Shown here piece after piece: positions 1 to 32,253 of a DNA stretch of 32,253 bases. Where the stretch lies: contig JAMPHU010000035.1 of assembly GCA_023663225.1 (NCBI GenBank), positions 1 through 32,253 on the forward strand. The letters run 5' to 3'. Position numbers and translations under genes: made by a program. The notes under the pieces were generated by a model, which was not told where the DNA came from, made no database searches, and was given only the letters and a program-made list of their open reading frames with translations. The DNA is from Candidatus Gastranaerophilales bacterium. Its GTDB lineage: Bacteria > Bacillota > Clostridia > Lachnospirales > Lachnospiraceae. How positions within the stretch are numbered: position 1 is the stretch's first letter; each line of letters begins with the position of its first letter.

Positions 1-1259
1 TTCCCAAATGTCACTTTACTAAAATACTCCAAAATACAGCTCCGCAGCAACACCAGCGCCGCCGACACAGAGGACTCTCTCACTCTGTCCCGGTTGCCTT
101 TAAAACGATACTCCTTCACTGTCACATTGCCCTTGACATTGCAGGCGATATACACCAACCCCACGGGCTTGTCCTCCGTGCCGCCGTCCGGTCCGGCTAT
201 GCCGGTCACGGCCACCGTCACGTCCGCTTTGGTTATAAACGCCGCTCCCTTTACCATCTCCTCCGCGGTCTGCTTGCTCACGGCGCCATGTTTTTGAAGT
301 GTAGCTTTTTTGACGCCCAGAGACTTCCTCTTTGCCTTGTTGGAATAAGTGATAAATCCGCCCTTATACACATCCGACGCCCCCGGCACATTGACCAACC
401 TTGCGGAAAGCATACCGCCCGTGCAGGACTCCGCACAGACCAAAGACAGCTTGTTGGCCGCTAGAAGCTCCACCACCGCCTTCTCCAGTGTGGTCTCCTC
501 CTCCGTGGTATAGATGTCATACCCGAAACGACTCTTTAACTCTTTCACGACCGGTTTGATCAACTTGCGTGCTTCCTTCCCGCTCTCCGCGAAGGCGGTC
601 ACCCTGATATGAACCTCGCCGGACTTGGCATAGGTAGCGATGGTAGGATTGTCCTGACTGTCGATCAGGTCCTTCACCATAGTCTCCGCCTGACTCTCCC
701 CCACGCCGCAGATCTTCACGGTCTGAGATGCAATGACTCCTTCGGTCAAACCATTCAAATAAGGCTCCACCTTCTCCTCAAACATGGGGATCAGCTCTCC
801 GGGAGGTCCCGGAAGCAGAATCACTTTCGCACGTTCCTCCTCAATAATGATCCCCGGGGCCGTACCGTTGTCATTGTCTAAAACGATGGCGCCCTCCGGC
901 ACCTGCGCCTGTTTCCAGTTGTTCTCCGTGGGCTCTACTCCCTTGCCGGCAAAATATTCACGGATACGCTTTTTGCTGTTTTCATCCATGCAAAGCCTGC
1001 GCCCGCAGACCTTTGCCGCAGTCTCCTTGGTCAGATCGTCCTCCGTGGGGCCTAAGCCGCCCGAGAGGATCACAATATCCGAACGCTCCATGGCGCTCTT
1101 AAGCACCATGGACAGTCGCTCCTCATTGTCTCCCACCACAGATTGAAAATAACAGGACAGTCCCAGTCCGGCGCATTTCTCCGACAGATACGCCGCATTG
1201 GTGTTTACGATATTGCCCAGCAAAAGCTCCGTACCTACACTGATCAGTTCAACCGTCAT
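1..1259 (-). CDS. cinA: CinA-family competence/damage-inducible protein (3' end cut by the window)
   Basis: Reading the minus strand from the ATG at 1259 gives an open frame of 419 codons with no stop before the window edge. It starts MTVELISVGTELLLGN, the typical start of the MoaB/MogA-like (MoCF) N-terminal domain. It also carries LSGGLGPTEDD and LLPGPPGE, both hallmarks of that domain. The second half holds the C-terminal CinA domain, with CAESCTGGM and TGIAGPDGG. Family members are usually about 410-425 residues, so only a few residues are missing. CinA proteins act on pyridine nucleotides: the C-terminal domain is an NMN deamidase in several bacteria, and the N-terminal domain can hydrolyse ADP-ribose. 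It is the last visible gene of the yicC operon, 32 bases after pgsA. In many Firmicutes recA follows; here that lies outside the window. Confidence 0.93.
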   Translation of the reverse strand, partial: MTVELISVGTELLLGNIVNTNAAYLSEKCAGLGLSCYFQSVVGDNEERLSMVLKSAMERSDIVILSGGLGPTEDDLTKETAAKVCGRRLCMDENSKKRIREYFAGKGVEPTENNWKQAQVPEGAIVLDNDNGTAPGIIIEEERAKVILLPGPPGELIPMFEEKVEPYLNGLTEGVIASQTVKICGVGESQAETMVKDLIDSQDNPTIATYAKSGEVHIRVTAFAESGKEARKLIKPVVKELKSRFGYDIYTTEEETTLEKAVVELLAANKLSLVCAESCTGGMLSARLVNVPGASDVYKGGFITYSNKAKRKSLGVKKATLQKHGAVSKQTAEEMVKGAAFITKADVTVAVTGIAGPDGGTEDKPVGLVYIACNVKGNVTVKEYRFKGNRDRVRESSVSAALVLLRSCILEYFSKVTFG

Positions 1260-1291
1260 CCTTATACCCTTCTTTCCTCACAAACGCTTCG

Positions 1292-1870
1292 CTATTTGGT
1301 ATCTTTCATCACATCTTTATTCTTGAGCAGATAATCAGCCAGCGAGATCACAGTGAGCGCCAGCGCCGCCCACATGACCAGATCCGTCAACGCCTTCACC
1401 CAGGGAAACAAAAACTGTAACCCCGAGATCATCAGGCAGACCATCACCATCTGGAAGGTCGTCTTGAATTTGCCCCAATAACTCGCCGCGATGACCACAC
1501 CGTTGTCGGAAGCCACCAGGCGGAAACCGCTTATGACAAACTCTCTGCTGATGATGATGATGACCACCCAGGAGGGGATACGCCCCATATCTACCAGGCA
1601 GACCAACGCCGCGCAGACAAGCAGTTTATCCGCCAAAGGATCCATAAACTTTCCAAAATTGGTGACCAGATTATATTTGCGGGCGATCTTGCCGTCCAAA
1701 AGATCCGTCAGGCTCGCCACGATAAAAACTGCCAAAGCCGCCATATTCGGGATCAATAAATTATTCCCAAACCATCCCGCATTGCCGCCCAAGAGCAGGA
1801 TCACAAAGGGAACGATCAAAATCACGCGAAAAACCGTCAGTTTGTTGGGCAGATTCATTTTACTCATCAT
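1292..1870 (-). CDS. pgsA: CDP-diacylglycerol-glycerol-3-phosphate 3-phosphatidyltransferase
   Basis: This membrane enzyme makes phosphatidylglycerol phosphate from CDP-diacylglycerol and glycerol-3-phosphate, the committed step to phosphatidylglycerol and cardiolipin. The CDP-alcohol phosphatidyltransferase signature D-x2-D-G-x2-A-R-x8-G-x3-D-x3-D is complete, from DLLDGKIAR to GKFMDPLAD. Several hydrophobic segments fit a small multi-spanning protein, and about 192 residues is normal. The start is placed at the ATG at 1870 because GGAG lies 6 bases upstream. A TTG at 1882 is in frame but overlaps that ribosome site, and an ATG at 1858 (MNLPNKLT, the usual family start) is a possible alternative. 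The start overlaps the rimO stop by 11 bases, so the two genes are probably translationally coupled. Confidence 0.93.
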   Translation of the reverse strand: MMSKMNLPNKLTVFRVILIVPFVILLLGGNAGWFGNNLLIPNMAALAVFIVASLTDLLDGKIARKYNLVTNFGKFMDPLADKLLVCAALVCLVDMGRIPSWVVIIIISREFVISGFRLVASDNGVVIAASYWGKFKTTFQMVMVCLMISGLQFLFPWVKALTDLVMWAALALTVISLADYLLKNKDVMKDTK

Positions 1871-3188
1871 ATAATTCTCCAATCAGATCATATTCGTTGG
1901 CATCCGTGACCTGCACCTTCACAAAATCGCCTGTCATCAGATTCGCTGAGGTATTGAGAAACAGATAACCGTCCACGTTGGGAGCATCTCGATACGTCCG
2001 CGCCACATAGGTATCTTCGTCCGCCACCTTGCCCTCCACCATGACGGTGAGCACGCGCCCCACCATATCCTCGGCGCGTTCAAAGGCGATCGCCTGCTGC
2101 AGCTCCATCAGTTCGTCCCTGCGGGCAAGCTTTATCTGCTCCTCTACTTGATCCGGCATATCCGCCGCCGGCGTATCCTCCTCCTGAGAGTACGGGAAAA
2201 CGCCCAGCCTGTCAAATTCTATTTCGTTCACGAAACGGTACAATTCCTCGTAATCTTCCTGTGTCTCCCCTGGAAAACCGGTGATCAGGGTGGTCCGCAG
2301 ACAGATGTCGGGAATCCTCTCCCGCAGCCTGCCGATCATAGCGCGCAGCTCCTTCTGGCTGGTCCTGCGCCCCATCCGCTTCAAAATCGGGTCGGAGGCG
2401 TGCTGGATGGGAATATCCAAATAGTGACATACCTTGGGTTCCTCCGCGATCGTATCAAGCAGCTCCTCCGTAAGCTCCTCCGGGTAACAGTACAAAAGAC
2501 GAATCCAGTTTATGCCCTTTATCTGCGCCAACTCCCGCAGTAATTGGGGCAGCCTCTTTTCCCCGTAAAGATCCACACCGTACAGGGTAGTCTCCTGTGC
2601 CACCAGGATCAATTCCTTCACGCCCGAGGAGGCCAGCGTGAAAGCTTCCTCAAGCAAGGCTTCCATGGGCACGCTGCGATAGCTCCCGCGCACCTTGGGA
2701 ATGATACAATAGGTGCAACGCTTGTCACAACCCTCCGCGATCTTCAAATACGCAAAATGTCCTCCGGTAGTGACGATACGATTGCCGCCCGCCAAAGGCG
2801 CTTCGTCGATGTCACGATAACGATTGCGTGCCCGACCGTTTAAGACCTCCTCCACCGCGTCCGCGATACCGTCGATGGCGGTAGTGCCCAAGATCGCGTC
2901 CACCTGCGGAATCTCTCGCTGAATCTCCTCCCGATAGCGCTCCGCCAGACAACCCGAGACGATCAACGCTTTTATCTGTCCCAAACCTTTACGTTCGCCC
3001 ATCTGCAACAAGGTGTTGATACTTTCTTCCTTGGCGTCACCTATAAAACAACAGGTATTCACCACCACAATATCGGCTTCCGCCTCATCGTCCGTAAATT
3101 CATATCCTCTTTCCCGCAGTATGCCAAGCATCTTCTCAGAATCCACCAGATTCTTGTCACAGCCGAGGGAGACAAATAACAATTTCAT
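1860..3188 (-). CDS. rimO: Ribosomal protein S12 methylthiotransferase RimO
   Basis: RimO is a radical-SAM enzyme that adds a methylthio group to a conserved aspartate of ribosomal protein S12. All expected parts are visible in the 442 residues. The N-terminal MTTase domain has three cluster-binding cysteines (C10 in SLGCDKN, C46 in NTCCF, C80 in SGCLAE). The radical-SAM motif is CDKRCTYC (C154, C158, C161), and a C-terminal TRAM domain follows. The length and the KLLFVSLGCDKN start fit RimO better than its tRNA-modifying relatives MiaB and MtaB. GAGG precedes the ATG by 5 bases. It lies 91 bases after rpoZ in the same operon, with a hairpin in that gap. Confidence 0.95.
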   Translation of the reverse strand: MKLLFVSLGCDKNLVDSEKMLGILRERGYEFTDDEAEADIVVVNTCCFIGDAKEESINTLLQMGERKGLGQIKALIVSGCLAERYREEIQREIPQVDAILGTTAIDGIADAVEEVLNGRARNRYRDIDEAPLAGGNRIVTTGGHFAYLKIAEGCDKRCTYCIIPKVRGSYRSVPMEALLEEAFTLASSGVKELILVAQETTLYGVDLYGEKRLPQLLRELAQIKGINWIRLLYCYPEELTEELLDTIAEEPKVCHYLDIPIQHASDPILKRMGRRTSQKELRAMIGRLRERIPDICLRTTLITGFPGETQEDYEELYRFVNEIEFDRLGVFPYSQEEDTPAADMPDQVEEQIKLARRDELMELQQAIAFERAEDMVGRVLTVMVEGKVADEDTYVARTYRDAPNVDGYLFLNTSANLMTGDFVKVQVTDANEYDLIGELYDE

Positions 3189-3232
3189 AAAAACCTCTGT
3201 CTATCTTTCGGATCTTGTCTGTCGATACAAAT

Positions 3233-3261
3233 AGTAGCTGGAGTCCTGCACGCCAGCTACT
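3233..3261 (-). other. Hairpin in the rpoZ-rimO gap
   Basis: The 91-base gap between rpoZ and rimO holds a perfect 9-base-pair stem (AGTAGCTGG paired with CCAGCTACT) with an 11-base loop. No T-run follows it on the minus strand, so it is not a typical intrinsic terminator. It may be an RNA-processing or partial attenuation site that lowers rimO expression relative to rpoZ. The structure is seen; the role is inferred. Confidence 0.5.
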
Positions 3262-3279
3262 TGTTCTTCGTTAACCCTA

Positions 3280-3573
3280 TCACAGGCTCTCCTGCTCGTC
3301 CTGTTTTTCCTGTATATCTTGTACATCCTGCGCGTCTTCGTCCTCATTTTCACTCAGGATCTTGATCTTGCCTGCGTCAAGTTCCTCCACGGCAACCGAC
3401 AAGGGTTTCCCCTCCTTGCCGTCCACCAAGGCTTCGTCTCCCGATATCAACTGTCTTGCCCTCTTGGCTGTCGCCATGACAATCGAATATCTGCTGGTGA
3501 CTACGGGAGTCTCTCCCTCTTCTACTTCACTGTTTACTACTTTCATCAAATCACTGTAGGATGGATGTAACAT
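3280..3573 (-). CDS. rpoZ: DNA-directed RNA polymerase omega subunit
   Basis: Omega assists folding and assembly of the beta-prime subunit of RNA polymerase. The 97-residue product starts MLHPSYSDLM and carries the TSRYSIVMATAKRARQL segment typical of omega (usual pattern S-R-Y-x-L-V-x-x-x-A-K-R-A-R). It ends in a long Asp/Glu/Gln-rich tail (about residues 75-97), so it is longer than the roughly 70-residue Bacillus form. AAAGGAG sits 9 bases before the ATG. The gene follows remA by 55 bases. In Bacillus, gmk sits between them; here there is no room for it. Confidence 0.93.
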   Translation of the reverse strand: MLHPSYSDLMKVVNSEVEEGETPVVTSRYSIVMATAKRARQLISGDEALVDGKEGKPLSVAVEELDAGKIKILSENEDEDAQDVQDIQEKQDEQESL

Positions 3574-3628
3574 TTCTCTCTGCTCCTTTCCATAATCTCC
3601 TCTTCATTCAAAACACTTCTTTTATTCT

Positions 3629-3898
3629 TTACTCCTCATCGGACTCCTCCGCTTCCTCCTGTCCGGTTCTGGCGCGTCCGGCTATCGTCTCGGGAAGCAG
3701 GGCGGAGAGCACCACCTGTCCGTTTTCCATCACAAGTACGGACTTGGTCTTGCGCCCCTGGGTAGCGTCCACTGCCGCGCCGGTCTCCTTCGCATTCTGT
3801 ACCATCCGCTTGACGGGCGCGGAATCAGGACTGACGATCGCAATCAGCTTATCTGTATTTACAATGTTGCCAAAACCGATGTGAATCAATCTGCTCAT
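3629..3898 (-). CDS. remA: RemA-type (DUF370) regulatory protein
   Basis: The 89-residue protein starts MSRLIHIGFGNIV and contains SPDSAPVKRM, both diagnostic of the RemA/DUF370 family. In Bacillus subtilis RemA is a DNA-binding activator of biofilm matrix genes and osmoprotection. Its role in Clostridia is less known but the gene is widely kept. The C-terminus is acidic (EEAEESDEE). The ATG at 3898 is chosen because GGAG lies 7 bases upstream; an in-frame GTG at 3919 would overlap that ribosome site and the yicC stop. It follows yicC closely, matching the conserved yloC-remA pair of Bacillus. Confidence 0.9.
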   Translation of the reverse strand: MSRLIHIGFGNIVNTDKLIAIVSPDSAPVKRMVQNAKETGAAVDATQGRKTKSVLVMENGQVVLSALLPETIAGRARTGQEEAEESDEE

Positions 3899-3915
3899 GC
3901 TCTCGCTCCAAACCG

Positions 3916-4794
3916 TCACTCTATATTCTGTATCTGTTCGCGTACTTTCTCAATTTCTGTCTTGAGCTCAATACCACAGCCGGAAACTTCCAGATCATTG
4001 GACTTTGACAGGATGGTATTGGCCTCGCGGTTCATCTCCTGCGCCAGGAAATCAAGCTTCCTGCCGATGCTGCCGCCTTCTCTGAGGGTGTTTTTCATGG
4101 TCTCGATATGGCTGCGCAGACGCACCAACTCCTCGTCCACACAGACCTTATCCGCAAAGATCGCAACCTCTGTCAAAAGCCTGCTCTCATCCACGGAGAC
4201 ATCCGCCAAAAGCTCCCGCACTCTCTCCTCCATCAGTCTGCGGTGTTCCGCTACGATCTGGGGCGAGCGCTCTTCGATAAAGTCCACAGACTTACCGATG
4301 ACATCCAGCTTTTCCATCAAGTCATCCCTGAGATGTTCGCCCTCGTCCACACGTGTCTGCACGAACATCTTCGCAGCCGTCTCCACCGCGCGCTGCAACA
4401 GCTTCCAAAGCTCCTCCTCGTCCTCCGTCTGCTCCTCCATGGTCAGCACATCCGGATACTTGGAGAGAGTGGATACCCGCACATCATCGTCCAATCCAAA
4501 CTCTTTTGCCATCTGGCGCAGATATTTCAGATACTCCTCCGCCAGAGCCCTGTTGTATCGGACCGCGGATGTCTTTTCATTGTAATCCTCATAGCTGATG
4601 AAAATATCCACCTTGCCGCGGGAGATGTACTGCTTCAATTCACCGCGGATCGCCGCCTCAAAATAGTTCAGCTTCTTGGGCATCTTCATGTTGACATCCA
4701 GATACCGGTGATTGACCGACTTGATCTCCACCGTAAATTTTCGGTTGTTCTCAGCAATCTCGCTTCTGCCGAATCCGGTCATACTCTTTATCAT
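3916..4794 (-). CDS. yicC: YicC/YloC-family endoribonuclease
   Basis: The family starts MIKSMTGFGR, and this protein does so exactly from the ATG at 4794, which has GGGAG 5 bases upstream. The ATG at 4806 overlaps that site and is unlikely. At about 293 residues it has the usual length, with the N-terminal YicC domain followed by the C-terminal DUF1732 region, including GRKLDFLAQEMNREANTI near the end. Escherichia coli YicC is an endoribonuclease or RNase adaptor linked to small-RNA turnover. This is the first gene of the operon, read from the promoter at 4845-4873. RqcH (B. subtilis yloA) lies divergently beyond the repeat-rich gap, as in the Bacillus ylo region. Confidence 0.92.
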   Translation of the reverse strand: MIKSMTGFGRSEIAENNRKFTVEIKSVNHRYLDVNMKMPKKLNYFEAAIRGELKQYISRGKVDIFISYEDYNEKTSAVRYNRALAEEYLKYLRQMAKEFGLDDDVRVSTLSKYPDVLTMEEQTEDEEELWKLLQRAVETAAKMFVQTRVDEGEHLRDDLMEKLDVIGKSVDFIEERSPQIVAEHRRLMEERVRELLADVSVDESRLLTEVAIFADKVCVDEELVRLRSHIETMKNTLREGGSIGRKLDFLAQEMNREANTILSKSNDLEVSGCGIELKTEIEKVREQIQNIE

Positions 4795-4844
4795 AGGTGC
4801 TCCCATCCATGCGGTGGAACGTACTTATCCGCATACTCTATTTA

Positions 4845-4873
4845 ATTATAGAATATCTTTCCACCAGCGTCAA
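4845..4873 (-). promoter_or_regulatory. Sigma-A promoter for the yicC operon
   Basis: On the minus strand TTGACG (4868-4873) and TATAAT (4845-4850) are separated by exactly 17 bases, close to perfect sigma-A consensus. Transcription would begin about 40 bases before the yicC ATG. It is the only strong promoter seen for the whole yicC-cinA run. Confidence 0.85.
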
Positions 4874-4926
4874 GGGTGAAAAGCCATTTTCTCGCATCCG
4901 GCGTAACAGTTCAGCCATAAAGAGAT

Positions 4927-5117
4927 TGTGGTTTCGACTTCGGGACGGAGCATAGGTTACAGAGAAGGCTTTCTGTGACGGCCAGATAAGCGTTCCGATG
5001 AGCCTCATGCACGGCAATGCCCGCCATTGGACGGGCATTGCCGGAGTCTCATCTCCACATCTGACTCACGCCACAGAAAGCCTTCTCTGTAACCTATGCT
5101 CCTGTATCCCACAATTC
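4927..5117. repeat. 190-base foldback repeat, copy 1
   Basis: This is a long imperfect palindrome. The outer stem is 31 perfect base pairs (4947-4977 with 5072-5102), extended outward by weaker pairing (TTGTGG near 4927, CCACAA near 5110). Inside are two short stems: CAGAT with ATCTG, and GATGAG with CTCATC. At the tip is a 12-base-pair hairpin (5012-5043, CGGCAATGCCCG, loop CCATTGGA). A second copy lies at 22345-22537 with only about nine differences, two pairs of which keep the pairing. Size and form suggest a non-autonomous MITE-like element or a structured RNA. It sits about 50 bases upstream of the yicC promoter. I cannot name a known family. Confidence 0.85.
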
Positions 5118-5169
5118 TACAAGTATCCCCTCCCTACAATCCGGATTACAACATTCTGCAAGACCACTC

Positions 5170-5216
5170 GACATTGCCAGTAATTTAGCTCCGGCGAAGT
5201 AAATTACTGGCATGTC
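5170..5216. other. Long perfect hairpin in the yicC-rqcH gap
   Basis: TGCCAGTAATTTA (5175-5187) and TAAATTACTGGCA (5200-5212) form 13 perfect pairs around a 12-base loop. Beyond a single bulged T, GACA and TGTC add four more pairs. No T-run follows on either strand, so it does not look like a simple terminator. It lies between two larger foldbacks and may be part of the same insertion history. Confidence 0.65.
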
Positions 5217-5245
5217 AAACGATTTTAACGATTGCTGTGATCCGA

Positions 5246-5402
5246 ATTGTGCGGATGATATCTTCCAAAGCAGACGCTAGCGAGCCGTCGGTACTAATAG
5301 TCAACTACGTTGACTATACTGCCGTACTTTGGCAGCTTATGTACCGCTACGAGCGAGGTGCAGCGAAAGCGTGTCTGCGTTGGAAGATACCATCCGCACA
5401 AT
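5246..5402. repeat. 157-base branched foldback with 23-base terminal inverted repeats
   Basis: The ends (5246-5268 and 5380-5402) are inverted copies with one mismatch in 23 bases. Inside, GCAGACGCT pairs with AGCGTGTCTGC apart from a small bulge, and CGGTAC (5289-5294) pairs with GTACCG (5341-5346). Within that lie two side-by-side hairpins: TAGTCAAC/GTTGACTA (5298-5316) and CTGCC/GGCAG (5319-5335). The whole folds as a branched structure. It differs in sequence from the neighbouring foldback and has no second copy in the window. It ends about 40 bases before the rqcH promoter. A MITE or structured RNA is likely. Confidence 0.7.
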
Positions 5403-5441
5403 GACACTCGCTACGATCTTGGCTGAACTGTTACCCTCCGG

Positions 5442-5470
5442 TTGAACTCTCCTCCAAAATCTGCTACAAT
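5442..5470 (+). promoter_or_regulatory. Sigma-A promoter for rqcH
   Basis: TTGAAC (5442-5447) and TACAAT (5465-5470) are separated by 17 bases. The start codon of rqcH is about 50 bases downstream, preceded by GAGGT 7 bases from the ATG. Confidence 0.7.
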
Positions 5471-5520
5471 GATTCCGTTGCCGATTCCGGCACGATTATA
5501 ATGAAAACGAGGTATGAACC

Positions 5521-7269
5521 ATGGCATTTGACGGTGTTACGATAGCCGCTGTGGCGGCGGAACTGCGAAAAGAACTGCTGGGCGCAAGACTTTCCAAGAT
5601 CGCGCAGCCGGAGAGCGACGAGTTGCTGCTCACCGTCAAGTGTGCGACGGGACAGAAACGTCTCTTTCTCTCAGCGGAGGCATCCTTGCCCCTAATCTAT
5701 CTGACGGAAAGCAATAAAACCAGTCCCATGACCGCCCCCAACTTCTGTATGCTCCTTCGCAAGCATCTCCAGAACGGGCGCATTACCGCCATCTCTCAGC
5801 CGGGTCTGGAACGAATCCTACACATCGAGGTGGAACATTTGGACGAGATGGGTGATCTCAAGCACAAGACGCTGGTCATCGAGATCATGGGCAAGCACAG
5901 CAATATCATCTTCTGCGATGAGAACTTTCAGATCATTGACAGCATCAAACGGGTGTCCGCCGCCGTCAGCAGCGTGCGGGAGGTCCTTCCCGGCAAACCC
6001 TACTTCATCGCTGAGACCCAGCATAAACAGGACATGCTGTCCATTGACTATATTGGTCTATGCAATATTTTATCTGCCGGATCCCGACCTCTCTTTAAAG
6101 CGCTCTACGGCAGTTTTACCGGTATCTCACCTGTACTGGCACAGGAGATGTGCTATCGGGCAGGTCTGGACGGAGACAGTTCCACGGCCACGTTGACCGA
6201 ATCGGATAATAGAGCTTTGTTTGCTGTGATCAAGCAGCTTGTGAGCGATATCAAAGCGGAACGCTTTGCTCCCTGCATTGCCTACACCAGATCCCGTCCG
6301 GTTGAATTTGCAGCCTTTCCGCTCTCCCTCTACGAAAAGGGCGAGGATAGGCTCATACCCTGCGATTCCATCTCTTTGCTGTTGGAGCGTTTTTATGCAG
6401 AAAAAAACGCGCTCTCCCGCATCCGTCAAAAGTCCGCCGACCTGCGTCGGATCGTACAGACCGCGTTAGAGCGCAATGTAAAAAAGTACGATCTACAGAT
6501 GCATCAGATGCAGGACACCGAAAAGCGCGATACCTACCGCATCTACGGCGAACTTTTAAACACTTACGGCTACAGCGCCGAAGCGGGCGCCAAAACCTTT
6601 CAAGCCTTAAATTACTACACGGACGAGATGATCACGATCCCTTTGGATCCCACGCTCTCCGCGGGGGAAAACGCCAAGCGATATTTTGAGAAATACGGAA
6701 AAATGAAGCGTACTTACGAGGCGCTCTCGGAATTGACCAAATCAGTCAAGTCGGAGATCGACCATCTGGAATCCGTCAGCGCTTCCCTGGACATCGTCCT
6801 CGCGGAGGAAGATCTGGCACAGATCAAGGAGGAGCTCATAGAGAGCGGCTATATCCGCCGAAAGGGCGGCACAAAAAAGACCAAAATCTCCAGCAAACCC
6901 TTCCACTATATCAGCAGCGACGGTTTTCATATGTATGTGGGGAAAAATAATTTTCAGAACGACGAACTCACCTTCCGCTTTGCCACAGGCAACGACTGGT
7001 GGTTCCATGCCAAGAAGATTCCCGGTTCCCATGTGATCGTGAAATTGGACGGAGCGGACACGCTGCCGGATCAGACCTTTGAGGAAGCTGCCAGGCTCGC
7101 CGCCTACTATTCCAAAGGTCGGGACCAAGAAAAGGTGGAAATCGATTATGTACCAAAAAAGCAAGTCAAAAAGCCAAACGGTGCAAAACCGGGTTTTGTG
7201 GTATACTACACCAATTATTCCATGGTGATAGACAGCGATATCTCCGGGATACGGCAGGTGGAGGACTAA
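5521..7269 (+). CDS. rqcH: RqcH, ribosome quality control NFACT protein (Rqc2 homologue)
   Basis: RqcH binds stalled 50S subunits still carrying peptidyl-tRNA and directs addition of C-terminal alanine tails that mark the chain for degradation. The 582-residue protein has the NFACT-N start MAFDGVTIAAVAAELRKEL, the N-terminal region formerly called fibronectin-binding protein A. A helical, charged middle (about residues 280-440) fits the coiled-coil segment. The C-terminal NFACT-R domain (about 455-575) contains the characteristic NDWWFHAKKIPGSHVI. Full length for the family. GAGGT lies 7 bases before the ATG. It stands alone on the plus strand and ends 9 bases before the flippase stop coming the other way. 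Confidence 0.93.
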   Translation: MAFDGVTIAAVAAELRKELLGARLSKIAQPESDELLLTVKCATGQKRLFLSAEASLPLIYLTESNKTSPMTAPNFCMLLRKHLQNGRITAISQPGLERILHIEVEHLDEMGDLKHKTLVIEIMGKHSNIIFCDENFQIIDSIKRVSAAVSSVREVLPGKPYFIAETQHKQDMLSIDYIGLCNILSAGSRPLFKALYGSFTGISPVLAQEMCYRAGLDGDSSTATLTESDNRALFAVIKQLVSDIKAERFAPCIAYTRSRPVEFAAFPLSLYEKGEDRLIPCDSISLLLERFYAEKNALSRIRQKSADLRRIVQTALERNVKKYDLQMHQMQDTEKRDTYRIYGELLNTYGYSAEAGAKTFQALNYYTDEMITIPLDPTLSAGENAKRYFEKYGKMKRTYEALSELTKSVKSEIDHLESVSASLDIVLAEEDLAQIKEELIESGYIRRKGGTKKTKISSKPFHYISSDGFHMYVGKNNFQNDELTFRFATGNDWWFHAKKIPGSHVIVKLDGADTLPDQTFEEAARLAAYYSKGRDQEKVEIDYVPKKQVKKPNGAKPGFVVYYTNYSMVIDSDISGIRQVED

Positions 7270-7279
7270 TCCCTGCCGT
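7251..7279. terminator. Weak hairpin between convergent rqcH and flippase genes
   Basis: ACGGCAGG (7251-7258) and CCTGCCGT (7272-7279) form eight pairs around a 13-base loop. The hairpin spans the rqcH stop codon and reaches the flippase stop. There is no clear T-run, so it would be a weak bidirectional terminator at best. Confidence 0.35.
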
Positions 7280-8946
7280 TATCGCATCAAATGACATTTC
7301 TTTGCTATCTTTACCAACAGATATCCCTTGGGGATACTTCTAAGCTCAGACTCCGTAATCCCCCGCATCGCGATCAGCATAACAAAATACACGCACACAG
7401 CCGAGAGGATGGCAGGAATCACCGCTATGGACATAGACTGTGTAAGGAGATAAACCCCTTCATAGACCGCCCAGGCCATGGCTCCCATAAAGACAGCGGC
7501 GACTGCCGGAATGAGAAAACTGTGCACAATCTCCTGCCGATATCCGATCGCGCGCCGCACGGCAGCTTGATTGAGCACACACATAATGCCCGAGTACAGC
7601 GTGTTCACAATGGCGATGCTGTATAGATCCAAGTCCGTGTAAAACAAAAGCAGACACGCCGTCACAGTCTGAATCACCAACGCCGCCGCCGCATGGATGA
7701 TGGGTGCGTTGATCTTGCCCAACCCTTGCAGGATCGTGCTGTTTAAGGTAGACAGCGCGTAAAATATCACCGACAAAGAGAGCGTCATCAAAAGCACGCC
7801 CGCCATCTTGAGAGAATCCGCCGGCGTGCTTGGAAAGAGCAGCTTTACCACCGGCTCCGCCAACACCAAAAGTCCCGCGCCGCAGGGTATGGAGATCATC
7901 ATGGTGGTCTTCACCGCCATCCCAATCTTTTCCTTCGCCCCTTCGATATCCCCAGCCGCGATCAGCTGCGCCACGGTGGGCATAATGGCGGACGCCATCG
8001 CTGAGGCGAAAGCGATGGGAATATTGGAGATCGTCAACGCCTTGGAAAAAATCCCCCACTTGGTCGTGACAGACACCGTATCCAATCCCCGCACGGCAGG
8101 ATAGATGTCCATATACAGTTTATTGTTGACGGTTCCGCTCAGATTATAGACCGCCGTACTCAGGATAAAAGGGGTTACGACCGCTGTGATCGTCTTTGCG
8201 ATCTTTGCGTAACTCTCCACTTCCGAATGTTTATCGCGCAGGATCCGCCTGTGGATCATACCACGGTTTAGCGCGTATATGGCCAACATAAAAAGCAGCG
8301 CCGAAAGCACGCCCGCGCCGGTTCCCATGGCGCTTCCCACCGCGCCCGCGACACCTCTCTCCACCTGACCCGGCGTATCCGGCGGCACCTCCATGGAACC
8401 CATAGTGACCTTGATCAACAGATAGGCCGCGCCGATGGTCACGCCCGCATTGACAATCTGCTCCAAAATCTGCGAGACCGAAGTCTGCACCATACTCCTG
8501 TGGGCCTGGAAATACCCCCTCAACACCCCCAGTATCCCGTAGATAAAGACCGTGGGAGCCAGCGTCCGAAGTACCGGCACCGCCTCTTCCTCCACAAAAT
8601 ATCCTGCCCCCAAAAACAAAAGCAGACTGGCCAGGCCGCCCACCACCAACACATATCCCAGCGCACACAAAAAGATCCGATGGGCGTTGCGAAATTCCTT
8701 CACCGCCAACTTTTGCGCGATCACCTTGGAGATGGCGGAGGGAATACTGTAGGAAGAGATCAGAAGAATGATCGTGTAATAGTTGTAGGCGGAGGTGTAA
8801 TACCCAAGTCCCAGCTCTCCGATCACACTGTCTAAAGGGCCCCTGTACAGGAGCCCTATTACTCTGCTGATGATCCCGGCCGCCGCCAGGATACCCGCCT
8901 GCATTATAAAATTATTACCCTTGCTGCCGTTTTTCTTGTCAGCCAT
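7279..8946 (-). CDS. SpoVB/MurJ-like oligosaccharide flippase (MOP superfamily)
   Basis: About 555 residues with roughly 14 hydrophobic segments place this in the MOP exporter superfamily. The N-terminus NFIMQAGILAAAGIISRVIGLLYRGPL closely matches the SpoVB/YtgP/YkvU group of Clostridia and Bacilli. SpoVB proteins are thought to move lipid-linked peptidoglycan precursors across a membrane, SpoVB itself during spore cortex synthesis. The ATG at 8946 is preceded by GGAG at 6 bases; the longer frame starting at 8967 would cover this site. It lies 29 bases after glgA and is probably cotranscribed. Which flippase subgroup it belongs to (spore-specific or general) cannot be told from sequence alone. 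Confidence 0.85.
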   Translation of the reverse strand: MADKKNGSKGNNFIMQAGILAAAGIISRVIGLLYRGPLDSVIGELGLGYYTSAYNYYTIILLISSYSIPSAISKVIAQKLAVKEFRNAHRIFLCALGYVLVVGGLASLLLFLGAGYFVEEEAVPVLRTLAPTVFIYGILGVLRGYFQAHRSMVQTSVSQILEQIVNAGVTIGAAYLLIKVTMGSMEVPPDTPGQVERGVAGAVGSAMGTGAGVLSALLFMLAIYALNRGMIHRRILRDKHSEVESYAKIAKTITAVVTPFILSTAVYNLSGTVNNKLYMDIYPAVRGLDTVSVTTKWGIFSKALTISNIPIAFASAMASAIMPTVAQLIAAGDIEGAKEKIGMAVKTTMMISIPCGAGLLVLAEPVVKLLFPSTPADSLKMAGVLLMTLSLSVIFYALSTLNSTILQGLGKINAPIIHAAAALVIQTVTACLLLFYTDLDLYSIAIVNTLYSGIMCVLNQAAVRRAIGYRQEIVHSFLIPAVAAVFMGAMAWAVYEGVYLLTQSMSIAVIPAILSAVCVYFVMLIAMRGITESELRSIPKGYLLVKIAKKCHLMR

Positions 8947-8975
8947 GTTCCTCTCCAGCGGTACCATCTCTCGTC

Positions 8976-10421
8976 TCAGCCGATCAGCCAGTCATACATC
9001 TCCTGGTATTTCACGGCGGAAACCTTCCATGAAAAATCAGCCGCCATCGCACGGTCCGCGATCTTGTTCCACTCGCGTCTCTTGTCGTAATAGATCTGCT
9101 CAGCGTAACGGATCGTGCGCAACATCTCGTGCGCGTTGTAATTGGTGAAGCTGAATCCTGTACCTGTACCTTCATACTCATTATATGGCTGTACCGTATC
9201 CTTTAGACCACCTGTCTCACGGACAATGGGAACCGTGCCATAGCGCAGCGCCATCAACTGACTCAACCCGCAAGGCTCAAACAGCGAAGGCATTAAAAAC
9301 GCATCGCAGGAGGCGTAGATCTTGTGGGACAGCGGATCGGAATAGTAAATGTTCGCAGATACTTTCTCACTGTACTTCCAGTCAAAATGGCGGAACATAT
9401 TCTCGTAGCGCTCATCGCCGGTCCCCAGCACTACCAACTGGATATCGTCCTGGCAAAGCTCATCCATCACATACGCGATCAGATCCAGACCCTTCTGGTC
9501 GGTCAGACGGGAGACGATGCCGATCATCATCTTCTTTTCGTCCACCTTAAGTCCCAGCTCCGCCTGGAGCGCCTTTTTATTTTTGAGCTTCTCCTTGCGG
9601 AAATTGACTGCGTTATACTTATTTACAATGTGAGGATCTGTCTCCGGATTGAACGCGTCGTAGTCGATCCCGTTCACAATGCCTCTCAAGTCATGGCTTC
9701 TCGCGCGCAGCAATCCGTCCAATCCCTCGCCGTAGAAAGGCGTCTTGATCTCCTCCGCATAAGTGTTGCTCACGGTGGTCACCGCGTCGGCAAACACAAT
9801 GCCTCCCTTCAACAGATTGGCGTCTCTGTACGCTTCCAGCTTATCCGGTGTGAAATAATACTCCGGAAGTCCCGTGAGGCTCTTGACCGTCTTGACATCC
9901 CATTTCCCCTGGAATTTCAGGTTGTGGATCGTGAGAACCGAGCGGATGCCGCTGTAAAAATCGCCGCCCTGGAAACGCTCCTTCAAATACACGGGGATCA
10001 GTCCGGTCTGCCAGTCGTGACAATGGATCAGATCCGGCCTGAAATCGATCAGTGGCAGTGAGGAAAGAACTGCCTTACAGAAATATGCATATCGCTCGAT
10101 CTCATAGATGGGACTGTCATTGTAGACTTTATCTCCGTTAAAATAATATTCGTTGTCGATAAAGTAGTAGTGGACGCCGTCCTCCACCGTCTCCAAAATA
10201 CCCACATACACGTTTTTCCAGTTGTAATCCATGTAGAAATGAGTAATATACTCCAGTTTGTCCTTGTACTCCTGTTTCATACAGGCATACTTCGGCAGAA
10301 ACACTCTTACATCATAATACTCCTTGTCAATGTACTTTGGCAGGGATCCGACCACATCCGCCAGACCGCCGGTCTTGATAAAAGGCACACCCTCTGATGC
10401 TACAAAAAGAAGCTTTTTCAT
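8976..10421 (-). CDS. glgA: Glycogen synthase (ADP-glucose, GT5)
   Basis: GlgA extends alpha-1,4-glucan chains from ADP-glucose in the cytoplasm. The 481-residue product starts MKKLLFVASEGVPFIKTGGLADV; the KTGGLADV loop (from K16) binds the ADP-glucose phosphates. The C-terminal half has the GT-B acid motif EPCGLSQLMALRYGTVPIV followed by RETGGL. Length is typical of GT5 bacterial enzymes. GGAGGG lies 6 bases before the ATG at 10421, so the upstream GTG/ATG extension is not needed. It has its own promoter (10469-10497) and is followed by the flippase gene. No other glycogen genes are in the window. Confidence 0.93.
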   Translation of the reverse strand: MKKLLFVASEGVPFIKTGGLADVVGSLPKYIDKEYYDVRVFLPKYACMKQEYKDKLEYITHFYMDYNWKNVYVGILETVEDGVHYYFIDNEYYFNGDKVYNDSPIYEIERYAYFCKAVLSSLPLIDFRPDLIHCHDWQTGLIPVYLKERFQGGDFYSGIRSVLTIHNLKFQGKWDVKTVKSLTGLPEYYFTPDKLEAYRDANLLKGGIVFADAVTTVSNTYAEEIKTPFYGEGLDGLLRARSHDLRGIVNGIDYDAFNPETDPHIVNKYNAVNFRKEKLKNKKALQAELGLKVDEKKMMIGIVSRLTDQKGLDLIAYVMDELCQDDIQLVVLGTGDERYENMFRHFDWKYSEKVSANIYYSDPLSHKIYASCDAFLMPSLFEPCGLSQLMALRYGTVPIVRETGGLKDTVQPYNEYEGTGTGFSFTNYNAHEMLRTIRYAEQIYYDKRREWNKIADRAMAADFSWKVSAVKYQEMYDWLIG

Positions 10422-10468
10422 TTGAAACCCTCCGCGCAAACATTATTCAGGTTAAATCTGCTATTAAC

Positions 10469-10497
10469 ATTATACACTAATATCAAAGCCATGGAAA
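10469..10497 (-). promoter_or_regulatory. Promoter for glgA
   Basis: On the minus strand TTTCCA (10492-10497) and TATAAT (10469-10474) are 17 bases apart. The -10 is perfect and the -35 weak. The -35 begins only a few bases after the stop of the upstream Spo0A-like gene. Confidence 0.55.
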
Positions 10498-10500
10498 GGA

Positions 10501-11022
10501 TTATTTTCTATAAGAAAGGCGAATTTTGTCCGCAATCAGCGCAATAAACTCCGAATTTGTAGGTTTCCCCTTGCCTGTATCTATTGTGTAGCCAAACAGG
10601 GCGTCCAAAGTCTCCATGCGCCCCCTGCTCCAGGCCACCTCGATGGCATGGCGGATCGCGCGCTCCACACGGCTGGAAGTGGTCTGAAAACGCTTGGCTA
10701 TGGTCGGATATAGGATCTTTGTGATGGAACTGATCATGGTTGGGTCTTCCACGGACATCATAATGGCCTCTCTCAAATATTGATACCCCTTGATATGTGC
10801 CGGCACCCCGATCTCATGTATCATATTCGTCACGTCCTGCTCCAAGTCCCGCGTTTCCTCCTGTTTTTGTTCCGGCTGTTTGACTTCTCCGCGCAGACCG
10901 TTTCCTCTGCCGGAAGGCACGGTGATCATAATCTGGAACTCCTTGTCCGCATTCATCAAATCCCCCAGGATTTTGTACACTTTGTCATTATCCTTTGTAG
11001 CTGTAATGTTCAGTTGTTCCAT
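10501..11022 (-). CDS. Spo0A-type effector (DNA-binding) domain protein lacking a receiver domain
   Basis: The C-terminal two thirds (about residues 65-173) match the Spo0A C-terminal domain: [36 protein letters not shown] and [18 protein letters not shown], which form the DNA-binding helices that recognise 0A boxes. A normal Spo0A has about 260-275 residues with an N-terminal phospho-receiver. Here the protein is 173 residues, and the short N-terminus (about 1-60, ending in a Gln/Glu-rich linker) has no receiver features such as the acidic pocket and phospho-aspartate. The ATG at 11022 has GGAGGT 6 bases upstream; an in-frame TTG at 11025 is less likely. The true spo0A is normally beside spoIVB, which is not here, so this is probably a paralogue. 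Activity would have to be independent of phosphorelay. Confidence 0.88.
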
Positions 11023-11068
11023 CAAACTACCTCCAAAATCTAAAAAAGTCTAAAATTCGTTCCATCCT

Positions 11069-11098
11069 ATTATAAATTGATATTGTTTGATGCTTCAA
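11069..11098 (-). promoter_or_regulatory. Promoter for the Spo0A-like gene
   Basis: On the minus strand TTGAAG (11093-11098) and TATAAT (11069-11074) are 18 bases apart, about 47 bases upstream of the ATG. A good vegetative-type sigma-A promoter. Confidence 0.65.
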
Positions 11099-11219
11099 CT
11101 CCAACTCATCGCGAATTTTCACTGAATATACCAAAAAGACAGACAAAACGATCGCGTCCCGCCGATTTCTACATATTTCCGCCAAATAACGCCGATTTTG
11201 CCGGAAAAAATTTTCATAA

Positions 11220-11248
11220 TTGCCTGGAAAAAGAAAATGGTTTATACT
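11220..11248 (+). promoter_or_regulatory. Promoter for the DUF4317 gene
   Basis: TTGCCT (11220-11225) and TATACT (11243-11248) are 17 bases apart. GGAGGAG (11267-11273) and the ATG at 11281 follow at a normal distance. The roughly 120 bases between this promoter and the divergent Spo0A-like promoter hold GCCGATTT twice but no clear operator. Confidence 0.7.
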
Positions 11249-11280
11249 GTTAGTCAGTACAGTTACGGAGGAGAAAATTT

Positions 11281-12426
11281 ATGATCAAACAGGAAATATC
11301 CGAGCTGAAAAAGCTCTTGACGCCCAAAAATTGTTCCATCACCCGCATCTGCGGCTGCTATGTGGACGGTGAAAAAAATAAAAAAACCGAGTTCAAGCAG
11401 GCATTTCTTGCTCTGCCGGAGGAGGAAATGCACAAATATTTTGAGATTCTGCGCAAGACCCTATCCGGCTCCATCGGCAAGAATCTGCTAAATCTGGAAT
11501 TTCCGCTGGCAAGTGAGTCCGAGGGCGGCGCCCAGGAATTTCTGCTTCGCCTGCGCGACAGCAGACTCAAGGACGATGCGCTTTTAGAAGAGTTTTACGA
11601 CAAGATCATCGAAGCCTACGAATATGTGGGCAATTACCTGATCTTATTGATCCACGACGCCTACGATGTCCCCGGGAAAGCCATGGACGGCACAGATATG
11701 GAGGACGCCTCGGACGAAGTCTACGAGTACATCCTGACTTGTATCTGTCCGGTCAATCTCTCCAAGCCCGGCTTAAGCTACAATGCGGTGGAGAATCTGT
11801 TTCAGAACCGCATTAGAGACTGGGTGGTGGACGCTCCCGCCACAGGCTTTTTGTTCCCCGCTTTCAATGACCGCAGCGCAGATTTGCACGGCGCGCTCTA
11901 TTACTCCAAAGACGCCGAGGAACTGCGGGAAAGCTTTGTGGAACTGCTCTTAGGCTGCCCCCTGCCCCTGTCCGCAGGCGACCAGAAAGAGACTTTTCAC
12001 TCACTCATCGAGGAGACGCTGGGGGAGACCTGCGACCTGGAAGTGGTCAAAAATATTCACGAGAAATTAAATGAGATGGTGGAAGAACACAAAGAGGAAG
12101 CCGCTCCCTTGGTCCTCGACAAAAACGAGGTAAAGACGCTCTTTGCAAGCAGCGGCGTATCCAACGATAAGATGTCCGAATTTGACAGACATTACGACGA
12201 GACTGCGGGCGAGGACACCTCCCTGCTTGTGAGCAATGTCGCCGACACCCGCGCGTTTGAGGTCAAGACTCCCGATGTGGTCATCAAGGTCAAGCCGGAG
12301 CGCACCGATCTCATCGAGACCAGGACCATCAACGGCAGAGAGTGCCTGGTCATCGAGCTCGACGGCAGCATCACGGTGAACGGGATCACCCTCTCTCGTC
12401 ATATCCTTCCAGAAAATGATGCCTGA
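11281..12426 (+). CDS. DUF4317 family protein
   Basis: A 381-residue soluble protein with no signal peptide or membrane segment. I recognise it as the DUF4317 family, common in Clostridia and of unknown function. Typical parts are the start MIKQEISELKKLLTPKNCSITRICGCYVD, the central VYEYILTCICPVNLSKPGL, and the region around FLFPAFNDRSADLHGALYYSK. It is acidic overall. It has its own promoter and a strong ribosome site. Its 3' end overlaps the 3' end of the convergent TtcA-family gene by 41 bases, so neither gene can be ended by a simple terminator there. The family has no assigned biochemical role. Confidence 0.82.
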   Translation: MIKQEISELKKLLTPKNCSITRICGCYVDGEKNKKTEFKQAFLALPEEEMHKYFEILRKTLSGSIGKNLLNLEFPLASESEGGAQEFLLRLRDSRLKDDALLEEFYDKIIEAYEYVGNYLILLIHDAYDVPGKAMDGTDMEDASDEVYEYILTCICPVNLSKPGLSYNAVENLFQNRIRDWVVDAPATGFLFPAFNDRSADLHGALYYSKDAEELRESFVELLLGCPLPLSAGDQKETFHSLIEETLGETCDLEVVKNIHEKLNEMVEEHKEEAAPLVLDKNEVKTLFASSGVSNDKMSEFDRHYDETAGEDTSLLVSNVADTRAFEVKTPDVVIKVKPERTDLIETRTINGRECLVIELDGSITVNGITLSRHILPENDA

Positions 12427-13237
12427 CACCGTCCTTCTTGTAGGCTATGATCGTACTTAAGTTGACATTTTCCACGCTTTTAAAGAGATTCCCCTCCACA
12501 AAGGGATTGGTCTTTTTGAGCTCGGCGATCAACTGCTTGATCTCCATGCGCTTGGACTCGCTGCTCCCATCGTCCCGACAGACAGCGCAGTTTTCCGTAA
12601 AACGGCAGGCGCACTGGAGGAACTGCAGCCCGTTGTAATCCCGCCAATGTTTGATGTCGCTCTCCCGCACCAGATACATGGGGCGGATCAGCTCCATCCC
12701 CTCAAAATGGGTGCTGTGGAGCTTCGGCATCATCGTCTGCACCTGCCCCCCATAGAGCATCCCCATCAGGATCGTCTCAATCACATCATCATAATGATGG
12801 CCCAGCGCAATCTTGTTACATCCCATCTGCTTCGCATGACTATAGAGATACCCCCGCCTCATCCTCGCACAGAGATAGCAGGGGTTTTTTTCAATTTCAT
12901 AAACCGAGTCAAAGATATCGGTCTCAAAGATCGTGATGGGCACCTTAAGCAGCCTGGCGTTCTCCTCGATCATACGGCGGTTGGCCTCTTGATACCCCGG
13001 ATCCATCACCAGAAAGACCAACTCGAAGGGAAATTTATTGTGGCGCTTCAACTCCTGAAACAGCTTCGCCATCAACATGGAATCCTTCCCGCCCGAGATA
13101 CACACCGCCACCTTGTCGTTCTCCTGAAGCAGATCGTACTCGTTGATGCCTTTGGCAAATTTGGTGAACAGCGCCTTGTGAAATTTCTTGCGGATGCTCT
13201 TCTCGATCTCCTCCGCCCGTCCGTTCTCAGTGTGCAC
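12386..13237 (-). CDS. TtcA-family tRNA 2-thiolation ATPase
   Basis: A 283-residue N-type ATP pyrophosphatase. The PP-loop SGGKDS is at residues 48-53. A CxxC pair (C120, C123, in NPCYLCARMRRG) fits the iron-sulfur cluster site of TtcA, which thiolates cytidine 32 of tRNA. The GHHYDDVIET segment is also typical. A later set of cysteines (C209, C211, C217, C220) goes beyond the classic E. coli layout and could bind a metal. The start is a GTG at 13237 with GGAGG 9 bases upstream; it overlaps the end of the GGDEF gene by 11 bases. The exact tRNA position modified is not provable here, since TtcA-like proteins in Firmicutes are varied. Confidence 0.85.
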   Translation of the reverse strand: MHTENGRAEEIEKSIRKKFHKALFTKFAKGINEYDLLQENDKVAVCISGGKDSMLMAKLFQELKRHNKFPFELVFLVMDPGYQEANRRMIEENARLLKVPITIFETDIFDSVYEIEKNPCYLCARMRRGYLYSHAKQMGCNKIALGHHYDDVIETILMGMLYGGQVQTMMPKLHSTHFEGMELIRPMYLVRESDIKHWRDYNGLQFLQCACRFTENCAVCRDDGSSESKRMEIKQLIAELKKTNPFVEGNLFKSVENVNLSTIIAYKKDGVRHHFLEGYDERG

Positions 13238-15026
13238 CGCAGGCCACCTCCGCCATCAGCCGCCCCATCACGCGGATCAGACCGATATTGATGGTACCCT
13301 GTTTGGGAAAACGATTAAAAAAGTCAAAAGACACGATCGCCACAGGCTCCTCGCCCCGCATCACCTGACACTGAATGATCTTGCCGTTTTCCTGTTTATT
13401 GTATAACTCCAAAGCCTGAGGCGCCATCTTCTCCAACTGCTGCAGATTGCTCACCTCGCAGAACCCCTGCCTGTCAAATAATTTCTGATAGTGCGGATCT
13501 TTGGCAAAATCAAAACTCTGTATGGGATTCACATAATTGCCTGTCTCATAGGTGCGACGCAGATCTGTACCCGTATAAATGGCGATCCCATCAATGTCAA
13601 AAAAGGAACGCATCTGCTCCATCACGGGGAGAAGCGCCCCTGTCCCCTCCTTGAAAAGCTTAAGCGTCATCTCCGACACCGCCTTGTTCTTGTCATCGTC
13701 GCTCACAGTGGCATGGAAAGCGATATCCGCCTGATTGGAATCCTCCTTCACCACCTCGCCATGCTTCTTGACATCGTATATGATATAGCGGTTCTTGCCC
13801 TTGCCCTTGGCTATGTAGACACACTTGTCCGCCTTCTGGAACAGCTCATCGTAAGTGATCCCGTCATCCAGATATTTGGAGACGCCGATAGAAGCTGTGA
13901 CCTTGAGTCCTTCCACATCTTTGAAAGCCCACTCGATATTCCTGGAGATGGTGGATAGTATTCTCCGCAGCGTAGCTTCCGAATCGATCCCCTCCAAAAC
14001 GATCATAAACTCATCTCCGCCAAACCGTCCCACAGCGCCCCTGGTCTTTACCACACCTTTGATGATCTCCGCCGCCTTGGAGAGCACCTGATCGCCGAAC
14101 ATATGCCCATAGTTGTCGTTGACCTTCTTAAAATCATCGATATCCATAATGACCAGATACAGTCCTTGCGTCCGGTTCTGTATCTTCTCTATGGCATATT
14201 CGTTGATGGCGCGCTTATTTAAAAGACCTGTGCCGGGATCGAAAGCGCTGTCGGAAAGATAATAACTCTCCTTCTCCTTCTTCGCACCGATCACATTCAC
14301 CAGACCGATCGCTCTCTCCCTGCTGTCATCCCGATAAATCATAGCGATAGCGATCTCATAGCGAACCCCTGTTGCCTGCTTGTCCAGCGTCACGGCGTCC
14401 AGCTCCACCTTCACGTGATCTCTGGCGCTTTTCAGATTCTCGTACAGGATCCTAAACTCTGCCTTCTGCTCGCTATTCAGCTCCCTGTCTGCCTCCACCC
14501 TGACAAGCGTATCCTCCAGACTGTCCTCGTACAACATCGTACTCCGCTGCCCTCTGTACTCGTACAGCTTCAACAGACCGGTGCCGTATTCATACTCCAT
14601 ATAGCAACCTGGGAACAACCCCATAAACTCGCGGTATTTCTCCACCAGACCGACATACTGCAGATACCGATCCGTGATCGTCATGATCTGCGTGACCTCC
14701 AGATCCACAGAGCGAAACCCGTCCAACACCTTGCCGTTGTACCTCACTACGACATAGAAAAAGCGGTATTTATCATTGTAGCACATGATCCTGAGGATCA
14801 AATGCTGGGGGCCCTCTTCCAGTTTGGTCAGCGCCTCCTCAAATGCCGCAGCGTCCTCGGGATGGATCAGCTCAGGGATCGAAAGATATCCCTTCACACC
14901 GATCATATGATGAAACCGTTCATCAAAGTTCAGAATATAGTAGCCTTCGCGCAACGAAGCCTTCCCATAAAACATTTGATATTCTCCGGGTTCACTCTGG
15001 TATTCCGTAATATTCAGTCGATTCAT
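13227..15026 (-). CDS. PAS-GGDEF diguanylate cyclase-like protein
   Basis: About 599 residues. The N-terminal region (about 20-115) looks like a PAS sensor fold. The GGDEF domain (about 262-425) is complete: DPGTGLLNKRA, MDIDDFKKVNDNYGH, RFGGDEF (GGDEF at about 336-340) and ASIGVSKY. It should therefore make cyclic di-GMP. The inhibitory RxxD site expected just before GGDEF is absent (the sequence is KTRGAVGR), so product feedback may be lost. The last 150 residues form another domain, possibly GAF-like. No membrane segments are seen, so it senses something cytoplasmic. The ATG at 15026 is chosen over a GTG at 15047, because AGGAAGG lies just before the ATG. TtcA follows with an 11-base overlap. 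Confidence 0.88.
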   Translation of the reverse strand: MNRLNITEYQSEPGEYQMFYGKASLREGYYILNFDERFHHMIGVKGYLSIPELIHPEDAAAFEEALTKLEEGPQHLILRIMCYNDKYRFFYVVVRYNGKVLDGFRSVDLEVTQIMTITDRYLQYVGLVEKYREFMGLFPGCYMEYEYGTGLLKLYEYRGQRSTMLYEDSLEDTLVRVEADRELNSEQKAEFRILYENLKSARDHVKVELDAVTLDKQATGVRYEIAIAMIYRDDSRERAIGLVNVIGAKKEKESYYLSDSAFDPGTGLLNKRAINEYAIEKIQNRTQGLYLVIMDIDDFKKVNDNYGHMFGDQVLSKAAEIIKGVVKTRGAVGRFGGDEFMIVLEGIDSEATLRRILSTISRNIEWAFKDVEGLKVTASIGVSKYLDDGITYDELFQKADKCVYIAKGKGKNRYIIYDVKKHGEVVKEDSNQADIAFHATVSDDDKNKAVSEMTLKLFKEGTGALLPVMEQMRSFFDIDGIAIYTGTDLRRTYETGNYVNPIQSFDFAKDPHYQKLFDRQGFCEVSNLQQLEKMAPQALELYNKQENGKIIQCQVMRGEEPVAIVSFDFFNRFPKQGTINIGLIRVMGRLMAEVACGAH

Positions 15027-15048
15027 AGCCTTCCTCGCATTTTCCACA

Positions 15049-15101
15049 AAAAAATGATATCATTGTGTAATAATGATACCATTTTTTGCAGAAAATAACA
15101 A
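15049..15101 (-). promoter_or_regulatory. Promoter of the GGDEF gene overlapped by an AT-rich inverted repeat
   Basis: On the minus strand TTGTTA (15096-15101) and TATCAT (15073-15078) are 17 bases apart. A 16-base inverted repeat (15049-15064 with 15072-15087, one mismatch, 7-base spacer) covers the -10 box. It could be a repressor operator. With T-runs at both ends it could instead be a weak terminator for the upstream gene, whose stop lies 20 bases upstream. Confidence 0.55.
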
Positions 15102-15120
15102 GTCCCACTCTATTCCCTAT

Positions 15121-15582
15121 TCAGCTTTCCGTCTGCGAAAAGTTCTCGGGACTATTCTCCAGCTCGTCAATCTTATTCAATTCCTGCTTGCATTTTTGAT
15201 CCAGCGCGATTGCGCGCAAAATCAGGTTCACATCCTCCGGCGAAAACATGCCGATCGCCTTGGACAGGGCGCCGATCTGCGACCGGTTGACCCGCAGGGA
15301 TCCGCCGCCCGACAGCGGGATATCCAACACCTTCTTCGGATCGCTCATATCTCCCAGGCAGATCGCGTTTCTGTCATAATCGCAGACAAAGGTCACGCCT
15401 TTATAGGTGATCACGCCATCTTTGGACAGATAATCATAAGGCGCCTTGGCGGAACGGTTCGTTCCCAGGCTGCTTGATAGGGCGTCGCGAAAATCTGCGC
15501 TCTTTTCCGTGCCGACCCTGCCCGTCTGATGGAAATAACTGCCTTTCTTAGCCTGATTGGTTCCAAGCATTGCAACATCCAT
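15121..15582 (-). CDS. Unknown 153-residue protein next to the FliD-like gene
   Basis: I do not recognise this family. The product starts MDVAMLGTNQAKKGSYFHQTG, has no signal peptide or membrane segment, and ends in a helical stretch (about residues 112-140, from FSPEDVNLILRAIALDQK) with a polar Asn/Glu/Ser tail. The middle (GVITYKGVTFVCDYDRNAICLGDM) looks beta-rich. The ribosome site GGAGGA is 6 bases before the ATG, so the gene is real. It follows the FliD-like gene by 16 bases and is surely cotranscribed with it. That context suggests a partner, chaperone or co-exported protein of the FliD-like product, but this is inference. Confidence 0.8.
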   Translation of the reverse strand: MDVAMLGTNQAKKGSYFHQTGRVGTEKSADFRDALSSSLGTNRSAKAPYDYLSKDGVITYKGVTFVCDYDRNAICLGDMSDPKKVLDIPLSGGGSLRVNRSQIGALSKAIGMFSPEDVNLILRAIALDQKCKQELNKIDELENSPENFSQTES

Positions 15583-15598
15583 GGCGAGTCCTCCTCAT

Positions 15599-16258
15599 CT
15601 AACCCCAGAAATTATACTTGCTGCTCATTGCGGCAGTGTAGGCGTTCCCGCCTGCGCTGTACTGGCTGCTCAAACTGTCCAGATTGGTCTCTGCATTGTC
15701 GGCGATCTTACCCGCCAAAAAGGCCAGTTTCTTAGTCAGGTCGGACTTCGGCCCAAGCACGCTCTCCAGCGTATCCGGATCGGCTTCCTTTAATTTGTCC
15801 TTGTCCAGACTCAAATTTCCGTCCTTACTCATGGTAATGCCGATGCTCTCCAAGGCTTCGCTGTTATCAGAGATCAGATCGATCATGCTCTGCTTATAAA
15901 AATCATTCAACGTGCCGGACGTGGTCCGCAGCGCCTTCAAAGTATCATTGTAGCTTTCCACCAAAGCGGCCGCGCCGTCATAGATCTCCTTGTAGTCTCC
16001 GCTCTCCTTCGCCGCGACAAAGGAAGTGTCCACCGTGAACAAAGATGCCCGCTGTGCAAGCTGATCCGCCGATTTTTCCAGCTTTTCATAATCTTTCTGC
16101 CGAACCGTGTCTACTTCTTTCTTGTTCTTGTTCTTCAGCGCGCTCAACAGATTGGTGTTAGAGCCGTTCCCGTTCACAAAGTTTAAGAGGGAGACGTTGT
16201 TTACCGGAAGCCCCGCTTTCTGAGAAGATGCGTTCAACATCTGTGTCGTGATTCTCAT
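15599..16258 (-). CDS. FliD C-terminal-like protein (flagellar cap-related), short form
   Basis: The 219-residue product has a clear FliD_C-like region (about residues 95-205): LVESYNDTLKALR, a block around residues 140-175 with ESIGITMSKDGNLSLDKDKL, then DPDTLESVLG. Its N-terminus MRITTQMLNASSQKAGLP also resembles the starts of axial flagellar proteins. True FliD is over 400 residues with an N-terminal domain that is missing here, and no flagellar structural genes are nearby. GGAGG lies 9 bases before the ATG at 16258; the longer frame to 16300 has no ribosome site. It follows the LytTR gene by 47 bases and precedes the 153-residue gene. It may be an adapted filament or surface protein. Confidence 0.8.
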   Translation of the reverse strand: MRITTQMLNASSQKAGLPVNNVSLLNFVNGNGSNTNLLSALKNKNKKEVDTVRQKDYEKLEKSADQLAQRASLFTVDTSFVAAKESGDYKEIYDGAAALVESYNDTLKALRTTSGTLNDFYKQSMIDLISDNSEALESIGITMSKDGNLSLDKDKLKEADPDTLESVLGPKSDLTKKLAFLAGKIADNAETNLDSLSSQYSAGGNAYTAAMSSKYNFWG

Positions 16259-16305
16259 TTTCCTTTTCCTCCATATTCTGTCTGATACCGTTACCGGCAA
16301 AATTG

Positions 16306-16653
16306 TTACGTCTCGCCGTGAAACATGGCATACTGCCGCTTTACTTCCTGATAACGCGATTTTGGGACCGATAGTTCCTTGCCTGTGGTCAATGTCAGAA
16401 TGTAACTGTTGATCTTTTCAATATATTTCATATTGACCAGATAGCTCTGATGTACCCGCACAAAACCTCTGCCTCTCAGATCCTCCTCAATCTCGCCCAG
16501 CTTTTTGTATATACTATAGACGCCCTTTTGTGTGTAAAAAAAATTCTTGTGCCGGTTCGTCTCGATATACAAAATGTCATCCACCTGGATCCGGGCGAAC
16601 CCTTCCACAAAAGAATACTGTAAAAAGTTGTCGTCGCCGATTGCGTTTGTCAT
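16306..16653 (-). CDS. Stand-alone LytTR DNA-binding regulator
   Basis: About 115 residues that are almost wholly a LytTR domain: VDDILYIETNRHKNFFYT, GVYSIYKKLGEIEEDL, GFVRVHQSYLVNMKYIEKI and LSVPKSRYQEVKRQY. LytTR domains bind paired direct repeats with a period of about two helical turns and activate promoters of surface, competence or quorum genes. There is no receiver domain and no membrane segment, so the signal input is unknown. ATG 16653 is chosen; a GTG at 16665 is in frame but has no better ribosome site. The upstream gap carries paired repeats (16871-16905) that I propose as its binding site, implying autoregulation. Confidence 0.88.
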   Translation of the reverse strand: MTNAIGDDNFLQYSFVEGFARIQVDDILYIETNRHKNFFYTQKGVYSIYKKLGEIEEDLRGRGFVRVHQSYLVNMKYIEKINSYILTLTTGKELSVPKSRYQEVKRQYAMFHGET

Positions 16654-16713
16654 CCTCGTTTCCACCCTCGCTTACGATTTTTATGTCATAATCACAGACC
16701 GATCATGGCATTT

Positions 16714-16830
16714 ATGGCCATCCGGCCGTTTCCTGCCATGAATAAGGTCATTCTATCATAAATTGCTTTGCAATTTATGATACATGGCCATCCGGCCGTT
16801 TCCTGCCATGAATAAGGTTATTATATCATA
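16714..16830. repeat. 47-base direct repeat pair around a perfect palindrome
   Basis: Two 47-base copies (16714-16760 and 16784-16830, period 70) differ at two positions. The first copy runs into a perfect palindrome, TATCATAAATTG/CAATTTATGATA (16754-16782, 5-base loop), which fills the space between the copies. Both copies contain GGCCATCCGGCC. The block lies in the untranslated leader of the LytTR gene. It looks like a local duplication; a regulatory leader role is possible. The rest of the 16654-16910 gap holds the repeats described separately. Confidence 0.8.
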
Positions 16831-16857
16831 TCGGTTATCGGCCCTTCTTATCGGAAA

Positions 16858-16905
16858 CTGTAATTGCAACGCACAAAACGACTATCGACGGCACGAAACG
16901 ACTAT
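16858..16905 (-). promoter_or_regulatory. Paired repeat site A upstream of the LytTR gene
   Basis: GCACAAAACGACTAT (16871-16885) recurs with one mismatch at 16891-16905, an exact 20-base period. On the minus strand a weak -35 (TTACAG, 16858-16863) follows 7 bases after the repeats, with GATAAC 18 bases further on. This is the geometry of LytTR target sites. It begins 6 bases after the stop of the coiled-coil gene. Confidence 0.6.
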
Positions 16906-16910
16906 TTGAC

Positions 16911-17702
16911 CTACAGCTTTGTGTCCACTGAAACGCCCTTTAAGTCCTCCTCGATCAGTTTCAGCTTCTCCAGCATGTCCTCCAATTCTTTCTGAACGTC
17001 GTCCGTTCCGGAATCCTGAACCGCCTCCGTCAGCTCCTCCAACTCGTCTTCCCGCTCTTGCCGCTTTTCGATCACAGCCTCCTCGGCTTCCTTCTTCTCC
17101 TCGATCTTCTCCTGCTGCTCTTCCTTCTTCTCCATCTCTTCGTCGATGTGATCCTTGCCCTCCTGGATCAACATGCCGAGAATCTCATCGTTCGCCGCCT
17201 CTAAGACCGCGTCGGCTTCTTTTTCAGCTTTCAACATAGGAGATTTTTTCAGACGCTCAAGCTTGGTGTCGCGGATCGCCATATTCTGCGCTTCGATCTG
17301 GTTTTCGAGCTGACTTGCCTGCCTCTGGTATTCTTCGATCGCCTGGTCGCGCTGTGCCTTCATCTCAGCAGTCAGTTCTTCCTCCGGAACATCTCCGAAA
17401 TCCTGTGCCGCTATATTTTCCTTGATCTCATTGAGCTGTTTTTTCAGCTCCTTCACATTCTCCCTGCGCAAATCCTGATCCATATCGATCTTCTCTTCCG
17501 ACGCAAAGGTATCCTGCACGATCTTCATGGCCTGTTTCTGCGCGAGCTGCTTCCGCATGAGAATCGTATCCGTCCGGCCGTTTAACAGACCGACGGCTGA
17601 GATACTTTTGGAACTTTTATCCTCCTTGGAAGCGTTCTCGGCCTGACGCCGCAGCACTCTCTCGTCCTGTCCCATATAGATTGTCATGTTTTTTACTTGC
17701 AT
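16911..17702 (-). CDS. Predicted long coiled-coil protein, function unknown
   Basis: A 263-residue, highly charged protein without signal peptide or membrane segment. Residues about 75-145 and 165-255 are rich in Glu, Lys, Gln and Leu in heptad-like spacing, for example the block EEMEKKEEQQEKIEEKKEAE, which indicates extended coiled coils. The start MQVKNMTIYMGQDERVLRRQ is not familiar. GGAGG lies 9 bases before the ATG. It is flanked by paired-repeat sites on both sides (B upstream, A downstream) and lies between the nucleotidyltransferase-like gene and the LytTR gene. A structural or scaffold role is plausible. I cannot assign a family. Confidence 0.8.
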   Translation of the reverse strand: MQVKNMTIYMGQDERVLRRQAENASKEDKSSKSISAVGLLNGRTDTILMRKQLAQKQAMKIVQDTFASEEKIDMDQDLRRENVKELKKQLNEIKENIAAQDFGDVPEEELTAEMKAQRDQAIEEYQRQASQLENQIEAQNMAIRDTKLERLKKSPMLKAEKEADAVLEAANDEILGMLIQEGKDHIDEEMEKKEEQQEKIEEKKEAEEAVIEKRQEREDELEELTEAVQDSGTDDVQKELEDMLEKLKLIEEDLKGVSVDTKL

Positions 17703-17743
17703 CTGCCTCTCCCTCCATGGTCAGCATGATCTGGTAACGATTC

Positions 17744-17795
17744 AATATATGTATCGGCCAATTTCTCACAAACTAAAGGCAGATTGCACAAAACG
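17744..17795 (-). promoter_or_regulatory. Paired repeat site B upstream of the coiled-coil gene
   Basis: GCACAAAACG (17786-17795) and TCACAAACTA (17766-17775) are 20 bases apart. The first continues as CACAAAACGCCCAT, almost identical to CACAAAACGACTAT of site A. On the minus strand TTTGTG (17767-17772, inside the second repeat) and TATATT (17744-17749) are 17 bases apart and could be the promoter. The second half-site is weaker than in A and C. Confidence 0.5.
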
Positions 17796-17804
17796 CCCAT
17801 AAGT

Positions 17805-19388
17805 TCACTTGAGCGCTTCCTGCAAGATCAACCTCTGGGAAAACAGAATACTGCTCTCCAACAGTTGCTTAGACGACAAGGTCACGCCTCCGGATGTCCC
17901 CTGTATATGGAGGATTATGTAAAACTGCCCGCCCCGACAATTTGCGGGCAGTAAGAGATTGTTCTCCCGATCTGCGGCTTTTGGCGGAACGCCCAAAAGT
18001 CCGCGTTCACTCAACTTCTGCAAGACCATCCTGCTCGTGCTTACGACCACAAAACCCAAGTGAAACGGCAGATCTCCAGGCAGCTTATCAAGCGGTGACT
18101 GCCACGCAAATTCTCCCGCTTCCAGAAAAAGCTTCGTCACCACATCTTTCGCCTGAGAAGCTGGGATGATATTGGTGTCCATGGACTTTTGGGCGCGAAA
18201 TACCACCAATAGTTTCGCCAGATCGGCAAGCGGATCTTTGCCGTCCCACTGTGCTCTGACAGTGGTCATATGATCAAGGGTCTGTGCCAGCAGCTTTTGA
18301 TAGAGTTCCTTGAACACACTCGGTTGATCTTCTCCTGCCGCCAGCTGTCCGACAGGGTAATTCATTGCGCCGGCATAGGCCAGGGTCTCATGCGTTCCCG
18401 CCCCGTCGTCCTCCGACATCTTCTCTCCCAGCAAGACATCAGGGTTATTTCCATTGCAGGCTGCCAGCGCACTTATGGCTCTTTTCAGGCGGTTTATGCG
18501 TTTCCCCCTCTTGTGGGGACTTCCGCTGTAATGCAGACTGACCTCCTGGCACAGATTGATATTCTCATAGAAATGATACCCCCATCCGGGTATGAGAAAC
18601 CCATCTTTCCTGCGAAAATGTGTGATCACACCCTCTTGGGACAGATAGCACTCCGCACTTCCCACCCTCGGTATGGACACGTCTATCATCTCGGATTTCA
18701 GGGGAATTTCTTCCGTCCTTCCTCCCTGCGTAAGCTCATAGCCATAGCTGATCACCAAACGATACAACAAAAATTCGGGAATCGTATAATTTGCATAGAT
18801 ATAATACTCTCTGGTCCCGTCGCCGACGGCAAGCGGCGTGCCCGCATGTGTCAGCTCAAGCCTTCTCGTCTCTTTCTTATAATGGGGATCCTTCAGGATA
18901 TCCGAACAGCTCTTTTCATAGTAATCGCTTCCGATCACAACCTTTCCGGTAATTTTGTTCTTTTTAACCAAACGATCCTTTCCGGTCTGAAGCCGCTCCA
19001 CCTCAAAGGCGCTCTCATCAACCCTGCTTTGAACCAAAGTTTTTGCGGCCTCCTCCAGCGCCGAAAAGATGAGTGTCTCCACATCTATGCGTCGCTTCCT
19101 CCAATTCTGATATACATTCTGCGTCGGCACAAGCTGAAAATCATAATCGCCCGTCATGGCTTCGCCCTCTAAAACGGCGATGGCATTTCCACCCTTTAGA
19201 TAGTAATGCTCCACCAACCCGTGAGCGCCGGCCTCCAGCTTTTCCATAAAACGTCTCACCGCCTGCTGCACCAGGGGCCCGTTATCCGCCAAAAACTTTG
19301 CCGTGATCTCGGAATCCAACTGCCGTCTTTTCTGCACAAGATCCTTTTTCTGCCACGCGATATCCTGTAATTCCAATTCTATTCCCAT
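17805..19388 (-). CDS. Putative nucleotidyltransferase-fold protein, unknown family
   Basis: A 527-residue soluble protein. Residues about 62-88 read YYLKGGNAIAVLEG and then GDYDFQL. The spacing GG-x13-D-x-D (G66/G67, D81/D83) fits the catalytic signature of the nucleotidyltransferase superfamily. A third acidic residue may be D236 in EMIDVSIPR, a usual position for the third metal-binding aspartate. The remaining 290 residues are not recognised. Enzymes with this fold add nucleotides to RNA, proteins or small molecules, so the substrate cannot be inferred. The ATG at 19388 is 9 bases after AAGGAGG; an ATG at 19394 is too close to it. A promoter with paired repeats (site C) lies directly upstream. 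Confidence 0.6.
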   Translation of the reverse strand: MGIELELQDIAWQKKDLVQKRRQLDSEITAKFLADNGPLVQQAVRRFMEKLEAGAHGLVEHYYLKGGNAIAVLEGEAMTGDYDFQLVPTQNVYQNWRKRRIDVETLIFSALEEAAKTLVQSRVDESAFEVERLQTGKDRLVKKNKITGKVVIGSDYYEKSCSDILKDPHYKKETRRLELTHAGTPLAVGDGTREYYIYANYTIPEFLLYRLVISYGYELTQGGRTEEIPLKSEMIDVSIPRVGSAECYLSQEGVITHFRRKDGFLIPGWGYHFYENINLCQEVSLHYSGSPHKRGKRINRLKRAISALAACNGNNPDVLLGEKMSEDDGAGTHETLAYAGAMNYPVGQLAAGEDQPSVFKELYQKLLAQTLDHMTTVRAQWDGKDPLADLAKLLVVFRAQKSMDTNIIPASQAKDVVTKLFLEAGEFAWQSPLDKLPGDLPFHLGFVVVSTSRMVLQKLSERGLLGVPPKAADRENNLLLPANCRGGQFYIILHIQGTSGGVTLSSKQLLESSILFSQRLILQEALK

Positions 19389-19423
19389 ATACATTGTCCT
19401 CCTTTGTCTCTCGGGATGACTTC

Positions 19424-19494
19424 ACTATAATGAAATCCCGCTCCCCTCTCAACGCATTTGGACACAAAACCCACAAAAGAGGGCGAAAACCCAC
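19424..19494 (-). promoter_or_regulatory. Promoter with paired repeat site C for the nucleotidyltransferase-like gene
   Basis: On the minus strand TTGAGA (19447-19452) and TATAGT (19424-19429) are 17 bases apart. Eight bases upstream of the -35 begin two related repeats with an exact 20-base period: GACACAAAACCCAC (19461-19474) and GGGCGAAAACCCAC (19481-19494). The far repeat touches the stop codon of the preceding LysM gene. This is the clearest LytTR-like promoter layout of the three. Confidence 0.65.
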
Positions 19495-21308
19495 TACCCC
19501 GCCTGCGGGATCTTGAGCACCTGACCGATATTCAGCACATCGCTCGTCAAGCCGTTCAAGCTTCGGATCGCCTCCACGGTGGTGCCAAACCTTCTGGCCA
19601 AAAGCCACAGCGTATCCCCTGCTTGCACCGTGTATTCAAAATAGCCACTCCCCGTCTCCTGCGGGATCTTTAACACCTGACCAATGTTCAGCACATCGCT
19701 GGTCAGGCCGTTCAAGCTTCGGATCGCCTCCACGGTGGTGCCGAATCTTCTGGCCAAAAGCCACAGTGTGTCGCCCGACTGAACGGTGTAGGTGATGACG
19801 CCGGGAGCGGGTGCAGGTACATTTCCCTGATTTCCCAGATAAACCTGATACAAAGCGTTCCAGGTATTGGACCCCACCACGCCGTCGGCCGTCAAAGAAA
19901 CGGCCCGCTGGAACGCCATTACTGCCCGCTCGGTTCCGCTGCCAAAGATTCCGTCCTGAGAAACCTGCGGCACATACGGATAATACTCTGCCGCCACATT
20001 CAGAAGATATTGCAGGGTAATGACATCCGTCCCTCTGGAACCGCGGCGCAGCACCGCACTTGGGGGAACTGTGCCTATCCCCAACGAGACCCCCTCGCTG
20101 TCTAAATCCGCAAGCCTGGTCACTGCCGTATAGATGCTGGATAACTTATTCCAGGTAGCCTTGCCCACAATGCCATCGGCTGTCAGATTAAAAATGCTCT
20201 GAAACTTGGCGACCGCCGCCTGTGTGCTGTCTCCAAACACGCCCGCCTCGTCCGTGATCACAGGGATCGCAGGATAATTTCTGCGAATCCGGTTCAGATA
20301 AGTCTGGATCGTCTGTACGTCAAGTCCTCTGCTTCCATTTCTGAGAGGAGATCCCGGATAGGATGTGAGGATGCCGGTTATAATATTGGTCTCGGCGATC
20401 TCCACGTCATTTGGATAATAATTGCGCAAAATCTGCAGCGGCGTAAGTCCCCTGTTGGCCAAAGTGACCGTTCCCCACTGAGAAAGTCCTGCGCAAGTGA
20501 CGGTAGTCCCATTGCAGAAAGAGGTAAAATAAGGTGCGTTTTGTCCCTGCCTGCGGACATACTCATTGAAAATCTCATCCACGATCCGATCGATCAACTC
20601 ATAGGTGGTCCGCCCATACACAAAAGCCTGATCGTAGGCGGTGCTGTTGGTGATGTCAAAACTATAACCCCTGCTTCGATACCACTCCGTAAAAACCCGA
20701 TTCAACGCAAAAGTAATAATGGCGTAAATATTGGCTCGCAGCGCAGCCTCCGGCCAAGTGGGATAAATCTCGCTGCTGGCCACATTTTTCACATAGTCTA
20801 CAAAAGGCACTTGCACATTGGCTGCGTAGGAAGCGGGAGCGCCCAGGTGCACCGTGATGGGATTGGGAATGACCACCTGGCGCAACACTCTGGGTTCCTC
20901 CACAGGTTTTTCCTGTAGCCTGAGCGTCCGGCTTGCCACGGCAGGTTTACCGATCTTAACCATCGTCATGGCCGGCTCGCTCTGCCGCCCTAACATTGGC
21001 GTAAGAGATAGGGATTGGACAGCGGTCTCTCCCTCAAACACCGGCACTCCCGAAATGTAAAGGGCCTGAAACCCCTCCGCCTGCGCCAGCACATCATACG
21101 CCGTGTAGGGCGTCCCCATATACGCAGGATCCAGGGACAGACTTTTGTCCACCGTGTCCAAGGACACCGTCTGCGTATCCCCGCTCTCATCCGTGACCAA
21201 TTCATAGAGACTGCGCCCTCCGGCGTCCAATATGCTGATCTGCACGCCGCTCAGAGGTACCGCGTCCTGGGCAGTCCGCGCCTGCAGTCTTAAATAACCG
21301 ATAGCCAT
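19494..21308 (-). CDS. SpoIID-domain protein with two peptidoglycan-binding and two LysM domains
   Basis: 604 residues in ordered modules. Residues 1-105 are a beta-sandwich like carboxypeptidase regulatory domains (MAIGYLRLQARTAQD). Residues 165-305 are a SpoIID/LytB-like domain, with VDYVKNVASSEIYPTWPEAA, YDQAFVYG and LSQWGTVTLANRG. E180 matches the catalytic glutamate of SpoIID, a lytic transglycosylase for stem-peptide-free glycan. PG_binding_1 domains follow at about 323-392 and 420-490, and LysM at 507-550 and 559-602. There is no signal peptide, so it may be a mother-cell or spore-coat protein rather than a classically secreted one. AAAGGAG is 11 bases upstream. A TATAAT (21347-21352) lies upstream without a good -35, as expected for an activated promoter. 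Confidence 0.88.
   Translation of the reverse strand: MAIGYLRLQARTAQDAVPLSGVQISILDAGGRSLYELVTDESGDTQTVSLDTVDKSLSLDPAYMGTPYTAYDVLAQAEGFQALYISGVPVFEGETAVQSLSLTPMLGRQSEPAMTMVKIGKPAVASRTLRLQEKPVEEPRVLRQVVIPNPITVHLGAPASYAANVQVPFVDYVKNVASSEIYPTWPEAALRANIYAIITFALNRVFTEWYRSRGYSFDITNSTAYDQAFVYGRTTYELIDRIVDEIFNEYVRRQGQNAPYFTSFCNGTTVTCAGLSQWGTVTLANRGLTPLQILRNYYPNDVEIAETNIITGILTSYPGSPLRNGSRGLDVQTIQTYLNRIRRNYPAIPVITDEAGVFGDSTQAAVAKFQSIFNLTADGIVGKATWNKLSSIYTAVTRLADLDSEGVSLGIGTVPPSAVLRRGSRGTDVITLQYLLNVAAEYYPYVPQVSQDGIFGSGTERAVMAFQRAVSLTADGVVGSNTWNALYQVYLGNQGNVPAPAPGVITYTVQSGDTLWLLARRFGTTVEAIRSLNGLTSDVLNIGQVLKIPQETGSGYFEYTVQAGDTLWLLARRFGTTVEAIRSLNGLTSDVLNIGQVLKIPQAG
19503..19790 (-). repeat. Recent tandem duplication of a LysM module
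   Basis: The DNA of 19503-19634 and 19659-19790 encodes the same 44 residues with one change (Ser to Ala near the start). The DNA differs mainly at silent positions. The units are joined by an eight-residue Glu/Thr/Gly/Ser/Tyr/Phe linker. This is an in-frame duplication within the coding sequence. Confidence 0.85.
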
Positions 21309-21484
21309 AAATCAAATTACTCCTTTTTGATCTGTTGATATATTTTATTATATGAAAAAGAAAGAGAAAACGATTTTGGAAAATTCGCCCACCTCACGAA
21401 AATGCGCGTTTTTTTTCTTCCGGGGGACATAATATAGACGAATAGACAAACATTCGATCGACATCGATCAGACAGGAGGTATTT

Positions 21485-22339
21485 ATGAAAAAAAGATTGA
21501 CTATATTTGCGGTTTCGTCCGCACTGATATTTTTGCCCTTTGTGACGCCTCTGATCATCACCGCGTCCAGCGACGGCATCGACACGGACTCTACTTCGCA
21601 GACCCAAGACACTACAGTCGAAGATGATGTGGATGACAGCGGCTACGGCATAGACGATAGCGGCTTCTATATGCCCATTTCCATCGAATGGCAGGTGATG
21701 AACGCAGAAATTTCCGCCGCCATCCAAAATTCTTATCCGCAAAATATCAATATCACGACCGGCAACGCCTTTGAGATTCCCTTGGACACCTTGCAGCTTA
21801 TCTCTGGGAAAGGAGTCGCTCTGGCATTACAGACCGGAAATGAGTTTGCTTTCAGCGTGTCCGGAAAGGATGTAAAAAATGTATCCGGTTCTTTTCGGAT
21901 CGCTCTGACTGCGCCTTCCATACCGGAAGATCTATTGCAATCTGTCACAGCCGGATCCTGTATCAGCCGCGTATTCAGCATGACAGATCATGCCGCGTAT
22001 CCTTTCCGCGTCAACGCGCACATGAATCTGGGCGCGGAAAATGCCGGCAAAGTGGCGATGCTCTACTGTTATGATGACACGAACCGCTCTATGAAGCTCG
22101 TCGGCGCTTACCGCATCACAGAGTCCGGACAGGCCATGTTTGCTCTAAATAAGGGCGGGGAATATATCGCAGTAGTCGCGGACCGAGTCGTCGGTTACAC
22201 AGTGGCGGACGGAGATACGCTCTCCCATATCGCTCACAGAAACGGCATCACTCTGCGTGCATTGAAGGCTGCTAATCCGCATATCGCCGATTATGACCGG
22301 CTGCGGATCGGACAGGCTCTCAATATTCCTCTCCGATGA
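21485..22339 (+). CDS. Secreted LysM-domain protein
   Basis: 284 residues. The N-terminus (MKKRLTIFAVSSALIFLPFVT, about 1-27) is a signal peptide. An acidic low-complexity stretch follows (about 30-60). The middle (65-235) is not recognised and looks beta-rich. A C-terminal LysM (about 237-283) begins VGYTVADGDTLSHIAHRNGI and should bind peptidoglycan or chitin-like glycans. AGGAGGT lies 5 bases before the ATG. The gene is divergent from the SpoIID/LysM gene across 176 bases, which include a short palindrome (GATCGACATCGATC, near 21453-21466). The two LysM proteins may share a cell-wall or spore role. The second foldback copy starts only a few bases after the stop. Confidence 0.88.
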   Translation: MKKRLTIFAVSSALIFLPFVTPLIITASSDGIDTDSTSQTQDTTVEDDVDDSGYGIDDSGFYMPISIEWQVMNAEISAAIQNSYPQNINITTGNAFEIPLDTLQLISGKGVALALQTGNEFAFSVSGKDVKNVSGSFRIALTAPSIPEDLLQSVTAGSCISRVFSMTDHAAYPFRVNAHMNLGAENAGKVAMLYCYDDTNRSMKLVGAYRITESGQAMFALNKGGEYIAVVADRVVGYTVADGDTLSHIAHRNGITLRALKAANPHIADYDRLRIGQALNIPLR

Positions 22340-22344
22340 GTCCC

Positions 22345-22537
22345 TGTGGTTTCGGGACTAGGGACGGAGCATAGGTTACAGAGAAGCCTTTCTGTGACGG
22401 CCGGATGGGCGTTCCGATGAGCCTCATTCACGGCAATGCCCGCCATTGGACGGGCATCGCCGGAGTCTCATCTCCACATCCGACTCACGCCACAGAAAGG
22501 CTTCTCTGTAACCTATGCTTCTGTATCCTGCAATTTC
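22345..22537. repeat. 190-base foldback repeat, copy 2
   Basis: This copy matches 4927-5117 in sequence, length and fold. The 31-base-pair outer stem is 22366-22396 with 22491-22521, and the apical hairpin loop CCATTGGA is identical. Against copy 1, one outer-stem G:C pair has flipped to C:G, and one A:T pair in the inner stem has become G:C. Both arms changed each time, so pairing is kept. It starts just after the secreted LysM gene and could act as its terminator. Confidence 0.85.
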
Positions 22538-22609
22538 AAAAATCAATGAACCCTCTATCGCAGACCAATCTTATCATTCAAGAGGGAATCCCCGTGTTCC
22601 CTGCAAGAC

Positions 22610-22643
22610 CGCACATACCACATTCATGTGGTATATAAGTGCG
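22610..22643. other. Hairpin downstream of foldback copy 2
   Basis: ATACCACAT and ATGTGGTAT pair around a 2-base centre, and outer CGCAC and GTGCG add five pairs beyond a small bulge. It is in the 374-base gene-free gap 22340-22713. Apart from this and the foldback I see nothing in that gap. Function unknown; no T-run follows. Confidence 0.5.
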
Positions 22644-22713
22644 CTGCCCTTGCGCCGCACTCTCGTTTCTGCTCCCGCTTATAGACTTTGAGAAACAGAA
22701 AGTCGCCCGAAAA

Positions 22714-23352
22714 TCAGAGCATCAAATTGTTATCGACAACATACTTCAAATTGCTTCTGTTAATCATCCAAATGCAATTTCTCGCCCCGTTTTGATATTC
22801 CGATACCTGCCGCCGCATATCATCGGAAAGGCTGTCGTATATTTCCTGAGCCTTTTCCCGTATGGCGGGTGACATACCGAGCTTATCTACAATAAAATCC
22901 AAATACACACGATATTCATCAAAATGTTCCCTGAACAGGCTTTCCACTCCCTCAAGATAATCCTGCTCAAATTGTGCGCACAAGCTGCCCGCTGTCTGTT
23001 GTATCTTGCGGTTTAACTCATCAAAGGCAGACAGAAGTTTTTCCTCAGTAGAAATGTCATACCAGCGTTTGTTGTCAGAAGTACAAAACTCCGGGCAATA
23101 TGACATCATTGCAATCACATTGTCTGCAGGCGACTTCCCATAACTTTTGCACCACAGCTTAAATTCGGCGCTCACTTCAACCCGCTCATGTGAAACATTC
23201 CATTTTGAAGAAAAAAAAGTGATCTGAAAAACCAAATCTTTTACCGTCTTTTTAAGGCAATGTTGGCTTTTCAAATACTTCCAGCCTGTTGATTCAGAAA
23301 GTTTTGCCAATAATTTTTGAGTGGCTTCTTCTACAGAAAATATGTATTCCAT
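22714..23352 (-). CDS. Unknown 212-residue soluble protein
   Basis: I do not recognise a family with confidence. The N-terminal half (for example GWKYLKSQHCLKKTVKDLVF and FFSSKWN) recalls small DUF4304-like proteins, but this is a guess. The C-terminal half (about 105-205) is helical and charged. No signal peptide or membrane segment is seen. GGAGGAG lies 6 bases before the ATG, and a promoter is present at 23384-23412, so it is a real single-gene unit. It is more AT-rich than its neighbours and sits between a foldback element and a terminator, which suggests later acquisition. Confidence 0.75.
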   Translation of the reverse strand: MEYIFSVEEATQKLLAKLSESTGWKYLKSQHCLKKTVKDLVFQITFFSSKWNVSHERVEVSAEFKLWCKSYGKSPADNVIAMMSYCPEFCTSDNKRWYDISTEEKLLSAFDELNRKIQQTAGSLCAQFEQDYLEGVESLFREHFDEYRVYLDFIVDKLGMSPAIREKAQEIYDSLSDDMRRQVSEYQNGARNCIWMINRSNLKYVVDNNLML

Positions 23353-23383
23353 TATTATCTCCTCCTACAACTTTTGACTTGTC

Positions 23384-23412
23384 AATTTAGTTCGCCCGTC
23401 AGAAAGTAACAA
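23384..23412 (-). promoter_or_regulatory. Promoter for the 212-residue gene
   Basis: On the minus strand TTGTTA (23407-23412) and TAAATT (23384-23389) are 17 bases apart. A small inverted repeat, TTGAC-TT-GTCAA on the plus strand, adjoins the -10 box and could be an operator. Confidence 0.45.
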
Positions 23413-23444
23413 ATCCCTCTCTCCAAATGCTTGCCCCGCCGGAG

Positions 23445-23474
23445 CGTAACTTGCCGTAACTTGCTGTAACTTGC
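23445..23474. repeat. Three tandem 10-base repeats
   Basis: CGTAACTTGC occurs twice in tandem, followed by TGTAACTTGC. They lie in the gap between the CLC terminator and the promoter of the 212-residue gene. This is likely a slippage-type short repeat; a protein-binding array is possible. Confidence 0.7.
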
Positions 23475-23483
23475 CAGCAATCT

Positions 23484-23512
23484 AAAAAGGCCGAAACTCA
23501 CTCGGCCTTTTT
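23484..23512 (-). terminator. Intrinsic terminator of the CLC gene, overlapping its stop codon
   Basis: AAAAAGGCCGA and TCGGCCTTTTT form an 11-base-pair stem with a 7-base loop. On the minus strand the 5' arm encodes the last residues (KKAE) and the TGA falls at the edge of the loop, followed by a T-run. The A-run on the other side may also stop plus-strand transcription. Confidence 0.85.
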
Positions 23513-24760
23513 GTTGATATAATTGGTCTTATACTTTGAGTACATAATCTTCTGACTGTGGTAAAGTCCGTAATACCCTGACAACATATACGCAAACGCC
23601 ACGGCCAGAAGATAATAGGGCATCCCCTCATAGCCAAACAGTTCAAAACTGATGAGCAGAGAGGTGATGGGACAGTTTGTCACACCGCAGAACACGGACA
23701 CCATCCCCACGGCCGTGCACAGAGCGGGGTCAAAACCGATCAGACTGCCAAACAGGCATCCAAACGTGCCTCCTATAAAGAAGGACGGGACGATCTCCCC
23801 GCCCTTGTAGCCTGCACCCAGCGTAGCCGCCGTAAATATCATTTTCAAGAGAAACATTTCCGGCTTTGCACCGCCGTCCATACAAAGTCCGATCACATCA
23901 ATGCCGGAGCCGTTATATCTCTGGTCTCCCACCAAAAGCGTCAACACAAGGACAATGCCTCCGCCCACCAGAACCCTGATATAAGGATTTTTAAAAAATC
24001 GTTGGTAGAGATGCTCCGCCTGGTGAAGCAGGATACAGAACAGGACGCTCACCAGTGCGCACAGCGCGGCGAGAACAACCGTCCGCACCGCAGTCCCCAT
24101 CGTAAATGCCGGAATCTCCTCCAGCGGAAACACCTCCGCCTCCGCTCCAAAATAGACAGCGATCCCGTGGGCAATTAACGCCGCCACCACGCAGGGCACC
24201 AAAGCGGCATAGTACATGATCCCCACACTCACCACCTCCATGGAGAAGATGGCGGCCGCCATGGGCGTTCCAAACAATGCGGAAAAAGCAGCGCTCATGC
24301 CGCACATCGTCATAATATGCTTGTCCTTCTCATCGAAGCGAAACAGCTTTCCGATCTCGTTCCCCAGACTGCCGCCCAACTGTAGAGCAGCGCCTTCTCT
24401 GCCGGCGGAGCCTCCAAACAGATGCGTGATCAGAGTGGAGATAAAGATAAGCGGCGCCATGCGCAAAGGCAATCTGTCTCCGGAGTGGATGGAAGAGATC
24501 ACCAGATTCGTTCCGGTGTCCTTCTCATCGTGCAACAGGCGGTAGGCTCCCACGATCAACAGCCCTCCTACAGGGAGCAGCCAGACAAGCCAGGGCCTTT
24601 CCGCCCGCATGTCAGTCACGGCCGCCATGCAAAAGTAAAAGCCCGTTCCCGCCAAGCCCACCACAATGCCAGATATAACCGCAAAGACAACCCATTTGAC
24701 GGAAGTCTTCATTCTCTGCAGATTATGACGGATTTTATGCCTTACAACTTCATTCATCAT
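23498..24760 (-). CDS. CLC-family antiporter, resembling the fluoride-exporting branch
   Basis: About 420 residues with 10 or more hydrophobic segments. The CLC core motif is GSAGREGAALQ (gating glutamate at about E122), preceded by LPLRMAPLIFISTLITHLFG. A second signature, GGEIVPSFFIGGTFG, is present. Classic chloride transporters have GREGP and GSGIP. The GREGA form, the short N-terminus and the sequence before it resemble CLC-F fluoride/proton antiporters. I see no fluoride riboswitch upstream, so a chloride role is not excluded. The ATG at 24760 is the best start, 14 bases after the upstream stop, with a modest AAGG site. A GTG at 24814 would overlap the HDOD gene by 40 bases. The gene is coupled to that HDOD gene. 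Confidence 0.85.
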   Translation of the reverse strand: MMNEVVRHKIRHNLQRMKTSVKWVVFAVISGIVVGLAGTGFYFCMAAVTDMRAERPWLVWLLPVGGLLIVGAYRLLHDEKDTGTNLVISSIHSGDRLPLRMAPLIFISTLITHLFGGSAGREGAALQLGGSLGNEIGKLFRFDEKDKHIMTMCGMSAAFSALFGTPMAAAIFSMEVVSVGIMYYAALVPCVVAALIAHGIAVYFGAEAEVFPLEEIPAFTMGTAVRTVVLAALCALVSVLFCILLHQAEHLYQRFFKNPYIRVLVGGGIVLVLTLLVGDQRYNGSGIDVIGLCMDGGAKPEMFLLKMIFTAATLGAGYKGGEIVPSFFIGGTFGCLFGSLIGFDPALCTAVGMVSVFCGVTNCPITSLLISFELFGYEGMPYYLLAVAFAYMLSGYYGLYHSQKIMYSKYKTNYINKKAE

Positions 24761-24774
24761 CTGCTTTTGAACCC

Positions 24775-26010
24775 TTAATTGTCCTTCTTCGAGCTCATAA
24801 GATCTCTGTACCACTTCAAGGAATCAATATATTTTTCGTACAAGGAGTCCATGTCCATATTTTGCAGGATGATCTGTCTGGACACCTCCTGCCACTGCGC
24901 CATCTCGTACTCTTCCATAAAATCCAGAACCGGTGCGAACTTTCCCTCGTGGAACACCAGCGCCTTCTTGATCTCGTCGGACACTTGCACCATCTGTAGC
25001 GCCTCATCCATAGGCTTCTCAAGAATGACATCCAACACGGAGAACAGTCCCATCAGGAACAGCTCCGAAGCCTGCATGGACAACCCAAAACAGGGCGCCA
25101 GGTTTTCAGCGAACTTCGCGCGCAGCAGAGAGAGCCTGGTGATCTCGCTAGGTTTATCCGCATACATTTCATTGACCACAGCGGTATTGATCCACTTTTT
25201 CAACTCATTCTGCCCTAACATTGCCGCCGCGTGACGGATCGTGCTGATACCGGAGTTAGCTGCCATGCGGTTCACCATCTGCAGCAGTGAAATCGTGAGT
25301 GCGGTATCTCTGCCGATGATATCCGCCGCCTCTGTCAGCTCAAAGTTTACACCGTTCACGATATTCAACAGTTCAATATAGTTCACTTTGAGAGGCGCCA
25401 CCTCGTTCTGCCCCTTGGTGACGGGGAAGCGGTAAAACTCTCCCTCATAGAGCTGATACCCGCCGGTCTTTTTGAGCTGCTCAAAAATTTCCTGACTGTC
25501 AATATTGCCGGCGCAAAGCTTTGCCCCCGGATACAGCTTGGAAAAATAGATCGTCGCCTTGTCTATGGCAATCTTTTTGTTGTTGAGGAAAATATAATCC
25601 ATCAGACGCAGCACGGGCCTGTAACTCTCAAACTCTGAGACCGCCAGCTTGCGGATCGCCAACTTATAACCTTGCTGCTTCAACTCCGCCAGACGATTCA
25701 CATACATATCCACCGGCGGGATCGTCCGATCGATCATCAGCACAATCCTCTCATGGGGCGCATCACACTGATCCTGAATGTCCGAGAAAATCGAAATATT
25801 GCTGACGGAGACAAAAATCTCCTTATCGTCCGGCAGCGTCTCGATTCCCATGTTTTGAATGACCTCCAGACCCGCCACCTGGCTGGCGCCGTCATTCACT
25901 CCACTCCCCTGCATCTGAGGGTTTAAAAGATTGTTGCCCTTTTGTGAAAATACGGAATACGCCCGCACCGCCATGTTCTCATCAAACAAGGGTATTAACG
26001 CAACTAACAT
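24775..26010 (-). CDS. Degenerate EAL-HDOD signalling protein (YuxH-like)
   Basis: 411 residues. The N-terminal half (about 1-195) has the layout of an EAL domain (LVALIPLFDENMAVRAYSVF, IFVSVSNISIF, GYKLAIRKLA, a late LYEGEFYRFP). The catalytic EAL/EVL motif and the metal-binding acids are missing. It should not hydrolyse cyclic di-GMP but might still bind it or a protein. The C-terminal half (about 200-400) is an HDOD domain (LLNIVNGVNFELTEAADIIG, then SLLQMVNR). This two-domain form is known as the YuxH type and is linked to motility and signalling, with no clear mechanism. GGAGG lies 5 bases before the ATG. A CLC gene follows within the same unit. Confidence 0.87.
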   Translation of the reverse strand: MLVALIPLFDENMAVRAYSVFSQKGNNLLNPQMQGSGVNDGASQVAGLEVIQNMGIETLPDDKEIFVSVSNISIFSDIQDQCDAPHERIVLMIDRTIPPVDMYVNRLAELKQQGYKLAIRKLAVSEFESYRPVLRLMDYIFLNNKKIAIDKATIYFSKLYPGAKLCAGNIDSQEIFEQLKKTGGYQLYEGEFYRFPVTKGQNEVAPLKVNYIELLNIVNGVNFELTEAADIIGRDTALTISLLQMVNRMAANSGISTIRHAAAMLGQNELKKWINTAVVNEMYADKPSEITRLSLLRAKFAENLAPCFGLSMQASELFLMGLFSVLDVILEKPMDEALQMVQVSDEIKKALVFHEGKFAPVLDFMEEYEMAQWQEVSRQIILQNMDMDSLYEKYIDSLKWYRDLMSSKKDN

Positions 26011-26084
26011 CTTGACCTCCTTTTAAGCTTTTCGCTCATCTTTCCTTTTTTATATAATCGTACAAAAAATCTGACGATCACAGT

Positions 26085-29000
26085 TCATCTGAAATACGCC
26101 ACGCCGGACTCAAAAATACGCATATCCTGTTCGCCGTAGATATTCATGGCGACAGCCTCCCCGCGCCTCTCGGAATGTGCCATCTTGCCAAACACCCTGC
26201 CGTCTGGCGATGTGATCCCCTCGATCGCACAGTAGGAACCGTTGATATTGTACTCCTCATCCATGGAGGCATTGCCCTCCTGGTCCGTATACTGCGTAGC
26301 CACCTGCCCGTTTGCAAACAGCCTCTCCAGCCATTCCTTAGGCGCCACAAAACGTCCTTCTCCGTGAGATGCGGGATTACAATAAGTCTCTCCCAGCTTT
26401 GCCTCCTGTAACCAGGGCGATCTGTCGGAGACCACCTTGGTATACACCATCTTGGAGATATGATGGTTGATGGTGTTGAAGGTCAGCGTGGGGGAATCCT
26501 CCTTCTGACCCACAATCTCGCCATAGGGCACCAACCCCAGCTTGATCAACGCCTGAAAACCGTTGCAGATCCCAAGGGCCAGGCCGTCGCGCTCATGCAG
26601 GAGCCTGTTCACCGCACTTTTCAGCCTCTCGTTCTGAAAAGCCGTCGCAAAAAACTTCGCGCTTCCGTCCGGCTCATCGCCCGCCGAAAAGCCTCCCGGG
26701 AACATGATGATCTGCGCCTGCGAGATCGCCTTCTCATATGCTTCCACGGATTCCCTGATATCGGCAGCGCTCAGGTTTTTAAACACCTTTGTCACCACGT
26801 TCGCCCCAGCGCGCTCAAAGGCTCTCGCACTGTCATATTCGCAGTTGGTGCCGGGGAATACCGGTATAAACACCGTGGGTTTTGCCACTTTGTTCTTGCA
26901 GATATATACACTGTCTGTTTTGTAACAGTCGCTCTTTACCAAATCTGTGCCTTTTTCCGCCTTGGTGGGGAACACCTTCTCCAGCTTGGAGGTCCAGGCG
27001 TCCAGAGCCTCCTCCATGGCAATCGACACGTCTCCATATCCGAACACAGGCTCTTTTGTGACAGTGCCCACTATCGTGTAATCCAGCCCTGCCTCCTCTA
27101 AAGCTTCCATTTGATCCGAAGGCACCTCCGCCAGGATATCGCCCAGCGCATTTTCAAACAGATACGCCTTTGCGATCCCGCTGTCTACGATTACACCCAG
27201 TTTGTTGCCAAAGGCCATCTTGGACAATGCCGCCGCCAGACCTCTGGCATCCAGCGCGTAGCCCGACACAATCACCTTTTCCTGCATCAAACGATGGATC
27301 TCCCCATAGAGCTGTGTCACCTGATCGTACATAGGGATGTCGAAATCATCTCTCTCAATCTCAAACCGGACCAGCTTATCGCCAGGGGTCTTAAACTCCG
27401 GCGTCACAATATCCCCCTGCTTTGCCATATCTACCGCAAAGGACACCAGCGTGGGCGGCACATCGATATCGTTGAATGTGCCGGACATACTGTCCTTGCC
27501 GCCGATAGAGGGCAGCTGCAGACCGATCTGGGCGTCATACGCGCCCAACAGCGCTGCAAAAGGCTGACTCCAACGGCTTGGGTCGCTGGTCATCCTGCGG
27601 AAATACTCCTGAAAAGTAAACCGGATTCCGCTGATATCGCCGCCTGCCGCCACGATCTTGGCCATGGACTCCACCACCGCATAGACCGCGCCGTGGTAAG
27701 GACTCCATGAGGAAAGCGCGGGATCAAAACCAAAACTCATCATAGTCACGGCGTCTGTCCTGCCTTTGAGCGTCGGCAGCTTCGCCGCCATGACCTGCGT
27801 CTCCGTCAACTGATATTTCCCTCCGTAGGGCATCAACACACTGCCCGCACCGATGGAAGAGTCAAACATCTCCACCAGTCCCTTTTGGGAACAGACATTC
27901 AAATCTCCCAAAAGGGCAAGCCACGCGCCCTTGATATCACCCGCCGCAAGCTTTTCGTCCACTTCTTTCACAGAATATTTTTCAAAATAATTCTCTTCTC
28001 TGGCGGGGATCTCCACCTTTACATTGGTCTCCTGGTGGGCGCCGTTGGTGTCCAAAAAAGCTCTCTTTATGTTTACAATGTCTTGTCCTCTCCAATTCAG
28101 AACCAGCCTGGGTTCCTCCGTGACCACGGCCACGGCCACGGCCTCCAGATTCTCCTCCGCGGCATAGTCAAGAAACGCGTCCACATCTCCCTTGTCCACC
28201 ACCACAGCCATACGCTCCTGGGACTCCGAGATGGCCAACTCCGTGCCGTCCAATCCCGCGTACTTCTTGGGAACCTTGTCCAGATCCACCCGCAGTCCGT
28301 CCGCCAGCTCACCGATGGCAACGGACACACCGCCCGCGCCGAAATCATTACATTTCTTGATGAGGCGGCTGACCTCCTCTCTGCGGAACAATCTCTGGAT
28401 CTTGCGCTCTGTGGGGGCATTTCCTTTCTGCACCTCCGCCCCGCAAGTCTCAATGGAACTTTCCGTGTGCACCTTGGAGGATCCCGTCGCGCCGCCGCAG
28501 CCGTCTCTGCCGGTGCGTCCTCCCAAGAGGATAATGATATCTCCGGGGGCGGAGCTTTCGCGGATCACATTCTTTCTGGGCGCAGCGCCCATCACGGCCC
28601 CGATCTCCATTCTCTTCGCCACATAACCTGGATGATAGATCTCTTTTACCAGTCCCGTCGCCAAACCGATCTGATTGCCATAGGAGGAATAACCTCCCGC
28701 CGCCGAGCGGACAATCTTTTTCTGGGGAAGCTTGCCCTTCAATGTGTCGGAAACCGGCACGGTAGGGTCCGCCGCTCCGGTCACGCGCATCGCCTGATAC
28801 ACATACCCTCGGCCTGACAAAGGATCCCTGATCGCGCCGCCCAAGCAGGTAGCCGCGCCTCCAAAAGGCTCTATCTCCGTAGGATGGTTGTGCGTCTCAT
28901 TCTTGAAAAATACCAGCCACTCCTCCGTCTCTCTATAATCTCCATAATCCATCTCCACCGGCACGATCACGGAGCAGGCGTTGATCTCTTCCGACTCCTC

Positions 29001-29882
29001 CATGTCCTCCAGTTTGCCGTCCTTTTTCAACTTCCGCATAGCCATCAGCGCCAGATCCATCAGGCAGACAAACTTGTCTTCCCTGCCCTGAAAAATCTCC
29101 TCTCTGGTGTCCAGATAGCTTTGATAAGTGGTCTCAATGGGAGAACGATAGTACCCCTCCCCAAACTCCACCTCCTTAAGCTCTGTGGAGAAGGTGGTAT
29201 GACGGCAATGATCCGACCAATAGGTGTCCAACACGCGGATCTCCGTCATGGACGGATCCCTTCCCTCCTCCGTATAAAAATATTTCTGTATATGAAGGAA
29301 GTCCTTGAACGTCATGGCAAGTCCCAGAGAATCGTAAAGATTCTTAAGCTCAGCCTCCTCCATGTCCTTGAAACCGTCAAAGATCAGAACATCCGCAGGC
29401 TCCTCGTACTCCGTGATCAAAGTGTCCGGTTTCTGTGCGCCAGTCTCTCTGGAGTCCACCGGATTGATACAGTGCGCCTTTATCCTGGCAAAATCCTCCT
29501 CCGAGAAATCGCCCATAATCAGATATGTCACAGCCGTCTTGATCACCGGCTCCTCATTCTCATCCAGAAACCCGATGCACTGTACGGCGGAATCGGCCCT
29601 CTGGTCAAACTGCCCGGGCAGATACTCCACGGAAAAGACCCTGCCCCCTAAAGGAACCTCGATCTCCTCCCTGTACAGATCGTCCACAGGCGGCTCCGAA
29701 AAAACGGTCCTGCACGCCCTCTCAAAAATTTCATCCGACAGATTCTCCACATCATACCGAATCAGCACGCGCACCTCTGACACGTCTATTCCCAGATAAT
29801 TTTTAAGCTCCTCATGCAGTTCTCTCGCCTTGACGGCAAAAGGCTTTTTCTTTTCCACGTAAATGCGTCTTACGCCGCTCAT
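26085..29882 (-). CDS. purL: Phosphoribosylformylglycinamidine synthase, single-chain
   Basis: PurL converts FGAR, ATP and glutamine to FGAM, step four of purine synthesis. This is the large one-chain type (about 1265 residues). It has an N-terminal domain, then the duplicated AIR-synthase-like core with NETHNHPTEIEPFGGAATCLGG and the glycine-rich phosphate motifs. A class I glutaminase domain fills the last 262 residues, with nucleophile Cys at about 1106 in LGICNGFQ and the HGEGRF segment. Most Bacilli split this into PurL, PurQ and PurS. The ATG at 29882 has GGAGG 6 bases upstream, inside the end of the TetR gene. No other purine genes are near. Confidence 0.95.
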   Translation of the reverse strand: MSGVRRIYVEKKKPFAVKARELHEELKNYLGIDVSEVRVLIRYDVENLSDEIFERACRTVFSEPPVDDLYREEIEVPLGGRVFSVEYLPGQFDQRADSAVQCIGFLDENEEPVIKTAVTYLIMGDFSEEDFARIKAHCINPVDSRETGAQKPDTLITEYEEPADVLIFDGFKDMEEAELKNLYDSLGLAMTFKDFLHIQKYFYTEEGRDPSMTEIRVLDTYWSDHCRHTTFSTELKEVEFGEGYYRSPIETTYQSYLDTREEIFQGREDKFVCLMDLALMAMRKLKKDGKLEDMEESEEINACSVIVPVEMDYGDYRETEEWLVFFKNETHNHPTEIEPFGGAATCLGGAIRDPLSGRGYVYQAMRVTGAADPTVPVSDTLKGKLPQKKIVRSAAGGYSSYGNQIGLATGLVKEIYHPGYVAKRMEIGAVMGAAPRKNVIRESSAPGDIIILLGGRTGRDGCGGATGSSKVHTESSIETCGAEVQKGNAPTERKIQRLFRREEVSRLIKKCNDFGAGGVSVAIGELADGLRVDLDKVPKKYAGLDGTELAISESQERMAVVVDKGDVDAFLDYAAEENLEAVAVAVVTEEPRLVLNWRGQDIVNIKRAFLDTNGAHQETNVKVEIPAREENYFEKYSVKEVDEKLAAGDIKGAWLALLGDLNVCSQKGLVEMFDSSIGAGSVLMPYGGKYQLTETQVMAAKLPTLKGRTDAVTMMSFGFDPALSSWSPYHGAVYAVVESMAKIVAAGGDISGIRFTFQEYFRRMTSDPSRWSQPFAALLGAYDAQIGLQLPSIGGKDSMSGTFNDIDVPPTLVSFAVDMAKQGDIVTPEFKTPGDKLVRFEIERDDFDIPMYDQVTQLYGEIHRLMQEKVIVSGYALDARGLAAALSKMAFGNKLGVIVDSGIAKAYLFENALGDILAEVPSDQMEALEEAGLDYTIVGTVTKEPVFGYGDVSIAMEEALDAWTSKLEKVFPTKAEKGTDLVKSDCYKTDSVYICKNKVAKPTVFIPVFPGTNCEYDSARAFERAGANVVTKVFKNLSAADIRESVEAYEKAISQAQIIMFPGGFSAGDEPDGSAKFFATAFQNERLKSAVNRLLHERDGLALGICNGFQALIKLGLVPYGEIVGQKEDSPTLTFNTINHHISKMVYTKVVSDRSPWLQEAKLGETYCNPASHGEGRFVAPKEWLERLFANGQVATQYTDQEGNASMDEEYNINGSYCAIEGITSPDGRVFGKMAHSERRGEAVAMNIYGEQDMRIFESGVAYFR

Positions 29883-29883
29883 T

Positions 29884-30471
29884 CTAATCCTCCTCAATGC
29901 CCAAACTCTTCAATATATACAAGATTTCCCTGTCCACCACGTCGGAAGTGATGCCTATGGTCTGTGCGCAGACCTTCATCCCTTCCAGCACCAGCATGAT
30001 ATTGCGCGCCGCCTCCTTGCAGTCGTCACAGAAAAACTCCTGATTCTCCACACCGATTTCGATCAGCCTCTCGATGATCTTTACAGCCGAATCAAACTGT
30101 CTCCGCAGGATATTGTCCTTGCGGGGCAGTTCATTCTCAAAATAAAACTCATAAGTAGCCTGCGTCAGCGTGTCCTTCTTGCGCAAAAGCTCCTTTTTTT
30201 GCTCCTGCAAAAAAAGGAATAAGATGTCCGCCGCCGTGGCATCCTCAGAAATACTGTCCGAAAAGACATCGTCCGCCTCCTGCGTCTCCATCTTGAGCAC
30301 TTCCAAAAAAATCTGATCCGTGCTCTCAAAATAGAGATACAGACCCCCCCTGCTGATCTCACATGCTTCCACGATATCTTTCATGGTAACTCGCTTAAAA
30401 CCCTTCTCCATAAACACTTTTCTGGCAGTTTCCAGTATGTATTTCCTCTTCTGTACTGATTTTTCACCCAT
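29884..30471 (-). CDS. TetR-family transcriptional regulator
   Basis: About 195 residues. The N-terminal helix-turn-helix (about 8-55) reads RKYILETARKVFMEKGFKRVTMKDIVE, then SRGGLYLYF, standard for TetR. The C-terminal ligand-binding part contains a Cys-rich spot (FFCDDCKEAA). The stop codon directly precedes the purL start, with the purL ribosome site inside the tetR end, so the two are cotranscribed. The start is uncertain: ATG 30471 (MGEKSVQKRK) is the usual length, and ATG 30492 is also possible. A perfect palindrome in its own promoter (30520-30529) suggests autoregulation. Whether it senses a purine is not known. Confidence 0.88.
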   Translation of the reverse strand: MGEKSVQKRKYILETARKVFMEKGFKRVTMKDIVEACEISRGGLYLYFESTDQIFLEVLKMETQEADDVFSDSISEDATAADILFLFLQEQKKELLRKKDTLTQATYEFYFENELPRKDNILRRQFDSAVKIIERLIEIGVENQEFFCDDCKEAARNIMLVLEGMKVCAQTIGITSDVVDREILYILKSLGIEED

Positions 30472-30515
30472 GCCTGTCGTACCCTTTCGCATCCTGCACT
30501 ACTCGCACCTGCGGT

Positions 30516-30545
30516 AATACAGGCGCCTGGAATCGAGCTTGTCAA
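30516..30545 (-). promoter_or_regulatory. Promoter of tetR-purL with a palindromic candidate operator
   Basis: On the minus strand TTGACA (30540-30545, perfect) and TGTATT (30516-30521) are 18 bases apart. The 10-base palindrome CAGGCGCCTG (30520-30529) lies between and against the -10, a likely TetR operator position. Confidence 0.5.
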
Positions 30546-30561
30546 AGCCTCTACGTCCTTC

Positions 30562-31026
30562 TCATACTTGGAAAGGCTGATCCCAATACTCAATGATCTC
30601 CTTCATTTTGCCGAGAACCCTGCAAAATATCCCTTCCGTCACGGCTTCGCTCCACAGATAAGCCTTCACTCTGCCTCCCAGCACATATTTAGACAAAATC
30701 CCCCTCAGAATATCCCACTCCTTCCAAGTGGCGGAAGCAATGGCTTTTCTCTCATCATCATGGCTTTTGAGATGGTTGCGCGAATATACATACGGATAAT
30801 TGCGCTCCATAAGCGAGCTTGCCGCCGCTTCCTTCACAAACCTCATCAAAGTGCCATCATAGACCGGAAAAGGCACAGAATGTTCTTCGATGCCCTCTCC
30901 CTGGTAATTTGAGCTCACCGACTTACCCGATTTCTGCTCCAGCCAGGGCAGATAGCGCAACAGCGGCATCACAACCCGCTTATTCTCCGCCATCAACTGC
31001 TGCACATACGCCAAATCCTGTTCCAC
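30562..31026 (-). CDS. Small DUF6508-like protein
   Basis: 154 residues, no signal peptide or membrane segment. I believe it belongs to the DUF6508 family, based on its size, the N-terminal PLLRYLPWLEQKSG, the central PVYDGTLMRFVKEA and the C-terminal helix pattern; function is unknown. The start is a GTG at 31026 with GGAGG 7 bases upstream, and a promoter lies at 31081-31109. It stands upstream of tetR-purL with a 69-base gap that has its own promoter. No clear link to purine genes is seen. Confidence 0.7.
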   Translation of the reverse strand: MEQDLAYVQQLMAENKRVVMPLLRYLPWLEQKSGKSVSSNYQGEGIEEHSVPFPVYDGTLMRFVKEAAASSLMERNYPYVYSRNHLKSHDDERKAIASATWKEWDILRGILSKYVLGGRVKAYLWSEAVTEGIFCRVLGKMKEIIEYWDQPFQV

Positions 31027-31080
31027 AATCGTACCTCCCTACAAAAAATGACACTCATGTAACTTTATTTTAACACATTT

Positions 31081-31109
31081 TTAATAAAAGTACAGCAGAA
31101 AATTAACAA
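31081..31109 (-). promoter_or_regulatory. Promoter for the DUF6508-like gene
   Basis: On the minus strand TTGTTA (31104-31109) and TATTAA (31081-31086) are 17 bases apart, about 55 bases before the GTG start. A second possible -10 (TAAAAT) lies just downstream. Confidence 0.45.
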
Positions 31110-31150
31110 CCCCGAGAGGCTCTTTCCAATTATTTCGATAAAAAGAGAGC

Positions 31151-31252
31151 GCGCACGATAGCTGATGCCTTTTCGTACCCCATATTTTGTATCTAGCCAC
31201 CGCTTCGAAACAAAATATGGTGTATAGAATGGCGGAAGTTGCTATCGGGCGC
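31151..31252. repeat. Nested inverted repeats (foldback) in an intergenic gap
   Basis: GCGCACGATAGC (31151-31162) pairs with GCTATCGGGCGC (31241-31252) with one mismatch. Inside, CCATATTTTGT (31180-31190) pairs perfectly with ACAAAATATGG (31210-31220). It is the only structure in the 31027-31402 gap besides the promoter at 31081-31109. It may be a decayed mobile element end or a structured RNA. Its sequence is unlike the other foldbacks here. Confidence 0.6.
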
Positions 31253-31402
31253 CCCCTGATTGTCCTGAAAATACGCCAGAAAATCAGAAGCTACCAGAAG
31301 TTCAATGCGCTTGAATTCAATATAAAAATTGAATGAAAAGATGCTTAAAATTGCAAAAAGTACTTTTCATCTATATCTTTTCCGTCTATAATACCTATAT
31401 AG

Positions 31403-31978
31403 CTTGATATACTATTTACATATCCGCTGTTTCCGAATTTTAATGTCTGCGAAGAGATTCTGCGGATCATTCTCCAGAAGCCACGACTGAAAGTAATAGA
31501 TGCACAAACGCAACGCTTTTTGCGCAATATCAGGGCACACTCTTATGTTATTTTTATTTCTAAATTTGATATGTTCCAGGAAGGTAAAACAATTTACCAT
31601 CTTGAAACTGTCGTTAGGGAAACCGGAACATCCGTAGATGATGGCATCTATCGGATATTTGTGAACTGTGCAGTAAATGATGGATCCGATATCGCGGAAT
31701 TGATGCAGTACTTTAAAAACAGTATCGGCAAAAACAGTAAATTCCCCAAATTATCAGACAGGGTATCTTATTTTAAGGATTCAAAGGAAGAAGCTGACAT
31801 TATGACACAGGTTGTTGAAGAATATGCAAACAAAAAAGTCCTCGAAAGAGACAAAGAGACGGCAAAATCACTTATACAGAACGGGGCATCTGTCGAATTG
31901 GTAAAAAAATCTATTCCAACCCTTTCCCTGGAGTTTATTGAAAAACTAAGTCGGCAGCTTACAGTTGCAGAACACTAA
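31403..31978 (+). pseudogene. Rpn-family (PD-(D/E)XK) nuclease/transposase remnant with its core deleted
   Basis: The open frame after a TAG at 31400 reads NVCEEILRIILQKPRLKVID, then AQTQRFLRNIR, the N-terminal part of Rpn-family proteins. It then jumps directly to SYVIFISKFDMFQEGKTIYH, their C-terminal part. In intact relatives about 50-60 residues lie between, holding the D and E-x-Q/K nuclease residues. They are absent here without a frameshift. The later VVDDG-like segment (SVDDGIYRIFVN) and a helical tail are kept. No ribosome site or ATG is clear; a TTG at 31520 or ATG 31577 could begin a C-terminal product. A strong terminator follows. The window is otherwise free of transposases. Confidence 0.8.
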
Positions 31979-31990
31979 CTGAGAAAACCC

Positions 31991-32033
31991 ACATTAAGAA
32001 ATGGTGTGATTTTATCACACCATTTCTTAATGT
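31991..32033 (+). terminator. 20-base-pair perfect hairpin after the Rpn remnant
   Basis: ACATTAAGAAATGGTGTGAT and its exact reverse complement surround a 3-base loop (TTT). It lies 12 bases after the stop codon. The T-rich 3' arm fits an intrinsic terminator, possibly bidirectional, though a pure T-run is missing. Confidence 0.7.
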
Positions 32034-32049
32034 AATAATTGGCAATAAC

Positions 32050-32072
32050 AAAAAATCAACAATTTTGTCGAT
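32050..32072 (-). terminator. Terminator of the right-edge gene
   Basis: On the minus strand ATCGACA and TTGTTGAT (with one G-T pair) form a short hairpin followed by six T residues, about 20 bases after the stop at 32093. The stem is AT-rich and fairly weak. Confidence 0.5.
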
Positions 32073-32092
32073 GCAGCATTCTCCTCAAAAAA

Positions 32093-32253
32093 TTATTCGG
32101 GTTCCTGCTCTAAATCAACATACTCGATCTCCATATCCAAATCTTCCACTTCCATATCGTCATCCGACTCAGAAACCTCTAAATCTTCTATGTCATACTC
32201 CGATTCATTGATCATCTGAAACTTCAGCTTCTTCGTATTTCTTCCCTCCCGCT
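32093..32253 (-). CDS. C-terminal end of an unidentified gene with an acidic tail
   Basis: The minus frame from the window edge to the TAA at 32093 gives about 52 residues. It begins GRNTKKLKFQMINESEYDIE and continues as an extremely acidic tail (repeated ED, DDD and EVED groups) ending LEQEPE. The gene's start lies outside the window. The tail alone cannot identify it. It has a plausible terminator downstream. The 60 bases between this and the Rpn terminator hold nothing else. Confidence 0.65.
   Translation of the reverse strand, partial: REGRNTKKLKFQMINESEYDIEDLEVSESDDDMEVEDLDMEIEYVDLEQEPE

What the first reader, a model, noticed from the sequence alone, without database searches (positions are those of the whole stretch)
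4927..5117. Two copies of a 190-base foldback with compensating base changes
The element at 4927-5117 recurs at 22345-22537 with about nine differences in some 170 aligned bases. In the 31-base-pair outer stem one G:C pair in copy 1 is C:G in copy 2; in the inner stem CAGAT/ATCTG became CGGAT/ATCCG. Both arms changed each time, so pairing survived. The loop of the apical hairpin is identical. This points to selection on a folded RNA or DNA, or to arm-to-arm correction in a hairpin. One copy precedes a housekeeping promoter and the other follows a LysM gene, so it is dispersed. It could be a MITE or an undescribed structured RNA family.
Basis: seen in the sequence. Interest (0 to 1): 0.75.

Follow-up and report, generated by a model that had tools for sequence, protein, structure and literature searches.

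The report
Jumping foldback with RNA-like conserved core
A repeated DNA foldback in a gut bacterium turns out to be one copy of a wider family with an RNA-like conserved core, whose long paired arms change from copy to copy yet stay complementary, and this copy sits inside a small transposon-like element.

Summary
Confirmed and extended. The copies (94% identical) fold far better than shuffles. The host genome (Lachnospiraceae, probably Acetatifactor) holds 24 near-full-length and 17 partial copies. Copy 1 lies inside a 532-bp element, 4903-5434, with perfect 14-bp inverted ends. Elements with such ends, here and in same-genus genomes, often have 8-bp target duplications (26 of 57; 0.6 expected), like intact IS66-family elements of the genus. 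But the six that carry a whole foldback show at best 6 of 8 (the window's), and the host has no IS66 transposase.

Covariation is real (24 of 58 pairs change on both sides; 0 of 500 shuffles), with two regimes. A core of about 75 nt, found in four genera, folds better on the minus strand, as an RNA would. The distal arms diverge between copies yet stay complementary, with little or no preference for G.U over A.C, which suggests arm-to-arm copying in DNA. The copies scanned match no Rfam family above chance; smaller elements with the same ends match Clostridiales-1 'RNA'. Function unknown; RNA role inferred.

The parts
4903..5434 (.). TIR-bounded element carrying foldback copy 1 (532 bp)
   Evidence: Perfect 14-bp inverted ends GTAACAGTTCAGCC / GGCTGAACTGTTAC; insertion inferred from the yicC-NFACT gap, 714 bp here against 151-331 bp without a TIR in 12 of the 16 relatives that keep the pair
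4903..4916 (+). left terminal inverted repeat GTAACAGTTCAGCC
5421..5434 (-). right terminal inverted repeat
4895..4902 (.). left octamer CATCCGGC, possible decayed target duplication (6 of 8)
5435..5442 (.). right octamer CCTCCGGT, possible decayed target duplication (6 of 8)
4942..5105 (-). foldback H1, copy 1; RNA-like strand is minus
4947..4980 (.). outer-stem arm of copy 1
5069..5102 (.). outer-stem arm of copy 1
4996..5054 (-). conserved core of copy 1 (pattern match; sense AGATGAGAC...GGCTCATCG on minus)
5246..5402 (.). second foldback module inside the same element (arms 5246-5275/5373-5402)
   Evidence: the same module beside other H1 copies by eye
22361..22524 (-). foldback H1, copy 2; no TIR beside it
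22415..22473 (-). conserved core of copy 2 (pattern match)

Best explanation
The finding is one copy of a dispersed foldback family (H1). SHOWN: H1 has a conserved core of about 75 nt on a long, nearly perfect stem; it is repeated in this genome and in at least three other genera; some copies here, copy 1 among them, lie inside small elements with IS66-type ends (GTAACAGTTCAGCC), a family that has 8-bp target duplications. INFERRED: an IS66-family transposase acting in trans moved these elements, and copies without clean ends (copy 2, for example) are decayed, recombined or spread by another route. INFERRED, moderately supported: the core is kept as a folded RNA read from the minus strand. INFERRED, moderately supported: complementarity of the distal stem is kept mainly in DNA, one arm templating the other (template switching or hairpin repair at a palindrome), so a mutation in one arm is soon copied to the other and arms diverge between copies while staying paired. 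Selection for an intact stem may add to this. The function of the core is not known; my best guess is a transcript processed or bound as a hairpin for the element's own benefit, because no orientation bias to neighbouring frames was seen.
For: Copy number: 24 near-full-length copies; core pattern in 7 of 80 genomes: G398 42, G000 24, G001 14, G161 14, G518 12, G005 1, G081 1; reversed-pattern control 0. Mobility: 110 hits of the 13-base end at one mismatch or less in G000, reversed control 2; exact 14-mer in 28 of 61 genomes of the genus, G000 included; flanking octamers match at 7 or 8 of 8 in 26 of 57 elements, 16 exact; random pairing 0.6; 6-, 7-, 9- and 10-bp registers 2, 4, 2, 0; 4 of 30 IS66 loci show both ends with an exact 8-bp duplication: L193 and L200 GTAACTATTCAG, L188 GTTACAGTTCAG, L191 GTTACTTTTCAT; gap. 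Covariation: (98.7% of cells paired, 24 pairs and 152 cells changed on both sides, score 0.255 against 0.113, 0 of 500 shuffles; slid controls 0.074 or less). Core as RNA: minus strand folds better in 23 of 23 distinct G000 copies and 12 of 12 from relatives; 6S control 29 of 30 in its own sense; core alone: G161 14/14, G398 34/38, G000 10/10, G001 8/10, four single copies 4/4, G518 7 of 12 with 4 against; core pair seen as CG 26, UG 5, UA 4. Arms: L039 and L095 differ only by an A:T/T:A flip in the columns counted; other transversion flips; 4 of 23 G000 copies carry an A.A mismatch at one pair; distal stem GU 14, AC 7, other 15; three other genera GU 61, AC 56; in 20 of 78 copies the inverted repeat runs 8 nt or more beyond detected homology to other copies.
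Against: None of the six TIR-bounded elements that hold a whole H1 core shows a duplication of 7 of 8 or better (6, 0, 1, 1, 2, 4 of 8); two with shortened H1 do (L107 8, L131 7). Only 10 of 24 G000 copies have a TIR within 140 nt on the tested side and 6 have one on each side (several loci end at contig ends). No IS66 transposase in the host assembly; 19 of 61 genomes of the genus have one. In the other genera a TIR at three mismatches or less was found in 1 of 69 loci, over 400 nt from the core, so the carrier differs there. GU exceeds AC in the Acetatifactor-like genomes when the whole stem is counted (G000 19 to 2, G001 15 to 4), as RNA selection would give. Copies share ancestry, so the strand asymmetry is not 23 independent results. 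The minus-strand structure came from an RNA energy model, which allows GU and not AC. No transcript has been seen.
Confidence: 0.45

Rival explanations
1. Pure RNA selection: the whole foldback, stem included, is a structured RNA and all double changes are ordinary compensatory substitutions.
For: Strong covariation over the whole structure; strand asymmetry; G.U exchange in core pairs; proximal stem GU 25, AC 0; whole-stem GU excess in G000 and G001.
Against: In the distal arms GU is little preferred (14 to 7; 61 to 56 in three other genera); many double changes are transversion flips that cannot pass through G.U; arms reach over 100 nt in G398, more than an RNA would be expected to need.
Confidence: 0.22
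2. Pure DNA palindrome: a MITE-like foldback with no RNA role; complementarity is kept by template switching only, and the core is conserved because a protein binds it as DNA (cruciform or single-stranded hairpin).
For: TIRs and target duplications in the carrier family, no orientation bias (10/6/9/7 of 32 usable copies), little GU preference in distal arms, inverted repeats beyond shared homology. Template switching as a maker of compensatory changes is described in PMC8794818 (abstract and opening read).
Against: The core keeps internal loops that arm copying should erase, and it folds better on one strand in several genera. A single-stranded DNA hairpin could also be strand-specific, so this rival is not excluded.
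Confidence: 0.25
3. H1 spreads mainly by its own unknown route, and IS66-type elements carry it only sometimes as a passenger.
For: 14 of 24 G000 copies have no TIR on the tested side, whole-H1 elements lack clean duplications, and 68 of 69 loci in other genera have no TIR at three mismatches or less; copy 2 and the Acetatifactor copy L440 have none beside them.
Against: In G000 a TIR stands at about the same distance (78-89 nt from the core match) beside 10 of 24 copies, and shortened H1 versions occur within TIR elements with good duplications.
Confidence: 0.35

Closest known systems
IS66-family insertion sequences and their non-autonomous derivatives
   Same: Ends begin GTAAC; 10 of the first 12 bases equal those of L193/L200 and 11 of 12 those of L188, IS66 elements of the same genus; 8-bp target duplication in the family
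   Different: No transposase in the element or the host assembly; inside are structured foldback modules; whole-H1 elements lack clean duplications
Rfam RF01699 Clostridiales-1 RNA (PMC2864571, passages seen)
   Same: Small elements of 160-180 bp with the same ends match the full model (12 of 16 loci searched, 11 of them at the TIR element, 27-44 bits; L394, with one such end and a diverged other end, reaches 54.5 bits against a cut-off of 48)
   Different: H1 itself has no match. Over-cut-off RF01699 copies have other ends (TGATGCC...)
MITEs and dispersed palindromes such as ERIC, NEMIS/Correia and REP (recalled)
   Same: Short, dispersed, foldback, with TIRs or hairpins
   Different: Conserved asymmetric core plus long arms that diverge from copy to copy while staying paired
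IStrons (PMC4227781, search listing and start of abstract only)
   Same: A structured RNA joined to an IS element
   Different: No intron family was matched here; self-splicing not tested

Membership tests
IS66-type mobile element (non-autonomous) | Terminal inverted repeats starting GTAA (recalled rule; checked against IS66 copies of the same genus) | tested here: met
   GTAACAGTTCAGCC at both ends of 4903-5434; IS66 copies L193/L200 GTAACTATTCAG
IS66-type mobile element (non-autonomous) | 8-bp target duplication | tested here: inconclusive
   Family of TIR elements: 26 of 57 at 7/8 or better, control 0.6. Window element 6 of 8; the other five whole-H1 elements 0-4 of 8; shortened-H1 L107 8 and L131 7
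IS66-type mobile element (non-autonomous) | A source transposase in the same genome | tested here: not met
   PF03050: 0 matches in G000; 19 of 61 genomes of the genus have one
Rfam RF01699 Clostridiales-1 | Score at or above the gathering cut-off of 48 bits (for H1) | tested here: not met
   No RF01699 match to H1 at E 1 or below, none at gathering
Rfam RF01699 Clostridiales-1 | Score at or above the cut-off (for small elements with the same ends) | tested here: inconclusive
   27-44 bits; one (L394) 54.5 bits
Structured RNA | Covariation beyond chance | tested here: met
   R-scape itself was not available
Structured RNA | Strand-specific folding | tested here: met
   with 6S RNA as positive control; copies not independent, G518 weak
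Structured RNA | Discrete transcript | not testable with these tools
   No RNA-seq
MITE | Empty site in a relative | tested here: inconclusive
   yicC-NFACT gap 151-331 bp without a TIR in 12 of 16 relatives with the pair, against 714 bp here; no base-exact junction shown

The most novel reading that the evidence does not exclude
H1 is a mobile hairpin of a new kind: a conserved core that spreads between sites and genera while its palindromic arms are rewritten, and in some genomes extended, at each site by templating on the opposite arm, so that each copy makes its own long perfect hairpin. The core would be the recognised part (RNA or single-stranded DNA), and the palindrome itself would be self-propagating.
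Probability: 0.2. Interest if true: 0.85.

Novelty: new variant of a known kind. Interest (0 to 1): 0.66.

Why it matters
Compensatory change is the standard evidence for a functional RNA. Here is a natural series (106 copies by core pattern in five genomes; arms from about 20 to over 100 nt) in which the same foldback shows RNA-like change in its core and change with little G.U preference in its distal arms. It could separate RNA selection from template switching, an open question. It also suggests that some small elements matching the Rfam family Clostridiales-1, listed as a probable RNA, move as transposon-like units, so 'candidate structured RNA' and 'mobile element' need not exclude each other.

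Tried and rejected
Rfam at gathering over the window: none. E-value scans: no match at H1 among the three H1-carrying loci L001, L005 and L050, and in eight loci of other genera only four weak plant-microRNA-type matches far below their cut-offs, which I take as chance matches to perfect hairpins. IS66 transposase in the host: none. Plasmid and phage records: no blastn match to 4903-5434. A first exact pattern in named genomes found nothing; the core pattern found 11 stretches in 3 genome assemblies. Orientation to neighbouring open frames (110 codons or more): 10/6/9/7 among 32 usable of 40 loci, no clear bias. My first GU/AC test on the plus strand (GU 13, AC 16) suggested no RNA selection at all; the minus-strand fold changed that for the core and proximal stem. 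I considered that the outermost arms in G398 are flanking host DNA copied inverted; partial similarity of some ends between copies leaves this open. Ungapped identity between arms of different copies (median 0.30-0.33 in G518 and G398) understates relatedness, since inner parts look related by eye. Paper searches listed nothing that I recognised as H1; of these papers I saw passages of PMC2864571, the abstract, opening and outline of PMC8794818, and listings of the rest.

Full report
THE OBSERVATION. The two copies are real: 4942-5116 and 22361-22535 are 94% identical over 175 nt, with 32-34-nt arms at 97% complementarity. They fold at -113 and -114.7 kcal/mol with z of -13.3 and -11.3, and 0 of 200 shuffles fold as well.

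COPY NUMBER. In the host genome (G000, 3.29 Mb in 111 contigs, 94.5% complete) the stretch 4900-5140 has 24 near-full-length matches and 17 further places with parts of it (sequences read). A core pattern gives 24 hits in G000, and its reversed form none. Of the three named assemblies that share a core pattern, two are uncultured Lachnospiraceae and one an uncultured Acetatifactor. The contig lengths of one Lachnospiraceae assembly equal those of relative G001. I therefore take the host to be Lachnospiraceae, probably Acetatifactor.

THE UNIT AROUND COPY 1. Copy 1 lies in a 532-bp stretch, 4903-5434, with perfect 14-bp inverted ends GTAACAGTTCAGCC. The 13-base end occurs 110 times in G000 at one mismatch or less, the reversed control twice. 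The exact 14-mer occurs in 28 of 61 genomes of the genus, G000 included. Among 57 elements of this genus with both ends (two mismatches allowed) and distinct flanks, 26 have flanking octamers that match at 7 or 8 of 8 positions (16 exact). Random pairing of flanks gives 0.6; the 6-, 7-, 9- and 10-bp registers give 2, 4, 2 and 0. So elements with these ends are mobile or were recently.

For H1 itself the case is weaker. Six of the 57 elements hold a whole H1 core, and their octamers match at 6 (the window's), 0, 1, 1, 2 and 4 of 8. Two with shortened H1 match at 8 (L107) and 7 (L131). Of the 24 G000 copies, 10 have a TIR (three mismatches or less) within 140 nt on one side, at 78-89 nt from the core match, and 6 have one on each side. 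Several loci end at contig ends, so these are lower bounds.

EMPTY SITE. Of 30 NFACT loci fetched (own plus 29 relatives), 16 relatives have yicC within 1.5 kb upstream and 13 do not. In 12 of the 16 the gap is 151-331 bp without a TIR. One more (L415, 211 bp) has a TIR hit, and three have longer gaps (661, 721 and 1004 bp, the second with a TIR hit). In G000 the gap is 714 bp, that is 182 plus 532. No base-exact junction could be shown.

THE CARRIER. Of 30 IS66-transposase loci, 4 show both ends with an exact 8-bp duplication: L193 and L200 in the closed relative G006 (1817 bp, ends GTAACTATTCAG), L188 (GTTACAGTTCAG) and L191 (GTTACTTTTCAT). PF03050 is found in 19 of 61 genomes of the genus but not in G000. 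The ends and duplication fit IS66. The transposase that acted in G000 is inferred, not found.

COVARIATION. On alignment A1 (35 distinct copies from four genomes, minus strand), 58 pairs hold in 98.7% of cells. 24 pairs have changes on both sides. The covariation score is 0.255 against 0.113 for shuffles (0 of 500 reach it), and the structure slid by 1-3 columns scores 0.074 or less. Shuffles do not respect relatedness, but the slid controls do.

TWO REGIMES. (a) Core. The minus strand folds better than the plus strand in 23 of 23 distinct G000 copies (by 14.3 kcal/mol on average) and in 12 of 12 copies from relatives. 6S RNA as positive control folds better in its own sense in 29 of 30. With the core alone the same sense wins in G161 14 of 14, G398 34 of 38, G000 10 of 10, G001 8 of 10, four single copies 4 of 4, and weakly in G518, 7 of 12 with 4 against. 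Core pairs that vary mostly exchange through G.U (for example C-G 26, U-G 5, U-A 4). The motifs AGATGAGAC and GGCTCATCG, partly fixed by the search pattern, and the purine loop beside them recur in all lineages. (b) Arms. In the distal outer stem non-Watson-Crick cells are GU 14, AC 7, other 15; in the proximal stem GU 25, AC 0. Nearest copies often differ by two-sided changes, including transversion flips: 39 two-sided, 27 one-sided and 26 unpaired differences, a pair of mutual neighbours being counted twice. Outer pairs carry 0.81 extra types per pair, against 0.19 per unpaired column. Over whole arms the other genera give GU 61 and AC 56 (G398 48/31, G518 8/17, G161 5/8). G000 gives 19/2 and G001 15/4, which include the proximal G.U. 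Strand-neutral change predicts parity and RNA selection predicts an excess of GU. So the arms look DNA-maintained in the other genera, and distally here, while the Acetatifactor-like whole-stem figures go the other way.

A WIDER FAMILY. A covariance model of A1 finds full-length relatives in 4 of 299 family genomes searched with strict filters: G000 and three other genera, G518, G398 and G161. The core pattern counts 42 copies in G398, 14 in G161 and 12 in G518. Aligned arms are 19-161 nt long and about 90-96% Watson-Crick. Between copies of G518 and G398 the ungapped identity of 30-nt arm ends has a median of 0.30-0.33, though inner parts look related by eye. In 20 of 78 copies (G518 8 of 12, G398 12 of 32, G161 0 of 14, G000 0 of 20) the inverted repeat reaches 8 nt or more beyond any detected homology to another copy. 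This fits arms rewritten or extended by templating on the opposite arm; very fast divergence without extension is not excluded. In these genera a TIR at three mismatches or less was found in 1 of 69 loci, over 400 nt from the core. Template switching that creates and maintains paired stems is described in PMC8794818 (abstract and opening read).

RELATION TO KNOWN FAMILIES. The H1 copies scanned match no Rfam family above chance. The smaller elements with the same ends do match RF01699 Clostridiales-1 over the full model: 12 of the 16 loci searched, 11 of them at the TIR element, 27-44 bits, below the cut-off of 48. One, L394, with one such end and a diverged other end, reaches 54.5. The paper that introduced the family lists it as probably an RNA and not cis-regulatory; the term search of its main text found 'transpos' once, in another motif's name, and 'mobile' not at all. 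Over-cut-off RF01699 copies occur in 27 of 196 order genomes and 24 of 101 genus genomes, in some genomes in many copies. By eye, some have longer inverted ends than the model and short AT-rich repeats at the edges; this was not tested statistically.

FUNCTION. No clear orientation bias to neighbouring frames (10/6/9/7 among 32 usable of 40 loci) speaks against a leader or terminator of host genes. I therefore favour a selfish role: a hairpin product of the element, with a conserved recognised core. This is inference. Whether the recognised form is RNA or single-stranded DNA cannot be told from sequence.

Noticed in passing
window 5246-5402: A second dispersed foldback module (arms ATTGTGCGGATGATATCTTCC...) in the same element; by eye a version with a similar tip but other arms occurs in other loci of the genome.
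   Followed up: partly
L079, L100, L161, L169, L170 (near 1500-1690): Elements of 160-190 bp with the same TIRs and hairpin-rich interiors, most of those scanned similar to Rfam Clostridiales-1, in several species of the genus with very different stems; their sense strand folds better in 20 of 22.
   Followed up: partly
L343, L344, L373, L374, L384 (match at 1501 onward): Over-cut-off Clostridiales-1 copies seem to have inverted ends reaching about 25 nt beyond the Rfam model and AT-rich direct repeats of about 5 bp at the edges; seen by eye only.
   Followed up: no
L554, L562, L569, L571, L572 (G398): Near-perfect inverted repeats of over 100 nt per arm around the H1 core, with 57-98 nt beyond detected homology to other copies; a test bed for palindrome evolution.
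   Followed up: partly
window 16714-16760 and 16784-16830: A 47-nt direct repeat, 96% identical, 70 nt apart, of unknown nature.
   Followed up: no
G000 contigs C26, C33, C42, C96, C97, C111: The first TIR lies about 40 nt from the start of these contigs, so these repeats seem to break the assembly and the true copy number may be higher.
   Followed up: no
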